NCBI GenBank assembly: GCA_029959285.1
Contig: JASCOE010000001.1
Location: forward strand, 496,001 to 560,000
DNA length: 64,000 nt
Direction of reading: 5' to 3'
From: Flavobacteriaceae bacterium PS02337
GTDB lineage: Bacteria; Bacteroidota; Bacteroidia; Flavobacteriales; Flavobacteriaceae
The notes beneath the pieces are model-generated. The model saw only the letters and a program-made list of their open reading frames with translations. It made no database searches and was not told the origin of the DNA. Both the position numbers and the translations under genes were made by a program. This document shows positions 1-64,000 of this stretch, piece after piece. How positions within the stretch are numbered: the first letter of the stretch is position 1; the number at the start of each line of letters is the position of its first letter.

Positions 1-227
1 ACACGAAAATCGGCATACAATGATTGGTTATCTGGTGCGTCTTTAATTCCGACCCACTGCGTAAGACCGTTGGCTCTAATACGAAGATTATCTCCAATAC
101 CGGCGTAAGCAGGTGAAAGAATAAAAGGGTTATCAGCCAAATACTGAGTAAACACTGGTAGGTTTAACTCTTGGCTGTAACTTGTTGTTACAGCCATGAG
201 TACTAAGGATAAAATAAACTTTTTCAT
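1..227 (-). CDS. sprF: SprF, PorP/SprF-family outer-membrane protein (5' part only)
   Basis: Only the first ~75 codons are in the window; the gene runs off the left edge. The reading begins MKKFILSLVLMAVTTSYSQ, a signal peptide, followed by a Pro-x-Phe-Thr-Gln-Tyr, Asn-Pro...Ser-Pro-Ala-Tyr-Ala-Gly and Gln-Trp-Val-Gly-Ile-Lys-Asp-Ala-Pro series typical of the start of PorP/SprF barrels. Members of this family sit in the outer membrane and serve as dedicated partners for export of proteins with a type-B T9SS C-terminal domain. It follows sprB by 43 bases on the same strand, matching the F. johnsoniae order sprC-sprD-sprB-sprF, so its job here is very likely secretion or attachment of SprB. The family call is secure; the symbol rests on position. 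Confidence 0.9.
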   Translation of the reverse strand, partial: MKKFILSLVLMAVTTSYSQELNLPVFTQYLADNPFILSPAYAGIGDNLRIRANGLTQWVGIKDAPDNQSLYADFR

Positions 228-270
228 TGTAATAATTTTTTTAGATAACATCATTGGGGCTATAATTTTG

Positions 271-3200
271 TTATCTGTATAAAGTGAAATGTCCAACAAA
301 CTCTCTATTATCTTTCGGATCATTTAGTTTAAGAACATACCAGTAATCTCCTGTTGGTAATTCATTTCCATTGTATTTACCGTCCCATTCTTGACCTACG
401 TGGTATTTCGCTACTGCTCTACCGTATCTGTCGAAAATGTCAAACGTTAATTCTTTGTATGCTAATGCACCACAACCAGGACCAATTGTTGTATTTGAAC
501 CTGCACCGTTTGGTGTGAAGTAGTTTGGCATACAGAAGTCATAGAAAATACCATGAACAATTATTGTTGCCTCACAACCATTTTTATCTCTTACAATTAC
601 TGGATAATCACCAGTTTTATAAATTCTATAAGTGTTAGATGATGAGAATGGTTCTCCGTTGAAACTGTACTCGTAAGGTGCAATTCCTCCAGAAGCTTTC
701 ACTTCAAGAACGTTGATATTCTTACTTGCATCTGTTACATCTACTAAACCAACTTCTGCAACAGCATTAATTGTAAATGGTACAGTTTCTTTTGTACAAC
801 CGTTAGTATGTCTAGTAGTTATAAAGTGAGATCCGGCAGCCACATTTGTAAAGATGTTACTTGGTTGGAATGTACCATTGTCAAGAGCATAATCTACATC
901 TGCAGAGTTTGTGTTAGAAGCATCAATCGTTACTACAACCATATTGGCTTGAGCATTATTAATACAGTCATACGTTACCTCAGCAGTTGGATTAAGAATA
1001 ACGGCTTTATCCATGATTACCTCAACCATTGTTGTACAACTAGCGTCTTTAACATAAACGTTATGTATACCTCCTTTAAGACCAGTAAAATCATGTCTTG
1101 TACCATTATTTAATGGAACATAAGTACCGTTCTCGTTATCAAGACTAATGCTGTAAGGTGGTCTTCCTCCAGAAACTTCTATTGTAAATGCTCCATCCTT
1201 ATCTCCATCACAAATTTCTTGTAAGATCGGCCCAACTATTTTACCTTCTAAAACATTTGGTTCTTTGATCTCACGCTCTATTATAATGAAACATGAATTT
1301 TCATCTTGAACAATGATTGTATAAGTTCCTGGTGATAAACGATCAAAAACAGATTTATCATCAAACTGACCTAAGTTTGGAGAAATTGCATATTTGATTA
1401 TTCCTGTTCCTCCACTTGCTGCAATAGCAATTTTACCATCATTTGCACCAAAACATGTTGCATCTGTTACTGTTGGTATTGCAGATAATTCTGTACTTGG
1501 TTCGTCTATTGTGATTGTAGCTGAATCGTATTGGCAATCTCCACTATCAACGCGAACTACATAAACTCCTTTAGGAAGTAAATCAAAATATCCTTCTGAT
1601 TGTGCTGGTCTAACAATAGCTCCAGTATCGCTCAATAAAGTATATGAATAGTTTCCTAAACCACCAGTAGCGGTTGCGTCTATAACTGCAGTTGCACTTC
1701 CTTTACAATAAACTTCTGCATTAGTTAAATCTAATTCTAGATCTAATGGCATTAATGGATTTATTGTAACGTTGTTTGAAATGTTTCCTACACATCCTTT
1801 AGAATCTCTAACATAATACTGATGATCTCCTAATGCTACTGAGAATGTAATTGATGTAGCAAAAGAACCTGCAACGGTTGTAAATGCTTGATCAGTACTA
1901 TATTCATATGGTCCACCAGCTCCACCTTGCGCACTTAATGTTAAAGTCGCATCTGTTTTACAAGTTACACCAGTTTCTAGAACTAATAAAGATTCAACTT
2001 TTGATGGCTCTGTTATCTCAATTTCTGCAGAAGGTTGAGAAACGCAATTAATACCATCAATTACTGTTACTGAATATCTTCCTGCAGGTAAACCTGAGAA
2101 TACCGGACTAGTTTGAGGCTCAGTTGAAATTAGCGGGTCACTAGTTAAGAAATTCAATATGTATGAATAATTACTTTCTTGGCCTCCTGTTGGAAGGTTA
2201 ACTGTAATTTCTCCACTATTATCTCCATTACATGTTAAAACACCTACTGTTGCATTTGCTGTAACCAAGATCGGATCTGGATTTTTTAACGTTACAGTAG
2301 CAGTTTGCACACAATTATTAAAATCTCTAACATTTACTGTATAAACTCCAGCAGTTAAGTTTTCAAAATAATATTGATCTGAATACGCCACATTTACTGG
2401 ACCTACCAATTCATATTCGTACGCAGCTGACCATCCGCCAGTTGCAGATACCGTGATTGTTCCGTCATTTCCTGGATCACAAGTAATCGGCGTATGAGTT
2501 TCAGCTATTTGTAATTGAGATGCTGGTTGAGCAATCAAAAAGTCTGTTTCTACTTGACAAGTTGGTGTTGCAACCAAAGTAGCACTTACATGATAAATAC
2601 CTTCAGGTAAATTTGGAATATTAATTACTGTACCTGTAGATCTTCCGTTAAGGTTAACTGGTCCTGTAATTGTATAATCAAAAATTCCTGCATCGTCAGT
2701 TGGGTCAACTTTATTATCAACGAAAGTTAAATCAACACTTCCTGTTGCCGTTCCGAAACAAGTAACATTTTTAATGTTTTCTGCTATAATATCAAATGTA
2801 TTTGGTTCGTCAACATAATGAATTGTTTTCAATATACATCCAGTAACAGGGTTTGTTACTGTAATTGTATAAGTTCCAACCGTTAAATTAGTAAACTGTC
2901 CGTTTGCATTTGTTACAGAAGGATATGGCGTCGCATTGCTTGCTGTAGCCACTATTGTATACTGAAGAGGAACCGCTGGACCACCTGTAAAGGTTACATT
3001 AACCTGGATATCTTCATTATTAAGACACGTAATCGGTCTAGTAATTGTTAATGCAGGATTAGCAAAATCAATAGCGATAAATGGATTGATAGTTGCTGTA
3101 GCAGTTCCTACACATCCTTTGTCATCGTATACATTAATTACATAGTTTCCTCCTAGTAAATCTGCTTCAATGAAAACAGGATTATCTCCTCTTTGAACCG

Positions 3201-6200
3201 CCACTGGATTTCCATTTCTGAAGAATTCATAAACCGTATAGTTTCCTGAACCACCTGTTGGCGTATTGATTGTAATTGTTGCATTATTTTCTTTGTTACC
3301 AGATGTACATCCGTATTCAGCAACAACAGGAGCTGGTACCGTAATAATTGGCGGCTCTGTTACTGTAATAGTTTGATCAACTGGACATCCTTTACCTGAA
3401 GTTACTGTAACAGTATAAAAACCTTGAGGAAGATTTGTAAATACATTTCCAACTAATACCATTCCAGTTGGAGCAGGATTGATTGAATAAGTATAAACTG
3501 GATTGTTATTTACTGTTGCAGTTGAAGCTGCTAATTTCACAGTAATTGATCCAGTACTTCCTCCATTACAAATTACTTGACTTTGAGTTAAAGTAAAGTC
3601 AATTGCTGTATTAGGTGTTTCAATAACAACATCAACAGTTTTTGTACATCCTGTTCCAGTATCTCTAACTGTAAAAATGTAGCTACCTGGAGTTAAATTA
3701 CTAAATACTGCAGATGGACCAAACGTAATACCATCTTGGCTAAATTCATAGCTTGGTGTTACTGTACCTCCAGAAGGTAATAATGTTACTACTCCTTGGT
3801 TTCCATTACAGATTGGAGCTGTTGTCAATTCATACTTTAATTGTAAAGGCGTTAAAATAGTTACTGGAGCTTCTACTACACATAGATTTGCATCTCTAAC
3901 GTATACTTTGTAATCGCCTGGTGAAGTAACTACTAATATATTATTGTTTAGCTGCCAAGTGTTTTTGTCTATACTATATTCTAAATCTGAAGTAAATCCA
4001 GAAGCTGTTACAGTAATTTCATAACCAGTTGCAGTAGGACAATGTGTTGGTGTTACCGCTGTAATAACTGGCATTGGGTCTGTAATAATAGTTACTGGAG
4101 TAGAAGTTTCACAATCATGTGAATCTTTCGCCCACAATACCCATGTAAATGCTTTGTCTAGAACTGCTGTATCGGCTACATCATAAACTACTGGATCACC
4201 AGTTTTAACGAAAGCATATGTATATCCTGGAGTACCATCAAAAGCTGTTGCTTTAATTTTAGCTCCATCTGTACAGTTTGCATTTTTAAGAGTCGCATAG
4301 TTTACTCCTAAAGTTTCTGGCTCAGTTACATTTACTGTAATTGAAGCCACACAATTTGTAACATTATCTGTCACATTAATTGTATATGGACCTACCGCTA
4401 AATTTGTCAATACAAAAGTATCTGTTCCAACTGGTGTTACGATACCTGGAGCATTAACTCCTGTAATCGTATGTGTAAATCCTGTATTGAAATTAGAAAC
4501 TTTAAATGTTACTTTTCCATTTGCTTCGCCTTTACAAGCAACTCCTGCATCTAGATTTCCTTCTACAGTAATATTTACAAGTTCTTTTACTGTATAAACA
4601 TCTTGATATGTACAACCATTGAAATCTTTAACTTCAAAAGTGTATTCTCCTGGAAGTAAGCCTGGGAAACTTGCAGCAACTGCTGAACCAGTTGTTGTAA
4701 TTGGACCAAATAATGTTGGCGAAGTTGCTGTGTTAGTCGCAACAATTCTAAATTCTAAAGCACCAACACCGTTAGTTGCTTTTACATCAACTGTACTAAC
4801 ATTTTCACCCAGTTTACAAGTTATTAATGTAGCATTGAAATCTAACTTATCTGGTTTATTTAATGGATTAACTATAATTGATTGAGGTGCTGTTGTACAA
4901 CCATTTGCATCTTTAACAGAATACCAAATTGTTTGAACAGATCCATTATTATTAATTGTAAGCTTATCTGATGAATCGTATGTTACCCCATTATCAAAAC
5001 TATATTGGTAAGGTGGTGTACTTGCTGTATTTGGTGTACCACCATTTCCAACAACTGTAATTACAGTAGCAACATCACATGTAGTGTTTGCAGGGAAAGA
5101 AGCCGTAGCCGCTAATAGCGTTGGTTCGTTTATCACAATTGCAGGAGTAACTCCTGATGTACATCCATAATGATCTGTAACTACAATGGTGTAAGAACCC
5201 GCTGCTAAACCTGTATATAATCCTGTAGTATCTCCAGAATTATTTGGAGTTATTCCTCCGCTTAAAGCGAAAGTATAAGGACCAACACCTCCAGAAGGAG
5301 TTACTGTAATTGTTCCTGTGCTGCCTCCATTACATTTCACATCAGCCTTAACTGTTGTAAATGCAGGATTAACAGGAGCATTTATAATAATTTCATCGCT
5401 TGTAACTTGACAAGAATTACTATCTGTAACTCTAAATACATAAGTTCCAGTAACATTAGTTGTATACGGAGATGTAATTGTGTTAAATCCTCCATTATTA
5501 ATATTTACTTCATAAGTGTAAGCTGGATTTCCATCTGCAGCGGTCAAGGTAAATTGAGCACCAGTAGTTGTAGGAAGAGGAACACAAGTAATATCTTTAT
5601 CTTGAACTACACTGAAAATTAAAGGTTTATAAACAGTTGTTGAAGTTGTACTAGTTGCAGTACATCCATTTACATCTTTAATATAAACTGTATAAGCTTG
5701 TGAAGCCGTTGTAGGAGCTGGTACTGTAAAAGTATAAGTTGTTCCAGTGCTTACAAAATAATCTGTACCATTAATACTAAAACTTAATGGTGCTACACCA
5801 GTACCTGTAGCGGTAAAAGTATAGTTTCCATTAGCTGTACATTGATTACTTGCCAAAGTTGGTGTTGTAACCGTTGGTAAATCATCTTTAGTAATGGTTA
5901 CCGTCGTCATGGCAGTACAATTATTTGCATCTAAAATGTGAACATCAACTAACCATGTCATTCCTAAACCATTTGCACTTACCACACCATTAGTTAATGT
6001 TGTAGTGTCGATAGTCGTTCCTGTAGAATACGTTCCTGCTCCTGCACCACTTTGTACAATTGAATACGTATAAGGTGATGTACCTCCAGCAGGTGTCATT
6101 GTAATCTGAGAAACTGGATCGTTACAATGTACATTACTTGCTACAGCAGTTATTGATAAAGCCAATGCTGGCTCTGTAATATCTACCGATTTAGTTACTG

Positions 6201-9200
6201 TACAATTTGTTGTATTATCTGTAAATGTTACTTCGTAATTTCCTTTTACAAGATTTGATAAAGTAACTACATTTCCTGTTTTACTAGGTGTAAAAGGTAA
6301 AGCGGCTGGGGTTGTAACTACAGAATAAGAAAATGCTCCAGAAGCTGTAAAATCAGTTCCAGTAAATGTTGCACTTGCATTTGATCCGCCCATACAATTT
6401 ACATTGCTAACCACTTGTGGTTGCATTTGTAATGTTGGCAATGCAGGAACAGTAAATAATTCTTCATCTGTACAGTTATTACCATCAGTAACTCTAAATA
6501 CATAATCTCCAGCAGGCAATCCTGTATAAGTGCCGGTTGCGTCTCCTGTAGTGTTGGTTGTAACTGGACCAGATACAATGTCAAATGTTAATGTACCAAT
6601 ACCATTTGTAGTATTAATTGTTACATCACTTACTAATGCTGGACAAGTCATTTGAGACTTATTAAAGCCTGTAATAACTGGAGGGTCTAATGCATCAATT
6701 ACTGCTGGTTGCATAACAGTTGTACAACCGTTAGCATCTTTTACTATTACATTATAAGTACCCGCATTTGTTGTTGTGAAAACATTATTACCTGAATAAT
6801 GAGCTCCATTATCAAAACTATATTCAAATCCACCTGCTCCACCAGTCGCAGTAACAGTAATAGTTGCATCTGTAGGAAGATTTCCGCCACCACATAACAT
6901 TTGTACTCTGTCAATATTTGTGATTACCAAAGGTGTTGGATTAGTTACCGTAACATCGATTGTTTCAACACAATCGTTACTATCTTTAACATAATACGTT
7001 ACAGTTCCTTCAGCAGCAGTCTGACTGAAAATATTATTTGTCTGTGTAGTCAATGTCGGAGCAGCACCTTTTCCGTAAGTGTAAATACCCGTTCCGCCAA
7101 TAGCGTTAATTTCTACTTTTGCAGCATCGCCAACACATAAAGGTGTACCAACTATTCTAGTTGGAACAATCGGAATTAAAGCATCAATTGTTACTGTTGT
7201 AGTTGCTGTACAAGTTCCATCACTAACTTGGAAAGTATAATTTCCTGCATCTAAATTAGTAAATATACCAGTTGTTGCACCAGTAGTATTAATTGTTGTT
7301 CCTGCCGTGATTGTATATGTATAACTAGAAGGAGTTGTAATAATTCCGCCCTCAGCTTTAACTGTTATACTTGCATTTGGTGCAGGTGATTTACAGTCTA
7401 ATTCTTTTTTAGCAGTTACACCAAGAGTCAATATATCTCTAACAATATAAGGAGCAGTTGCAATACAACCGTTACCATCTCTTACACCAATAACATAGGT
7501 TCTAGCTGCTGTGATAGTAGCTATTGAAGTAGCTTGGTCTAATCCGTCTAATGTATAAATTGGAGTACCAACTGTAGAAGTAAAATATTGACTTAAATCT
7601 ACTGTAAATGGAGCACCAGTAAAACAAGGAACCGCTGGTCCAACTTGTGTCGCTGGAGGTGCATCTTTTAATATTGTTACATCAACTTTAGCAGTACAAC
7701 CTTTTGCATCTTTTACCCAAATATCCCACTCGTCATCCAATTCGTAATTAAGAGTCAATGGATTTGTTGAAGAATATCCGGCAGTTGGTTCTGCAGCACC
7801 GTCAGCTACAAATGTATATTGGTAAGGTCCTGTTCCTCCAGTTCCTTTTACAGTAACACGAGCATCAGTATTACAATTGTCATTAGTTTGACTTACAACA
7901 CTAACGCTTACTGGTTGTGTCGGTTGTGAAATTTCAAATGTTGTTGCATTCGAACATTGAGTTCCATCTAATTCTAAAGCTCGTAAAGTATATGAACCAG
8001 CAGGTAAACCTGTAAATAAATCACTTACGGTAGTTATTGATGTAACATTATAATCTCTAAATACCCTAGGCGAAAGCTGTAAATTAGTTAATTGATCTAA
8101 AACCTCTACCTGTAATTGTCCTACTGAAGAATCATAGTTTGATATTGTAAAACTTACAGAACCATTTGGAACACTCGGCGTTGTTTTACAAGAAACATCT
8201 GTTGTAGTAACAGTATTAAATTGAATTAATGATAATGGTGCTATTGGTACTTCAACAATAGAGAAACATCCGTTATTATCTTCAACTTGGAAGAAATAAG
8301 TTTGTCCAAATTTTAACCCAGTAAACTGATAAGTCGTAGCTGCAGTTGCCGGAGAAACTGTAGACGGATCACCATAAATAGAATATTTATAATTCGGTGC
8401 ACTTGGGAAAGTAGTATCCAAAAATAAATTTACTGTAGCTCCAGCCAAACAAGTACCAGTTATAGATGGAGGTGCAAATTTAAGGTAAGGAACTGTTGAG
8501 ATTCTTAATTTACCACTTTTAACTTCACATCCATTTTTATCCACTATTGTTACAGAGTAATCACCAAATGCTAAATTATTTGGGAAAACATATGTTCTTG
8601 CAGATATTGGTGCACTAGTATGGATTGCAGTGTTAGTTTTATCGTATAAAGTATATATAAAAGGGGCAACACCATCAACTACAGAAGTAATTTCTATACT
8701 TCCAGGAATATTACTATTACATTTTATATCGTTTACTTTAAATGTTGGAACTATTGCATTAGGTTGTCCAATAGTTATAGTTCCCGTATCACGACATCCT
8801 CTAGCGTCCTCTACAATATAATTATATGTTCCAGCTGCTAAGCCTCCGAATGTATTTCCAAAATCTAAGGGGCTACCGTTTAAACTATATTTATAAGGTG
8901 CTTTTCCTCCTGAACCATTAAATGTTACAGAACCATCGCTACTACCATTACAATTTGCAAGAGTAAGAATTTCATTTGCAACTATAGTACCGGTTGGCGT
9001 GACAGGCAATGCATTTGTTTTTACAGGACATCCTTTGCTGTCTGTTACTTCGAAACTATAGTTTCCTGGTGATGTAAATGTCTCTGTAAAACTATTTGTT
9101 AAAATACCTGTTACAGGACTTCCAACAGCCACTGTTCCATTATAAATTTGGTAGCTGTAAGGAGCTGTTCCGTTTGTAATATTTACTGTAATAGAAGCTG

Positions 9201-12200
9201 CAGTAGGTGTAGAACATGTAAGGTCTTTACCTGGAACTGCATTAGCAAATATCTGTTTTTCTACCACATAATTTTTAAAATCTGTACAACCATTCGCGTC
9301 TTTAACTCCTACGATATAAGTTCCCGATGCCGTAACAGAATATGTTGTTCCCGTCAATGTTGAACCATTAACAGTATATTCTAATGGTGCTTTTCCTGCT
9401 CCAGATAGTGTAATTACAAATGGTGCTGCAAAACATTGTTGAGCAGGCATATTTATTACTGCATCTGGATCCTTAGCAATAGTAATTGTCAATGATTGCT
9501 CACAACCATTAGCATCTTTTACCCAAGCATACCAAGTTGTAGTTGCTGGATTTAAATCTGCTGAATTTGCATTTAAAACATAATCACCTGCAGCTGGATT
9601 TCCAGTTGTATTTCTGAAAGCGTAGCTGTACGGTGCTTTTCCTCCTCCTGCAGTAACCGAAACTTTTGATAAAGGCTGACCACAATTAGCATTTTTATTT
9701 GATGCTAATGTTAATGTTACAACCGCTGGCTGAGTAATAGTAAAGTTTACATCTTTAAAACAATCCGTAACATTATCTGTCACTCTTAAAGTATATGATC
9801 CTTGTACTAGATTTGTTACATCTACAGTGCTTCCAGTTATATTTACTGTTCCTGTTCCTGAAGTTAATACCGCAGTATAAGTTCCTGTATAGGCAGAAAC
9901 AGTGATAGATGCTGAACCAGTACTTCCTGCATTACAAGCGACATTATTTTGTGATGCCAATGTAGCTGCAATACTAACTAATGGCTTAACAGTGTAAGAT
10001 TCTACATCGTTACAGCCGTTTGCGTCTGTAACTTTGAAAACATAATTACCATTTGCTAATCCTGTGAATTTTCCGTCTGTTGCTCCAGTAGTATTAATTG
10101 TTGGACCCGAAACAATTACATATGCCAAAGTTCCTACCCCGTTAGTTACTGTTACATCTACATTACTTGTAGATTCTCCAGTTTTACAAGTAATAAGAGA
10201 ACCATTTACACCAGTAATTGTTGGAGCGTTTAATGCAGTAAAAGTTTGTGACGTTAAACTTTGTGTACACTTATTACTGTCTCTCATTACTACAGTAATT
10301 GTACCTGATGCACTAGTACTGTAAGTGTTTGTAGCAGCAAAAGCTCCACCATTAAAACTATATTCATAACCTGTACCAGTTCCTCCAGATGGAGAAGTCA
10401 CAGTAATGGTAGCTTGTTTTGTTGTGTTATCTGTATTACAAGCTAAAGGTGTAGATTGTACCGTAGCATTTAATACCGATGGATCACTCAATGTAATTGA
10501 AGTTGAGAAAGTACATCCTTTAGCATCTGTTAAAAGAGCAGTATAAACTCCCGCAATTAAATTATTAGCAGTAGCAGTAGTTGAAACTGTTGTAGCTCCT
10601 CTTGTAATTGAATACGTAAAAGGTGCTAATCCTGTTGGGTTAGTAATATTAATTACTCCATCAGCAGCACCAATACAAGTTGGCTGTTTTTCATTATGAG
10701 AAAATGAAGGAATTGTTTTTGGCGTAATTGTAATAACATTTGATAAAGCTTGACAATTTGCATTATCTGTTACTCTAAATTGATAATCACCCGAATTTGC
10801 TGTAGTAAATGGAGATGTTACCGTTGTCCAAGCTCCTGCACCATTAAATTGTACTTCATATGTAGAGTATACATTTGAACCTCCATTTGCTGTAAAAGTA
10901 ATTTCTGCATTTTCAATACAAGTTAAATCTTTTACTCTTGTAGCCAAAATAGTCAATTCTGGATTAATCGTATAAGTTGCTGTTGCTGTACAGCTATTAG
11001 CATCTTTTGCAATAATTGTATAAGTACCGCTTGCAGTAATATTATAAGCTGTTGGAGTACTCACTGACAATCCATTTACAGTATATGTATGAGTCCCTGT
11101 TCCCAGGTTAAAGAAAGTGCTAAGATTTATTGACGTTGTTGAAGGCGCTTTGAAACAGAATGTCGCCGGAGCCGGAGATTTTACAGATGGAGAAGCCTCT
11201 CTCTGAATATCTAAATTAAATGGCCCTGCAGTACAATCATTTTGATCCATTACATACACATCCCAAAATAAATTAGATTGTGTTGCTCCTGTATTAATAG
11301 TTGTATTTGTATCTGAGAAAGCAGAAGCGGCTGGCATCGTTGCATTTCTCACTACATAAGCATATTTATAATTCGGTACACCGCCAGTAGCAGTAACCAC
11401 AATATTTGAAATCGAATTACCACAGTTTACATTAGATGCTGTTGCACCTGTGATAGAAATTGCCGTTGCTGGACTAATCGTAACTGATGCTTCATTAGAA
11501 AGACAGTTTGTTGACTTATCTCTTACTTGTAATTTATATGACCCTGCAGCTAAACCTGTAACTTTAACTTCATCGTTTACTTGTGTAACTGTACCAAAAG
11601 TTGGAGTTAATACATAAGTAAAATTACCAACTGAACTTGCACCTGTTACAGTAAAAGTTGCCGTACCGCTTGTTTGGCCAACACACTTAACATCTGTCTT
11701 TTTACCTGATACCGCAATAGTCGGTGCACCGTCAATAGTAATACCGCCTGTTGTTTTACAACCATTTGCATCTGTAATTTGGAAAGAATAAGCTCCTGCA
11801 GTTAATCCAGAGAAAACTCCAGTAGTATTAGAAGCTCCCGATCCAGTTCCAGAAGTCATTAAGTAAGTAAATGGTGCAATTCCTCCAGCTGTTGGAGTTA
11901 AAGTTACACTTGTTGTTGTTTTACCAGTCTCACATGTAATTGCAGCTGGAGTACTAAAAGTTATTCCTGTTGGCGGATTATATGCAGGAACTTTTATTGT
12001 TTTTGTATCTATACAGTCATTTGAATCTTTCACAGAATATATAATATCCTGAGCTGATGAAGTAAGGTTTACTGTTAAAGTATTTGTTCCAGTATAAGTG
12101 GTACTTCCATTAAAACTATAGGAATATACTCCTGTTCCGCCACCTCCAGTAATAGTTACAATAGTAGTAGAACTACATGTTGTATTTGCTTGGAAATTAG

Positions 12201-15200
12201 CAGAAGCCACAACTGCAGCTGGATTTGTTAAAGTTACATTTATGCTTTGTGTACACTTATTAGCATCTTTTACATAAAAAGTATAACTTCCAGCAGCCAA
12301 TCCAGTAATGACAGCCTGATCATTATATGTAATATTATCTCTGCTGTAAGTAAATCCTCCTGCACCTCCAGCTGGCAATAACTCTACACTTCCATTTGAT
12401 GCACCAAAACATTTTGGATTTTTATTGTCAGATTTTAAAACAATAGCATTTAATGGTGCAACTTTAGCTATAACACTAGTAACAGTACAGTTACCTGAAT
12501 CAGTAACTCTAAAAGTATAATCACCCGCTACTGCAGTTGTATAAGTAAAAGTATTTCCTGTTGCAGTAGGCTGTACTAAAGTTCCTGTAGTATTTCCTGA
12601 AGCTATTGTTACAACAAAAGGACCTTTACCTCCAGAAATTGTTCCTGTAATTATTGCTCTATTATTTGGAGCTGTATCACAAGTTAAACCTTTTGTAACA
12701 GGAACCTCAACTGTTAATTTCTCGTTTATAATTTGAGTTTTAGGATCTGACTCACAACCATAACTATCTTTAACTCTGAAAGTGTAGCTACCAGGAGCAT
12801 CAGCAATATAGGTAAAAGTAGGACCGGTAAAAGTCGCACTAGGACTACTTACAGCTCCGCCATTAAATTGTACTGTATAAGTATAATCTTTAACTCCGCC
12901 ATTTACTCTCACTATTATTTGAGCCGTGTTGTTGAAACATAAATTTGAAGTATCGAACCCAATTTGTGGAGGAACTGCTGCAACAACATCTACAGATGCC
13001 ATAACTGCAGTTTCACACGAATTCAAATCTCTTGCTATAATTTTATAGTTTCCAACTTTTTTGATATCAAAAAATTCTCCAGATGACTGAAAAGGTTTAA
13101 CAACCGTTACACCGTCTGTTTCTCTTAATTCATATTCGTAACCTGGAGTTCCTTCACTTGCTTCTGCTTTTATTGTGGCACCAAGATCACATGTAGCAAC
13201 TTGTTCTACCCAAGCTTTAACCTCTAACGGTTTTGGCATCTTAATTTCCTGAGCTAATGGGAAAGTACAACTCTTAGCAGAATTATCGTATCGAATCTGA
13301 ATGTTATAAATACCTGCTTTTAGGTTTGTTAAAGTTAAACTACCACTAGAAGCAGCTGGAACAGGAATATAAGTTCTCCAACCTGCTGGGTCGCCAGCAA
13401 TTAAATATTGAAATCCTTTAGCAGGATCAAAATTTTTGGCAGATAAAGTAATTTCTCCATTTTGTTCACCACTACATTGAATATTTTTAAATCCAGTAAT
13501 ACCTGCTGAGAAAGCTTTACTTCCATCAACATAAACAGGAAAATCAACAACTGTATTACATGATTTTGGAATTTGTCTTACCCAAAAATCATCCAAAAGA
13601 ACGTCATTTCCATTAAACTCATTACTATATGATCTTACAACAAAACTTAAATTGTTGTAAGCACCTGGATTCAATTGTAATTCTTTATATTCCCATTTTT
13701 CAGATTTTGGTACCTGCCATGGATTAGTGTGTCCTGGAGATGGGTCACTTGTTGCTACAATAGTTTCTGTACCACCAACCCCATTCAAGTTATTAACTAA
13801 TTCTATTGTTAATTTTGGATCATGCAATCCGCTATTTGCTTTTTTAATCAAGTTTTCCGCCCATAATGATATAATTACAGGCTGATTCGGAATAACATCT
13901 TTAATTGGTTTACTATATAAAATTCCTCCAATACCAGCAGTTCCTCCAACGTTTACAACCAAAAATCTTCCATTTGCATTTGTTGGAGTAGTATGATCTT
14001 TAGCTACAAGCCAAGAACCCCCAAAAGTAGTTGTGATTTTACTTGCCACAGCATACTTGCCGTCATTAATCTGGTAATCGTTGAAATTTCCACAAGTATA
14101 TCCTACAGGGTGAGGAGTTGTTTCATCTTCAAAACAATATGCAGGGTTAATTCCGGGAGTAGTAGTAAATCCACCAATTCCAAAATCTTCAATTAATAAG
14201 TTACTATAAGTTGAAACACTTAGTACATTATAATTAACCGTAATAGTATGATCTCCCTGAGTTACATTCAAAAATACGTTTGGTTGCGCAGTATTTGGAT
14301 TAAGAACACCATCCATATAATAATCATAACTAAACTTAGGATTTCCACTTCCACTATTTGTTACAGTTACGGTACTAGTTGCTGATCCGTCGCAATTAAA
14401 AACAGGATCTTTAACACTAATTGTTGGCGGATCTGGTCTAAAGTCCATGATGATACCAGTCATTTTATATTCACATCCCAGTGCGTCTTTAACATAAAAT
14501 GTGTATGGCAAACTTGGTCCGCGAGGATCTACATAAGCCTCATTAGATGTTATCCAAGTTGCTCTGTCATCAAAACTATACAAATAAGGATTTGCTCCCG
14601 CAAAAGGAACACCTCCTTGAGCATTTGCAATTCTAACCTTACCCTGAACTTCTTTTCCTGCAGGACCGCAGCCAGACAATTCAGCAACACCCGCAGATGC
14701 TGTTAAGACATTTGATGCACCAATTGTAATTATTTGTTCAGGATCAATACAAGTATTTCCTCCTTTAACATATTTAACCTTTAATTTATAAATTCCTGCC
14801 GCCAAATTATTATAAACAAAACTTGTAGTAGTCCCTGTAACGGTACCTGCTACGTATGTATTTGCTGGGTTAATCGGAGTAAGATTATAACTTAAAGTAT
14901 AATTTTTAGTATCCGATACATTAATCGTTATTTTTCCAAGTTCACTAATACAATCTCCATCCGTTTTAGTAACTGTATATACTGGTTTGTCTACTACCGG
15001 AACAACTATTGTTTTGTCAGTAGCAGCACAACCGTTAACATCTACTACTCGAATAACGTATGTTCCAGATTTTGATGTTGTAATAGAATATGTTGGAACT
15101 TCATTAAAACCTGCTCCATCTATATTTACATAATATTTATATGGTGTTGTTCCGCCAGCTCTCGTTACCGTAATTGTACCCGTGTCACAAGCCGTTAATG

Positions 15201-16344
15201 TTTTAGTTATGTTTACACTTGATGTCAATGCGCTCGGAGCCGCTGCAATAACTACAGGAGTCTGAATATCAGATACCTGGCAAGCTGGAGGAGGAGGTCC
15301 TGATACAATTGTTTCTGTTCTATAAGTACCTGGATTTAAATTTGTAAAAGTATAATTTGGATTATCTATCCAACCAGATGTAGCAATTCTTACATTAGAA
15401 CTATTGTAAAGGTTATAGGTATAATCTAATTTAACATCATTAGTAGTGACCATTATACTTCCTTGCCCAGCATTACATTTTGGCGAAACAATAGAAGTCG
15501 TTGTACTGAAAGTTACATTTGAAATGTTTAGGTTTATGACTTTAAATTCACAAGATCCTACAACACCTTTTATTCTAATAAAAGCAGTATAATTTCCCGG
15601 TGTAGCAGTCGTAAAAATATTGCTGTCTTGCCAAGATCCAGAAGTACCTGTTGTTGTAAAACTATATTCGTAACCACTTCCAAAACCACCAACCGTAATT
15701 TTTCCATTAACAATACATGAACCAGCTGCATTTCTAATGATATTACTTCTTGTAGTCGCTGTTGGTATTAATGTATTTTGATAAACATTAAAGTAGAAAA
15801 TATAAGGGTTTCCTGCATTATCAATAATTCTTACACGAAATTGTCCCGCTGAACTTGCCAAATATTCTGGTCCCGTTCCTACCTGATTCCAACAAGTTGA
15901 TGCAGCAGTTTCATTAGCACAATCACTATTTGAAACTGTAATACAACTCCCTCCAGAAACAAATCTTTCCCAAATAATTGATTGTGCATCTGTTATTTTT
16001 GTGTCAATTAGACGAGAATCATTTCCACCACACAAAAATAATTTTGGAAGTAATTTACCATCATTAGGACATTTTGTTACTTGACCTGCATAAGGTAATT
16101 CTGCATAAGGAATTACTGGATTAGTTAATGCTGCAACCTTTGCGTTTTTTGATACTTTTTCACTAGCATTTAAAGTAAACTGCTTCTCAATCGGATTCGT
16201 TGAGTTTAAGAATAAATTCCCATTTGAACTTGAAGCAAAATTTGAATTAAATGCAATTCCATTTTGCGCGTGGGAGACAAAATTGAATAGCAAAGCTAAA
16301 GCAAAAATCAGCGTTCTTAATGTAGTAGGTTTTTTCATAATCAT
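271..16344 (-). CDS. sprB: SprB, giant repetitive T9SS-secreted gliding adhesin
   Basis: A 5357-residue cell-surface adhesin. In F. johnsoniae the orthologue (longer, about 6500 aa) is moved along the cell by the gliding motor. A signal peptide covers residues 1-26. Most of the chain is made of SprB-type modules of ~80-90 residues, each with a first Cys, a Gly-Gly-x-x-x-Tyr-x-Tyr-Ser core, a Leu-x-x-Gly-x-Tyr-x-x-x-Val turn and a closing Asp-x-x-x-Cys. From about residue 1050 to 4100 these fall into a seven-module cycle repeated about five times. A non-modular, jelly-roll-like stretch lies at ~715-922. The last ~90 residues (Met-Pro-Asn-Tyr-Phe-Thr-Pro-Asn-Gly, then Phe-Asp-Arg-Tyr-Gly, Trp-Asp-Gly, Pro-Thr-Gly-Asp-Tyr-Trp-Tyr) are a type-B T9SS sorting domain of the gliding-motility-associated class, which needs a PorP/SprF partner. 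sprF follows directly. A second Met at codon 3 is an equally possible start. Confidence 0.95.
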   Translation of the reverse strand: MIMKKPTTLRTLIFALALLFNFVSHAQNGIAFNSNFASSSNGNLFLNSTNPIEKQFTLNASEKVSKNAKVAALTNPVIPYAELPYAGQVTKCPNDGKLLPKLFLCGGNDSRLIDTKITDAQSIIWERFVSGGSCITVSNSDCANETAASTCWNQVGTGPEYLASSAGQFRVRIIDNAGNPYIFYFNVYQNTLIPTATTRSNIIRNAAGSCIVNGKITVGGFGSGYEYSFTTTGTSGSWQDSNIFTTATPGNYTAFIRIKGVVGSCEFKVINLNISNVTFSTTTSIVSPKCNAGQGSIMVTTNDVKLDYTYNLYNSSNVRIATSGWIDNPNYTFTNLNPGTYRTETIVSGPPPPACQVSDIQTPVVIAAAPSALTSSVNITKTLTACDTGTITVTRAGGTTPYKYYVNIDGAGFNEVPTYSITTSKSGTYVIRVVDVNGCAATDKTIVVPVVDKPVYTVTKTDGDCISELGKITINVSDTKNYTLSYNLTPINPANTYVAGTVTGTTTSFVYNNLAAGIYKLKVKYVKGGNTCIDPEQIITIGASNVLTASAGVAELSGCGPAGKEVQGKVRIANAQGGVPFAGANPYLYSFDDRATWITSNEAYVDPRGPSLPYTFYVKDALGCEYKMTGIIMDFRPDPPTISVKDPVFNCDGSATSTVTVTNSGSGNPKFSYDYYMDGVLNPNTAQPNVFLNVTQGDHTITVNYNVLSVSTYSNLLIEDFGIGGFTTTPGINPAYCFEDETTPHPVGYTCGNFNDYQINDGKYAVASKITTTFGGSWLVAKDHTTPTNANGRFLVVNVGGTAGIGGILYSKPIKDVIPNQPVIISLWAENLIKKANSGLHDPKLTIELVNNLNGVGGTETIVATSDPSPGHTNPWQVPKSEKWEYKELQLNPGAYNNLSFVVRSYSNEFNGNDVLLDDFWVRQIPKSCNTVVDFPVYVDGSKAFSAGITGFKNIQCSGEQNGEITLSAKNFDPAKGFQYLIAGDPAGWRTYIPVPAASSGSLTLTNLKAGIYNIQIRYDNSAKSCTFPLAQEIKMPKPLEVKAWVEQVATCDLGATIKAEASEGTPGYEYELRETDGVTVVKPFQSSGEFFDIKKVGNYKIIARDLNSCETAVMASVDVVAAVPPQIGFDTSNLCFNNTAQIIVRVNGGVKDYTYTVQFNGGAVSSPSATFTGPTFTYIADAPGSYTFRVKDSYGCESDPKTQIINEKLTVEVPVTKGLTCDTAPNNRAIITGTISGGKGPFVVTIASGNTTGTLVQPTATGNTFTYTTAVAGDYTFRVTDSGNCTVTSVIAKVAPLNAIVLKSDNKNPKCFGASNGSVELLPAGGAGGFTYSRDNITYNDQAVITGLAAGSYTFYVKDANKCTQSINVTLTNPAAVVASANFQANTTCSSTTIVTITGGGGTGVYSYSFNGSTTYTGTNTLTVNLTSSAQDIIYSVKDSNDCIDTKTIKVPAYNPPTGITFSTPAAITCETGKTTTSVTLTPTAGGIAPFTYLMTSGTGSGASNTTGVFSGLTAGAYSFQITDANGCKTTGGITIDGAPTIAVSGKKTDVKCVGQTSGTATFTVTGASSVGNFTYVLTPTFGTVTQVNDEVKVTGLAAGSYKLQVRDKSTNCLSNEASVTISPATAISITGATASNVNCGNSISNIVVTATGGVPNYKYAYVVRNATMPAASAFSDTNTTINTGATQSNLFWDVYVMDQNDCTAGPFNLDIQREASPSVKSPAPATFCFKAPSTTSINLSTFFNLGTGTHTYTVNGLSVSTPTAYNITASGTYTIIAKDANSCTATATYTINPELTILATRVKDLTCIENAEITFTANGGSNVYSTYEVQFNGAGAWTTVTSPFTTANSGDYQFRVTDNANCQALSNVITITPKTIPSFSHNEKQPTCIGAADGVINITNPTGLAPFTYSITRGATTVSTTATANNLIAGVYTALLTDAKGCTFSTSITLSDPSVLNATVQSTPLACNTDNTTKQATITVTSPSGGTGTGYEYSFNGGAFAATNTYSTSASGTITVVMRDSNKCTQSLTSQTFTALNAPTITGVNGSLITCKTGESTSNVDVTVTNGVGTLAYVIVSGPTINTTGATDGKFTGLANGNYVFKVTDANGCNDVESYTVKPLVSIAATLASQNNVACNAGSTGSASITVSAYTGTYTAVLTSGTGTVNITGSTVDVTNLVQGSYTLRVTDNVTDCFKDVNFTITQPAVVTLTLASNKNANCGQPLSKVSVTAGGGKAPYSYAFRNTTGNPAAGDYVLNANSADLNPATTTWYAWVKDANGCEQSLTITIAKDPDAVINMPAQQCFAAPFVITLSGAGKAPLEYTVNGSTLTGTTYSVTASGTYIVGVKDANGCTDFKNYVVEKQIFANAVPGKDLTCSTPTAASITVNITNGTAPYSYQIYNGTVAVGSPVTGILTNSFTETFTSPGNYSFEVTDSKGCPVKTNALPVTPTGTIVANEILTLANCNGSSDGSVTFNGSGGKAPYKYSLNGSPLDFGNTFGGLAAGTYNYIVEDARGCRDTGTITIGQPNAIVPTFKVNDIKCNSNIPGSIEITSVVDGVAPFIYTLYDKTNTAIHTSAPISARTYVFPNNLAFGDYSVTIVDKNGCEVKSGKLRISTVPYLKFAPPSITGTCLAGATVNLFLDTTFPSAPNYKYSIYGDPSTVSPATAATTYQFTGLKFGQTYFFQVEDNNGCFSIVEVPIAPLSLIQFNTVTTTDVSCKTTPSVPNGSVSFTISNYDSSVGQLQVEVLDQLTNLQLSPRVFRDYNVTSITTVSDLFTGLPAGSYTLRALELDGTQCSNATTFEISQPTQPVSVSVVSQTNDNCNTDARVTVKGTGGTGPYQYTFVADGAAEPTAGYSSTNPLTLNYELDDEWDIWVKDAKGCTAKVDVTILKDAPPATQVGPAVPCFTGAPFTVDLSQYFTSTVGTPIYTLDGLDQATSIATITAARTYVIGVRDGNGCIATAPYIVRDILTLGVTAKKELDCKSPAPNASITVKAEGGIITTPSSYTYTITAGTTINTTGATTGIFTNLDAGNYTFQVSDGTCTATTTVTIDALIPIVPTRIVGTPLCVGDAAKVEINAIGGTGIYTYGKGAAPTLTTQTNNIFSQTAAEGTVTYYVKDSNDCVETIDVTVTNPTPLVITNIDRVQMLCGGGNLPTDATITVTATGGAGGFEYSFDNGAHYSGNNVFTTTNAGTYNVIVKDANGCTTVMQPAVIDALDPPVITGFNKSQMTCPALVSDVTINTTNGIGTLTFDIVSGPVTTNTTGDATGTYTGLPAGDYVFRVTDGNNCTDEELFTVPALPTLQMQPQVVSNVNCMGGSNASATFTGTDFTASGAFSYSVVTTPAALPFTPSKTGNVVTLSNLVKGNYEVTFTDNTTNCTVTKSVDITEPALALSITAVASNVHCNDPVSQITMTPAGGTSPYTYSIVQSGAGAGTYSTGTTIDTTTLTNGVVSANGLGMTWLVDVHILDANNCTAMTTVTITKDDLPTVTTPTLASNQCTANGNYTFTATGTGVAPLSFSINGTDYFVSTGTTYTFTVPAPTTASQAYTVYIKDVNGCTATSTTSTTVYKPLIFSVVQDKDITCVPLPTTTGAQFTLTAADGNPAYTYEVNINNGGFNTITSPYTTNVTGTYVFRVTDSNSCQVTSDEIIINAPVNPAFTTVKADVKCNGGSTGTITVTPSGGVGPYTFALSGGITPNNSGDTTGLYTGLAAGSYTIVVTDHYGCTSGVTPAIVINEPTLLAATASFPANTTCDVATVITVVGNGGTPNTASTPPYQYSFDNGVTYDSSDKLTINNNGSVQTIWYSVKDANGCTTAPQSIIVNPLNKPDKLDFNATLITCKLGENVSTVDVKATNGVGALEFRIVATNTATSPTLFGPITTTGSAVAASFPGLLPGEYTFEVKDFNGCTYQDVYTVKELVNITVEGNLDAGVACKGEANGKVTFKVSNFNTGFTHTITGVNAPGIVTPVGTDTFVLTNLAVGPYTINVTDNVTNCVASITVNVTEPETLGVNYATLKNANCTDGAKIKATAFDGTPGYTYAFVKTGDPVVYDVADTAVLDKAFTWVLWAKDSHDCETSTPVTIITDPMPVITAVTPTHCPTATGYEITVTASGFTSDLEYSIDKNTWQLNNNILVVTSPGDYKVYVRDANLCVVEAPVTILTPLQLKYELTTAPICNGNQGVVTLLPSGGTVTPSYEFSQDGITFGPSAVFSNLTPGSYIFTVRDTGTGCTKTVDVVIETPNTAIDFTLTQSQVICNGGSTGSITVKLAASTATVNNNPVYTYSINPAPTGMVLVGNVFTNLPQGFYTVTVTSGKGCPVDQTITVTEPPIITVPAPVVAEYGCTSGNKENNATITINTPTGGSGNYTVYEFFRNGNPVAVQRGDNPVFIEADLLGGNYVINVYDDKGCVGTATATINPFIAIDFANPALTITRPITCLNNEDIQVNVTFTGGPAVPLQYTIVATASNATPYPSVTNANGQFTNLTVGTYTITVTNPVTGCILKTIHYVDEPNTFDIIAENIKNVTCFGTATGSVDLTFVDNKVDPTDDAGIFDYTITGPVNLNGRSTGTVINIPNLPEGIYHVSATLVATPTCQVETDFLIAQPASQLQIAETHTPITCDPGNDGTITVSATGGWSAAYEYELVGPVNVAYSDQYYFENLTAGVYTVNVRDFNNCVQTATVTLKNPDPILVTANATVGVLTCNGDNSGEITVNLPTGGQESNYSYILNFLTSDPLISTEPQTSPVFSGLPAGRYSVTVIDGINCVSQPSAEIEITEPSKVESLLVLETGVTCKTDATLTLSAQGGAGGPYEYSTDQAFTTVAGSFATSITFSVALGDHQYYVRDSKGCVGNISNNVTINPLMPLDLELDLTNAEVYCKGSATAVIDATATGGLGNYSYTLLSDTGAIVRPAQSEGYFDLLPKGVYVVRVDSGDCQYDSATITIDEPSTELSAIPTVTDATCFGANDGKIAIAASGGTGIIKYAISPNLGQFDDKSVFDRLSPGTYTIIVQDENSCFIIIEREIKEPNVLEGKIVGPILQEICDGDKDGAFTIEVSGGRPPYSISLDNENGTYVPLNNGTRHDFTGLKGGIHNVYVKDASCTTMVEVIMDKAVILNPTAEVTYDCINNAQANMVVVTIDASNTNSADVDYALDNGTFQPSNIFTNVAAGSHFITTRHTNGCTKETVPFTINAVAEVGLVDVTDASKNINVLEVKASGGIAPYEYSFNGEPFSSSNTYRIYKTGDYPVIVRDKNGCEATIIVHGIFYDFCMPNYFTPNGAGSNTTIGPGCGALAYKELTFDIFDRYGRAVAKYHVGQEWDGKYNGNELPTGDYWYVLKLNDPKDNREFVGHFTLYR

Positions 16345-16420
16345 TTTTTGTTACTTCTGTCTTATCACTAAGGGGCATTAGCAAATAAGCCTATTTATTT
16401 TGGATAACATTTATTTCAAA

Positions 16421-16445
16421 GTCTCTCTCAAAATTTAAGAGAGAC
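16421..16445 (-). other. Intercistronic hairpin between sprD and sprB
   Basis: In the 116-base gap between sprD and sprB, 8-bp arms (GTCTCTCT at 16421-16428 and AGAGAGAC at 16438-16445) can pair around a 9-base loop. On the transcribed strand the stem is followed by a mixed A/T stretch, not a clean U-tract. A processing, stabilising or partial-attenuation element therefore seems likelier than a full terminator. Function is inferred. Confidence 0.45.
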
Positions 16446-16460
16446 ACTATATTTTCTCTA

Positions 16461-19400
16461 TTAATTCTCCACTTTTACAATGGCCATTCTTCCGTTATAA
16501 GGTTTGTTCCCTTTTGCCTCCAATGCTTTTGTTGCCTCTTGCAAACCATCAAACTTCTCGTAGTAGATATAATATTTACTAGTTGTTACATTGTAAAAGA
16601 AATTAACATCTGTGCGTCCTGCAGCTACAGCTTTAGTTAAAAACTCATCACGTTTTTGAACACTGTTATGAACTGCGATAATTAAATAATAGCCACTATC
16701 AGAATTCTTAATATTTTTAATAATCTGCATGTTCGACTGCTCTTCACCAAAATCAAAATCATTTGCAGTCAATGGTGTATTACTCAATTTTGTTGTCTCT
16801 TTTATACGTTTAAGAGCCGCCACATCTTGTGCATATCTTCCTTGATCATTCTCATAAGCTGCACGTTTAATTCTACGTTTACGCTCAATTTCAGTTTCAG
16901 TTTTGATACGCTCTAAATCTGCTATTAACGCTGCTCCTTCTTTTTCCATTCTCAACTGAGCCGCTTTCAATTCATTTATCTTATCTAGATAAGCTTTATT
17001 CAACGGATCGTTTTTAGGGAATTTTTTAAGCCTTTCATTGTACAGATTAGTCAATTTCGCGATTTCATTTTTCATACTAGTATTTGCATCTGCAATCTGT
17101 ACTTTCAATGATTCAATTTGACTATTTTCTGCCGCTACACTTTTGAATGGTTTAGGCTCTCTATAAATTCCTTTTTCACTTAAATCATTTTCTTCTTTTA
17201 AATCATTTAAGTCTTTTTGTTTATTAGCCACAGTCGCTGTGAATTGTGCTAATAACTCATTTTGCATTTTACTTGTATTCGAAATAGAAGCAGTTAATTC
17301 GTCAATTGCTTTTGCAGTTGCATCTTTATTTGCTGCTTCTGCAGCTAGCCTTGCTCTTTCTGCTTCAGCATCAGCTTTAGCTTTAGCATCTGCAGCTAAT
17401 TTTATCTGACGAGCTTCTTCTTCTTGTCTTGCTTTTTCTTCCGCTGCTTGCTGTAATTTCATAGCTTCTGCATCGGCTTTTGCTTTAGCTTCAGCTGCCA
17501 ATCTTGCTTTTTCTTCTGCAGCTTGTTGTAATTTCAATGCGTCAGCATCTGCTTTTGCTTTTGCTTCTGCCGCTAATCTCGCTTTTTGTGCATCTGCATC
17601 TGCTTTCACTTTTGCATCTGCAGCTAATTTCGATAGACGAGCTTCTTCTGCTAATCTTGCTTTTTCTGCTTCAGCGTCGGCTTTTGCTTTTGCATCTGCA
17701 GCTAGTTTAGCTTTACGAGCTTCTTCTGTTGCTTGTTTTACTTTTAATGCTTCTGCATCTGCTATCGCTTTTGCATCTGCAGCTAACTTAGCTTGACGAG
17801 CATCTTCTTCATCTTTTAATTTTTTCGCTTCAGAATCTGCTTTTGCTTTTGCAGTAGCTTCAGCATCGGCTTTTACTTTTGCATCTGCTAATAATTTAGC
17901 TTGTAATGCCGCCATCTCTGCTTTCGCTTTTGCATCCTCAGCCAGTTTCGCTTGTAATGCTTCTGCATCTGCTTTTGCTTTTGCATCCGCAGCCAATTTC
18001 GCTTGACGAGCTTCTTCTACTACTCTTGCTTTTTCATCCGCCGCTTGTTTTGCTTTCAATGCTTCTGCATCCACTTTAGCTTTTGCATCTGCAGCCAATT
18101 TCGCTTGAAGAGCTTCAGCATCTGCTTTCGCTTTTGCATCCGCAGCCAATTTAGCCTGGTGCGCTTCTTCAGCTAATCTAGCTTTTTCATCAGCAGCTTG
18201 TTTTACTTTTAATGCTTCTGCGTCCGCTTTTACTTTTGCATCTGCCGCTAATTTCGCTTGAAGTGCCTCTGCATCAGCTTTTGCTTTTGCATCCGCAGCT
18301 AATTTCGCTTGACGAGCTTCTTCAGCCTCTTGTAATTTTTTCGCTTCAGCATCTGCTTTTGCTTTTGCAGTAGCTTCGGCGTCAGCTTTAACCCTTGCAT
18401 CAGCTATCAATTTAGCTTGTAAAGCTTCCATGTCTGCTTTTGCTTTTGCATCTGCAGCTAACTTAACTAAACGAGCATCTTCTTCATCTTTTAATCTTTT
18501 TGCCTCAGCATCTGCTTTCGCTTTTGCATCTGCAGCTAGTTTTGCTTGTTGAGCTTCTGCGTCTGCTTTAGCTTTTGCTTCTGAAGCAAGTTTTGCCTTA
18601 GTTTCAGCATCTGCTTTTGCTTTTGCATCTGCAACCAATTTGGCTTGAAGCGCTTCTGCATCTGCCTTAGCTTTTGCTTCAGCATCTAACTGTTTTTGGC
18701 GTGCTTCTTCAGCTTGTTTTATTTTCAATGCCTCCGCATCTGCTTTTGCTTTTGCCTCAGCAGCAATAAGTGCTTGTCTTGCTTCTTCATCCGCTTTTGC
18801 TTTTGCTTCCGCTGCTAATCTTTCTTTTTGTGCAGCTTCTTCAGCAGCTTTTGCTTTTGCGTCTGCAGCTAATTTAGCTTTGTTTGCAGCATCTATAGAA
18901 GTTTTAGTTTTTGCTTCTGCCGCAGCTTTAGCTTTCGCTTCTGCCGCCAATCTTGCTTGTAAAGCATCTGAATCTGCTTTTGCTTTTGCATCCGCAGCTA
19001 AAATAGACTGCATGTCTGCCGCTTCAGCTTTTGCTTTTGCATCTGCTTTACGTTTTGCTTCTGCTGCATCTGCTTTTGCTTTATTATCAGCAATTAATTT
19101 TAATCTTGCTGTTTCTGCATCTGCTTTCGCTTTTTCTGCTGCCGCCAATCTTGCTTTCGAAGCAGTTTCTGCATCTGCTCTAGCTTTTTCAGCTGCCAAT
19201 TGTGCTGCTGTTTTTTGTGGTGCTGGCGCTGGTTTTGCAGCTTCAGATTTTGCTTTTGCCGCAGCCTCTGCATCAGCTTTTGCTTTTGCATCTGCAGCTA
19301 ATTTTAATTTCATTGCTTCAGCATCTGCCTTAGCTTTATCTGCTGCTAATTGCGCAGGTGTTTTTTGCGGAGCTGGAGCTGGTTTTGCAGCTTTTGCTGC

Positions 19401-20936
19401 AGCCTCTGCATCGGCTTTTGCTTTTGCATCTGCAGCTAGTTTTAATTTCATTGCTTCAGCATCTGCCTTAGCTTTATCTGCTGCTAATTGCGCTTGAGTT
19501 TTTGGTGCAGTTGCAGCTGGTTTATTTGCGGCTGCTTGTGCTCTTGCAGCTGCCGCAGCATCTACTCTTGCTTTGTTGTCTGCTGCAAGTTTTATTCTGC
19601 GTTCTTCAGCATCAGCTCTTGCTTTATCGGCAGCTAATTGTGCTTGCGTTTTTTGTGTTGTAGCAACGGCTCTATTTGCTGTTGCAGTTTGCGCTCTCGC
19701 TGCCGCCGCTGCATCTGCTTTGGCTTTAGCATCGGCTGCTAATTTTATTTTAATAGCTTCAGCATCTGCTTTAGCTTTATTGTCTGCTTCTAATTTTGCT
19801 TTAGCTGCTGCTTCGGCATCTGCCTTAACTTTTTCTGCTGCTGCAAGTCTTGCTTGTTTTGCTTCTGCATCGGCTTTTGCTTTTGCATCTGCTGCTAGTT
19901 TTTGTTTTTCAACAGCACTTTCTCTGTTAACTGGAGCAGCTGCTGTCGTTTTTTTAGCTAAAACTGGTTTAGGTTTAGCTGGATCAATAAGAGATCCTTC
20001 ATCATCATCTCCGTAATAGTAATTTCTATTTTTAAATTTGTAGGCAATAGCAAATTCATGTGAACCTCCTAAATTAGAGAAATTGCCCATTCCTCTTTCG
20101 TAGTTATATTCTATAGCAATGCTTGGAGAAATATTAACACCAAGTCCAGCTGAAACTCCATATAAAGTATTATATCCTGCCTGCGCCCAAATTCCTTGTT
20201 GCAATGTCAGCATTCCAAGACCAGAAATAACTGTTTTGTCTTTTTTAATCTCTGTTTTAACAATTCCAGAAAATCTACTTCTATCAAAAAAACCATAGCT
20301 GTCAATATATCCCGTATACATTGCGTGTAGTTGAATGGCTCTTTCTGGATCTTCTTTAACCATTCCAGATCCGAAATTATATAACACTAAATTGTTGATC
20401 GATAATCCGAAATCTAAAAATGCTGTACCGTAGTTAATACCTGGATTAACTGTAATCAAAGTGTTTGATGGGTAATCTCCAGTTAGAATATCAGAATCAT
20501 CAGATATAATTTTTCCTTTATTTAAACCACTTTGATAAGCACCAACGTTTAAACCAAAAGTCAAATTACTATCTTCTTGAAGAACAATATTGTGAGCAAA
20601 ATTGACAACTCCTCCAAAAACAGTCATCAACCCATAATTTTGTTGAAATAAACCTATTGCAAAAGCATCATTTTCTCTAAAACGACCTGAGTAATTGGCT
20701 AAATAAGTTTGAGGAGCATCATCAAATTGTACCCATTGTCTTTTGTTATAAAAACTTACATACGGATTTGTTTCGCGAACAAAACTGAATGTTGGGTTAA
20801 TTAAATATCGATTAAATTTTAACGAATTTCTAATAGGTAATGAAAACGAAACAACTCCATTCTCAGAAGTGTCCTGGGAATAGAGTACATTTGAAAAACC
20901 GTAAAATAAAGTGATGAATAGTAGGATTTTCTTCAT
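16461..20936 (-). CDS. sprD: SprD, PorP/SprF-like barrel with long Ala/Lys-rich repeat and C-terminal SPOR-like domain
   Basis: 1491 residues in four parts. A signal peptide (1-20, ending YS) comes first, then a PorP/SprF-type outer-membrane domain to about residue 310. Residues ~340-1199 are almost wholly Ala/Lys/Asp/Glu, built from 17-residue units of the type QAKLAADAKAKADAEAL, with occasional Pro/Gln-containing units near the start. A helical segment of mixed composition follows. The last ~80 residues (Ser-Gly-Tyr-Tyr-Leu-Ile-Ile-Ala ... Tyr-Tyr-Ile-Tyr-Tyr) resemble a SPOR peptidoglycan-binding fold. In F. johnsoniae sprD is needed for normal gliding on surfaces. The repeat recalls the helical TolA spacer in composition, so it could reach from the outer membrane to the cell wall (inference). 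The start codon follows the sprC stop by one base, so translation is probably coupled. Confidence 0.88.
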   Translation of the reverse strand: MKKILLFITLFYGFSNVLYSQDTSENGVVSFSLPIRNSLKFNRYLINPTFSFVRETNPYVSFYNKRQWVQFDDAPQTYLANYSGRFRENDAFAIGLFQQNYGLMTVFGGVVNFAHNIVLQEDSNLTFGLNVGAYQSGLNKGKIISDDSDILTGDYPSNTLITVNPGINYGTAFLDFGLSINNLVLYNFGSGMVKEDPERAIQLHAMYTGYIDSYGFFDRSRFSGIVKTEIKKDKTVISGLGMLTLQQGIWAQAGYNTLYGVSAGLGVNISPSIAIEYNYERGMGNFSNLGGSHEFAIAYKFKNRNYYYGDDDEGSLIDPAKPKPVLAKKTTAAAPVNRESAVEKQKLAADAKAKADAEAKQARLAAAEKVKADAEAAAKAKLEADNKAKADAEAIKIKLAADAKAKADAAAAARAQTATANRAVATTQKTQAQLAADKARADAEERRIKLAADNKARVDAAAAARAQAAANKPAATAPKTQAQLAADKAKADAEAMKLKLAADAKAKADAEAAAKAAKPAPAPQKTPAQLAADKAKADAEAMKLKLAADAKAKADAEAAAKAKSEAAKPAPAPQKTAAQLAAEKARADAETASKARLAAAEKAKADAETARLKLIADNKAKADAAEAKRKADAKAKAEAADMQSILAADAKAKADSDALQARLAAEAKAKAAAEAKTKTSIDAANKAKLAADAKAKAAEEAAQKERLAAEAKAKADEEARQALIAAEAKAKADAEALKIKQAEEARQKQLDAEAKAKADAEALQAKLVADAKAKADAETKAKLASEAKAKADAEAQQAKLAADAKAKADAEAKRLKDEEDARLVKLAADAKAKADMEALQAKLIADARVKADAEATAKAKADAEAKKLQEAEEARQAKLAADAKAKADAEALQAKLAADAKVKADAEALKVKQAADEKARLAEEAHQAKLAADAKAKADAEALQAKLAADAKAKVDAEALKAKQAADEKARVVEEARQAKLAADAKAKADAEALQAKLAEDAKAKAEMAALQAKLLADAKVKADAEATAKAKADSEAKKLKDEEDARQAKLAADAKAIADAEALKVKQATEEARKAKLAADAKAKADAEAEKARLAEEARLSKLAADAKVKADADAQKARLAAEAKAKADADALKLQQAAEEKARLAAEAKAKADAEAMKLQQAAEEKARQEEEARQIKLAADAKAKADAEAERARLAAEAANKDATAKAIDELTASISNTSKMQNELLAQFTATVANKQKDLNDLKEENDLSEKGIYREPKPFKSVAAENSQIESLKVQIADANTSMKNEIAKLTNLYNERLKKFPKNDPLNKAYLDKINELKAAQLRMEKEGAALIADLERIKTETEIERKRRIKRAAYENDQGRYAQDVAALKRIKETTKLSNTPLTANDFDFGEEQSNMQIIKNIKNSDSGYYLIIAVHNSVQKRDEFLTKAVAAGRTDVNFFYNVTTSKYYIYYEKFDGLQEATKALEAKGNKPYNGRMAIVKVEN
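17340..19915 (-). repeat. 51-bp coding tandem repeat array in sprD
   Basis: About 2.6 kb of sprD consists of imperfect 51-bp units, each encoding 17 residues. Around 17930-18300 the units alternate in triplets (two KLAADAKAKADAEAL-type units, then one KQAADEKAR-type unit), giving a 153-bp superperiod. The array leaves the antisense strand free of stops over several hundred bases, which creates spurious ORFs there. Confidence 0.85.
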
Positions 20937-20937
20937 A

Positions 20938-22362
20938 TTATTTTATAACAGTTATTGATCCTTTTTTTTCTCCTGTGTCTGATTGAATGACATAGTAATA
21001 AACGGGATTTACATTTTTAAAATCGATATTGCTTTGAGGCCAGTCACCTTGATAATTTACTACATCTAGTACTTTATCTCCGTTTGAACTAATGATTATT
21101 ACCTTAGTCGTAGCATTCTTGTATTCGTCTGGAATGTTCCAATATGGATTCATTCCGCTTAGTTTAATAATATTCGGAACAACACTTGCTGGGGCAGATT
21201 CTCCGTTTATTCTAAATGAAAATTCTTTAGTTGCGATACATCCAGAAGCTTGAGAAATTTTTACTTTATAATTCCCTTTTACCGAAAGCGTATAAGAACT
21301 TCCTGTTTCTCCAGAAATTAAATTATTGTTTAAATACCACTCAAAAGTTGGACTTGTAGCGTCGCTTGTAACATTAACGGTTAATGTTTCGCCTTCATTT
21401 AATTTATATCCGTCTTGAACATCTATACTTGCATCAAAACCGTTACTCTGAAGGTTAATAGATCCTGTAGCACTACATCCCCCAAAATCTACATCTACTG
21501 TATAAACACCAGATTCGTTTGTAGAATAGGTTCTGTTTGTTGCTCCATTAATAGTTGCACCATCTTTTTTCCATTGGTATTTGTTTCCAGAAGTTGCTGT
21601 TAAAACAGTTCCTGTACCACTAGCACAAAATGGATTTCCTAAACTTGAACTAATTGTTACAGCACCACTCGAAGATGAATTTCCAACTGTAACATGGTTA
21701 GAACTAAAATTGGCATCTGTACATGATCCATAATCAATAGTTGCATAATAATCTCCGGCAGCATTTACTGTTAACGTTTTAGCGCTTTGTCCTGCAATAA
21801 CAACATTGTCTTTATACCAGATGTATTTAAGATTTGGGAAATTTACTGGCGAAGAAGTTCCGCTATCTACCGATAAAGTAATGCTTCCTCCTGCACAAAT
21901 TGTTGCGTTTGTGTCTTTGTTGTTTATTGAAAATATATTTTCGTAATCTTTGAAATAAGCAGGAAAAGAAGTAACACCTTGAGAATTTCTAAATCTAGGA
22001 CTTGCGTATGTTTGAGAACTTTTAATTCTTAAACCGTAAGTATCAGAACCGACAAGATTTATCGGAACCGCAAATTTTATAGTTTTCTGCGTTGCCGATA
22101 AATCTACGGTCTGTAATAATGTAGTAGCAGTTGGATTATTCGCTGAATCTAAAATTTCTACAGTAAATGTAGTTCCAGCAGGAAAATTAACATAGCTAAA
22201 TGTAGCGTAAAATTCATTAAAAGAATTACCCGCGCACAATTTCTCCAAACCATCTAATTGCTGAGGCACAATAGTTTGGGCATGCAAATTTCCTTTAGCA
22301 AAAAACAAAATGCTAAATAAAATTAAAACTTTAAAGAAAGATAAAGTAGTTTTTTGAATCAT
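20938..22362 (-). CDS. sprC: SprC, secreted gliding-motility protein with Ig-like modules
   Basis: 474 residues with a signal peptide (1-29, ending LHAQ). The middle holds three or so Ig/PKD-like beta modules, each with a Cys pair and phrases such as Tyr-x-Trp-Tyr-Lys-Asp, Tyr-Gln-Trp-Lys-Lys-Asp and Phe-Glu-Trp-Tyr-Leu-Asn. The last ~75 residues (Asn-Pro-Tyr-Trp-Asn-Ile-Pro, Val-Ile-Ile-Ile-Ser-Ser-Asn-Gly-Asp, Pro-Val-Tyr-Tyr-Tyr-Val-Ile) look like a shortened gliding-motility-type C-terminal domain, so T9SS export is plausible. Its start overlaps the stop of the preceding small gene by four bases (ATGA), and its stop lies one base before sprD. The assignment rests on gene order and architecture; in F. 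johnsoniae sprC and sprD are cotranscribed with sprB. Confidence 0.85.
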   Translation of the reverse strand: MIQKTTLSFFKVLILFSILFFAKGNLHAQTIVPQQLDGLEKLCAGNSFNEFYATFSYVNFPAGTTFTVEILDSANNPTATTLLQTVDLSATQKTIKFAVPINLVGSDTYGLRIKSSQTYASPRFRNSQGVTSFPAYFKDYENIFSINNKDTNATICAGGSITLSVDSGTSSPVNFPNLKYIWYKDNVVIAGQSAKTLTVNAAGDYYATIDYGSCTDANFSSNHVTVGNSSSSGAVTISSSLGNPFCASGTGTVLTATSGNKYQWKKDGATINGATNRTYSTNESGVYTVDVDFGGCSATGSINLQSNGFDASIDVQDGYKLNEGETLTVNVTSDATSPTFEWYLNNNLISGETGSSYTLSVKGNYKVKISQASGCIATKEFSFRINGESAPASVVPNIIKLSGMNPYWNIPDEYKNATTKVIIISSNGDKVLDVVNYQGDWPQSNIDFKNVNPVYYYVIQSDTGEKKGSITVIK

Positions 22363-22766
22363 ATAGTGCGTGTTCTTGCTAGGTCGATACGCTCAAAAAA
22401 CAAAATATCAATGAATGTTTCTGAGAAATCATACTTATAGTTTTCAATAATATCTTTTGCAAGAATTGAAGTTGCTGTAAGTGATGTTTCTTCTTTACAA
22501 TCGTCAGATACCGTATGGGTTTCAGCAACTATAGTAAGGCTGTCCTTGGGGTTGGACATCCCTACTATAAACTGATTAAATTTGTCTGAATTACTGCTTA
22601 ATGTTGCAGTATTAGTACTGTTTTGGTTTACATTGTGTAACACTAAACTGCACTCAGAATCAGCAGCCTGTATAGGTTTTCCTGCTGTATTCTGTGCATA
22701 TAATGTTAACGATATAGGCGAAACCAAAAATATTATATATAAAAAATACTTTTTCGTAGATACCAT
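22359..22766 (-). CDS. Small exported protein of the spr operon, function unknown
   Basis: 135 residues with an N-terminal hydrophobic signal sequence ending Leu-Tyr-Ala-Gln at about residue 25. The remainder has two Cys and no motif I recognise. The gene overlaps sprC by four bases, so it belongs to the same transcription and translation unit. In F. johnsoniae a small gene (fjoh_0982, from memory) lies directly before sprC, and this is the positional equivalent. Function unknown. Confidence 0.75.
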   Translation of the reverse strand: MVSTKKYFLYIIFLVSPISLTLYAQNTAGKPIQAADSECSLVLHNVNQNSTNTATLSSNSDKFNQFIVGMSNPKDSLTIVAETHTVSDDCKEETSLTATSILAKDIIENYKYDFSETFIDILFFERIDLARTRTI

Positions 22767-22867
22767 TATGTCTTGATCTTTATTTGGGGTCCTTAACGAT
22801 ACATAAAAATTATGCCTGGGGACTTTATTAATAAAATTTACGCGAGGGAAATAAAAATCGAAACTAT

Positions 22868-24160
22868 TTATCTATTACCGCTTGAAGCTGTGATTTTTCC
22901 TAATTGTAATCTGAAATCTGGTTTTTTAGGATTGGAGATATCAATGAATGTTTCTTTGTTGTCACTTTGTGAGTAAACATTAAAGAAAACACTGTTTCCA
23001 TACCAGCTCTCTAAATCTTCATTATTAGAATTGTATTCAGTAAAGATATTTCCTTTACATAAGTTGAAATACATTTCCTCAAATTTGATTTTTTTAAGAT
23101 TAGCATCATTGATTTCTGTTTTGCTGTCTAATAATACAGCTGGGTTGAATCCAGAGATTACACTTCTTTTCATTTCAAGAGAAGCATTTTCAGCTACATA
23201 AACAGCTTCTTTTACTAAACCTGCTTGAATGTCAGCATTGATATTTTCACTGTCATTAACCATTGTAATATTACTAGCAACAACTAGAGTTTGTTTTTTA
23301 GTAAAATCTGTTTCACTTTTCTTTTCAAAAGATCTAACTTCCATACAACGAGATCCGTCTTTAGTACTAGAGAAGTAAGAAGATCTTACTGCTAAAGAAT
23401 TAAAGAAACGACATTGTACTCCTTGAGAAAATTTGAAGTCATCATTTACTGATTTATAAGAAACAAATTTTGTAGCGTTAATATCACCGCCTAAGATTCC
23501 GAAAGAATCTCCGCCAGCATAACTAACCATAATGTTTTCTAAAATTGTTTTGCTTCCAACAGCAGCAAGAGTCAAACCGTTAAAAGTATCAGAACCTTTT
23601 ACTTTTTTACCAGCAAATTCGATTCTAACAAATCTTAAAACTCCAGAGTTTGAAGCTACATTATCTCCACCGTAAGTAGTAAGAGTTGGATCAAGGTCTA
23701 AGTTGTAAGAACCAACATTTCCAAATTTATTAATTGGCGCATCACCAAGGATTACAATTCCACCCCAATCTCCAGCTTTTTTCATGCTTCGGTTTGAAGT
23801 AAATACAATTGGATCTGTTTCTAAACCGTCTGCAACTAATTGTGCACCTTTTGTAACTACCAATGTTCCTTTAGTTTCGAAATCACCAATAATTACTGTT
23901 CCTGGCTCAATAGTTAAAACGGCATTGTTTGTAACGTATACGTTTCCTTGCAAAACGTAGATGTTTCTTTTCAGCAATTTAGTATTAACAGAAATGTTTC
24001 CTGCTAAAATTTGGTTTGCTTCTCCATAGTCTACTTTGTTAGGCTTAAATTCAGTCCAGTTGTTTAACCAATTGGTGTAGCCCATAATTCCTTTCTCTTG
24101 TTGAGCATTCATACTCGCCACCGTAAAAAGAACGCAGATTAATTGAGTAATTTTTTTCAT
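22868..24160 (-). CDS. Secreted protein with probable right-handed beta-helix
   Basis: 430 residues with a signal peptide (ends Met-Asn-Ala-Gln, ~20). The central part repeats short beta-strand runs with Gly, Val and Ile: LTIEPGTVIIGDFETKGTLV, then Ala-Asp-Gly-x-x-x-Asp-Pro-Ile-Val-Phe-Thr-Ser-Asn and Gly-Asp-Trp-Gly-Gly-Ile-Val-Ile-Leu-Gly. This pattern occurs in exported Bacteroidota proteins predicted to form parallel beta-helices. No catalytic residues or sorting domain were recognised. It is 101 bases upstream of the small spr-operon gene and co-directional. By position it may correspond to remG of F. johnsoniae (a rem gene before fjoh_0982, from memory), but this was not verified. Confidence 0.8.
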   Translation of the reverse strand: MKKITQLICVLFTVASMNAQQEKGIMGYTNWLNNWTEFKPNKVDYGEANQILAGNISVNTKLLKRNIYVLQGNVYVTNNAVLTIEPGTVIIGDFETKGTLVVTKGAQLVADGLETDPIVFTSNRSMKKAGDWGGIVILGDAPINKFGNVGSYNLDLDPTLTTYGGDNVASNSGVLRFVRIEFAGKKVKGSDTFNGLTLAAVGSKTILENIMVSYAGGDSFGILGGDINATKFVSYKSVNDDFKFSQGVQCRFFNSLAVRSSYFSSTKDGSRCMEVRSFEKKSETDFTKKQTLVVASNITMVNDSENINADIQAGLVKEAVYVAENASLEMKRSVISGFNPAVLLDSKTEINDANLKKIKFEEMYFNLCKGNIFTEYNSNNEDLESWYGNSVFFNVYSQSDNKETFIDISNPKKPDFRLQLGKITASSGNR

Positions 24161-24207
24161 GATAAGGGGGTATTACGGTTAATAATAAATTTGGGTATGC
24201 TTAAATG

Positions 24208-24262
24208 AAAAAACTCCTCTCGAGTTTTCCGAAATTTCAGAACCATCGAGAATGAGTTTTTT
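24208..24262 (-). terminator. Hairpin with U-tract between the first two genes of the motility locus
   Basis: On the minus strand, arms at 24246-24262 and 24208-24223 (AAAACTC..TCTCGA against TCGAGA..GAGTTTT) pair with a small bulge and end in a run of T. It lies in the 185-base gap between the 150-aa and the 430-aa genes. It could be a terminator or an attenuator that lowers expression of the downstream motility genes. Confidence 0.55.
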
Positions 24263-24345
24263 TTTATTTTGTTTCTCAAAAGTGTTCATAGATTTTAACC
24301 ATCTACGTAAACACTTCGAAAAAGGTTTTAAAAAAATAAGCTTTA

Positions 24346-24798
24346 TTACATTTCGTTCAAATCGTTGAACTCGTGTAATGATTTCAATGTACTTTCGTAA
24401 AATAAAATTGCAGCGATTAGATTACCTTTATCAGAATAAGGCATCATCTTTCTTTGGAATTCTACAGTAGTATCCAAGAAAGTTGTTGTACCAACTGCCT
24501 GAGCATCTAATACTTTTTTGTGTTCACTATCGTCTGGAATACCTAAGTCTGCCATAGTAACACCTGGTTTAGTAACCAAAGCAATGTAAGGGAGAGTTTT
24601 AACTAAAACTTTAATACGCTCAATGTATAATTCCAATAACTCTCCTTTTTGCATACCACTTAATTCTTTTTGATCGTGATATTTGCGGATAAGAGCCGTT
24701 GTACTAATAATACTTCTAGGAGCATTTTTTGCCTGTGCAGAAACAGCAGCAGTAGTTAAGATAAAAAAAGCACTTAATAGAGTAATTTTCCCTTTCAT
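24346..24798 (-). CDS. Exported protein of unknown function, first gene of the motility locus
   Basis: 150 residues with a clear signal peptide (hydrophobic to about residue 18, then Ala-Val-Ser-Ala-Gln-Ala). The mature part is mostly helical and polar, with no Cys and no recognised motif. It is the first gene after a strong promoter (24833-24862) and is followed by a hairpin. By position it could be the equivalent of remF of F. johnsoniae (from memory), not confirmed. Confidence 0.78.
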   Translation of the reverse strand: MKGKITLLSAFFILTTAAVSAQAKNAPRSIISTTALIRKYHDQKELSGMQKGELLELYIERIKVLVKTLPYIALVTKPGVTMADLGIPDDSEHKKVLDAQAVGTTTFLDTTVEFQRKMMPYSDKGNLIAAILFYESTLKSLHEFNDLNEM

Positions 24799-24832
24799 AG
24801 ATTCTTATTTTATAATTGGTTGTTGATAAAAA

Positions 24833-24862
24833 CAAAAATATAGAAATTAACTTAATTAACAA
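24833..24862 (-). promoter_or_regulatory. Strong Bacteroidota-type promoter of the motility operon
   Basis: On the minus strand a -33 TTG (24860-24862) and a -7 TATTTTTG (24833-24840) are separated by 19 bases, an exact fit to TTG-N19-TAnnTTTG. The first start codon is 34 bases downstream, leaving a short leader. Confidence 0.8.
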
Positions 24863-25201
24863 CTCTAATGGATTTTTTTTTCAAAAAATTTTCTTAAAAA
24901 AAGCTTAAAAACCAGTGTTATGTCGAGAAAATGTGCGTTTTAACGTGCTTTTTGTTAAAAATCTGAACACCCGAAAAGTAAGATATTCGCTATGAAAAAA
25001 GAAAAATTCTAACTTTAAATAATCAAAAAAAACTTACGTTTATCGTTTTTTGAAAAAAAATATTAACAAAAACATCTTGATAAACGCTCAGGTTGAGATA
25101 TTTATTAACAAAATTGTGTCAAAAAAGAGACAAAAAAATGCTCAAATCAAACTTCAAATTTCAAAATTATCTCTAAGGGAGAAACTTTGCTTGGAAAATT
25201 T

Positions 25202-25229
25202 TTGACTACATCATTTTCTTCTATCTTTG
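25202..25229 (+). promoter_or_regulatory. holB promoter with -7 box almost touching the start codon
   Basis: TTG at 25202-25204, 17-base spacer, TATCTTTG at 25222-25229. The ATG begins at 25234, only four bases after the box, so the transcript should start at or within a base or two of the AUG (leaderless). Confidence 0.75.
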
Positions 25230-25233
25230 CTCC

Positions 25234-26382
25234 ATGCAATTTTCTCAAATTTTAGGTCAAGATTACATCAAAAGCCACTTGACAAAAAGTGCTGCTTCTG
25301 GTAGAATTCCACATGCACAATTATTCGTTGGTCCGGAAGGAAGCGGTACACTAATTACCGCGATTGCTTACGCGCAGTATATTTTGTGCAGCAATACTGG
25401 CGACGAAAATTCGAACGGAAATGATTCTTGTAATCTGAAGTTCGATAACATTTCGCATCCCGATTTGCATTTTATTTATCCGACAGTTACCACCGAAGAT
25501 GTAAAAACAAAACCGAAGAGTTTAGATTTTATTCAAGACTGGAGAAGTTTTATTCAAGAAATGCCATACGGAGGTTTATTCGATTGGTATAAAATTCTCG
25601 GCGTACAAAACAAACAGGGAGAAATTCGTGTAGAAGATGCTCAAGAAGTTTTAAAATCGCTTGCGCTGAAATCTTACGAAGGCGGTTACAAAATCATGAT
25701 TATCTGGATGGCAGATAAAATGAATATTGCCGCGTCAAATAAACTCTTAAAACTTCTGGAAGAACCATCAGACAAAACGATGTTTATTCTGATTTCTGAA
25801 AATGAAGAAGATATTATTCAAACCATACGTTCACGCTGTCAAGTAATTCACTTTAATGCACTTCCTGAAAAAGTAATTGCCGAAGCTTTAGTTTCGCAAG
25901 AAAATATAGATCAGAACTTAGCCAAAAAAATTGCACATCAATCGCAAGGTAATTTTAATAAAGCTTTGCATTTGCTAAAAGAAGACGATGACGAATTTCC
26001 GTTTGAACAATGGTTTGTCAATTGGGTTCGTGCCGCTTTTAGAGCAAAAGGAAACGCAGCTGCAATTCAAGATTTAATTTCTTGGAGCGAACAAATCGCT
26101 GCTTTAGGACGCGAAAGCCAGAAAAAATTTATTCAGTTTTGCATTGAAATGTTCAGACAAGCTTTAATGTTAAATTATCAGGCTTCAAGTTTGGTTTACA
26201 TTGAACCGAAAGTCGATAAATTTAAGCTGGAAAATTTTGCTCCATTTGTGAATGGAAATAACATTCATGAAATATTCAAAGAACTTTCAGATGCGATGTA
26301 TCACATTGAAAGAAACGGAAATGCAAAAATAATTTTAACCGATTTATCGATCAAATTAACTCGTTTAATTCACAAAAAATAA
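25234..26382 (+). CDS. holB: DNA polymerase III delta-prime subunit
   Basis: 382 residues. This is the clamp-loader subunit of the replicase, a AAA+-fold protein that works with DnaX and delta to load the beta clamp. The start MQFSQILGQDYIKSHL and Gly-Arg-Ile-Pro-His-Ala-Gln-Leu-Phe-Val-Gly-Pro-Glu-Gly-Ser-Gly-Thr match the family. The P-loop is degenerate (no Lys), as usual for delta-prime. Also seen are LLKLLEEPSDKTMFILIS and Thr-Ile-Arg-Ser-Arg-Cys-Gln, the sensor/SRC region that acts in trans on neighbouring subunits. The next gene starts eight bases downstream, so the two are probably cotranscribed. Confidence 0.92.
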   Translation: MQFSQILGQDYIKSHLTKSAASGRIPHAQLFVGPEGSGTLITAIAYAQYILCSNTGDENSNGNDSCNLKFDNISHPDLHFIYPTVTTEDVKTKPKSLDFIQDWRSFIQEMPYGGLFDWYKILGVQNKQGEIRVEDAQEVLKSLALKSYEGGYKIMIIWMADKMNIAASNKLLKLLEEPSDKTMFILISENEEDIIQTIRSRCQVIHFNALPEKVIAEALVSQENIDQNLAKKIAHQSQGNFNKALHLLKEDDDEFPFEQWFVNWVRAAFRAKGNAAAIQDLISWSEQIAALGRESQKKFIQFCIEMFRQALMLNYQASSLVYIEPKVDKFKLENFAPFVNGNNIHEIFKELSDAMYHIERNGNAKIILTDLSIKLTRLIHKK

Positions 26383-26389
26383 ATTTCAA

Positions 26390-26773
26390 ATGAATAATGT
26401 TGCCTCCATTTTACTTTTGGCTTTTTTAGCTTTAACGTTCTTACAATCAGGTTACGAAAAAATTTTTTATTGGAAAGATAATGTGGCTTGGCTAAAAGAA
26501 CATTTTGCTAAAACGCCATTAAAAAATCAAGTTCCGCTTGCACTCTTACATTTGTTGATTTTAGAATTAATTTCAGGAATTTTATGTGTTGTTGGCGGCA
26601 TTCAATTATTAACAAATAACGGAAGAGAATTTGGTTTCTACGGAGCAATATTTTCATGCATCTGTTTGTTAATGATGCTTTTTGGACAAAGACTTGCTAA
26701 AGATTACGATGGTGCAAGAACTATAGTTATCTATTTTATACCTGCTGTAATGGCAGTTTATTGGTTGAATTAA
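26390..26773 (+). CDS. DoxX-like four-helix membrane protein
   Basis: 127 residues with four predicted membrane helices (about 3-22, 47-68, 80-98 and 108-125) and the Gly-Tyr-Glu-Lys-Ile-Phe-Tyr-Trp-Lys segment after helix 1 that is typical of DoxX/DoxD-like proteins of Bacteroidota. Biochemical role unknown; the family has been linked loosely to redox or oxidative-stress functions. It lies eight bases after holB, so a shared transcript is likely, without an obvious functional link. Confidence 0.75.
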   Translation: MNNVASILLLAFLALTFLQSGYEKIFYWKDNVAWLKEHFAKTPLKNQVPLALLHLLILELISGILCVVGGIQLLTNNGREFGFYGAIFSCICLLMMLFGQRLAKDYDGARTIVIYFIPAVMAVYWLN

Positions 26774-26823
26774 AACAATCGAAATTTTAAAAAAATTAGT
26801 CATTCCTGATAGACATCGGGATT

Positions 26824-26859
26824 CACAGATTTTTTAATCATTTAAATCTTAAATCTGTG
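26824..26859. repeat. Small palindrome in the gap before the thioesterase gene
   Basis: CACAGATTT (26824-26832) and AAATCTGTG (26851-26859) form a 9-bp inverted repeat with an 18-base loop, just after a GATAGACATCGGG fragment. Such pieces are common intergenic debris in Flavobacterium. It also explains why the in-frame GTG inside it is a poor start for the next gene. Confidence 0.5.
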
Positions 26860-26889
26860 GCAAAAAAACAAAATTTATTATCAAAAAAA

Positions 26890-27399
26890 ATGAATCCAAA
26901 ACATCCTTCAGAATCTTTAACTATTTTAACTGATTTAGTTTTACCGAGCGAAACAAATCCTTTAAACAATCTATTTGGTGGCGAATTATTAGCCAGAATG
27001 GATCGCGCCGCTAGTATTGCTGCACGTAGACATTCGCGCCGAATTGTAGTTACGGCTTCTGTAAATCACGTTGCTTTCAACAGAGCAATTTCGCTTGGAA
27101 GCGTTGTTACGGTAGAGGCAAAAGTATCAAGATCATTCAAAAGTTCAATGGAAGTTTTTATTGACGTTTGGGTAGAAGACCGCGAATCTGGAAATAGAAC
27201 AAAAGCAAACGAAGCAATCTACACTTTTGTTGCCGTTGATGACAACGGAAGACCAGTTGAAGTTCCGCCAATTGTACCAGAAACAGAACTAGAAATACAA
27301 CGTTTTGACGCTGCTCTTCGTCGTAAACAGTTGAGTTTACTGCTTGCCGGAAAAATAAAACCGGCAGATGCTACAGAATTAAAGGCTTTATTTTTATAG
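26890..27399 (+). CDS. Acyl-CoA thioesterase, hotdog fold
   Basis: 169 residues from ATG 26890. It hydrolyses acyl-CoA to free acid and CoA and belongs to the YciA/BACH-type single-hotdog thioesterases. Seen: Asn-Pro-Leu-Asn-Asn-Leu-Phe-Gly-Gly-Glu-Leu-Leu-Ala (active-site helix region), Met-Asp-x-Ala-Ala and Val-Asn-His-Val-Ala-Phe, with length normal for the family. A GTG 33 bases upstream would add 11 residues but lies in a palindrome; MNPKHPSES is the natural beginning. Chain-length specificity cannot be read from the sequence. Confidence 0.85.
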   Translation: MNPKHPSESLTILTDLVLPSETNPLNNLFGGELLARMDRAASIAARRHSRRIVVTASVNHVAFNRAISLGSVVTVEAKVSRSFKSSMEVFIDVWVEDRESGNRTKANEAIYTFVAVDDNGRPVEVPPIVPETELEIQRFDAALRRKQLSLLLAGKIKPADATELKALFL

Positions 27400-27477
27400 C
27401 AAAGTTGTGACAATTTGGAACAATTTGTCGCAATCAAACTCGAAAAAAAAGAACTAATTTTACAATCTCTAAAGCTG

Positions 27478-27512
27478 TTGTATATAAATAAAGAAGTTTT
27501 TTCTTACTTTTG
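27478..27512 (+). promoter_or_regulatory. recA promoter
   Basis: TACTTTTG at 27505-27512 is a clean -7 element. The nearest TTG (27478-27480) leaves a 24-base spacer, longer than ideal. The leader to ATG 27557 is about 40 bases. I see no recognisable SOS operator. Confidence 0.55.
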
Positions 27513-27556
27513 TTTAAACGGCTAAAAAATAACAATTAAGATAATTAATATAAAAG

Positions 27557-28564
27557 ATGAGTTCAGAAAAAGAAGCCAAATTAAAAGCGTTACAACTAAC
27601 ACTTGATAAACTTGACAAGACATACGGAAAAGGAACCGTAATGAAAATGGGTGACAGAGCCATTGTAGAAGTAGAAACGATTTCTTCTGGCTCGCTTGGT
27701 GTTGATTTAGCACTTGGTGTAAACGGATATCCAAAAGGAAGAATTATCGAAATATATGGTCCAGAATCTTCTGGAAAAACTACTTTGACGCTTCACGCAA
27801 TTGCTGAGGCTCAAAAAGCAGGCGGTATTGCAGCTTTTATAGATGCTGAACACGCTTTTGATAGAAATTATGCAGAAAAATTAGGTGTAGATATTGAAAA
27901 CCTAATCATTTCTCAACCAGACAACGGAGAACAAGCTTTAGAAATTGCCGAAAACTTAATTCGTTCTGGAGCAATTGATATTGTGGTAATTGACTCGGTT
28001 GCTGCTTTAACTCCAAAAAGTGAAATTGAAGGTGAAATGGGAGATTCTAAAATGGGTCTTCACGCACGTTTGATGTCTCAAGCTTTGAGAAAACTTACTG
28101 GAACTATCAGTAAAACAAATTGTACAGTATTCTTTATCAACCAGCTTCGTGAAAAAATTGGTGTAATGTTCGGAAATCCAGAAACGACAACTGGAGGTAA
28201 CGCACTTAAATTTTACGCTTCTGTACGTTTAGATATTCGTCGTTCTTCTCAAATTAAAGATGGAGAAAACGTAATTGGTAACAGAACAAAAGTAAAAATC
28301 GTTAAAAATAAAGTAGCTCCGCCTTTTAAAACTGCCGAATTCGACATTATGTACGGAGAAGGAGTTTCTAAAACTGGTGAAATTTTAGATTTAGCAGTTG
28401 AATTTGAAATCGTTAAAAAAGCGGGATCTTGGTTTAGCTATGGCGATACAAAATTAGGTCAAGGTCGTGATGCAGTTAAAACTTTAATTAAAGACAATCC
28501 AGAACTTGCTGACGAACTGGAAATTAAAATTAAAGATCATATTAAAGAATTAGCAAACGCTTAA
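27557..28564 (+). CDS. recA: RecA recombinase
   Basis: 335 residues. RecA is the DNA-dependent ATPase that forms filaments on single-stranded DNA, drives strand exchange and homologous repair, and stimulates LexA-type cleavage where present. Walker A Gly-Pro-Glu-Ser-Ser-Gly-Lys-Thr-Thr is at ~67-75, Walker B [11 protein letters not shown] at ~140, and the L2 loop [15 protein letters not shown] at ~200. The length is normal. It is single-gene, with its own promoter and a terminator directly after it. Confidence 0.98.
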
Positions 28565-28580
28565 AAATATAAAATCCCAA

Positions 28581-28614
28581 AAAAAAGAGTTCACTATTGT
28601 GAGCTCTTTTTTTT
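28581..28614 (+). terminator. recA terminator
   Basis: GAGTTCAC and GTGAGCTC pair (one G-U) around TATT, flanked by an A-run and followed by eight T residues. It is a standard intrinsic terminator 20 bases after the recA stop. Confidence 0.85.
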
Positions 28615-28770
28615 ACTCTAACGTTTTGAAAGAAAATAATTTATAAGATTTCTTTTAATTTAATAGTTTAATTTTAACACATAAAGCATGAAAATTCACA
28701 AATCAAAATTTAGGTAATTTTTATGATCCATCAAATCTCAGGCTATATATATGGATTTTAAATTAAAAAA

Positions 28771-29196
28771 ATGAGAAAAAAGATAATACTACTAACAATA
28801 ATTTGTGTTTTAACCTCATGTCGAAGTTCTAAATTAGAAAAATTTGATTACAACAAAACTTCAAATGCCTGGATAAGTTGTTTCAAAGACCAAGTGTTCT
28901 TTTCATGCCTTAAGGAAAGTTATAAAAACGACACAATAATTTTTGAGAAAATTGGTAAAATAGATGCTTTTAATCCATATGATGGATTATCTCCCGAGGC
29001 TATCACATTATCAGAAAAACTTGGATCTAAAATAGTAATTAATATGCCACCGCCAAGTATGTGTGAAGGCTGTAAAGAGGGAGATAATTATTACATGGCT
29101 CATTGCCTACATTATTATGCAAGTCGTGAACTGGATTCGATTGCAAAAGAAGCTTATAAAGAGTATTTAAAAACTGAAAAAAAACCTTTTAATTAG
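28771..29196 (+). CDS. Small lipoprotein of unknown function
   Basis: 141 residues. The N-terminus has two Lys/Arg, a hydrophobic stretch and Leu-Thr-Ser-Cys at ~14-17, a lipobox for lipid anchoring. The mature part has a Cys-x-x-Cys (Met-Cys-Glu-Gly-Cys-Lys) and a His-Cys-Leu-His motif near the end, which might bind metal or form disulfides (inference). No family recognised. It stands alone between two terminators. Confidence 0.7.
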   Translation: MRKKIILLTIICVLTSCRSSKLEKFDYNKTSNAWISCFKDQVFFSCLKESYKNDTIIFEKIGKIDAFNPYDGLSPEAITLSEKLGSKIVINMPPPSMCEGCKEGDNYYMAHCLHYYASRELDSIAKEAYKEYLKTEKKPFN

Positions 29197-29230
29197 TTAA
29201 CACTTATTCTTTATAAAGTCAATAATAATA

Positions 29231-29257
29231 AAACCTCGGCATATGCCGAGGTTTTTT
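29231..29257 (+). terminator. Strong terminator after the lipoprotein gene
   Basis: AACCTCGGCAT and ATGCCGAGGTT form a perfect GC-rich stem, followed by a T-run. Confidence 0.85.
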
Positions 29258-29281
29258 ATTTTTCAAAAAAATAAAAAAATC

Positions 29282-29312
29282 GACGCAACCTTTTTACTAA
29301 ACTGTCATCTAT
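29282..29312 (+). promoter_or_regulatory. ECF-sigma-like promoter motif, copy 1
   Basis: GACGCAACC (29282-29290), 15 bases, CATCTAT (29306-29312). The same two words with the same spacing recur at 29461. The layout resembles an ECF sigma promoter (an AAC-containing -35 and a short -10) and not the housekeeping TTG/TAnnTTTG form. Which sigma factor would use it is unknown. Confidence 0.5.
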
Positions 29313-29317
29313 TAAAA

Positions 29318-29431
29318 AAAGCAGTCTAATAATTGATACTGCCATATATCAATTTGCCGGTTTTTTTAGAATTTACATTGGTTGGTTATTTTGAATAAAA
29401 TCCGTTAGTTTCTTCATCTAACGGATTTTTT
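29318..29431 (+). ncRNA. Candidate small RNA between ECF-like promoter and terminator
   Basis: A transcript started just after 29312 would end at the hairpin 29398-29431, giving about 110 bases. The stretch has no ATG, so a non-coding RNA is the simplest reading. Inferred only from promoter-terminator spacing; no RNA family recognised. Confidence 0.35.
29398..29431 (+). terminator. Intrinsic terminator inside the 29.2-29.75 kb intergenic region
   Basis: AATCCGTTAG and CTAACGGATT form a 10-bp perfect stem around a 9-base loop, followed by TTTTT. No annotated gene precedes it, which points to a small transcript upstream. Confidence 0.75.
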
Positions 29432-29460
29432 ATCAAATATTTAAACTTTTTTTCGCATTA

Positions 29461-29491
29461 GACGCAACCATTTTTATTTTTCTTCATCTAT
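29461..29491 (+). promoter_or_regulatory. ECF-sigma-like promoter motif, copy 2
   Basis: GACGCAACC (29461-29469), 15 bases, CATCTAT (29485-29491): identical words and spacing to copy 1, 179 bases away. A 34-codon ORF starts 64 bases downstream and ends before a terminator. Confidence 0.5.
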
Positions 29492-29555
29492 AATAATGTG
29501 ACATTAACTTGAGTTATTATTAAACTCTTTATTATCAACCATTAATATTTTTACC

Positions 29556-29660
29556 ATGAAAGAAAAAATAGAATTGTTGTACAGTAAAAACCGAAGAAAA
29601 ACCAAATTGAAATTTAAAAAAGTATTGCGTTTTATTTCAGAAAAGATAATTCATAGATAA
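29556..29660 (+). CDS. Putative 34-residue basic micro-protein
   Basis: An ATG-started ORF of 34 codons encodes a very basic peptide (about ten Lys and several Arg, for example SKNRRKTKLKFKKV). It is preceded by the second ECF-like motif and followed by the 29697-29731 terminator, so it fills its own short transcription unit. Basic peptides of this size can bind nucleic acid or membranes, but no function can be claimed. It could also be a chance ORF within a small RNA. Confidence 0.4.
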   Translation: MKEKIELLYSKNRRKTKLKFKKVLRFISEKIIHR

Positions 29661-29696
29661 CTTTTGATTAAAAATGGGGGTTTTTAATTCAAAACA

Positions 29697-29731
29697 AAAG
29701 CCGGTAGATTTATTAAGATCTACCGGCTTTT
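29697..29731. terminator. Bidirectional terminator between the micro-ORF and plsC
   Basis: AAAGCCGGTAGAT and ATCTACCGGCTTT form a 13-bp stem with an 8-base loop, with T-rich sequence on both sides. It serves the rightward micro-ORF and the leftward plsC. Confidence 0.85.
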
Positions 29732-29751
29732 CTGTTTTTTTAATTTTATAA

Positions 29752-30495
29752 TTACTTCTTTTCGAAAGCAACTAATGCGTCATATATAACATTTCTAACT
29801 CGATCTTTCAGTTCTTTTCTATGATCGATCGTTAAACCTTCTGTTTCTATAAAAGGTAAAATTCTCGCACGCATTTTACCTGGACTTCCACTCAAAAAAG
29901 TATAAGAAAAACGTTCTTTATTATCGGGAAAAACAATCGGAACAATCGGAATCTGATGATCGATTGCTAATCTGAAAGCACCGTCTTTAAATTCATCGAG
30001 CAAAACACTTTCATCGTCAGGAACGCCGCCTTCAGGAAAAATACAAATACTTAAACCTTGATTTAAACGGCTTTGAGCTCTTTTGAAAACTTCATTTTTA
30101 CTTTTTGATGAATTCCTATCAACCAAAATGCAAGTTCTTTTATAGAAAAATCCAAAAAGCGGAATCTTTACCAATTCTTTCTTTCCAACAAAAACAAACG
30201 GATTTTTAATTAAAGCCAGCATAAGCATAATATCGGTCATCGATGTGTGATTGGCCACAATCATGTAACTTTTGCCTTTAATGAGCTTCTGTTCGCGTTT
30301 TACGATATAATAAAAGCCCATTCCGAAAAGGATAAACTTGGCCCAAATGCGCGCCATTTTAAAAAAATAAGGATAACCTTTCTCTGAGATAATAGAAATC
30401 AGTAAAAAAGGCAACATTATAATAATCGGAACCGCCATTACGACGTAAAACCAAACGCGCCAAAGAATCCAAAAAGCAATTTTTAATATTTTCAT
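29752..30495 (-). CDS. plsC: 1-acyl-sn-glycerol-3-phosphate acyltransferase
   Basis: 247 residues. PlsC transfers an acyl chain to the sn-2 position of lysophosphatidate in membrane phospholipid synthesis. Motif I Asn-His-Thr-Ser-Met-Thr-Asp (HX4D, catalytic His and Asp) is at ~82-88, the Gly-Lys-Lys-Glu-Leu segment at ~105, and motif III Phe-Pro-Glu-Gly-Gly at ~155. An N-terminal hydrophobic anchor spans ~8-35. Its -7 element ends five bases before the ATG (30501-30508), so the mRNA may be leaderless. PlsC-type acyltransferases are often paralogous, so an ornithine-lipid or other acceptor cannot be ruled out. Confidence 0.88.
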   Translation of the reverse strand: MKILKIAFWILWRVWFYVVMAVPIIIMLPFLLISIISEKGYPYFFKMARIWAKFILFGMGFYYIVKREQKLIKGKSYMIVANHTSMTDIMLMLALIKNPFVFVGKKELVKIPLFGFFYKRTCILVDRNSSKSKNEVFKRAQSRLNQGLSICIFPEGGVPDDESVLLDEFKDGAFRLAIDHQIPIVPIVFPDNKERFSYTFLSGSPGKMRARILPFIETEGLTIDHRKELKDRVRNVIYDALVAFEKK

Positions 30496-30500
30496 AGTTT

Positions 30501-30508
30501 CAAAAGTA
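30501..30508 (-). promoter_or_regulatory. -7 element of plsC adjoining the start codon
   Basis: TACTTTTG on the minus strand, five bases before the plsC ATG. No good -33 TTG is seen at the expected distance. The geometry is like that of holB and the HU/SPOR gene. Confidence 0.5.
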
Positions 30509-30556
30509 AGAAAACAGAAATGAATTTTATAAAGATTTTTATTTTCCTTATCTGTA

Positions 30557-30594
30557 GTTTTTTAACGCAAAGTGCACAAAGGTTTTTCGCAAAG
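30557..30594 (+). repeat. Left 38-bp inverted repeat of the GxxExxY unit
   Basis: Begins GTTTTTTAACGCAAAG and ends TTTTTCGCAAAG. It is an exact reverse complement of 31179-31216. Confidence 0.95.
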
Positions 30595-30652
30595 TTTTTT
30601 AAAGTTATTTTTCGTTGATTATTTGCTTTGCTGTAAGTTCGCAAAGCTTTAT

Positions 30653-31030
30653 TTATAAATTATTTGCAACTCTTCTAATACCATTTTTTAAAAGAACTTC
30701 ATTGAAATTTATAAGTAAACCAAGTTTAAAATTTCCTAGTCTTAAATAGGTCAATGTTTGTGCCAAATGGTTAACCGTTAGAGATTCCAAAGCTTTTATC
30801 TCAATTAAGAATTTTTTTTCCACAAGCAAATCTATGCGGTATCCGCAATCCAAATTAACTTCTTCAAAAACTAACGGCAAAGATTTCTCTTTTTCAACTA
30901 AAAGTCCGCGCTGTTTAATTTTGTAAAACAAACATTCTTTATACACATTCTCTAATAAACCTGGTCCAAGTTTTTTATGAATTTCAATAGCTAATCCAAT
31001 TACAATATTTGATATTTCGTTTTCTGTCAT
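30653..31030 (-). CDS. GxxExxY protein, PD-(D/E)XK-like
   Basis: 125 residues of the family named for its Gly-x-x-Glu-x-x-Tyr motif, seen here as Gly-Leu-Leu-Glu-Asn-Val-Tyr at ~24-30. Downstream are Tyr-Arg-Ile-Asp-Leu-Leu-Val (the Asp of a PD-(D/E)XK core, ~67-73) and Phe-Leu-Ile-Glu-Ile-Lys-Ala (the E-x-K, ~79-85), so the nuclease fold residues look intact. The family is widespread in Bacteroidota; its biological role is not established. Its stop lies five bases from the left mini-hairpin, and the whole gene is enclosed by inverted repeats, which suggests it belongs to that unit and not to the neighbouring operons. Confidence 0.88.
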   Translation of the reverse strand: MTENEISNIVIGLAIEIHKKLGPGLLENVYKECLFYKIKQRGLLVEKEKSLPLVFEEVNLDCGYRIDLLVEKKFLIEIKALESLTVNHLAQTLTYLRLGNFKLGLLINFNEVLLKNGIRRVANNL

Positions 31031-31178
31031 AATTCAAAAAAAATATCAAATTTATAAATATTTTCTTATTTTTTATAAAATCAAAATTGACTAAAATCTT
31101 TAAAAATGACTTTTCAAAAGACATCGCTTTGAGAATTTATTGCAAAGCAATAACTCAAAAAAAATTAAAACTTCTTCT

Positions 31179-31216
31179 CTTTGCGAAAAACCTTTGTGCA
31201 CTTTGCGTTAAAAAAC
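31179..31216 (-). repeat. Right 38-bp inverted repeat of the GxxExxY unit
   Basis: Exact reverse complement of 30557-30594. It ends ten bases before the -33 element of trpS. Confidence 0.95.
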
Positions 31217-31225
31217 CAGAGACTT

Positions 31226-31255
31226 TTGTAGTTAAAAAAAACATCACGACATTTG
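31226..31255 (+). promoter_or_regulatory. trpS promoter
   Basis: TTG at 31226-31228, 19-base spacer, GACATTTG at 31248-31255 (one mismatch to TAnnTTTG). The start codon follows 20 bases later. Confidence 0.65.
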
Positions 31256-31275
31256 CATTTCAGAAAAAATCTATA

Positions 31276-32250
31276 ATGGCAAAAATACTTACGGGTGTTC
31301 AAAGTACAGGAACACCGCATTTAGGAAATTTATTAGGAGCAATTATTCCGGCAATAGAATTGTCAAACAATCCAGCAAACGAATCTTTTTTGTTTATTGC
31401 AGACTTGCATTCAATTACTCAAATTAAAGACGGAAAAACGTTAAGAGAAAACACCTATAGCACTGCAGCAGCTTGGCTTGCTTGTGGTTTAAATCCTGAA
31501 AAAGTTACTTTTTATAGACAATCTGATGTAGTGCAAACTACAGAATTAACTTGGTATTTAAGCTGTTTTTTTCCATTTCAAAGATTAACGCTTGCTCATT
31601 CTTTCAAAGATAAAGCAGATCGTTTAGACGATGTAAACGCTGGACTTTTTACGTATCCGATGCTAATGGCGGCAGACATTTTATTGTACGATGCTGAATT
31701 TGTTCCTGTTGGAAAAGATCAATTGCAACATTTAGAAATTACTCGTGATGTTGCCGCTCGTTTTAATCACCAAATGGGTGAAACATTTGTACTTCCTGAA
31801 GCAAAAATTGAGGAAAACATTATGTTGATTCCAGGAACAAATGGTGGAAAAATGAGTAAATCTGCCAACAATATCATCAATATTTTCTTAGATGATAAAA
31901 CGTTACGCAAACAAGTAATGAGCATTGAAACAGATTCAACTCCGCTTGAAGATCCAAAAAATCCAGATACTTGTAATGCTTTTGCTATTTATTCGCTTTT
32001 AGCGAATGAAACTCAAATTGCAGAAATGAGAGCAAATTATTTAGGCGGAAATTATGGTTACGGTCATGCAAAACAAGCTCTTTTTGAATTGATTACAGAG
32101 AAATTTAAAACGGAAAGAGAAAAATATAATTACTATATCAATAATCTAGAAGAAGTTGATGCTTTATTGAAAAAAGGTGCATCAAAAGCTTCTGTTATTG
32201 CTGACGGTGTTTTAGCAAAAGTTAGAACTGTTTTAGGTTTTGGGAAATAA
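31276..32250 (+). CDS. trpS: Tryptophanyl-tRNA synthetase
   Basis: 324 residues from ATG 31276. This class Ic synthetase charges tRNA-Trp. The HIGH-type motif is Gly-Thr-Pro-His-Leu-Gly-Asn-Leu at ~13-20. The KMSKS motif is Lys-Met-Ser-Lys-Ser-Ala-Asn at ~192-198. Asp-Gln and Pro-Val-Gly-Lys-Asp-Gln-Leu-Gln-His segments typical of TrpRS lie between them. An upstream in-frame TTG at 31087 would add 63 residues, but it reads through the inverted repeat and the promoter, so the ATG is preferred. Confidence 0.96.
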   Translation: MAKILTGVQSTGTPHLGNLLGAIIPAIELSNNPANESFLFIADLHSITQIKDGKTLRENTYSTAAAWLACGLNPEKVTFYRQSDVVQTTELTWYLSCFFPFQRLTLAHSFKDKADRLDDVNAGLFTYPMLMAADILLYDAEFVPVGKDQLQHLEITRDVAARFNHQMGETFVLPEAKIEENIMLIPGTNGGKMSKSANNIINIFLDDKTLRKQVMSIETDSTPLEDPKNPDTCNAFAIYSLLANETQIAEMRANYLGGNYGYGHAKQALFELITEKFKTEREKYNYYINNLEEVDALLKKGASKASVIADGVLAKVRTVLGFGK

Positions 32251-32270
32251 AACTTAATTCTTCAAAATAA

Positions 32271-32310
32271 AAAAAGCGCTGATCCATTTCAAATTTGGTC
32301 AGCGCTTTTT
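32271..32310. terminator. Bidirectional terminator between trpS and dprA
   Basis: AAAAAGCGCTGA and TCAGCGCTTTTT pair, with A- and T-runs on both flanks, between convergent genes. Confidence 0.8.
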
Positions 32311-32345
32311 CTTTGCTATAAATAATTTGTATCAGATTTTATGCG

Positions 32346-33446
32346 TTAAATTACCTCAAAAAGTTTTCCAGGCAATGGCCTTATAATACCTTTTAGTTCC
32401 ATATTTATTAGAATTCCAGACATTTTAAAAATTGGAAAATCACATTCAATAGCAATAATATCAAGTAATTCTTTTCCATTTTTTAAAAGGAAATCATAAA
32501 TCTTTTGTTCGTCAGGATTTAAATCTATAAAAAGCTGCTTCTGAATACTTTTTGTTTTTTCTTTAATATCCCAATTCAACATATAAATTAAATCAGCCGC
32601 ATTTGTTAAAACATTAGCTTTCTGAGTTTTAATCAAGTTATTACAGCCTTGACTGTATTTATCTGTAACTCTTCCAGGAACTGCAAAAACATCTCGATTG
32701 TATTCGTTTGCCATATTTGCCGTGATTAAAGAACCACCTTTATCTGCCGATTCAATAACAATTGTTGCCTCGGTCATTCCCGCTACAATGCGATTTCGAC
32801 GAACAAATTTTTCTTTATCCGGATTAGAATCGCTCCAAAATTCGGTTATGAATCCGCCATTTTCTTCCATTCTCGACATATATTTTTTATGCGTTCTCGG
32901 ATAAATTTGGTTTAAACCATGCGCCAAAACTCCAATAGTTTGAAGATTAAAATCCATTGCGGCTTGATGCGCAACAATATCAACTCCATAAGCAAATCCG
33001 CTAACGATTACGGGATCGAGAGGAGCCAAATCTTCAATTAGTTTTCGGCAGAAATCTGTTCCATAAGAAGTAATTTGACGAGTGCCTACAATGCTGATTA
33101 TTTTCTTCTTTTTAAAATCAAGATTACCCGCTGTAAAAATTAGAATTGGCGCATCAAAGCAATGTTTGAGGCGTTCCGGATAATTTTCATCTTGAAAAAA
33201 AGAAATATCAATGTCGTTTTTTCTAATATATTCCAATTCTTTTTGTGCCTTTTCGAATATACTTTTATCCTTCAAATTTTTGATCAGGACAGATCCAATT
33301 CCGTCAACAGATGCCAATTCTGTATTTTTGGCTTTAAAAATTGCCGATGCATTTCCAAAAGAATGCAGTAATTTTTTGCCAACAATATCTCCCACTCCAT
33401 CAACTTTTAGCAAAGCCAACAAATAAAATAAATCCTGATCATTCAT
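32346..33446 (-). CDS. dprA: DNA-processing protein DprA
   Basis: 366 residues. DprA binds incoming single-stranded DNA during natural transformation and loads RecA. Helix-hairpin-helix-like N-terminal region (~1-70) with Val-Asp-Gly-Val-Gly-Asp-Ile-Val. Rossmann DprA core (~80-290) with Ile-Val-Gly-Thr-Arg-Gln-Ile-Thr-Ser-Tyr-Gly, VSGFAYGVDIVAHQAAM and Gly-Gly-Ser-Leu-Ile-Thr-Ala. Winged-helix C-terminal part (~300-366). Length is normal. It is found in many bacteria not known to be competent, so natural competence is not proven by it. Confidence 0.95.
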   Translation of the reverse strand: MNDQDLFYLLALLKVDGVGDIVGKKLLHSFGNASAIFKAKNTELASVDGIGSVLIKNLKDKSIFEKAQKELEYIRKNDIDISFFQDENYPERLKHCFDAPILIFTAGNLDFKKKKIISIVGTRQITSYGTDFCRKLIEDLAPLDPVIVSGFAYGVDIVAHQAAMDFNLQTIGVLAHGLNQIYPRTHKKYMSRMEENGGFITEFWSDSNPDKEKFVRRNRIVAGMTEATIVIESADKGGSLITANMANEYNRDVFAVPGRVTDKYSQGCNNLIKTQKANVLTNAADLIYMLNWDIKEKTKSIQKQLFIDLNPDEQKIYDFLLKNGKELLDIIAIECDFPIFKMSGILINMELKGIIRPLPGKLFEVI

Positions 33447-33649
33447 ATTCTTAAAACATTATGTAAAATAGAAAATTTTATTTTACTTTTTCGAAGCGCA
33501 AATATCATTAAAACAAAGTAATTTCTTAATAAAATTAAACACTAAAATGAAATCTGTTTTTTTATGAATAGAAAAATAACAACTAATCTATTGATTATTA
33601 ATTGTCTAAAAATAATTCTGAATTGTTAATAAAAATTGTGAATAAAATT

Positions 33650-33678
33650 TTGATAACTATAAGCGATGCATAACTTTG
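33650..33678 (+). promoter_or_regulatory. Promoter of the HU/SPOR gene, box adjoining the start
   Basis: TTG at 33650-33652, 18-base spacer, TAACTTTG at 33671-33678. The ATG chosen for the gene is at 33684, five bases after the box. An earlier in-frame ATG (33666) lies inside the promoter, which argues against it. Confidence 0.7.
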
Positions 33679-33683
33679 TTACT

Positions 33684-34655
33684 ATGAAAATCGAAGTATA
33701 TATCTCGCAGTTATTGTATCGTTATCAGTGTGTAACGGTTCCAGGATTTGGTGCATTTTTAACCGAAACTCATTCGGCTCAACTCAATGAAAGCACTAAC
33801 TCGTTTTTTCCTCCAAAAAAAACCATTTCTTTCAACAGTCGTATCAAAAACAATGACGGTTTGTTGGCAAATCATATCGCACAAGCTGAAAAAACATCTT
33901 ACGGTTTTGCTGTAAGTGCCATTGCTTTTGAAATTACGAACTGGAAAAAATCTTTGGAAGAAGACGGTGTAATCTCTTTAAAAAACATTGGAGAATTACG
34001 TTTGAATTCTGAAAGCAATATTATTTTCACACCAAACGATCAAACCAATTATTTAGCGACTTCGTTTGGTTTAAGTCCTTTTGTTTCTCCGATGGTGAAA
34101 AAGGAAATTTTCGAGAAAAAAATCGAAAAGATCGCTGCCAAAGAAAAAGAAGTTGTTTTATTGAATGATAATGAGGAACGAACTAAATCTTCAAATCCGT
34201 TTTTGAGATATGCGGCAATTCTAGTTTTAGGACTTGGAATTACAGGAAGCATTGGTTATCCATTGTATCAAAATCAAATTGAAAATCAGACACTTTTGGT
34301 AGAACAAGCTGTTCAGAAAAAAGTTCAGAATAAAATTCAAGAAGCAACATTTTTAATTAAAAGTCCGCTTCCAGCTGTAACACTTTCTGTAGATTCTGCA
34401 AAAGTTGAAACTGAAGAACCGACAATGCCTTATCATATTATGGCGGGTGCTTTTAGAAGCGAACAAAATGCTAAAAAAGCGTATAACCAACTTATTAAAG
34501 ATGGTTTTAAAGCAAGAATGCTAAAAGAAAACAAACATGGTTTATTTCCTGTTTTGTACGGAAGTTATGCTACAATGAGAGAAGCTGAACAAGCTCAAAA
34601 AGAAATTCAAAAAGGCGAAAATCCTTTGGCTTGGATTCTGGTCGAAAACTTATAA
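33684..34655 (+). CDS. HU-like (CCDC81-type) and SPOR domain membrane protein
   Basis: 323 residues from ATG 33684. Residues 1-~130 look like the two HU-like domains found in Bacteroidota SPOR proteins (Val-Pro-Gly-Phe-Gly-Ala-Phe-Leu-Thr and Ile-Gly-Glu-Leu-Arg-Leu). A hydrophobic segment at ~175-195 (Tyr-Ala-Ala-Ile-Leu-Val-Leu-Gly-Leu-Gly) should cross the membrane. The last ~75 residues (Pro-Tyr-His-Ile-Met-Ala-Gly-Ala-Phe-Arg-Ser ... Ala-Trp-Ile-Leu-Val) are a SPOR domain, which binds denuded glycan strands at division sites. The HU-like half would be cytoplasmic. A link between envelope and cytoplasm during division is inferred. Single-gene unit with its own promoter and terminator. Confidence 0.85.
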   Translation: MKIEVYISQLLYRYQCVTVPGFGAFLTETHSAQLNESTNSFFPPKKTISFNSRIKNNDGLLANHIAQAEKTSYGFAVSAIAFEITNWKKSLEEDGVISLKNIGELRLNSESNIIFTPNDQTNYLATSFGLSPFVSPMVKKEIFEKKIEKIAAKEKEVVLLNDNEERTKSSNPFLRYAAILVLGLGITGSIGYPLYQNQIENQTLLVEQAVQKKVQNKIQEATFLIKSPLPAVTLSVDSAKVETEEPTMPYHIMAGAFRSEQNAKKAYNQLIKDGFKARMLKENKHGLFPVLYGSYATMREAEQAQKEIQKGENPLAWILVENL

Positions 34656-34662
34656 ATATTTG

Positions 34663-34694
34663 AAAATCCCGTTCTTTTGAATGGGATTTTTTTT
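34663..34694 (+). terminator. Terminator after the HU/SPOR gene
   Basis: ATCCCGTTC and GAATGGGAT pair around TTTT, followed by a T-run. Confidence 0.8.
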
Positions 34695-34779
34695 GTCTTA
34701 TTCTGTTGTTTTAAAAAATTCGTCGGGCACTATTTGAAAATTTCTTCAAATAAATTCGCCTCAAAAATTTAAAACAATC

Positions 34780-35217
34780 ATGAATAAAATTTTCACAACA
34801 CTGGTATTCTTATTATTACTCAGTTCGCAATCCTTCTATGCACATCAAATTCAGCAAAATGCACAAGATTTGGAATTCAAGAAAAATGAAGCTCAAACTC
34901 AAAAAGCGTTAAAAGAAAATCATAAAAAATTGGATGACAGAATCGATCAGCTTAAAAAAGAGCAGAAAGAACTGGAAAGCAAAAAGAAAAGCCTTTCGAA
35001 ATCTGAAAACAATTTAAAGTCTACAAAAGAAAAAATTGAAAAGCTGGAAATCGCGAATCAAAAAATTGAAAACAAAATCACAACTTCAGCTGTTTCTGAT
35101 GAAGAAGTTCAAAAACAGAGAATTAAAACCAAAGAAAATGAGGTAAACATTCAAAAGCTGAAACTAACTCAGATTACTCAAGAAAAAGAACTTGAAAAAG
35201 TCATGTCAAACATCTAA
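34780..35217 (+). CDS. Exported coiled-coil protein, function unknown
   Basis: 145 residues: a signal peptide (Leu-rich, ending Phe-Tyr-Ala-His at ~22), then an almost continuous Lys/Glu-rich helix from ~30 to the end with heptad-like spacing, and no Cys or Trp. It is probably a periplasmic coiled coil. No family recognised. A palindromic repeat with a T-run ends the unit downstream. Confidence 0.65.
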   Translation: MNKIFTTLVFLLLLSSQSFYAHQIQQNAQDLEFKKNEAQTQKALKENHKKLDDRIDQLKKEQKELESKKKSLSKSENNLKSTKEKIEKLEIANQKIENKITTSAVSDEEVQKQRIKTKENEVNIQKLKLTQITQEKELEKVMSNI

Positions 35218-35303
35218 AAAAAGAATTGTCTTTTTTTGAAATTATCTCTTTTTTAAGCTTCAGAGAAGCGGAATATTTATTGAAAAAAACATTTATAATA
35301 TAG

Positions 35304-35410
35304 AGCTCCAGCGGAGCGACATAATTTTTTAATAAATAAATATGTCGCTCCGCTGAAGCTTTTTTTCATCTGTCTTGTTGAAATTCTATAAATATTTTAC
35401 CCCTCCGGGG
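35304..35410. repeat. Flavobacterium-type intergenic palindromes
   Basis: Two palindromes. The first has 20-bp arms (35304-35323 and 35341-35360, one mismatch) with a GGAGCGACATA core, and is followed by seven T residues, so it can also end transcription of the coiled-coil gene. The second is CCCC-TCC-GGGG at 35400-35410. GC-rich palindromes of this kind in AT-rich surroundings are common dispersed repeats in the genus. Confidence 0.7.
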
Positions 35411-35487
35411 TTTTAGCAGATATTTTATTATAAATATTAAGTCTAATAAAAAAGCCTAATTCGTTTTGAATTATGCTTTTTCAATGT

Positions 35488-36249
35488 TTATCGTGAAACA
35501 ATTTTTGCATTTTGCGAAAGAATCTCTTTTCCCGATTGGTATATAGTTAAAGTCGCAGGCGGCGAATTTTTTTCACCCAAAACAATGATATAACATTCGT
35601 ATTTGAAATCACCTTTTTTAAATTCATAATAATGATTTCCGCCAGTTCCATCGGCAACGAAAACGCCGTTTTCAATTATCAAATCAGGTTTGTCGGTCAT
35701 TTTATTTTTGATAGACCACGAAGCGTAACGAAATTTATTATTTCCTAAATCATCAATTCTGATTCTGAATTTTGAGGTTTCGAGAATTGCAACTGGTTCT
35801 TTAAATTTTGAAATTGAAGCGTTTACATTTTTCTTCTGAGCCGCAATTAGTGAATTTTTAATTTTCAACTCTGCTTCAGACTGCTAATTCACACTAATAA
35901 TTTTTCCATCGGTATCAATCCACAAATCGCCTTGATTTAGCATAATTCCGCGCCAGCCCACTTCAGACCAATCTTTTGCAGGATTAGATTTTGTTATTTT
36001 TTCAATTAAAACTTTATCAAAAATTTGATTGTATTTTTTAATAAAATCAGCCTTGTTTTTTACAGACGGAATCGGGTTTTCTCTTTTAAACGGAAATTTT
36101 ATTCGTTTTGAAATGGCTTCTTTATCGCCATTTTTCACTTCAGAAATAAATTTAGAAATGAATTTTTGGTACTCTGGTTTCAGATCTTGAGCGTTTGTAA
36201 ACTGCGAACAAAAGATCAAAAAAACTAAAAATGATTTAAATATTTTCAT
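35488..36249 (-). pseudogene. Exported protein gene interrupted by an in-frame amber codon
   Basis: Reading leftward, a 121-codon ORF (signal peptide ending Thr-Asn-Ala-Gln at ~21) stops at TAG 35884-35886. The same frame then continues open through Gln-Ser-Glu-Ala-Glu and a further 126 codons to 35488. The second half has no ATG near its start and no room for its own promoter, and a Leu (TTG) would be its first possible start. The simplest reading is one ancestral ~253-aa exported protein with a single-base change to TAG at codon 122 (for example from a Tyr codon). The N-terminal half may still be made as a truncated protein. Function of the family unknown. Suppression by readthrough is not excluded. 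Confidence 0.75.
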
Positions 36250-36326
36250 ATCAAAAATGATTTAATGCGTTAGAAATTAAACTTTTGAAAAACAAAAAGC
36301 AGTGTTTCACGTAGGACGGTCAAGAA

Positions 36327-38606
36327 TTAATTAATGCTCGCTTTAAACATTTTTAATTCATCCCAAGTAAATTCGTCGCCATGTTTTTCTTTCAAACCAC
36401 TCAAAGATTCTTCTTGATAAAACTGAAATGCTTCGCGCAAAGCCAAAATTTTATCATATGGTAAAACGTCTGTAATTTCAATTTTTTTGGATTGAATAAG
36501 TCTTATCAAATGTCCTTCAATAGTTTGAACATTCAATTTACGCATTCTTGCGATATCTTCTACAGAATTTTTTTCTAACCACAAATCATACGTTTCTTCA
36601 ACCGTCGTTTTTTTAGCCGTTTTAAGCTCGTTTTTCTCCGCTTTAGTTGACTTATATCGTACAACGGGCTCTTCTGTTCTAAAAATGTCTGTATTTGTTA
36701 TTTTCAGCTCTTCTCGAATTCGTTCCGCTTTGCTGATTTTGTAATTTCTAATTACTGGCGAGGTTAATTTTTCTTTAGAAATGGCTTCTCCAGAAACCAT
36801 TACATCAATAAGTAATTTGGCTTTCATCAAACGCAAAACAGCTTTTGTCTGAAGATCTTCTAAAAAATTAAGTTCTTCATAAAACTCTTTTACTTTTTTA
36901 AATTTTTGAATTTCAGCTATTTTATGAATTAAATCATCAACTAATTTGTCCATCGGTTTAAAGAAATAATCGTAGGCCGCTTCTACCCTTTCCTTCACAA
37001 AAAATAAATCAACAGTTTCTTTGACAAAAATTTTATTCAATTGTGTAATGAATTTCTGTGAAGGATCTAAAAGCTGTTCCATGGTGTCTAAGCGTTTGTG
37101 TGCCCAAACCGAATGTTTAGATTTTTCTGAACCTGCTGCATTTTCGTTATAACTAAAACGATGATTTCGCCATTCTTGCGCCAATTCTGTCCAATTAAAA
37201 CTGTTTATCAAATAGTTATGAATAAATTTTTTGGTTTCAAAATGAAGGGATTTTTCTAAAACTTCTTCTGTCGCTTTATTCAAAGCATAATCCATCACAT
37301 CTTGGTCGTTAGAAATGCCATTCATCTGCATCGGAGAAAGCAAAATAAGCCCGTTTAACGAACGTAAACGAGAAAGTGCAACATAGGCTTGTCCGGGCAG
37401 AAAAACTTGCGATACATCAAGCGCTGCTTTGTCAAAAGTCAAACCTTGGCTTTTGTGAACTGTAATCGCCCACGCCAGCTTTATCGGATAATGCGCAAAT
37501 GTTCCTAAAATCTCTTCTTCGATATCTTTGGTTTGTTCGTTGACTTTGTAACGGATATTCTTCCATTCGTATTTTTCCACTTCCAAAGTCATGTTTTCTT
37601 CTGGAAAGTGAACAAAAATTTCTTCGTCTGAAAGCGATTTGATCACTCCCATTTTTCCGTTGAAATATCTCTTTTCAAAAGACAAGTCATTTTTGACGAA
37701 CATTATTTGCGCGCCAACTTTCAATTTCAATTCTTCTTCAACAGGAAATATCTTTTCAGGAAAATCTCCAACAACAAATGGCGTGTAAATATATTCTTTT
37801 CCATCTAAATCACTGATTGCTTGTGAGTTAATAGAATCAGCTTTAGCATTATGTGTAGTAAGCGTTATATAACCTTTGTTTTCTTTGAAGTCAAAATTGG
37901 GCTTAACGTATTGATTTAGAATGGAAATGTCTTCAGGTGTAATTTGATTATTTCGCAAATTATTCAAAACCGAAATAAAGGCATCATCTGTCTGGCGGTA
38001 GATTTTCGATAATTCGATATAAATCGGCGGATACGTTTGCAATACGTGAGAATGGAAAAAGAATTTTCCTCGATAATAATTTTTTAAAGTTCGCCATTCT
38101 TCATCACGAATTACTGGCGGCAATTGCAATAAATCTCCAATAAACAAAACCTGAACTCCACCAAAAGGGTGTGTATTTCTGCGAACTGTTTGCATCATAA
38201 AATCAACCGCGTCCAAAAGATCTCCGCGTAGCATACTGACTTCATCAATAACCAAAAGTTCCATGTTCTTAATCACATTTCGCTTCACATTATTCATTTT
38301 GAAATGACGGCGTAACGTTTCTTTATTTTCAAACTTTACTGTTTCTGTAAATTGTGCATTTGCATCGTAAGAAGGAATAAAAGCAGAAAATGGCAATTGA
38401 AACATCGAGTGAATTGTAACTCCTCCAGCATTCAAAGCAGCGATTCCGGTTGGTGCCACAACAACAGTATTTTTGTGTGTCGTTGCAATAATTTCTCGTA
38501 AAAGCGTAGTTTTTCCAGTACCTGCTTTTCCAGTTAGAAAAATAGATTTTTGAGTTTGATTAATGAATTGTAAAGTGTAAGCTGCCGCTTCTGAAACGTT
38601 TTGCAT
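36327..38606 (-). CDS. PIF1-like superfamily 1 DNA helicase with C-terminal HTH
   Basis: 759 residues. Walker A Gly-Lys-Ala-Gly-Thr-Gly-Lys-Thr-Thr-Leu is at ~25-34, Walker B Leu-Val-Ile-Asp-Glu-Val-Ser-Met at ~115-122, Gly-Asp-Leu-Leu-Gln-Leu-Pro-Pro at ~157, and the late helicase motif Thr-Val-His-Lys-Ser-Gln-Gly-Leu-Thr plus Tyr-Val-Ala-Leu-Ser-Arg at ~385-415. These fit PIF1/RecD2-type 5'-3' helicases. The C-terminal half has an HRDC/RQC-like charged helical region and a small helix-turn-helix (Ile-Ala-Arg-Met-Arg-Lys-Leu-Asn-Val-Gln-Thr-Ile-Glu) near 700. Probable role in replication-fork or structured-DNA processing. Single gene, leftward. Confidence 0.88.
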   Translation of the reverse strand: MQNVSEAAAYTLQFINQTQKSIFLTGKAGTGKTTLLREIIATTHKNTVVVAPTGIAALNAGGVTIHSMFQLPFSAFIPSYDANAQFTETVKFENKETLRRHFKMNNVKRNVIKNMELLVIDEVSMLRGDLLDAVDFMMQTVRRNTHPFGGVQVLFIGDLLQLPPVIRDEEWRTLKNYYRGKFFFHSHVLQTYPPIYIELSKIYRQTDDAFISVLNNLRNNQITPEDISILNQYVKPNFDFKENKGYITLTTHNAKADSINSQAISDLDGKEYIYTPFVVGDFPEKIFPVEEELKLKVGAQIMFVKNDLSFEKRYFNGKMGVIKSLSDEEIFVHFPEENMTLEVEKYEWKNIRYKVNEQTKDIEEEILGTFAHYPIKLAWAITVHKSQGLTFDKAALDVSQVFLPGQAYVALSRLRSLNGLILLSPMQMNGISNDQDVMDYALNKATEEVLEKSLHFETKKFIHNYLINSFNWTELAQEWRNHRFSYNENAAGSEKSKHSVWAHKRLDTMEQLLDPSQKFITQLNKIFVKETVDLFFVKERVEAAYDYFFKPMDKLVDDLIHKIAEIQKFKKVKEFYEELNFLEDLQTKAVLRLMKAKLLIDVMVSGEAISKEKLTSPVIRNYKISKAERIREELKITNTDIFRTEEPVVRYKSTKAEKNELKTAKKTTVEETYDLWLEKNSVEDIARMRKLNVQTIEGHLIRLIQSKKIEITDVLPYDKILALREAFQFYQEESLSGLKEKHGDEFTWDELKMFKASIN

Positions 38607-38650
38607 TGGGGTTGTATTAAAGAATAAAATTACCGCATTTTTATAAAAAG

Positions 38651-38682
38651 AAAAAACCTAAATCGTAGTGGATTTAGGTTTT
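38651..38682 (-). terminator. Terminator after the OmpH/Skp gene
   Basis: AACCTAAATC and GATTTAGGTT form a perfect stem around GTAGTG. On the minus strand a T-rich tail follows. It lies between the lipoprotein gene and the helicase start. Confidence 0.75.
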
Positions 38683-38709
38683 CAGTAATTTAGTTAGTTT
38701 GGGTGGTTT

Positions 38710-39294
38710 TTATTTTTTTGCTTCACCTTCTTTAGTTTCAGCTGCTGGTTTTGCATCTGTTTTTGGTGCCGCTTTGTATTTATCATTTAATTCTTTAATG
38801 ATGTCTTTTGTGATGTCGAATTTGTCTTCAGCATACAAAATAGATGCTGCATCTCCAGTTCCGTAGATGTAAGCGTAACCGTTTTTCTTTCCGTATTCTT
38901 TGATGAATTTTTTAACACCACTTACAAGAGAATCCATTTCTACTCCACTTTCTTGTTGTAATTGTTGTGCCAACGCTTGTTGAGCGTATCCTAATTGCTG
39001 CTCTCTTTTTTGCAATTCAGCACCTCTTTGCTGTGCCCAAGCCTGACCGTTTGCTTGCGCTTGGCTTTGAAAATTAGCAGCGTCTTGTTTAAAACGTGAA
39101 ATTTCAGCTTGTAATTGTCTTCCTTTTTCTTCCGCTTGAGCTTTATACTTTGCTTCTAGATCTTTTGCCTCAGTGTACTCTTTCATTAAAACCGAAGTAT
39201 CCACGTAAGCTGTTTTTACTTCCTTTACCTCTGCTGTTTTATTACAAGAAACTGCGAAAACTGAAAGTGCGATAATAACTAATGCTTTTTTCAT
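38710..39294 (-). CDS. OmpH/Skp-family periplasmic lipoprotein chaperone
   Basis: 194 residues from ATG 39294; an in-frame ATG 36 bases upstream adds a non-signal extension and is less likely. The start MKKALVIIALSVFAVSC is a lipoprotein signal with Cys at 17. The body is a Gln/Ala/Lys-rich helical hairpin with Tyr-Val-Asp-Thr-Ser-Val-Leu-Met-Lys-Glu-Tyr near the start and Gly-Tyr-Ala-Tyr-Ile-Tyr-Gly near the C-terminal strand, the OmpH/Skp pattern. Family members hold unfolded outer-membrane proteins in the periplasm. Lipidation and an Ala/Lys-rich tail are features of the Bacteroidota version. Confidence 0.82.
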   Translation of the reverse strand: MKKALVIIALSVFAVSCNKTAEVKEVKTAYVDTSVLMKEYTEAKDLEAKYKAQAEEKGRQLQAEISRFKQDAANFQSQAQANGQAWAQQRGAELQKREQQLGYAQQALAQQLQQESGVEMDSLVSGVKKFIKEYGKKNGYAYIYGTGDAASILYAEDKFDITKDIIKELNDKYKAAPKTDAKPAAETKEGEAKK

Positions 39295-39472
39295 TTTTTT
39301 AAATTCTATTTTTTTAAGTATGAAAGACAAAAATATAAAAAAATCAATAGGATTAACATAAAGTTTAAAAAATGCTCAAATTTTATGATATTGTTTTTAT
39401 TTATAGAAAAAATAATACCAATAATCGGTCACTATTGCAGTAAAATCGATGCTTTTGATTAATTTTTCGAAC

Positions 39473-39512
39473 AAAAAAAGCTATTTCATCATTTTTTGAT
39501 AAAATAGCTTTT
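39473..39512 (-). terminator. Terminator after the methyltransferase gene
   Basis: AAAAAGCTATTT (39475-39486) and AAATAGCTTTTT (39501-39512) pair around a 14-base loop, just past the methyltransferase stop on the minus strand. Confidence 0.75.
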
Positions 39513-39529
39513 TACTTTAATTTTTTGAT

Positions 39530-40378
39530 TTATTTGTTTTTCAAAACATAAATATGTGATGAATATTCTTTTGAACTTTTAGCTTTCCAATTTGACTTTA
39601 AACCAACAAAAAAAGCTTTTATATAATTCATTTTTCCAGTTTTATATTTTTCTGATAAAAGACTCACATAAAACGAATCAAATTTCATTGGAAGCACTTT
39701 TTCTAATTTCATATCCACTTTTTCAAAAAGCAACTGAATTGATTTTTTTGAGAAATGCCAAAAATGAATTGGCACATCATACGCTGCCCAAAAAGTTTCA
39801 TAATGACTTGCATCAAATGATTTAAAATTTGGAACCGCAACAATTAATGTTCCAGTTGGTTTTAATAATCGCTTCAATTCTTGAATTTGATTTTCTAAAT
39901 TTGGAACGTGTTCTAAAACATGCCACATTGTAATCACATCTAAAGAATGATTTTCTAAAGTACTAATTTCTTCTACAAACGAAATTCCTTTTTGCTTCGC
40001 AATATTTTTTGCTCTTTCGCTTGGTTCTACTCCAATCGTTTCCCAACCATTATTTTTTGCAGTTAAAAGAAAATCTCCTGTTCCAGCTCCAATATCTAAA
40101 AGTTTGCCTTTTTGAGATTGTTCTGAATTAATTAAATTCAATTTATTTTGAAGCGCAATATTTTTAACGAAATGATATGCTTTTTCAAATAATGAACGTT
40201 TGTTATCTGTGTGCGAAATGTAATCTTCACTTTCGTAATATTTACCTAAATTTTGAAGTTCAGGTTGAGGCGAAGTAATCAGCATATCTAATTCTTCATC
40301 ATGATATAAATCGAAAATTTCTTTTGAAACAGAATGGTCTTTTACAGTAAGAAAATGTTTTTTGTTTAAAACGTCCAT
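39530..40378 (-). CDS. Class I SAM-dependent methyltransferase
   Basis: 282 residues. Motif I Leu-Asp-Ile-Gly-Ala-Gly-Thr-Gly-Asp-Phe is at ~93-102, the acidic end of strand 2 Gly-Val-Glu-Pro-Ser at ~117, and Met-Trp-His-Val-Leu-Glu-His-Val-Pro at ~150. The N-terminal part has Ile-Thr-Ser-Pro-Gln-Pro-Glu, often seen in methyltransferases that act on surface carbohydrates or small metabolites. The substrate is not identifiable. It is a single-gene unit between a parS pair and a terminator. Confidence 0.85.
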   Translation of the reverse strand: MDVLNKKHFLTVKDHSVSKEIFDLYHDEELDMLITSPQPELQNLGKYYESEDYISHTDNKRSLFEKAYHFVKNIALQNKLNLINSEQSQKGKLLDIGAGTGDFLLTAKNNGWETIGVEPSERAKNIAKQKGISFVEEISTLENHSLDVITMWHVLEHVPNLENQIQELKRLLKPTGTLIVAVPNFKSFDASHYETFWAAYDVPIHFWHFSKKSIQLLFEKVDMKLEKVLPMKFDSFYVSLLSEKYKTGKMNYIKAFFVGLKSNWKAKSSKEYSSHIYVLKNK

Positions 40379-40513
40379 TTTTTAATTCTAAATATTGGTT
40401 TAATTTATAGCAAATCCTAAAACTAAAATAACTTCAGTTTTAGGATTTTATTTTTGTTTGTTGTTCTAATTGTTTTTGTTCTTTTTAAAATGATAATAAA
40501 ATTTTATCGAAAA

Positions 40514-40529
40514 CGTTTCACGTGGAACA
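40514..40529. promoter_or_regulatory. parS-like site 1
   Basis: CGTTTCACGTGGAACA, centred on CACGTG; two differences from the classical TGTTNCACGTGAAACA. First of ten sites around mnmG. Confidence 0.75.
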
Positions 40530-40600
40530 TCTACAATTTTAGATTTCTGACTTTATATTTTAGATTTATATTGAATACTGAAAATAAAAAACCGAAAAAT

Positions 40601-40616
40601 AGTTTCACGTGGAACA
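40601..40616. promoter_or_regulatory. parS-like site 2
   Basis: AGTTTCACGTGGAACA; two differences from the consensus. It lies 59 bases beyond the mnmG stop codon. Confidence 0.75.
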
Positions 40617-40674
40617 AGTCCTTATTCTAAATATTACAATGATCTGAAATCAACAATCTAAAATCTAAAATTTC

Positions 40675-42546
40675 TTATCTTCCCATATAAATCAAAAGGA
40701 CGGAAATATCACTTGGTGATACTCCGCTTATTCTTGAAGCTTGCGAAATACTTACAGGACGAATCTTGCCTAATTTTTGTTTTGCTTCAATCGACATTGA
40801 TTTAATTTTATTATAATCGAAATTCTCTGGAATCTTTACTTCTTCTAAACGATTCAGTTTATCCGCATTATTTCTTTCTTTCTCGATATAACCCGAATAT
40901 TTTACTTGAATTACTGCTTGCTCAACAATTTCTTCATCTAAATCATTTTCTTCAATATAAGCTGAAACTTTTTCAAATTTCACCATATCTTCCAAATCTA
41001 CTTGCGGACGAGAAAAAATCTTAAACATTTTATCACCTTGCGTAATCGGAGCAGATTCTTTCGCTTCCAAAATTGGATTTGTTTCTGCAATGCTTACACT
41101 TGTCTCTTTGAAGAATTGAACCATCTTTTCAGATTCGTTTAGTTTTCTTTCCATTCTTCGTAAACGATCTTCAGAAGCTAAACCAATTTCATATGACATT
41201 GGAGTCAATCTGAAATCGGCATTATCTTGACGCAACAAAGTTCTATATTCTGCTCTCGATGTAAACATACGATAAGGCTCTTCAGTTCCTTTCGTAATCA
41301 AGTCATCAATTAAGACTCCAATATAAGCTTCATCACGTTTCAGAATCAACGGATCTTTTTCGTGCACTTTTAAATGGGCATTTATTCCCGCCATCAAACC
41401 TTGCGATGCTGCTTCTTCATATCCTGTTGTTCCGTTTATTTGTCCAGCAAAATATAATCCTTCAACTAACTTGGTTTCCAAAGTATGTTTCAATTGTGTT
41501 GGTGGAAAGAAATCATATTCGATTGCATAGCCTGGACGGAAGAATTTCACTTTTTCAAAACCAGCAACAGAACTCAAAGCTTTAAATTGAATATCTTCTG
41601 GAAGAGAAGTTGAAAATCCGTTTACATAAACTTCGCAAGTATTCCATCCTTCTGGTTCAACAAATAATTGATGACGTTCTTTATCTGCAAAACGATTTAT
41701 TTTATCTTCAATCGACGGACAATATCTTGGTCCTAAACTTTTAATTCTTCCGTTGAACATTGGAGAACGATCAAAACCTTCTCTCAAAATATCATGAACG
41801 TCTAATGAAGTATAAGTCATGTGACAAGAACGCTGATGAATCAATGGAGAAGTCACATCTGAATAAGAAAACTTATCTGGCTTCGCATCTCCTTTTTCTT
41901 CGTTCATTTTAGAATAATCTAAAGAACGTCCATCTACTCGAGGTGGCGTTCCTGTTTTCATTCTTCCAGCTTCAAAACCTGCTTTAATCAAATCTTCTGT
42001 AATTCCGGTTGCAGCACTTTCTCCTGCTCTTCCTCCACCGAATTGTTTTTCTCCGATATGAATCAAACCATTCAAAAAAGTACCGTTTGTCAAAACAACA
42101 GATTTGGAACGAATCTCCACACCAAGCGAAGTTCTAATTCCTTTTATCTTTCCATCTTCAATAATCAACCCTTTTACCATCTCTTGATAAAAATCAAGAT
42201 TTGGAGTCGCCTCCAACATCATTCTCCATTCTTCTGCAAAACGCATTCTGTCACTTTGAACTCTCGGCGACCACATTGCAGGTCCTTTCGATTTATTCAG
42301 CATCTTGAATTGGATTGCAGTCTTATCTGAAACAATTCCTGAATATCCACCAAGTGCATCAATTTCGCGAACGATCTGTCCTTTTGCAATTCCACCCATA
42401 GCAGGATTACAAGACATTTGTGCAATGTTCTGCAAACTCATTGTAACCAATAAAGTTTTTGATCCCAAATTTGCGGCCGCTGCCGCAGCTTCAGAACCAG
42501 CATGACCTGCACCAACTACAATAACATCGTATTCTTCTAAAAACAT
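40675..42546 (-). CDS. mnmG: tRNA uridine-5-carboxymethylaminomethyl modification enzyme MnmG (GidA)
   Basis: 623 residues. With MnmE (not in the window) it installs the carboxymethylaminomethyl group on wobble uridine 34 of several tRNAs, using FAD and NADH. FAD-binding Gly-Ala-Gly-His-Ala-Gly-Ser-Glu-Ala-Ala is at ~12-21. The Cys-Asn-Pro-Ala-Met-Gly-Gly-Ile-Ala-Lys-Gly loop is at ~46-56, Thr-Gly-Thr-Phe-Leu-Asn-Gly at ~154, and a second conserved loop Thr-Gly-Thr-Pro-Pro-Arg at ~198. The length is that of the family. It is bracketed by parS-like sites, two downstream and eight upstream; mnmG lies near the origin in many bacteria. Confidence 0.97.
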   Translation of the reverse strand: MFLEEYDVIVVGAGHAGSEAAAAAANLGSKTLLVTMSLQNIAQMSCNPAMGGIAKGQIVREIDALGGYSGIVSDKTAIQFKMLNKSKGPAMWSPRVQSDRMRFAEEWRMMLEATPNLDFYQEMVKGLIIEDGKIKGIRTSLGVEIRSKSVVLTNGTFLNGLIHIGEKQFGGGRAGESAATGITEDLIKAGFEAGRMKTGTPPRVDGRSLDYSKMNEEKGDAKPDKFSYSDVTSPLIHQRSCHMTYTSLDVHDILREGFDRSPMFNGRIKSLGPRYCPSIEDKINRFADKERHQLFVEPEGWNTCEVYVNGFSTSLPEDIQFKALSSVAGFEKVKFFRPGYAIEYDFFPPTQLKHTLETKLVEGLYFAGQINGTTGYEEAASQGLMAGINAHLKVHEKDPLILKRDEAYIGVLIDDLITKGTEEPYRMFTSRAEYRTLLRQDNADFRLTPMSYEIGLASEDRLRRMERKLNESEKMVQFFKETSVSIAETNPILEAKESAPITQGDKMFKIFSRPQVDLEDMVKFEKVSAYIEENDLDEEIVEQAVIQVKYSGYIEKERNNADKLNRLEEVKIPENFDYNKIKSMSIEAKQKLGKIRPVSISQASRISGVSPSDISVLLIYMGR

Positions 42547-42606
42547 TTTGTTTTATTATTCTCCAAAAACCGCTAACGCGGTTTTCAGAATTACATTTAT
42601 TTCCTT

Positions 42607-42622
42607 TGTTCCACGTGGAACT
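42607..42622. promoter_or_regulatory. parS-like site 3
   Basis: TGTTCCACGTGGAACT, two differences from the consensus and almost a perfect palindrome, 61 bases upstream of the mnmG start. Confidence 0.75.
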
Positions 42623-42669
42623 TTTATTTTTTTTGTTTCAGGTTTTAGGTTTCAAAACTGAAACGTATA

Positions 42670-42753
42670 AACTGGAATCTCCAAACTGGAATCTCCAAAC
42701 TAGAATCTCCAAACTAGAATCTCCAAACTAGAATCTCCAAACTAGAATCTTCA
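42670..42753. repeat. Six-copy 14-bp tandem repeat within the parS cluster
   Basis: Unit AACTRGAATCTCCA, starts at 42670, 42684, 42698, 42712, 42726 and 42740. The first two copies have G and the last four have A at the variable position; the final copy has one further change. The array lies between parS-like sites 3 and 4. Confidence 0.95.
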
Positions 42754-42774
42754 AATTTGGAACTACAATAAAAA

Positions 42775-42790
42775 CGTTTGACGTGGAACG
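42775..42790. promoter_or_regulatory. Degenerate parS-like site 4
   Basis: CGTTTGACGTGGAACG; the central hexamer is GACGTG, so ParB affinity is doubtful. Confidence 0.5.
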
Positions 42791-42839
42791 TTTTATTTTC
42801 CTTTCAAATCAGAACTTTCAAATCAGAACTTTTAAAAAA

Positions 42840-42855
42840 TGTTTCACGTAAAACA
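42840..42855. promoter_or_regulatory. parS-like site 5
   Basis: TGTTTCACGTAAAACA; one difference from the consensus, in the central hexamer. Confidence 0.65.
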
Positions 42856-42888
42856 CTTATAAATTTCCAAAAAAAGAATTCGAAATCA

Positions 42889-42904
42889 TGTTCCACGTGA
42901 AACA
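42889..42904. promoter_or_regulatory. parS site 6, exact consensus
   Basis: TGTTCCACGTGAAACA, identical to the classical parS consensus defined in Bacillus subtilis. Confidence 0.9.
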
Positions 42905-42942
42905 TTCTATTCTTTTTCCTAATTAATTTTAAACTTAAAAAT

Positions 42943-42958
42943 TATTTCACGTGGAACG
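42943..42958. promoter_or_regulatory. parS-like site 7
   Basis: TATTTCACGTGGAACG; the CACGTG core is intact, with three differences in the arms. Confidence 0.65.
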
Positions 42959-42990
42959 ATACAATGTCTTATTCGACTTCTTTACTCGAA

Positions 42991-43006
42991 CGTTCCACGT
43001 GGAACG
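42991..43006. promoter_or_regulatory. parS-like site 8
   Basis: CGTTCCACGTGGAACG, a perfect 16-bp palindrome. Confidence 0.75.
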
Positions 43007-43028
43007 TTTTAAAAATCATAAGCCAAAA

Positions 43029-43044
43029 TGTTTCACGTGGAACA
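43029..43044. promoter_or_regulatory. parS-like site 9
   Basis: TGTTTCACGTGGAACA; one difference from the consensus. Confidence 0.85.
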
Positions 43045-43065
43045 TAAATTTTAAAAGAAATTTAA

Positions 43066-43485
43066 TTACTGTTCCACGTGAAACATCTTCATTTTTTCTT
43101 CTTCCTTTTGTCTCATTAATAGAGCTTCTTCCTCAGACTTATCTTTGTATCCACAGTAATGTAGTATACCGTGAGAAAGCACTCTTTTCAATTCTTCAGC
43201 AAATGAAACATTAAAGTCTTTTGCATTATCTGCAACACGTTCGATAGAAACAAAAATATCTCCATTTAATTCGTTACCAACTGTATAATCAAAACTGATA
43301 ATATCTGTTAAAGTATCGTGATCTAGGTATTCAACATTAATCTTATGAAGATATTCATCATCACAAAAGATATAGTTGATTTCTCCTTCGTTCTTATTTT
43401 CAGAAACAATTACAGCACTAAGCCAGTCACTAAAAGCCTGCTCGTCTCCTAAAGTAAAATCAGTTTCGTAATTAAAATTTATCAT
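43066..43485 (-). CDS. ybeY: Endoribonuclease YbeY
   Basis: 139 residues. This metal-dependent RNase takes part in 16S rRNA 3'-end maturation and ribosome quality control. The signature is His-Gly-Ile-Leu-His-Tyr-Cys-Gly-Tyr-Lys-Asp at ~109-119. The first two metal-binding His are present; the position that is His in the proteobacterial HxxxHxxGYxH motif is Asp here, which I believe is common in Bacteroidota. Its start overlaps the stop of the DUF4175 gene by four bases (ATGA), so the two are cotranscribed. The last residues (Met-Phe-His-Val-Glu-Gln) are encoded by parS site 10. Confidence 0.93.
   Translation of the reverse strand: MINFNYETDFTLGDEQAFSDWLSAVIVSENKNEGEINYIFCDDEYLHKINVEYLDHDTLTDIISFDYTVGNELNGDIFVSIERVADNAKDFNVSFAEELKRVLSHGILHYCGYKDKSEEEALLMRQKEEEKMKMFHVEQ
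43070..43085. promoter_or_regulatory. parS site 10, exact consensus, inside the ybeY coding end
   Basis: TGTTCCACGTGAAACA. It overlaps the last codons of ybeY. Confidence 0.9.
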
Positions 43486-46400
43486 TTTCTATTAAAGTAT
43501 TCTTGAACTTTTTGATTAAAATTCGAGCGCAAAGGTAGTGATTGTCTGTTTAATATCTCTACACTGTTTAAATATTCCAACAACGAACTTGGTAAAGCAT
43601 TTGAACGATTTGTAAAATCAGCTTTATTAGTTTCAGATTGTCTTTGTGTATCTTGTCCTTGCTGCTGAACGGCATTATTTAATTTCAATAATTCTTGCTG
43701 GATATTTAAGATACGTTGCAGGTTCTCATTTTTAAATCCTTTATTTAAAATCTGCTTTTCAGATTGTTTCATTTGATCAATTACAGATCTGCCTTGAGAG
43801 TCTAAACCTTTCTTTGCTAATTCTTTTTGAAGCGCTTCTCTAAGTTTAACTTGCTCTTTGTAAATCTCCATTATAGCTTCTGCATCTCCTTCTCCATCTT
43901 CTCCATCATTACCATTTTTCTCTCCTTTTCCATTCTTGCCATCTTTACCATAAGTGCCTTTATCTCCACTTTTGTTACCTTGTCCTTCTTTGCCTTGACT
44001 ATCTTTACCCTGACCGCTTTGTCCTTGTCCCGGCTTTCCATCTTTTCCTTCACCAGGTTTATCTCCTGATTGCTGTCCGGGTTTCATACCTTCTTTCATC
44101 TTATCAGCAAGACCTTTTTGTTTCTGAATAATATCTGGTAATTGCATTCCTTGTCCATCACCTGGTTTAGGTTTTCCAGCTCCCGGCTTAGACATAGACA
44201 TCTGCATGTTATTTAATAAATCACTTAAGAAATCGGCTAACTTATTGGCAGAGGAAACGGCATATTGTTGGTGTGAAACTCCTCTTGGAATCTGTACATC
44301 AGTTAAGGTTTCTATAGCCTTGTCCATATTGTATTGTACGTTTCCAATTTCTTTGGTAACGTCTTCTGCCACCTTTGGATTACGTAATGAAAGTGCAAAC
44401 AAACTATCATCAACATGTCTGAACTGTTGTTTTAAATTCTGCTGAATCTTGATGTTTTTAGTGAATGCAGAAGAACCTAATTTCATAGATTTAAACTGTT
44501 TCATTACATCTTCTTGTGACAAAGAGTAAGCTAAAAGATTGTCCAAAATCTGACGAAGCATTGCTACATCTTCTTCTAATTGTTCCTGTTCTCCACCTTC
44601 CATTTCACTCTGCATTTCTTGAGACATAGATTTCATTTTCTTTGCAGCACTTTTCTGTTTTGGTTTAGCCGAAGAAGTATTCTTTTTACTTAATTCTTCA
44701 GAAGCTTTTTTAAGATCATTATCTACATCTTTCTCTTTTGAAGCATCAGATGGAATGTCTAAAGGTTTCTTTAAAGTCTTATTTTCTTCTTTCAAATCTT
44801 TTAAATCTTCTTGAATTTTATCAAATGATTTATTGATTTCATCCTGCTTTTCTTTAGTATTTTCTTTCTCTTTATTAGATAACTGTTCCTCTTGTTCTGA
44901 CAGTTTATTTAATTTCTCAGCAACTTGTTCTGCTTTCTTTGAAACATAAAAACGTTTGGTTAACTCGACCAATTGTTCTAAATTACGAGATTGGTTTTTA
45001 CTTATTTGTTTGAACTTTTCCATCTTATCAAACAATTCTTCACTGTTCAATTTGTCATTCAAGTTCTTCAATTCGTCTAATAATTTCTGATTCTTTTCTA
45101 AATCTTTCTGAGCATTATCTAAACGCTTTTGTAAATCATCGGCTGTTTTATCTTTCTTTTCAGACTTAAACTTATCTAAGTTCTGATTCATTTTTTCATA
45201 AAACTGTTTCATCATTTCGTCTTGTTGTTTCTGACGTTTGATAAAATCATTCATCTTCTGTTGATCTTTAAACTCTAAATTATCTTTTTCTTTTCCTGTA
45301 TTCTGAAGCTTATCCATTTCTGAAATTTGCTTCGTCTGGTTCTTCAAAGATTTAGATAAACTATTAATATTCTGATTTTGCTGTTGCAATTCCTGATCTT
45401 GAATTTCATCTGTAGATGCTACACGATCTGAAAATGTAGAAGACTTTGTACTCTTAAATCCGTGTGGTGCATCGTTATCAAAAACTTCAAAATAGTACTC
45501 GTATGAAACTCCTTCCTCTACTGGAAGATTACTCGGAAAATTAAAAACAAACTGATCGAATACTCCAGACTTCACAGGAATGTTTCCACGTTTGGCAGAC
45601 TGCGGTTTGTTACGTTCGTAATATACAATTTGTAATTTAGAAAGTCCGTAATCATCACCCAATCTTCCTAAAATATAGTTCTTGTCTAGCTTCAAACTAT
45701 CTGGCGCTGGGCCAACATTGATCGTTGGAAACTGATCTTTGATTACAGACAGCTGATAATCTAGTTTTTCGTAGTTTTTAACCTTATCATTTGACGTAAG
45801 AATTTGATATTCTGTATTTTGACTAATATTTTTAGCTAATTTAAAGTCATTTTCTGCTTTATTGAACTTAAATACTTCGTTATCTCTTTTCCACACCACT
45901 TCTTGTGTAGATTTGGTATTCATTCTCCAAGTTACCGTTGTTCCTTCGGGTACTATTGCATTTCCAGTTCCTTGAATTGTCTCTGAATTTTTCTTTAGAT
46001 AAGAAGGAAAATTCAAAACCATTTCGAAGTTTGCAATAGATGGAACTGTGATTACTTTCAATTCATATTCTTCTGAAACAACTGAATTTCCTTCAAAAGA
46101 AAATTGAATATTTTCAGATGGCTTTTCAATTTTAAATTCAAACTTTCCAGGTTGAGAAGATTCCATAAAATAGCTTTCATCTCCAATATGAATCATAACA
46201 TTTTCTGGAACTACATTTCCAACAGATTCCATTTTGATGACAAAATCTTTGTTTTGTTCTGCTTGTAAATTCGAATTCAAAACCACAAACTTAAATGGAG
46301 CTGGAGGTAAAAATGCAGAATTGAAATGCACTACTCTATTCAAACTTTGAGAAATTATATTGCTATTTCCAGAAATATAAAACACTGCAAAAAGCAAAAT

Positions 46401-46883
46401 TGGAACTAAAGCTAATGGTAAATATTTTTTGTTTGCTTTAAAATTGATTGCATTTCCAAATGGAATTGGTTGCAAAGAATTAGCTTTTTGTTCAATAGAA
46501 GCCAAAACCAACTCTGAACTTTCAGCATTATTTTCAGATGACAATTGCAAAAAGTTTGTCAACTTATCACTCACTTCAGTGAAATGATTTCCAATAATTT
46601 TAGAAGCTTGAGTATAATCTATTCCCTTTTGAAGTTTGAATAATTTAAATAATGGAAAGATAATTAAACGGACCAAAAGGAAAACTTCAACACCAACAAA
46701 TAACCAAAATAGAAAAGTTCTTCCTAATGGTTTTAACCAAAGAAAGTACTCCACAAAAAGCGTAAATAAAAAATATAATAACCCAAAACCTGTAAAAAGC
46801 AATATGCCTTTTATCAATTCGTTGGTATAATATTTTTTAATAAAAGCCTCTAACTTTTGATATATCGCAGATGTTGTTTTCAA
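43482..46883 (-). CDS. DUF4175-type membrane protein with long coiled coil
   Basis: 1133 residues. Membrane helices near the N-terminus (~20-45, 53-75) and at ~150-172 are followed by a beta-rich extracytoplasmic region (~190-500) with Ig-like repeats. Next comes a Lys/Glu/Gln-rich coiled coil (~510-760). A Gly/Lys/Gln/Asp-rich low-complexity segment follows (~930-1010, with Gly-Lys-Pro-Gly-Gln-Gly-Gln-Ser-Gly-Gln-Gly runs). A helical tail ends in Asn-Arg-Lys. This is the layout of the large DUF4175 family of Bacteroidota; function unknown. It is translationally coupled to ybeY by a four-base overlap. Confidence 0.82.
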   Translation of the reverse strand: MKTTSAIYQKLEAFIKKYYTNELIKGILLFTGFGLLYFLFTLFVEYFLWLKPLGRTFLFWLFVGVEVFLLVRLIIFPLFKLFKLQKGIDYTQASKIIGNHFTEVSDKLTNFLQLSSENNAESSELVLASIEQKANSLQPIPFGNAINFKANKKYLPLALVPILLFAVFYISGNSNIISQSLNRVVHFNSAFLPPAPFKFVVLNSNLQAEQNKDFVIKMESVGNVVPENVMIHIGDESYFMESSQPGKFEFKIEKPSENIQFSFEGNSVVSEEYELKVITVPSIANFEMVLNFPSYLKKNSETIQGTGNAIVPEGTTVTWRMNTKSTQEVVWKRDNEVFKFNKAENDFKLAKNISQNTEYQILTSNDKVKNYEKLDYQLSVIKDQFPTINVGPAPDSLKLDKNYILGRLGDDYGLSKLQIVYYERNKPQSAKRGNIPVKSGVFDQFVFNFPSNLPVEEGVSYEYYFEVFDNDAPHGFKSTKSSTFSDRVASTDEIQDQELQQQNQNINSLSKSLKNQTKQISEMDKLQNTGKEKDNLEFKDQQKMNDFIKRQKQQDEMMKQFYEKMNQNLDKFKSEKKDKTADDLQKRLDNAQKDLEKNQKLLDELKNLNDKLNSEELFDKMEKFKQISKNQSRNLEQLVELTKRFYVSKKAEQVAEKLNKLSEQEEQLSNKEKENTKEKQDEINKSFDKIQEDLKDLKEENKTLKKPLDIPSDASKEKDVDNDLKKASEELSKKNTSSAKPKQKSAAKKMKSMSQEMQSEMEGGEQEQLEEDVAMLRQILDNLLAYSLSQEDVMKQFKSMKLGSSAFTKNIKIQQNLKQQFRHVDDSLFALSLRNPKVAEDVTKEIGNVQYNMDKAIETLTDVQIPRGVSHQQYAVSSANKLADFLSDLLNNMQMSMSKPGAGKPKPGDGQGMQLPDIIQKQKGLADKMKEGMKPGQQSGDKPGEGKDGKPGQGQSGQGKDSQGKEGQGNKSGDKGTYGKDGKNGKGEKNGNDGEDGEGDAEAIMEIYKEQVKLREALQKELAKKGLDSQGRSVIDQMKQSEKQILNKGFKNENLQRILNIQQELLKLNNAVQQQGQDTQRQSETNKADFTNRSNALPSSLLEYLNSVEILNRQSLPLRSNFNQKVQEYFNRK

Positions 46884-47032
46884 AATAAATCTGTTTTAAT
46901 TATAACCTATAAAAGTAGTAATTATAAAGATTCAAATTTGAAAAATCAATTGCAATAACAATATCAAAAAATACAATTAATGATTACATCATAAATCTAA
47001 AATCTAAAATCAACAATCTTAAATCTGAATTG

Positions 47033-47040
47033 TATCTTTG
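47033..47040 (+). promoter_or_regulatory. -7 element of gltX
   Basis: TATCTTTG, 18 bases before the ATG. No convincing -33 TTG at 17-23 bases. Confidence 0.55.
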
Positions 47041-47058
47041 CAACAAAATTTTAAACAA

Positions 47059-48564
47059 ATGTCAAAGCAAGTTCGTGTGCGTTTTGCACCAAGTCCGACT
47101 GGACCATTACATATTGGCGGAGTTCGTACTGCCCTATTTAATTATTTATTTGCAAAGAAACATAACGGTGTTTTTTATCTGAGAATTGAAGATACAGATC
47201 AGACTCGTTTTGTTCCTGGTGCAGAGGCTTACATTATGGAAGCTCTTGAATGGTTAGGAATTGCTCCTGAAGAAACAGTTGGAAAAAATGAAAAATTTGG
47301 TCCGTACAGACAAAGCGAACGTAAAGATTTGTACCAGCAATATGCTGATCAATTGATCAATTCGGGTTGGGCATATTATGCTTTTGATACTCCAGAATCT
47401 TTAGATGCTTTGAGAAAAGAACAAGAAGCTGAAGGAAAAACATTTATTTACAATCATACAAACCGTGAAAAACTAGATACTTCTTTGGTAATATCTGCCG
47501 ATGAAATTGCGAAAAGAATTGCAAATGGAGAACATTATGTAATCCGTTTTAAAACTCCGGTTGACGAAACTTTACATTTGAAAGATATCATTCGTGGTGA
47601 TGTGAAGTTTGAAACTAATCTTTTGGATGATAAAGTGCTGTTCAAAAGTGACGGAATGCCAACGTATCATTTAGCAAATATTGTGGATGATCATTTGATG
47701 GAAACTTCTCATGTAATTCGTGGTGAAGAATGGTTGCCATCTATGCCTCTTCACGTTTTATTATACAAAGCATTTGGTTGGGAAGCTCCAGAATTTGCTC
47801 ATTTACCTTTGATTTTAAAACCAATTGGAAACGGAAAATTATCAAAAAGAGATGGAGACAAAATGGGATTTCCAGTATTTCCTTTAGAATGGAAAACTGC
47901 AGAGGGAGTTTCATCTGGTTATAGAGAAAATGGATTTTTCCCTGAAGCAGTCGTAAACTTTTTAGCTTTACTTGGATGGAATGATGGAACTGAAAAAGAG
48001 ATATTTTCTTTAGAAGAATTAGCACAAGCTTTTGACTTAAATAGAGTTCATAAAGCTGGAGCTAAATTTGACCCAGAGAAAAACAAATGGTTCAATCACC
48101 AATATTTAATCAAACAAAATGATGCCGATTTAGCAAAAAGCTTTTCTCCTATTTTAGAAGAAAAAGGTATTGATGTTTCTAAATATGAATTAACGAGAAT
48201 TGTTTCTTTGATTAAAGAAAGAGCAAATTTCGTTTCAGAATTTTGGAATTTGACTGACTTCTTTTTCCAAGCTCCAACATCTTATGATGAAAAGGCAAGC
48301 AAAAACTGGAAAGAAGAAACTCCAGCTTTAATGCAAGAACTGATTTCAACTCTTGAATATATTGATGGTTTTGACTCAGCAAATATCGAAGCAATCGTAA
48401 AAGATTGGCTTACTAAAAATGAAATCGGAATGGGTAAAGTGATGCAACCTTTCCGACTAAGTTTGGTTGGAGCATTAAAAGGGCCTCACCTATTTGACAT
48501 TGTTGAAATCATTGGAAAAGAAGAAACTATCGCTAGAATTCAGAAAGCAATTTCAACTTTATAA
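47059..48564 (+). CDS. gltX: Glutamyl-tRNA synthetase
   Basis: 501 residues from ATG 47059 (Met-Ser-Lys-Gln-Val-Arg-Val). An upstream in-frame non-ATG start lies on the promoter box and is rejected. It charges tRNA-Glu. HIGH motif Pro-Ser-Pro-Thr-Gly-Pro-Leu-His-Ile-Gly-Gly at ~10-20; KMSKS-type Lys-Leu-Ser-Lys-Arg-Asp-Gly at ~260. The C-terminal half is the helical anticodon-binding region. Because a separate GlnRS is encoded at 52.5-54.7 kb, this enzyme is probably discriminating and charges only tRNA-Glu (inference). Confidence 0.95.
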   Translation: MSKQVRVRFAPSPTGPLHIGGVRTALFNYLFAKKHNGVFYLRIEDTDQTRFVPGAEAYIMEALEWLGIAPEETVGKNEKFGPYRQSERKDLYQQYADQLINSGWAYYAFDTPESLDALRKEQEAEGKTFIYNHTNREKLDTSLVISADEIAKRIANGEHYVIRFKTPVDETLHLKDIIRGDVKFETNLLDDKVLFKSDGMPTYHLANIVDDHLMETSHVIRGEEWLPSMPLHVLLYKAFGWEAPEFAHLPLILKPIGNGKLSKRDGDKMGFPVFPLEWKTAEGVSSGYRENGFFPEAVVNFLALLGWNDGTEKEIFSLEELAQAFDLNRVHKAGAKFDPEKNKWFNHQYLIKQNDADLAKSFSPILEEKGIDVSKYELTRIVSLIKERANFVSEFWNLTDFFFQAPTSYDEKASKNWKEETPALMQELISTLEYIDGFDSANIEAIVKDWLTKNEIGMGKVMQPFRLSLVGALKGPHLFDIVEIIGKEETIARIQKAISTL

Positions 48565-48572
48565 AAAATTTT

Positions 48573-48695
48573 ACCATTAAGATATTAAGTTTATTAAGCT
48601 TAACAGAATGGTAAAAAAATATATAAATAAGTTCATAAAGTCAGGCTTAATTCTCTTGACAAAGCTTGACTTTATGAACTTAATATCTTAATGGT
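48573..48695. repeat. Nested palindrome downstream of gltX
   Basis: Outer arms are perfect over 19 bp (48573-48591 and 48677-48695) and inner arms over 15 bp (48629-48643 and 48667-48681). The two pairs share bases 48677-48681, so they could be alternative or nested stems. Probably a dispersed Flavobacterium repeat; it may also slow transcription after gltX. Confidence 0.75.
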
Positions 48696-48706
48696 TAAAA
48701 AAATAG

Positions 48707-48748
48707 AAACGCTAAGCAACATCAACCAAATGTTCTTAGCGTTTTTTT
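48707..48748 (+). terminator. Terminator upstream of the SPFH gene
   Basis: AAACGCTAAG and CTTAGCGTTT form a 10-bp stem with an 18-base loop, followed by a T-run. It ends the gltX unit. Confidence 0.75.
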
Positions 48749-48817
48749 AATGTCTAATAATTTTATTTTAGAAGAATTTTCGTAATTTACCAGAATCATA
48801 ATATAAACTATATAACC

Positions 48818-49801
48818 ATGAGTACAGCATTTATTATCATTTTAGTATTGGCATTCTTCATTTTCATGTCGTCTTTCTTTACTGTAAAACAACAATCTTC
48901 TGTGATTATCGAGAGATTTGGAAAATTTCAGAGTGTTAGAAATTCAGGATTACAACTTAAAATTCCGTTGGTTGATAGATTGGCCGGACGTGTAAATCTT
49001 AAAATTCAACAGCTGGATGTTATCATCGAAACCAAAACTAGAGACAACGTTTTTATCAAAATGAAAGTTTCAGTTCAATTTAAAGTTATTCAAGAAAAAG
49101 TGTACGAAGCTTTTTATAAACTAGAATATCCACACGATCAAATTACATCTTACGTTTTTGATGTTGTTCGTGCTGAAGTTCCGAAACTAAAATTGGATGA
49201 TGTTTTTGAAAGAAAAGATGATATTGCTGTTGCAGTAAAACGTGAATTGAACGAAGCAATGTCAACTTACGGGTACGACATTATCAATACTTTGGTTACC
49301 GATATTGATCCAGACATTCAGGTAAAAAATGCAATGAACAGAATCAACGCTGCCGATAGAGAAAAAACGGCTGCTGAATTTGAAGCAGAAAGTTCAAGAA
49401 TTAGAATTGTTGCAAAAGCAAAAGCCGAAGCAGAAAGTAAACGTTTACAAGGTCAAGGTATTGCAGATCAGCGTCGTGAAATTGCAAGAGGTTTGGTTGA
49501 AAGTGTTGAAGTTTTGAACAATGTTGGAATTAATTCTCAAGAAGCTTCTGCCCTTATTGTAGTTACACAGCATTATGATACTTTACAAGCAATTGGAGCT
49601 GATGCAAATTCTAATTTAATATTACTTCCAAATTCTCCACAAGCTGGAAGCGATATGTTAAATAATATGGTTGCTTCTTTTTCGGCATCTAACCAAGTTG
49701 GTGAAATGATGAAAAAGCACAATAAAAAAATAGAAAAACCAAAACCAATTCAACCGCAATCTGGATACGAAGATGACGTTCAACCAGATGTTCAACAATA
49801 A
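48818..49801 (+). CDS. SPFH/band-7 membrane protein (stomatin/QmcA-like)
   Basis: 327 residues. An N-terminal membrane anchor (~4-22) is followed by an SPFH domain (~25-200) with Ser-Ser-Val-Ile-Ile-Glu-Arg-Phe-Gly-Lys-Phe at the start and Thr-Leu-Val-Thr-Asp-Ile-Asp-Pro-Asp at ~165. A heptad-rich segment follows (~180-225, Ala-Lys-Ala-Glu-Ala-Glu-Ser). Prokaryotic members form ring-like membrane assemblies that partner with proteases such as FtsH. No NfeD-type or protease gene is adjacent here, so QmcA-like is the closest description. Confidence 0.85.
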   Translation: MSTAFIIILVLAFFIFMSSFFTVKQQSSVIIERFGKFQSVRNSGLQLKIPLVDRLAGRVNLKIQQLDVIIETKTRDNVFIKMKVSVQFKVIQEKVYEAFYKLEYPHDQITSYVFDVVRAEVPKLKLDDVFERKDDIAVAVKRELNEAMSTYGYDIINTLVTDIDPDIQVKNAMNRINAADREKTAAEFEAESSRIRIVAKAKAEAESKRLQGQGIADQRREIARGLVESVEVLNNVGINSQEASALIVVTQHYDTLQAIGADANSNLILLPNSPQAGSDMLNNMVASFSASNQVGEMMKKHNKKIEKPKPIQPQSGYEDDVQPDVQQ

Positions 49802-49810
49802 TTACAAAAT

Positions 49811-49840
49811 AAAAAAAGAGGCTTAATTGCCTCTTTTTTT
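49811..49840. terminator. Bidirectional terminator between the SPFH gene and the envelope cluster
   Basis: AAAAAAAGAGGC and GCCTCTTTTTTT pair around TTAATT between convergent genes. The right arm overlaps the last codons of the 84-aa gene. Confidence 0.8.
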
Positions 49841-50077
49841 ATTCATAAACCAATTGATTATAAATGGAATAATCGATTGTAAAATTTGCGGATACGATTT
49901 TTTTACATAATCGGTGTAAGAAGAAACAAATCCGTTTACTATTTTTTGTGGTGTTATGCCTTCTTTAGTTCTCTGAAAACTTAAAACCAATTTCTGGTAA
50001 TTGATCTCTTTTTCTAATTTCAGAATTTCTAAATCTCTGTCGATTTCAGCATATGATGAGTATTTTTTCTTTTCCAT
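49823..50077 (-). CDS. Small cytoplasmic protein, DUF6327-like
   Basis: 84 residues, Lys/Glu-rich at the start (Met-Glu-Lys-Lys-Lys-Tyr-Ser-Ser-Tyr-Ala-Glu-Ile-Asp) with a hydrophobic stretch near the end (Ile-Ile-Pro-Phe-Ile-Ile-Asn-Trp-Phe). I recall such proteins as DUF6327, usually behind a holin-family gene; function unknown. Third gene of a probable ytxH-holin-DUF6327 unit, five bases after the holin-like gene. Confidence 0.65.
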   Translation of the reverse strand: MEKKKYSSYAEIDRDLEILKLEKEINYQKLVLSFQRTKEGITPQKIVNGFVSSYTDYVKKSYPQILQSIIPFIINWFMNKKRGN

Positions 50078-50082
50078 AAGTC

Positions 50083-50433
50083 TTAATCATTAAAAAATAT
50101 TTCTGAAAATTTCTCCAAAATCGGACCTTCAACCATTTTATCTTTTATAAAGAAAAGCAAAATTGTAAAGAAAAGATAGATTCCTCCTACTGCCAAAAAT
50201 CCAAGTGCATTACTTTCAAACAAAGATCCAAAAGCATAAGCTGCTGCAAAAGATCCAAATATTAAAACCATCGTGAAACAAACCAAAATCAAGGTAAACT
50301 TAAAAATTAAAGTTGTCGATTTCATTGCCACCTTAAAACCCCAAAGTTTATAATAAGCTAAATGGCTGTCTATGTAAACCTTAGTCTGATCCTGAATTTT
50401 TTCAGTGTTTTCTTTTAATTCTTCAAAAGCCAT
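50083..50433 (-). CDS. Phage-holin-family (Phage_holin_3_6-like) membrane protein
   Basis: 116 residues from ATG 50433. Two membrane helices (~45-68 and ~78-100) follow an N-terminal amphipathic helix (Glu-Glu-Leu-Lys-Glu-Asn-Thr-Glu-Lys-Ile). Despite the family name these chromosomal proteins are not phage lysis genes in most Bacteroidota; they accompany YtxH-like genes and are thought of as envelope-stress proteins. An upstream ATG at 50463 would add 10 hydrophobic residues and reaches into a hairpin. Confidence 0.75.
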   Translation of the reverse strand: MAFEELKENTEKIQDQTKVYIDSHLAYYKLWGFKVAMKSTTLIFKFTLILVCFTMVLIFGSFAAAYAFGSLFESNALGFLAVGGIYLFFTILLFFIKDKMVEGPILEKFSEIFFND

Positions 50434-50457
50434 AATCGGAATTTTAAAAATAAAAAA

Positions 50458-50493
50458 GCACATACTTCCTTATAAATAAGTAAGTATGCGCTC
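50458..50493 (-). terminator. Hairpin with U-tract downstream of the ytxH-like gene
   Basis: Minus-strand arms GCGCATACTT (50482-50491) and AAGTATGTGC (50458-50467) pair with one wobble, followed by TTTTTTATTTTT. It can uncouple the ytxH-like gene from the two genes behind it. Confidence 0.6.
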
Positions 50494-50507
50494 TTAAAAA
50501 ATGTTTA

Positions 50508-50834
50508 TTATTTTTGAAACTTAGCGTTCTGCTCTTTTAAATCAGCTAATTTAGATTCTAAAAAAGTAATCACTTCTTCTGTTTTATGACTAACATTTGA
50601 AAGTAAGTCATTCAAAGTTCCGTCAAGATTTTGAGTAGCACTTGCAAATTTTTCACGAAGAACTTCAGAACTAGCATCAAAAGAATCTTTGATATTATGC
50701 TTAGCATCATCTAAATTTTCTTTAATTTTTGATCTTGTTTTTGATCCTTTATCTGGAGCGAATAAAATTCCGATAGCTGCTCCCGCTGCTGCTGCTGCTA
50801 AGATTGCTGCAGCTGTATTTAAATTCTTAGACAT
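50508..50834 (-). CDS. YtxH-like protein
   Basis: 108 residues. An N-terminal Ala/Gly-rich membrane segment (Ala-Ala-Ala-Ile-Leu-Ala-Ala-Ala-Ala-Ala-Gly-Ala-Ala-Ile-Gly) with Phe-Ala-Pro-Asp-Lys-Gly is followed by a helical tail (~30-108). This is the YtxH pattern of small stress-associated envelope proteins. First gene of the small cluster. Confidence 0.82.
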   Translation of the reverse strand: MSKNLNTAAAILAAAAAGAAIGILFAPDKGSKTRSKIKENLDDAKHNIKDSFDASSEVLREKFASATQNLDGTLNDLLSNVSHKTEEVITFLESKLADLKEQNAKFQK

Positions 50835-50927
50835 GATATTACAATTTTTAAATTATTAATAAAGATACTCAATTTTAAAATGATAAAACTTTGATAAATT
50901 GTTATTTACAAAAAATTAACAATACAA

Positions 50928-51404
50928 TTAATACACATAAGTTATAGCTTCATACTTTCCATCTTTTTCTGTAATACTAACAAACGGCGAACCATTTGAA
51001 GCCGACTTACTTTTAATTCTCATAGCAGTTTGTTTCTGATTTGCAATTGGCGGTTCGCCTTTTGTCCTTGTAGAGACACCAGTAAAACTTGCAACTTGCT
51101 TCAGTCCTATTGTTTTTTCTAAAGGTAAAACAGTTACCATTTTGTAATCGTCTTTAGAATCTACAACTATTTTATCAGAAACTTTTTGAGTTTGTTTTGT
51201 TTGTTTATTTGTAATGGATGAAACGGCATGTTTGCTAATTTTAATTTCTTCAGAACTTCCGTTCACTGAATAATAAATTAATCCATTTTCATTTTTAATG
51301 AAATTTACATCAAGTTGTTCTCCATTGTGTTTTGTAATTTGATGTGTTTGTGAAATTGCAACATTTGCAAATAATAATGCTAGCGTAAAATATAAAATTT
51401 TCAT
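50928..51404 (-). CDS. Exported protein of unknown function
   Basis: 158 residues with a signal peptide (ending Val-Ala-Ile-Ser-Gln, ~19). The mature part has repeated short beta-like segments (Asn-Gly-Leu-Ile-Tyr-Tyr-Ser-Val-Asn-Gly, Glu-Glu-Ile-Lys-Ile-Ser-Lys-His) and no Cys. No family recognised. It stands alone, 93 bases upstream of the ytxH-like gene on the same strand. Confidence 0.65.
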   Translation of the reverse strand: MKILYFTLALLFANVAISQTHQITKHNGEQLDVNFIKNENGLIYYSVNGSSEEIKISKHAVSSITNKQTKQTQKVSDKIVVDSKDDYKMVTVLPLEKTIGLKQVASFTGVSTRTKGEPPIANQKQTAMRIKSKSASNGSPFVSITEKDGKYEAITYVY

Positions 51405-52542
51405 GATAATTAGATTTAAATTAAAAATGGTCAGATCTGAAATTTAAAAACTAAACTTTTACACCAATTCAACATTATGGAATTTTCACTATTATAATAC
51501 AATTTGAAAAATACCTTTTACGCGAAATATTATCAAAATTACATCACAATAAAAATGAGAACATAAAATTGTCTTTTCAAGAAATCAGTTTAGAAAATTG
51601 ACAGCAATAAAAATTACGAGTTTTTAAAAACAGTAAATTTCAATTTAGATTCTTTAACGGCAAATTTTAATTTTTTATAAAAATCATCTCTGACTTCTAC
51701 TCTTATGCTAAAAATAGCAGTTTTATAAACAATTGTATGTTAACAAGCCGTTAAACTGACTAAAATAACAGCTAAAATTAAAATAAAGACCATATTTAAA
51801 CAATAATTCAAAAAATGAGCAATCCATCAACTTGTTTAAAAAATCGCTTTAAAATTCATTTATTTAACTCATTTTTAATTTATAAAAACTATAAAAATTA
51901 ATATTATAATCAATTTTAATAATCATTTATATAAATTATAGAATTAAAAATTTAATCAAATTAATTTATATATAAAAAAGGAGAATTTTTTAAGTTGAAA
52001 ATGAAAAATATCCTTCAAAAATTAAAATCTTGAGTCAAAAAAATAAAAACTTAAAATAAGCAGCAATTTTAAATGATTTTAAAAAAAGCGATTATAGAGA
52101 TAGAAGATTTTAGAAAACGCTTTAGAATAAATTTATGAAAGCCTTTTTTAATTATAAAAATTTATGATAATTAAAAAACAAATCAATTTAATAAATAATT
52201 TATATAAACTATAAAATATAAAATTATTATAATAACAAACTATATTATAAAAATTCAGACAAAAATATTTATCAAAATTTAAGCTTAAAATTTTTTAAGA
52301 GGAAAATGTAGTTTAAAATTCTAAAATTGAAGAGAAAAAAGTAAAAACTTAAAATAAAAGCAGATAATTAACGATATTTTAAAATAAGATAAATGAGGTA
52401 GAATAAACTTAAAAATGCTTTAAAATTAATTTATGAAAGTCAATTTTAATTTATAAAAATTATAAAAACTTATATTTTAATAAATTTTACATATAATAAA
52501 AAAGTGCTTTTAAAAAGCGCTTTTCCATAGATTCTAATTATT
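51405..52542. other. Gene-free AT-rich stretch
   Basis: About 1.1 kb with no credible ORF on either strand. Its right half carries a degenerate tandem repeat (entered separately). I see no promoter pair, tRNA or stable hairpin that would indicate an RNA gene. Confidence 0.8.
51846..52470. repeat. Degenerate ~273-298-bp tandem repeat, about two and a fraction copies
   Basis: The landmark GCTTTAAAATTnATTTATG followed by TTTTAATTTATAAAA occurs at 51846, 52119 (diverged) and 52417. A second landmark, AAAACTTAAAATAA, occurs about 300 bases apart (~52047 and ~52346) inside the two intervals. The composition is almost entirely A/T. Confidence 0.65.
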
Positions 52543-54660
52543 TTATTTCTTCACCATTTCTGAAAGAATTTCAATTTCTCTTTCAGAAGCATTTTTTGGT
52601 GGATTTGAATATAATTTCAAAATTTCATCATCAAATTGATTTTTGAAACTTTCGTTTTCAATATCTCTTAAATTTAAAAGTGCTTTTGATCGAACATAAG
52701 TTGATTCACTTTTTAAAGACATTGAATATAATTTCTTAATATCTTCCTCTTCAAAATCTGCAGATTTCCAGTTTGAATATTTCAAAAGAAACTGAGAAAA
52801 CAACAGCGAAGCCTTATTATTATTGATATTTTTCTTTAATGAATTTTGTAATAAAGAGAAACTAGAAACATTTTTGATGTTCTCCCCTATTGCACTTTCA
52901 ATTGCAATTCTTTCTGGTTTAGTCTCAACTTTGAAATATTTGTTGATATCTTTCAAAGAATTATTGATGCTATTCTCTTCTTTTTTACCTTTTTCTTCCC
53001 AGGCATCTTTCAATCCAACTGTTTTGTTAAATACTAATTTTGAAGCAGTTGAATCTTTATCAACAGTAAAATAACCTAAACGTTGAAACTGAAATTTATC
53101 TTCATTTTGAGCTGTTGCTAAACTTGGTTCAACAAATCCAGTTACAATTTCTAATGAATTTGGATTTACAAAATCTAAGAAGTTTTTATCTTTATAACTG
53201 TCCGGAGCTTCATCTGTAAACAAACGATCGTACAAACGAACTTCTGCTTCCAACGCGTGTTGAATTGAAACCCAATGCAATGTTCCAGATACTTTTCTTT
53301 GACTTGCTTCAGTTCCGCTTCCACTTAAGGAATCAGTATCGTAAGTAACATGAATTTCAGTAATATTTCCGTTTTCATCTTTTATAACAGATTCACCTTT
53401 AATAATATAAGCATTTTTAAGACGAACTTCTTTTCCTAAAGTCAAACGGAAAAATTTAGCTGGAGCTTCTTCTAAAAAGTCTTCTCTTTCAATGTATAAT
53501 TCACGAGAAAAAGGTACTTTTCTAAAACCTGCATTTTCATCTTCCTGATTATTTTCAGCTTCCAACCACTCTTCTTTTCCTTCTGGATAATTTGTAATTA
53601 CCAATTTTACAGGATCTAAAACAGCCATTACACGAGGTGCAATTTTATTTAAATCTTCACGAATACAAAATTCTAAAACCGAAACATTTATCAAATTATC
53701 GCGTTTTGCAATACCAATTGTGTTAGCAAAATTACGCAAAGATGCAGCTGTATAACCACGTCTTCTTAGCCCAGAAATTGTTGACATTCTAGGATCATCC
53801 CAACCGTTAACATGCTTTTCTTTAACTAGTTGCTGTAATTTTCTTTTACTAACAACGGTATGTGATAAGTTACGTCTTGCAAATTCTCTTTGCTTTGGAC
53901 GTAGTTTATTTTCGTCTAAAATTTGATCTAAAAACCAATCGTATAATTCACGATGAGGCAAGAATTCCAGTGTACAAAATGAGTGTGAAATTTGCTCTAA
54001 ATAATCACTTTGTCCGTGTGCCCAATCGTACATTGGATAAATTTTCCAATCATCTCCAGTTCTGTGGTGATGTTTGTGTAAAATTCTGTACATAATTGGA
54101 TCACGCATTAACATGTTTGTTGATTTCATGTCAATTTTTGCACGAAGAATATGTGTACCAGCCTCAAATTCACCGTTTTTCATTCTTTCGAATAAATCTA
54201 AATTTTCTTCAACAGAACGATTTCTAAATGGAGAATCGGTTCCAGTTGTAGATGGAGTTCCTTTTTGAATCGCCATATCTTCAGAAGATTGACTATCAAC
54301 ATAAGCTTTATCTTTCTTAATTAATAAAACGGCCCAATCGTACAATTGTTGAAAATAATCTGATGCATAACGTTCTTCAGACCAAGTGTAACCCAACCAT
54401 TCTACATCTTTTTTAATAGCATCAACAAATTCCTGTTCTTCTTTTTCAGGGTTTGTATCATCAAAACGTAAATTCACAGGAGATTGATAATCAATTCCTA
54501 AACCGAAATTTAACGCAATAGAACTTGCATGTCCAATGTGTAAATATCCATTTGGTTCTGGTGGAAAACGAAAGCGAAGTTTAGTATTTGAAAGACCTGA
54601 TTTTACGTCTTCCTCTATGATTTGTTCAATAAAATTGAGTGATTTCTCTTCTGATGCCAT
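52543..54660 (-). CDS. glnS: Glutaminyl-tRNA synthetase with long C-terminal extension
   Basis: 705 residues. It charges tRNA-Gln directly. HIGH motif Pro-Pro-Glu-Pro-Asn-Gly-Tyr-Leu-His-Ile-Gly-His at ~32-43; KMSKS-type Val-Val-Ser-Lys-Arg-Lys-Leu at ~267; catalytic and anticodon-binding domains run to about residue 565. The remaining ~140 residues form an added helical, Lys/Asn/Glu-rich domain. Bacterial GlnRS is usually ~550-560 aa. Some bacteria carry a YqeY-like tail, but I cannot confirm that here. A -7 box (TATCTTTG, 54680-54687) lies 19 bases before the ATG. Confidence 0.92.
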   Translation of the reverse strand: MASEEKSLNFIEQIIEEDVKSGLSNTKLRFRFPPEPNGYLHIGHASSIALNFGLGIDYQSPVNLRFDDTNPEKEEQEFVDAIKKDVEWLGYTWSEERYASDYFQQLYDWAVLLIKKDKAYVDSQSSEDMAIQKGTPSTTGTDSPFRNRSVEENLDLFERMKNGEFEAGTHILRAKIDMKSTNMLMRDPIMYRILHKHHHRTGDDWKIYPMYDWAHGQSDYLEQISHSFCTLEFLPHRELYDWFLDQILDENKLRPKQREFARRNLSHTVVSKRKLQQLVKEKHVNGWDDPRMSTISGLRRRGYTAASLRNFANTIGIAKRDNLINVSVLEFCIREDLNKIAPRVMAVLDPVKLVITNYPEGKEEWLEAENNQEDENAGFRKVPFSRELYIEREDFLEEAPAKFFRLTLGKEVRLKNAYIIKGESVIKDENGNITEIHVTYDTDSLSGSGTEASQRKVSGTLHWVSIQHALEAEVRLYDRLFTDEAPDSYKDKNFLDFVNPNSLEIVTGFVEPSLATAQNEDKFQFQRLGYFTVDKDSTASKLVFNKTVGLKDAWEEKGKKEENSINNSLKDINKYFKVETKPERIAIESAIGENIKNVSSFSLLQNSLKKNINNNKASLLFSQFLLKYSNWKSADFEEEDIKKLYSMSLKSESTYVRSKALLNLRDIENESFKNQFDDEILKLYSNPPKNASEREIEILSEMVKK

Positions 54661-54679
54661 TATTTTATAGTAATTTTAG

Positions 54680-54687
54680 CAAAGATA
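54680..54687 (-). promoter_or_regulatory. -7 element of glnS
   Basis: TATCTTTG on the minus strand, 19 bases before the start codon. No clear -33 TTG. Confidence 0.5.
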
Positions 54688-54778
54688 AAAAAGTTTACAG
54701 TTTTCGGTTTACAGTTTACAGTTTTCTTTAGAAACTTCTCAGTAAACCTGAAACTTAGAACTTGAAACTATATTAAAA

Positions 54779-55138
54779 ATGGGAGTTATTAAACTAAAAA
54801 ATATCCGTACTTTTTCTTACCACGGATGTTTAATTGAAGAAGGAAAAATTGGATCTGATTATACTGTCGATCTAAAAATTAAAACAAATCTTCAGAAATC
54901 AGCAGAAACAGATCATCTTTTAGACACTGTTGATTATGTTCATTTGAACAAAATTGTTGCTGAAGAAATGGCAATTCGTTCACATTTATTAGAACATGTG
55001 GCTAAAAGAATCAATATTCGTGTGCTGGCAGAGATAGAAACTGTAGAAAAAACAACAGTTTGGGTTTCTAAAATAAATCCGCCTATTGGTGGTGATGTTG
55101 AATCAGTTACCATTAAAATGACGGAAATTAGAAAGTAA
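54779..55138 (+). CDS. folB: Dihydroneopterin aldolase
   Basis: 119 residues. FolB cleaves dihydroneopterin to 6-hydroxymethyl-dihydropterin in folate synthesis. Seen: Phe-Ser-Tyr-His-Gly-Cys-Leu-Ile-Glu-Glu (catalytic Glu region), Asp-Tyr-Val-His-Leu, Leu-Glu-His-Val-Ala-Lys-Arg-Ile (substrate Glu region) and Ile-Asn-Pro-Pro-Ile-Gly-Gly-Asp-Val. Length is normal. It stands alone, divergent from glnS and 94 bases before the tRNA-Cys gene. Confidence 0.93.
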   Translation: MGVIKLKNIRTFSYHGCLIEEGKIGSDYTVDLKIKTNLQKSAETDHLLDTVDYVHLNKIVAEEMAIRSHLLEHVAKRINIRVLAEIETVEKTTVWVSKINPPIGGDVESVTIKMTEIRK

Positions 55139-55186
55139 ATTTTAGAATTAAAACTTTAAAATTTTAAAATACTTTCTTTGAAACTT

Positions 55187-55215
55187 TTGAAATTTAAAGA
55201 TTTTAGTTACTTTTG
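55187..55215 (+). promoter_or_regulatory. tRNA-Cys promoter
   Basis: TTG at 55187-55189, 18-base spacer, TACTTTTG at 55208-55215, ending 17 bases before the tRNA. Confidence 0.75.
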
Positions 55216-55232
55216 CCAACCGTTCAAGTAAT

Positions 55233-55303
55233 GGCGTCGTGGCCGAGCGGCTAGGCTGGGCTCTGCAAAAGCTCCTACTCCGGTTCGAATCCGGACGATG
55301 CCT
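55233..55303 (+). tRNA. trnC: tRNA-Cys (anticodon GCA)
   Basis: 71 bases with a full cloverleaf. The acceptor stem GGCGTCG/CGATGCC has one G-U. The D arm is GCC...GGC, the anticodon arm GGGCT-CTGCAAA-AGCTC (anticodon GCA at 55265-55267), and the T arm TCCGG-TTCGAAT-CCGGA. The discriminator is U73, the main identity base of tRNA-Cys. The 3' CCA is not encoded. A promoter and a terminator flank it, so it is a single-tRNA unit. Confidence 0.97.
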
Positions 55304-55307
55304 CTAA

Positions 55308-55337
55308 AACCTCTAAAGCAATTTAGAGGTTTTTTTA
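55308..55337 (+). terminator. tRNA-Cys terminator
   Basis: AACCTCTAAA and TTTAGAGGTT pair around GCAA, followed by a run of T. Confidence 0.85.
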
Positions 55338-55357
55338 TGTTAAATTTTTTAGCAATC

Positions 55358-55458
55358 TTGTCATTCTGAGGAACGAAGAATCACACTAGAAATTCCGTAA
55401 AGAAAATCGCAATCTTTGTCGAGTTACGAGTGTGATTCTTCGTTCCTCAGAATGACAA
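55358..55458. repeat. Perfect 30-bp inverted repeat, MITE-like
   Basis: Arms at 55358-55387 and 55429-55458 are exact reverse complements, with a 41-bp loop. The arm begins TTGTCATTCTGAGGAACGAA. No ORF inside. This GTCATTCTGAGG-type palindrome is, from memory, a dispersed intergenic repeat in several Bacteroidota genomes. Confidence 0.9.
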
Positions 55459-55510
55459 ATTAGGCTCGATTTAACTTTTCAAAAGTTTTAGACTAACAAT
55501 TATAAACACA

Positions 55511-55537
55511 AAAAAACCTCTGAAATTCAGAGGTTTA
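55511..55537 (-). terminator. Terminator after the rnr-GIN-LysE unit
   Basis: AAACCTCTGAA and TTCAGAGGTTT pair directly, followed on the minus strand by seven T residues. Confidence 0.8.
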
Positions 55538-55563
55538 ATTTTATATTTTTGAGTTATTAACAA

Positions 55564-56247
55564 CTACTTTTTCTCAATTCTTTCAAAAGCATTCTTAACC
55601 ATTTCTTTCTCTTTTGGAAACCAACCTTGAGTTATTAACACAACTCCAAAAACCATTAAAACAATGCTAATTCCTTTTTTGATTTTCAGAATATTAATTG
55701 GTGTCATTTTAGATTTTAATTGTTTGGCTAATAGAATTTTAATGCAATCAACAAGTAAATAAGCGATGATTACAGAAGCAAAAAAAGTAATCATTCTTGA
55801 GTTTTGCATTTCTAGTTTTGGTCCGACAGAAATAATAACGGCCAACCAAAAACCTAAAACTCCAATGTTGATAACGTTGAGTAAAAAACCTTTTACGAAT
55901 AAACTTCCGTAATTTCTTTTTATAATATCACGGTCAATTTCTTCATCATTTATTTTTTCTCCTTTTTTTAATCTCACAAAAGAAATTATACCATAAGCCA
56001 GCATTATAATTCCGCCAAAAATAAACAATGCAGGTTTATCTTTTAAACTCGAAATTAGTCTATAACTTCCTAAATAAGCGATTGCTATAAAAAATATATC
56101 ACCTAAAACCACACCACAATCAAAAACTAGTGCTGCTCTGAATCCTTTTGTAATACTGGTTTCTAATAGTATAAAAAATACCGGACCTACCATAAAGCTT
56201 AGAAAAAGTCCCCATGGCAGTCCAGCCAAAATATCATTTATCATCAA
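55564..56247 (-). CDS. LysE-family transporter
   Basis: 227 residues with six predicted membrane helices. Near the start are Gly-Leu-Pro-Trp-Gly-Leu-Phe-Leu-Ser-Phe-Met-Val-Gly-Pro-Val-Phe-Phe and Gly-Phe-Arg-Ala-Ala-Leu, the LysE/RhtB pattern. Members export amino acids or related small solutes; the substrate is not evident. It starts 11 bases after the GIN-domain gene, so the two are cotranscribed. Confidence 0.85.
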   Translation of the reverse strand: MMINDILAGLPWGLFLSFMVGPVFFILLETSITKGFRAALVFDCGVVLGDIFFIAIAYLGSYRLISSLKDKPALFIFGGIIMLAYGIISFVRLKKGEKINDEEIDRDIIKRNYGSLFVKGFLLNVINIGVLGFWLAVIISVGPKLEMQNSRMITFFASVIIAYLLVDCIKILLAKQLKSKMTPINILKIKKGISIVLMVFGVVLITQGWFPKEKEMVKNAFERIEKK

Positions 56248-56258
56248 AATACGACTTG

Positions 56259-56927
56259 TTATTTTACTTCTTCGATTTTACCACCAAAGACTGTTTTTTG
56301 GTTTATTTGTTTTGGTTTTCCATAAATGTAAATAGAGCCTCCTGCGCTTACTTTTGCATCAACTAAGGTTGAAGCATTAACATCGGCTTTTCCGCCCGCA
56401 GAAACGCTTACTTTAGTCTGAGAAGTGGCTAATTTACTTCCAAGGAAATATCCGCCTGCTCCTAAACCTGCATCAAGGTTATCTGCTTTACCAGTAACAG
56501 TGATTTCTCCGCCAGAAACTGAACTTACTTTTAGTTTATCAACATTCAAATCTACATTAATTTTTCCACCTTCTTGTGCACTAACTTTAAATGAAGTTGC
56601 TTTTAAGGTTTCTTTACTCGTAACTTCTGCACCTTCGTTAACATCAATTAGCTCGATATGTTTGTAATATAAAATAACTTCAAGATCATTTCCTGACAAA
56701 AGTTTAGGAAAAGGCATTCTTAATTTTAAAACACCATTTTTATTAACAGCTTCTAATTCTTTTTCTCTTGCTCCTTTTATAACAACCTTATTTTCTGAAG
56801 ATTGAACTAATTTTACACTTAATTTATCGTAAACTTTTACGGTATCAAATTCACCTAACTCTTTGGTAACTTGACCAAAAGACATTTGTACAAATAAAAT
56901 TGCTGCTCCAATTATTAGCTTTCTCAT
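56259..56927 (-). CDS. Exported head-GIN-domain (DUF2807) protein
   Basis: 222 residues with a signal peptide (ending Met-Ser-Phe-Gly-Gln, ~19), then a beta-helix-like GIN domain with repeated strand-turn motifs (Gly-Ala-Glu-Val, Gly-Gly-Lys-Ile, Gly-Gly-Glu-Ile, Gly-Gly-Tyr-Phe, Gly-Gly-Ser-Ile at regular spacing). It is a periplasmic or surface protein with no assigned function. It lies 24 bases after rnr, so cotranscription is likely. Confidence 0.8.
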   Translation of the reverse strand: MRKLIIGAAILFVQMSFGQVTKELGEFDTVKVYDKLSVKLVQSSENKVVIKGAREKELEAVNKNGVLKLRMPFPKLLSGNDLEVILYYKHIELIDVNEGAEVTSKETLKATSFKVSAQEGGKINVDLNVDKLKVSSVSGGEITVTGKADNLDAGLGAGGYFLGSKLATSQTKVSVSAGGKADVNASTLVDAKVSAGGSIYIYGKPKQINQKTVFGGKIEEVK

Positions 56928-56951
56928 ACTTTTATTTTTTTTAATTAATAC

Positions 56952-59132
56952 TTATTCTGCTCTTCGCAAAAAATGAAAATCAAGTTGTTTTTTAACCAAA
57001 TCTGCATTTTTTACTTTAACGTAAATCTCGTCACCTAATTGCAAAATGCTGTTTGAAGTAGCTCCAACCAAAGCATATTGTTTTTCATCGAAAGTATAAT
57101 AATCATCTTTTATTTCTCTGATTCTTACCATTCCTTCGCATTTATTAGAAACGATTTCAACATAAATTCCCCATTCGGTAACTCCTGAAATAACTCCCAA
57201 AAATTCTTCGTCTTGGTGATCCTGCATGTATTTAACCTGCATATATTTAATACTATCTCGCTCAGCGTTAGTTGCTAAACTTTCCATGTTGGAACAATGC
57301 AAACATTTTGTTTCATAGGTTTCTTCATCTACAGAAGCTCCACCATCCAGATAATACTGTAACAAACGGTGTACCATAACGTCTGGATAACGACGAATTG
57401 GCGATGTAAAATGGCTGTAATAATCAAAAGCTAAACCATAATGTCCAATATTATCTGTCGAATATTTGGCTTTACTCATACTTCTAATGGCAAGAGTATC
57501 AATAAGGTTTTGCTCTTTTTTACCGTTTACTTCTTCCATCAAGGCATTCAATGATTTCGAAATATCGCCTTTATTTCTAAAGTCAATTTTGTAACCAAAT
57601 TTAGCGATAACTGTCTGCATTGCAATTAGTTTATCTTCATTTGGTTCGTCGTGAATACGGTAAACAAAGGTTTTCTTTTGTTTTCCAATGTATTCTGCTA
57701 CTTTTCTATTCGCTAAAAGCATGAACTCTTCAATCAAATGATTGGCATCTTTTGAAACTTTGAAATAAACGCCTTCAGGTTCTCCAGCTTCATCTAGATT
57801 AAATTTTACTTCCACTTTATCAAAAGAAATAGCACCATTTTGCATTCTTTTCTTTCTTAAAATCTTAGCTAATTCATCTAATTTTAAAGTGGCGCTGGTA
57901 ATTTCATCTGAAACAACATAAGATTCTCCAGTTATTGAAACATCAACTGGAATTGTATTGTCTTTTGTTTCAATGATATATTGGGCTTCTTCATAAGCAA
58001 AACGCTGATCTGAATAAATTACAGTTCTTCCAAACCATTGGTTAATAACTTGAGCTGTCGGAGAAACTTCAAATACTGCAGAGAATGTATATTTCTCTTC
58101 ATTAGGACGAAGTGAACAAGCAAAGTTTGACAACACTTCAGGAAGCATTGGCACTACTCTATCCACTAAATAAACAGAAGTTGCTCTTTGATACGCTTCA
58201 TCATCCAGAATTGTTCCTTCTTCCAAATAATATGAAACATCGGCAATATGAATTCCGATTTCGTAATTTCCATTTTCTAAATTTTTGAAAGACAAGGCAT
58301 CATCAAAATCTTTTGCATCTTTCGGGTCAATTGTAAATGTAAGCGTGTCACGCATATCACGACGCTTTGCAATCTCAGATTCCTGAATTGAAGTGTCTAT
58401 TTTTTGTGCAAAAACCTCTACTTCTACTGGGAAATCAGCTGGCAAACCATATTCAGCTAAAATAGCGTGAATCTCAGTATTGTGTTCTCCAGGTTTTCCT
58501 AAAACTTTAATTACAGATCCAAATGGACTATCGGCTCTTTTTGGCCAATCTTCAATCTTAACTAAAACAACATCACCATTTTCAGCTTCGCCAATTTTAT
58601 CTTTTGGAATAAAAATATCGGTATACATTTTAGGATTTGCAGTAGAAACAAAAGCAAAATTGGGTTGCATATCAATTACACCAACAAACTCCGTTTTATC
58701 TCTTTCTATAATTTCAATTACTTCACCTTCAGGTCTTTTTCCTTTTCTTCTGTTATAAACGTAAACTTTTACTTTGTCTTTGTCTAACGCACGATTCAAA
58801 TTATTAGTCGGAATAAAAACATCTTCTGCAAAATCTGGGCAAATAAAATAAGCCGTTTTTCTGCTCGTCATATCAATCGTTCCTTCGTAATATTCCTGGC
58901 TTTCAGCTTTTACTAAATATTTTCCAGGTTCAGACTCTATAATTTTCTTTTGCGAAGCTAGAATTTTTAATTCTTTTATAATCTGATTTCTACTATTGGT
59001 ATCATCAAGTTCAAGCTTTGCTCCTATCTGTTTATAATTGAATGGTTTATTAGCATTTTGCGATAAAATCTTTATTATTTTTCCAGAGAAATCTTTCTCT
59101 TTTTTTATCGGCTTTCTAATTTTCTTACTCAT
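56952..59132 (-). CDS. rnr: Ribonuclease R
   Basis: 726 residues. This 3'-5' processive exoribonuclease degrades structured RNA and takes part in rRNA and tmRNA quality control. An N-terminal winged-helix/cold-shock region (~15-210) is followed by the RNB catalytic domain with Asp-Pro-Lys-Asp-Ala-Lys-Asp-Phe-Asp-Asp-Ala at ~271 (metal-binding Asp cluster) and His-Phe-Thr-Ser-Pro-Ile-Arg-Arg-Tyr-Pro-Asp at ~575. An S1 domain (~650-720) ends the chain. The length is normal. It probably leads a unit with the two genes behind it. Confidence 0.95.
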   Translation of the reverse strand: MSKKIRKPIKKEKDFSGKIIKILSQNANKPFNYKQIGAKLELDDTNSRNQIIKELKILASQKKIIESEPGKYLVKAESQEYYEGTIDMTSRKTAYFICPDFAEDVFIPTNNLNRALDKDKVKVYVYNRRKGKRPEGEVIEIIERDKTEFVGVIDMQPNFAFVSTANPKMYTDIFIPKDKIGEAENGDVVLVKIEDWPKRADSPFGSVIKVLGKPGEHNTEIHAILAEYGLPADFPVEVEVFAQKIDTSIQESEIAKRRDMRDTLTFTIDPKDAKDFDDALSFKNLENGNYEIGIHIADVSYYLEEGTILDDEAYQRATSVYLVDRVVPMLPEVLSNFACSLRPNEEKYTFSAVFEVSPTAQVINQWFGRTVIYSDQRFAYEEAQYIIETKDNTIPVDVSITGESYVVSDEITSATLKLDELAKILRKKRMQNGAISFDKVEVKFNLDEAGEPEGVYFKVSKDANHLIEEFMLLANRKVAEYIGKQKKTFVYRIHDEPNEDKLIAMQTVIAKFGYKIDFRNKGDISKSLNALMEEVNGKKEQNLIDTLAIRSMSKAKYSTDNIGHYGLAFDYYSHFTSPIRRYPDVMVHRLLQYYLDGGASVDEETYETKCLHCSNMESLATNAERDSIKYMQVKYMQDHQDEEFLGVISGVTEWGIYVEIVSNKCEGMVRIREIKDDYYTFDEKQYALVGATSNSILQLGDEIYVKVKNADLVKKQLDFHFLRRAE

Positions 59133-59242
59133 ATATCTTTTCTTATAAGGTTTAAAATTACAAATAAGAAATCAGATAATTCTTTTTAACAAATAGAATT
59201 ATTAAAAATATAACTTTTCGTACATTTACAAAAACACCTCAT

Positions 59243-59476
59243 ATGGAAAGCTTTAAGACGATCGCCGTATTCAATTATCAGCACGAAACAGTGGTTCTCA
59301 AACACTTACTAGAGCAAGAAGAAATACCCTATTTTTTTGAAAACGAAATGACTCTCTCAGTCGCTCCAATGTATTCGGCAGCTCTAGGCGGAATTAGACT
59401 CAAAGTTCATCCAAACGATTTCGAACAAGTTCAAGAAATTCTGGACAATCTCAACAATCCACTTAAAATCGTCTGA
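59243..59476 (+). CDS. DUF2007-type small protein
   Basis: 77 residues: Ile-Ala-Val-Phe-Asn-Tyr-Gln-His-Glu-Thr, Leu-Lys-His-Leu-Leu-Glu-Gln-Glu-Glu-Ile-Pro-Tyr and Gly-Gly-Ile-Arg-Leu-Lys-Val, the DUF2007/GlnB-like signal-transducing pattern. Function unknown. It is divergent from rnr and followed by an 825-base intergenic region. Confidence 0.78.
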   Translation: MESFKTIAVFNYQHETVVLKHLLEQEEIPYFFENEMTLSVAPMYSAALGGIRLKVHPNDFEQVQEILDNLNNPLKIV

Positions 59477-60301
59477 AACAAAAATTCAAAATTCAAAATT
59501 CAATTTCAAATCAGATTAAAATTCAATTCAAAATAATTTTTTTTCCTTTTCAACTTTTTTAGTTTTCAACATATATTAAATACAACAAAAAAGATTTTTA
59601 AAAATTTAAAAAAAAATTATGGTTATTATAGCTTGTTAATATGTCGAATAATTTTTTTTTTGAAGTCATTGAAATCTCGTTTTACTTATTTATTCTGAGT
59701 TATCAACATAGTTATTTTTAGTTAAATGATTAATTTATAAGACTTTTTGTATTTTAATTAACAACGGTTGACAACCAAAAATGAATTCATTTTGTAGATA
59801 AGTTCATATGTTGATATTTGTTGAAAATGGTATTTTTGATATTGATAACTTTTCCAAAAATTCCTGAAACTTTATTAGGATTTTAAATTCCAGTTTTGGA
59901 TTAAGTATTTTTTTGAAACAACCAAAAAAAACTTCTAATTTTCTTTTCGAACTTATTAACATTTTCTGTTAACTTAAAGTTAATTGAATATCAACGAATT
60001 ACAAACTACTATCAACACTTCAAAATTTTAACAAATATTATGATTATTATATATTGATTACTAGATACTTATGAAGTTATTAAAATTGTTAATAACTGGT
60101 AAGGTTCTGACTTTAAGATAGTTGTGAAATGAAGTGTTTTGCCACTCCCGATAGCTATCTGGATCACGAATGTATTCGAATTTAAATTGTAATGTTTGTA
60201 TAGTATTTAAAAAGAAAAAAATTTGTGAAAATTGGTGTAATTCGTGGCAAACATCTATTTATTAAGTAAATTTGCATAACACAACTAAATAAGATAGAAA
60301 A
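59477..60301. other. Long AT-rich intergenic region rich in TTATCAACA-like words
   Basis: No ORF. Contains TTATCAACA (59700-59708), TTATTAACA (59953-59961, and on the minus strand 60087-60095) and several near matches (59809-59817, 60009-60017), among AT-rich sequence. The E. coli DnaA box is TTATCCACA, so these are one or two changes away. It is a tentative replication-origin candidate; see the findings. A CCGATAGCTATC fragment near 60149 is common Flavobacterium debris. Confidence 0.3.
60267..60274 (+). promoter_or_regulatory. -7 element of rpiB
   Basis: TAAATTTG, 27 bases before the start codon. No TTG at the normal -33 distance. Confidence 0.45.
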
Positions 60302-60733
60302 ATGAAAATTTCAATAGGAAACGATCACGCAGGTCCAGAATATAAAAAAGCAATTGTTGAAATGTTGCAAGCAAGAGGATATGAAGTAACTAATTATGGT
60401 ACAAATACAGATGCTTCAGTAGATTATCCAGATTTTGGACATCCGGTTGCTAATGATGTTTCTGAAGGAAAAGCTGATTTTGGAATCGTAATCTGCGGAA
60501 GCGGTAACGGAATTGCAATGACTGTTAATAAACACCCGAAAGTAAGAGCTGGTTTGTGTTGGACTAAAGAAATCGCTTATTTGACACGTTTACACAATGA
60601 TGCAAATATTGTGAGTATTCCGGCGAGATTTACATCTATTCACCAAGCTGTAGAAATTGTTGAAACTTTCTTAGATACAGCTTTTGAAGGCGGAAGACAT
60701 CAAAATAGAGTGAATAAGATTGCTTGCGCATAA
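60302..60733 (+). CDS. rpiB: Ribose 5-phosphate isomerase B
   Basis: 143 residues. It interconverts ribose 5-phosphate and ribulose 5-phosphate in the non-oxidative pentose phosphate pathway. Gly-Asn-Asp-His-Ala-Gly is at ~5-10 and Ile-Val-Ile-Cys-Gly-Ser-Gly-Asn-Gly at ~63-71 (active-site Cys and anion loop). Asp-Tyr-Pro-Asp-Phe and an Asn-Arg-Val-Asn-Lys C-terminal end fit RpiB. Length is normal. Single gene with its own terminator. Confidence 0.95.
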   Translation: MKISIGNDHAGPEYKKAIVEMLQARGYEVTNYGTNTDASVDYPDFGHPVANDVSEGKADFGIVICGSGNGIAMTVNKHPKVRAGLCWTKEIAYLTRLHNDANIVSIPARFTSIHQAVEIVETFLDTAFEGGRHQNRVNKIACA

Positions 60734-60750
60734 TAAGTCAAAAAAAATTC

Positions 60751-60812
60751 GGTGCTTCGCACCTTGAAAATAAAAACACCGGGCGGATTTTAATAATTCA
60801 TCCGGTTTTTAT
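60751..60812 (+). terminator. Terminator region after rpiB
   Basis: A short GGTGC-TTC-GCACC hairpin (60751-60763) is followed by a longer one with ACCGG...CCGGT arms ending in TTTTTATTTT at 60812. Confidence 0.65.
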
Positions 60813-60876
60813 TTTATAAATACTTTTAAATCAGTATTTTGAAATATAAAATTAAGGTTATTAACGATGTTAATAT

Positions 60877-61146
60877 CTATATATTGTTGGTCATTTTTAA
60901 GTAGATAACGACAATCTGAACGATAATAACGTACGAGAATTTCATAATAAATGTAGTTTTTGCCGTTTTATGTCTAAAGAAAAACATTGCTGTTAATAAA
61001 CCAATTGTTCCTCCAATAAATGCAAGTAGAAACAATACAATTTCTGGAATTCGCCTTTTGTGTCTTCTAGCTTGAAATTTGTCATAGCCGGTAAGCAGAA
61101 ATGTAAAGCAGTTTACAAATAAAAAATATAGTAATAAAACTTTCAT
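60877..61146 (-). CDS. DUF1294 membrane protein
   Basis: 89 residues with three hydrophobic segments (~3-20, 36-57, 68-84) and Gly-Tyr-Asp-Lys-Phe-Gln-Ala-Arg-Arg-His-Lys-Arg-Arg-Ile-Pro-Glu, the signature of DUF1294. Function unknown. Convergent with rpiB and divergent from tex. Confidence 0.85.
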   Translation of the reverse strand: MKVLLLYFLFVNCFTFLLTGYDKFQARRHKRRIPEIVLFLLAFIGGTIGLLTAMFFFRHKTAKTTFIMKFSYVIIVQIVVIYLKMTNNI

Positions 61147-61260
61147 AGGCTAAAAATTAAAAACAAAGATATTATTTTAGCAAAATAATTGATGTGCTTT
61201 TCTTGTTTTTAACAAGTAAAATATATCATTTTAACATTAAGAATTTATTTCATTAAAAAT

Positions 61261-63384
61261 ATGACTAATATTCAATTTATTGCCAAATCTGTACAGGCGC
61301 CGGCAAGCAGCATTCAAAACACCGTTAAACTATTAGAAGAAGATTGTACAATTCCGTTTATTTCGCGTTACCGAAAAGATGCAACAGGAAACCTTGATGA
61401 AGTTGTGATTGAACAAATTGCAAAGCTTCAAAAAGAATATGATACGCTTGTAAAACGTAAAGAAGCCGTTCTTAAATCTATTGAAGAACAAAAAGCGCTT
61501 ACGCCAGATTTGAAGAAAAAAATTGAAGAAAGTTTTGATTTACAAGAAATTGAAGATTTTTACCTTCCATACAAAAAGAAGAAAAAAACAAAAGCCGATG
61601 TGGCGCGTGAGTTTGGTTTAGAACCTTTGGCGAAAATTATTATGTCTGAAAGTGATGCAGATGTTGATTTTATTTCGACGCAATATTTGAATGAAAATGT
61701 TGTAAACGAAGAAGCGGCAATGCAAGGCGCGCGAGATATTGTTGCCGAATGGATCAACGAAAACATTTATGTTCGTAAACAACTTCGAAGATTATTTCAG
61801 CGAAAAGCAACTATCGGAACAAAAGTGGTTAAAAAGAAAGCAGAAGAAGAAGGTGCACAAAAATTCAACCAATATTTTGATTGGGAAGAACCGTTGACAA
61901 AAGCGCCGGCACATCGTTTATTGGCAATGCTTCGTGCAGAAAATGAAGGTTTTATCAAAATGAAAATCGATGTTGATATCGACGATGCTTACGATGTTAT
62001 TGACGAAATAATCATTAAAAAACAAAATAATACAACCGCTCATTTGCAATTGGCAATTGAGGACAGTTATAAACGTTTACTGAATCCAGCAATTGGAAAT
62101 GAAACGTTACAAGAAGCAAAAGCAAAAGCCGATGCGAATTCAATTCAGGTTTTTGCTAATAATTTAGGACAACTTTTATTAGCTCCGCCTTTGGGAGAAA
62201 AACGAATTTTAGCAATCGATCCAGGATTTAGAAGTGGTTGTAAAGTTGTTTGTCTTGATGAAAAAGGCGATTTATTATACAATGAAACAATTTATCCGCA
62301 CGCGCCACAAAATGAGGAAACAATGGCGATCAAGAAAATCCGTTCGATGGTAAATGCGTATCAAATCGATGCAATTTCTATCGGAAACGGAACGGCTTCA
62401 AGAGAAACAGAATTTTTCATTAAGAAAATTGCATTCGACAAACCATTGCAAGTTTTTATTGTTTCTGAGGCTGGAGCTTCGGTATATTCAGCATCAAAAA
62501 TTGCGAGAGAAGAATTTCCTAATTATGATGTAACGGTTCGTGGTTCGGTTTCAATCGGAAGAAGACTTTCAGATCCGTTGGCCGAATTGGTAAAAATTGA
62601 CCCAAAAGCAATTGGAGTTGGACAATATCAACATGATGTTGACCAAACTAAATTAAAAGAAGAATTGGATAATACGGTAATTCGTTGCGTAAACTCGGTT
62701 GGAATTAACATCAACACAGCAAGTAAACATTTACTAAGTTATGTGAGTGGAATAGGAGAGAAGCTTGCCGAAAACATCGTACAATATCGTTCTGAAAACG
62801 GACCTTTTGAAGATAGAAAACAGCTTAAGAAAGTGCCTCGTTTAGGAGATAAAGCTTATCAGCAAGGAGCGGCGTTTATTAGAATTACAAATGCTAAAAA
62901 TCCGTTAGATAATTCGGCGGTGCATCCAGAGGCTTATTCGGTTGTTGAAAAGATGGCAAAGGATTTGAATATTTCTTTGAATGAATTAATTGCAAACAAA
63001 GAGAAAACAGCACTTATTAAAGCCGAAAAGTATGTGACACCTGAAATTGGTTTACTTACATTAAAAGACATCATAAAAGAGCTTGAAAAGCCTGGATTGG
63101 ACCCAAGAAAGTCTGCTAAGGTTTTTGAATTTGATGCAAACGTAAAATCTATCAAAGATTTGAAAACCGGAATGATTTTACCTGGAATTGTGAACAACAT
63201 TACCAATTTTGGATGTTTTGTTGACATCGGAATCAAAGAAAGCGGATTGGTTCATATTTCACAATTAAAAGCTGGTTTTGTAAGCGATGTAAACGAAGTG
63301 GTAAAATTGCATCAGCATGTTGATGTGAAAGTTACTGAAGTTGATGAAGATAGAAAGAGAATTCAGTTGACTATGATACTTTAA
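61261..63384 (+). CDS. tex: Tex-family RNA-binding transcription accessory protein
   Basis: 707 residues. A helical N-terminal region is followed by a YqgF-like RNase-H-fold domain (~315-440, Ile-Leu-Ala-Ile-Asp-Pro-Gly-Phe-Arg-Ser-Gly-Cys). Tandem helix-hairpin-helix segments come next (~475-560, with Val-Gly-Gln-Tyr-Gln-His-Asp-Val and Asn-Thr-Ala-Ser-Lys-His-Leu-Leu). A C-terminal S1 domain ends at Gln-Leu-Thr-Met-Ile-Leu. Tex proteins bind RNA and are linked to transcription and stress; the exact role is not settled. Length matches Bacteroidota members. Confidence 0.93.
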   Translation: MTNIQFIAKSVQAPASSIQNTVKLLEEDCTIPFISRYRKDATGNLDEVVIEQIAKLQKEYDTLVKRKEAVLKSIEEQKALTPDLKKKIEESFDLQEIEDFYLPYKKKKKTKADVAREFGLEPLAKIIMSESDADVDFISTQYLNENVVNEEAAMQGARDIVAEWINENIYVRKQLRRLFQRKATIGTKVVKKKAEEEGAQKFNQYFDWEEPLTKAPAHRLLAMLRAENEGFIKMKIDVDIDDAYDVIDEIIIKKQNNTTAHLQLAIEDSYKRLLNPAIGNETLQEAKAKADANSIQVFANNLGQLLLAPPLGEKRILAIDPGFRSGCKVVCLDEKGDLLYNETIYPHAPQNEETMAIKKIRSMVNAYQIDAISIGNGTASRETEFFIKKIAFDKPLQVFIVSEAGASVYSASKIAREEFPNYDVTVRGSVSIGRRLSDPLAELVKIDPKAIGVGQYQHDVDQTKLKEELDNTVIRCVNSVGININTASKHLLSYVSGIGEKLAENIVQYRSENGPFEDRKQLKKVPRLGDKAYQQGAAFIRITNAKNPLDNSAVHPEAYSVVEKMAKDLNISLNELIANKEKTALIKAEKYVTPEIGLLTLKDIIKELEKPGLDPRKSAKVFEFDANVKSIKDLKTGMILPGIVNNITNFGCFVDIGIKESGLVHISQLKAGFVSDVNEVVKLHQHVDVKVTEVDEDRKRIQLTMIL

Positions 63385-63400
63385 ATTTTTATAATAAATA

Positions 63401-63440
63401 AAAAACTCCCAAATTACAATTGTAGTTTGGGAGTTTCTAT
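63401..63440. terminator. Bidirectional terminator after tex
   Basis: AAACTCCCAAA and TTTGGGAGTTT pair around a 12-base loop, between convergent tex and the T9SS-secreted gene. Confidence 0.8.
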
Positions 63441-63446
63441 TTTATA

Positions 63447-64000
63447 TTATTTTAAAATAATTTTTTTGGTAACACTTTTAAAATCATCGTTCGATATTTT
63501 TACAAAATAAACGCCTGATGACTGATTTGCGAGATTTATTTCTGTAATTTCAGAAGTTGTTTTCTGTTGATGAATAATATTTCCTAAAGGAGAAATTATC
63601 GAGATAGTAGATTGCCAAGGTGCACTAATTGTGATTCGATCTGAACTCGGATTTGGGTAAAGCGTGACTGTAGATTTTTCAATATCAAAATTTTCATTGG
63701 ACAAAGTAGCTGTTGGAGGCAGATAAAAATTACCAGTTAATAAAAAGGAATATAATGTTTTTAGAGTGTGATTAAAGTAGCTGTTTGGCTCGTTCAGGTT
63801 TTTTAAATCGGTGTAAGAAGTATCTAAATGTCCTTGATTTTCGCCCGCCATTGCAGCGCAGGCAAAAGCACCGACAAAAGTAGCGTTGTGCCATTGTCCG
63901 CTCACAGTTCCATTTTGATTGTAACCATCTTTTATATTTACTGAACCGCCAAGATTTACACGAACAAAATCTGATGATTTTTTTGCATAAATTTTTGCAT
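63447..64000 (-). CDS. T9SS-secreted enzyme, probable GH8, 3' part only
   Basis: The gene enters from the right edge; 184 codons are visible, in frame from the edge. The first ~90 residues (Gly-Gln-Trp-His-Asn-Ala-Thr-Phe-Val-Gly-Ala-Phe-Ala-Cys-Ala-Ala, then Tyr-Phe-Asn-His-Thr-Leu-Lys-Thr-Leu-Tyr-Ser-Phe-Leu-Leu-Thr-Gly-Asn-Phe) resemble the C-terminal end of a glycoside hydrolase family 8 (alpha/alpha)6 barrel. The last ~75 residues (Leu-Tyr-Pro-Asn-Pro-Ser-Ser-Asp ... Gly-Val-Tyr-Phe-Val-Lys-Ile ... Lys-Lys-Ile-Ile-Leu-Lys) are a type-A T9SS sorting domain. The GH8 call is tentative; the sorting domain is clear. An internal GTG at 63905 is not the true start. Confidence 0.75.
   Translation of the reverse strand, partial: AKIYAKKSSDFVRVNLGGSVNIKDGYNQNGTVSGQWHNATFVGAFACAAMAGENQGHLDTSYTDLKNLNEPNSYFNHTLKTLYSFLLTGNFYLPPTATLSNENFDIEKSTVTLYPNPSSDRITISAPWQSTISIISPLGNIIHQQKTTSEITEINLANQSSGVYFVKISNDDFKSVTKKIILK

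Follow-up and report, generated by a model that had tools for sequence, protein, structure and literature searches.

A GxxExxY nuclease-family gene between mirrored word arrays, a probable gene-bearing member of a REP-like repeat family

Why does a gene of the GxxExxY family lie between two long mirror-image repeats, and do these repeats belong to the gene? The question arises at a locus between putative plsC and trpS genes in a stretch of 64,000 nucleotides (the window) from a genome of 5.70 Mb in 56 contigs. A preliminary description of the window had seen perfect 38-bp inverted repeats around the gene, symmetric 91-bp ends and a mini-hairpin at each, and had proposed a small mobile or mobilisable unit possibly comparable to REP/RAYT pairs. 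The geometry was confirmed throughout: 30557-30594 and 31179-31216 are exact reverse complements, the 91-nt ends 30557-30647 and 31126-31216 align over their full length with small gaps in the spacer, and GCTTTG...CAAAGC marks the inner limit of both ends. The features of the unit and its two site markers are as follows.

29752..30495, minus strand: putative plsC (acyltransferase), site marker outside the unit; open frame, named in the preliminary description
30557..30594, plus strand: left outer arm, inward-pointing words CGCAAAG-CACAAAG-CGCAAAG behind TTTTTTAA; perfect complement of 31179-31216
30595..30624, no strand: left spacer, 30 bases, diverged from the right spacer, with small gaps
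30625..30647, plus strand: left inner hairpin GCTTTG...CAAAGC
30653..31030, minus strand: GxxExxY gene, 125 aa, PD-(D/E)XK nuclease family (TIGR04256 / PF13366; D67, E77, K79, Q91, Y95)
31126..31148, minus strand: right inner hairpin GCTTTG...CAAAGC
31149..31178, no strand: right spacer, 30 bases
31179..31216, minus strand: right outer arm, mirror copy of the left
31276..32250, plus strand: putative trpS (tryptophanyl-tRNA synthetase), site marker outside the unit; open frame, named in the preliminary description

The outer arms are built of iterated 7-bp words (CGCAAAG) behind TTTAAC(C), and with the outer letters included they match over 44 nt at 95% identity. The perfect 38-bp arm match is far above chance expectation; inverted-repeat seeds of 20 nt with a spacer of up to 1.5 kb occur at two sites of the window, the unit itself and near 55.4 kb. 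No Rfam family matched 30300-31400 at E ≤0.1. The named organisms nearest to the GxxExxY gene are Flavobacterium, and trpS was matched in all 81 Flavobacterium-genus genomes. The window also holds a second palindrome at 55358-55459 (TTGTCATTCTGAGGAACGAAGAATC... mirrored, with about 40 bases between the arms), and similar sequence was found within some CGCAAAG elements of the same genome (L012 and L013).

The protein belongs clearly to its family (132.6 bits to TIGR04256, cut-off 35; 131.6 bits to PF13366, cut-off 22). Among 170 aligned members the family residues G24, E27 and Y30 are conserved in 170, 170 and 169, and D67, E77, K79, Q91 and Y95 in 170, 169, 170, 161 and 170, so that the D...(D/E)xK active site in the core fold that defines the PD-(D/E)XK superfamily is present. 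The residues spell D-ExK-QxxxY, which we take to be the motif of RecB/Cas4-type PD-(D/E)XK nucleases, and the helix and strand order of the predicted model is also like theirs; the GxxExxY protein differs from that type in being free-standing, only 125 aa long and placed between repeats, its partners being judged from neighbouring frames only. As judged from the aligned genes the active site is intact and under purifying selection, with a median dN/dS of 0.075 (218 ortholog pairs, dS 0.05-1.5). In-frame stops in 5 of 80 relatives indicate that copies also decay. PF13366 was the only family matching the protein at E ≤0.001, and the unit contains no HUH/Y1 tyrosine transposase; PADLOC and PHROGs likewise gave no family at E ≤0.001. 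A known RNA family, defence protein or phage protein was therefore rejected, there being no Rfam, PADLOC or PHROGs match. Solved structures searched by sequence profile gave no match at E ≤1. The structural matches of the model are not all PD-(D/E)XK proteins, and absence of a given family from the structural fold list is no evidence.

Do GxxExxY genes elsewhere carry the same kind of ends? The window's genome has five matches to the family, four over the cut-off. All four lie between inverted repeats that follow one grammar with different words, with inverted-repeat (IR) scores of 27 to 44.5 against a maximum of 18 in 651 control windows; the words of the paralogues are a CGCAAGG/CGCTAAGG variant at L061, ATTAAG at L062 and CACGAATT at L064. 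The fifth match (L065), sub-cut-off and part of a 389-aa frame, has no such flanks. In a close-relative set of 80 loci found by protein similarity, 37 of the 79 that were testable reached an IR score of at least 20, compared with none of 293 offset windows. Cross-paired flanks of different loci of this set also reached the score in 19 of 79 cases because many of the loci are homologous close relatives, and the set alone thus proves little.

A wider set comprised 142 genes, nearly all of the same phylum (4 from the window's genome, 71 in 70 loci, 61 in 60 further loci and 6 on plasmids); one with a short flank (L305) was dropped, and the remaining 141, drawn mainly from the best-scoring matches listed, do not amount to a random draw. 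Of these 141 genes, 115 show either words on both sides or an IR score of at least 15, as do 6 of 279 control windows, so the kind of ends seen in the window does recur on GxxExxY genes elsewhere. Three or more words of a single class, pointing inward and including at least one on each side, were present at 103 genes and in 4 control windows, and an IR score of at least 16 alone, which is word-free, was reached at 76 genes and in 3 control windows. The word classes were composed after inspection of the data, the identical expressions being run on the controls. Both flank criteria failed at 26 genes, several of which have a word array on one side by eye. The two sides mostly agree in word class: among the 94 of 171 genes with at least two words of a class per side, the class was equal on both sides in 86 (mean 18.4 and maximum 35 when shuffled).

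The window protein as single tblastn query (E ≤1e-5) matched 8 of 72,556 plasmid records and none of 50,697 phage records. Three of six plasmid loci examined passed the same flank test: a Gemmatirosa plasmid (Gemmatimonadota) with a complete CGCAGAG hairpin on each side, a Bernardetia plasmid (Bacteroidota) with words on both sides and an IR score of 18, and the plasmid of Fusobacteria ZRK30 with three GAT-type words and an IR score of only 12. The Treponema (CACGGATTCG / CGAATCCGTG), Persicobacter and Sphingomonas plasmids failed, and spread to other phyla thus rests on few loci. On the Sphingomonas plasmid (L217:2983-3411) short CGCGAAG words lie near the gene, which sits inside a fabD-fabG gene order, both neighbours being annotated genes.

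The ends were found to exist without the gene as well. Used as a query on its own genome, the left end matched 75 times at E ≤10, with an E-value of 1e-12 for the strongest dispersed match, and the double word CGCAAAGNNCRCAAAG occurs 105 times (59 forward and 46 reverse), the reversed control pattern 0 + 0 times. Many palindromes between genes are thus built like the flanks of the gene. By eye, many copies among 29 loci are short palindromes without a gene and some are half elements, and the grammar reads TTTAAC(C), word, two free bases, word, spacer and then the mirror image. Automatic scoring of 60 loci gave 24 distinct paired elements of 76 to 272 bp (median 142.5), of which one overlaps an ORF; TTTAAC-like letters stand outside the first word at 43 of the 48 element ends. 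Inward words form 75 brackets in the loci scanned, namely the window and loci selected for GxxExxY or for such words; GxxExxY lies inside 66 of the brackets, no ORF inside 9, and another ORF of at least 80 aa inside none. No clean empty site for a small element was found when five regions of the window's genome, three of them with a scored element, were compared with 15 stretches of two relatives, and the few comparable orthologous small elements hold their position between species. In 54 Flavobacterium loci no word element outside the unit was found by the criterion used, and these loci therefore offered no polymorphic sites.

At the level of genomes the words correlate with the gene. Of 296 genomes sampled from the phylum, 149 have a TIGR04256 match over the cut-off. 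A word excess (count of the pattern CRCRRAGNNCRCRRAG over its reversed control) of at least 10 was found in 58 of these 149 and in 5 of the 147 without the gene, and an excess of at least 20 in 42 and none, respectively; three genomes with sub-cut-off matches only were counted among those without. Genomes of the same clade are not independent. Relatedness was handled by comparison within families only: among 20 families that include genomes of either kind, those with the gene had the higher median excess in 15 and the lower in 4, and one family was tied.

Words and protein clades are associated. Flanking words differ by protein clade (CGCAAAG, CGCAGAG, ATTAAG, ATATAAG, ACATAG), and they do so also at unrelated loci. 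Across the 81 genus genomes, by eye, the words that flank the L062-type clade (A, in 12 genomes) are of the ACCATTAAG type, those around a second clade are ACCATATAAG and those around a third ACCACATAG; the clade limits were set by hand, at 68% identity for A and 64% for B, plus one genome with a partial match (G344). Word sharing at non-homologous loci fell from 0.73 at 75% protein identity or more through 0.57, 0.41 and 0.22 (steps at 65, 55 and 45%) to 0.05 below 45%. In 75 of 135 cases the closest protein of a different genome carried the same word, compared with a mean of 29 and a maximum of 45 in shuffles; for paralogues within one genome the figure was 16 of 46. This test omitted 36 of 171 genes that have no word class.

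Whole-genome counts followed the same lines unevenly. Clade A genomes were well separated by their own word (AUC 0.91) and poorly by the window clade's word W (0.61) or by B (0.54), agreement was weak for clade B genomes (0.72 for the own word versus 0.65 and 0.59), and genomes of the window clade gave 0.83 for their own word, 0.79 for A and 0.88 for B. That the last are richer in word B than in W is confounded, being a sign of the shared ancestry of large-genome species. The 16 genus genomes without a GxxExxY match have a three-word sum of 0 to 10, and the other 65 reach 209. Single genomes depart from the rule in both directions: B words number 91 in G303, which lacks a clade-B gene, and 0 in G356, G362 and G298, each of which has one; in G365 and G361 the window-type gene is accompanied by 0 and 1 W words.

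Is the unit mobile? We surveyed the plsC-trpS site in 117 loci with the start of trpS, 47 of them picked for the gene and 70 forming a genus sample. All 47 picked loci were filled; in the genus sample plsC was in reach in 66 of 70, and 11 of these 66, the window's genome included, were filled. The arrangement is thus filled in some genomes and empty in others and not a fixed gene order with unconserved ends. At filled sites the gene runs with trpS in 42 cases and with plsC in 16, the window belonging to the latter. The flanking-gene tree (55 rows) requires 10 changes of orientation, at least 7 of them forced by starred branches, whereas the GxxExxY gene tree (50 rows), which is weakly supported with 9 of 47 inner branches starred, requires 2. 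For 25 genomes of a clade with both orientations the flanking tree gave 10 orientation and 9 word changes and the gene tree 2 and 2. Relative to the flanks, oppositely oriented genes are also more diverged (1.60 versus 1.26; 0 of 5000 shuffles). L107 was excluded from both trees and from the 25-genome comparison with its divergence test, L097 from the gene tree and that comparison, and exact duplicates were removed from the trees.

Few changes on the gene tree and many on the flanking tree mean that gene, word and orientation at plsC-trpS behave, by these phylogenies, as a cassette that is repeatedly exchanged at one site. Old shared polymorphism or ordinary short-tract recombination could be an alternative source of the pattern. 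At L104 the outer left words are of the type of the neighbour L067 and the inner words of another type (by eye), as if the exchange joint lay within the arm. In a near relative whose trpS is 97% identical (L224) both ends are present and the gene is absent; in L229 an assembly gap lies between the two ends, so that the gene may be absent from the assembly only, and several other near relatives retain single arms. Between the unit ends of L224 lies a different small palindrome, CACAGATT...AATCTGTG.

Of the small mobile or mobilisable unit first proposed, one part is supported, namely that it changes hands as a cassette at plsC-trpS. Of autonomous transposition no sign was found: filled and empty plsC-trpS sites compared by eye resolved no insertion boundary, no target duplication was found there or between the regions of the window's genome and those of the two relatives, none of the plsC-trpS loci or small-element regions compared offered a clean empty site, the dispersed copies examined have no gene, and this site is filled in other species of Flavobacterium too.

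Gene, words and orientation are coupled, and copies of the ends are dispersed through the genome. We propose, with a probability of about 0.7, that the unit belongs to a REP-like family, as the member that carries the gene, and that its nuclease cuts the words of its own clade and so drives both dispersal and cassette replacement. GxxExxY would be a small RecB/Cas4-type PD-(D/E)XK nuclease that recognises the reiterated words of its clade in inverted arms, which in this unit means CGCAAAG preceded by TTTAAC(C). Cutting at the arms would lead to the element, with or without its gene, being copied or exchanged by repair; the genome would fill with short gene-less palindromes (REPIN-like), and a gene-bearing cassette would replace another at an occupied site. 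Two steps of this scheme are inferred: binding and cutting of the words by the protein, and cutting as the driving force of dispersal and replacement. The whole is best read as a REP-like system run by a PD-(D/E)XK nuclease and not by an HUH transposase. We lean, with less assurance, to the broader view that GxxExxY proteins power a second class of bacterial REP systems, independent of RAYT, in which every clade recognises a word of its own, scatters gene-less palindromes and moves its cassette into occupied sites; this class would be widespread in Bacteroidota and reach other phyla.

The main rival is that the word palindromes have another origin and that GxxExxY is the gene of a homing-type nuclease which uses them as targets. 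Such a homing parasite would fit the replacement of cassettes at one fixed site, the resident-type outer words beside different inner words that we saw by eye at L104, and the many words without a matching clade in genomes like G303; yet genus genomes that have no GxxExxY match are poor in words, and the words follow the protein clade at unrelated loci, and we regard this explanation as unlikely. Homing endonucleases of the PD-(D/E)XK fold (e.g. I-Bth0305I) differ from GxxExxY, which lies outside introns and coding genes and whose targets are apparently a dispersed repeat family.

Phase variation by a unit that flips between its arms, through host recombination or the nuclease, would explain both orientations at one site, but the gene-tree counts and the greater divergence of oppositely oriented genes indicate that different cassettes were exchanged and not flipped, bar one or two older events. 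In-place flipping is thus unlikely given the gene tree, and we give very little weight to an invertible switch. An equally slight chance is left to the palindromes being transcription terminators or mRNA-stability hairpins, with the protein acting on their RNA or unrelated to them. Their intergenic location and strong predicted folding (median z -7.8, with z below -3 in 20 of 22 folded elements; ViennaRNA, with a parameter set that may not be that for DNA) would suit such a role, but among the 21 elements with both neighbours the adjacent genes are co-directional at 15, convergent at 4 and divergent at 2, and coupling to one gene family, clade-specific words and cassette exchange would be left unexplained. 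A terminator role was rejected for this want of convergent bias.

That the repeats are ordinary RAYT-driven REPs with GxxExxY as a bystander is the least credible reading of all, because, although Y1_Tnp matches occur in 210 of 296 genomes and four times in the window's genome, a joint logistic model gives odds for word excess of 16 for GxxExxY and 1.5 for Y1, the Y1 effect among genomes with GxxExxY is not significant (53/129 versus 5/20, p 0.22), and no Y1 gene among 20 fetched loci has these words on its flanks. RAYT as driver was thus rejected, on the Y1 flanks and the regression. Several of the fetched Y1 loci have other inverted repeats, and by eye GGTAG stands beside the Y1 gene in 3 of 6 loci with inspected flanks; these words were absent at the three Y1 loci examined in the window's genome. 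L385-L387 and other Y1_Tnp loci share a genome with the GxxExxY word system, some with inverted repeats of their own.

The nuclease-driven reading has its closest likeness in REP/REPIN-RAYT systems (TnpA-REP, 'REPtron'), where a nuclease-type gene stands between members of a palindromic family whose gene-less copies are spread over intergenic DNA, where paired inverted units fold, and where protein groups co-vary with their repeats, as PMC8266576 and PMC3116915 describe for RAYT. The earlier comparison with REP/RAYT pairs is borne out by the dispersed copies with the same ends, by like ends on GxxExxY genes elsewhere and by the coupling of protein and word. The enzymes differ (PD-(D/E)XK nuclease here, HUH/Y1 there), and so do the repeats, iterated 6-8-bp words behind TTTAAC(C) in contrast to one stem-loop tagged GTAG or CGTC; in the passages seen of PMC3733652, GTAG-tagged REPs with RAYTs appear as a known system. 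No GTAG or CGTC tag was found at the repeat ends, which carry the TTTAAC-like letters. Since the organising idea is like REP/RAYT and the enzyme class and repeat grammar are unlike it, this would be a new kind and not a new member. MITEs and insertion sequences share terminal inverted repeats and short non-autonomous copies with the unit, which differs in having no transposase gene, no target duplication that we saw and arms that are clade-variable word arrays.

No link between GxxExxY and repeats appeared in the titles and abstract openings of the matches listed, mostly from outside subscription journals, or in passages of PMC3733652, PMC12306157, PMC8934634 and PMC12085832; PMC9756366 contains PF13366. 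Our results suggest a nuclease-and-repeat partnership alongside the known REP/RAYT one. They give a testable role to an abundant family of unknown function, present in half of the sampled genomes of the phylum, and may explain where many of the palindromes between Bacteroidota genes come from. Should the nuclease act on these words, evolution would have combined REP-like repeats with two unrelated enzyme chemistries, and the words that differ by clade would offer matched protein-DNA pairs, a natural series in which to decode how a nuclease of 125 aa recognises its DNA.

Two further observations were made at single loci. On a contig titled Candidatus Nitrotoga (L144), plsC, trpS and dprA are adjacent as in Flavobacterium, with identities to the window's genes of 77% for plsC and 67% for dprA, and by this likeness the contig is probably misbinned. 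At L417:18307-19627 (G350:C1) word elements recur about every 220 bp, apparently as tandem units, and the run matches the position of a single 66-bp element in the window's genome (L408).
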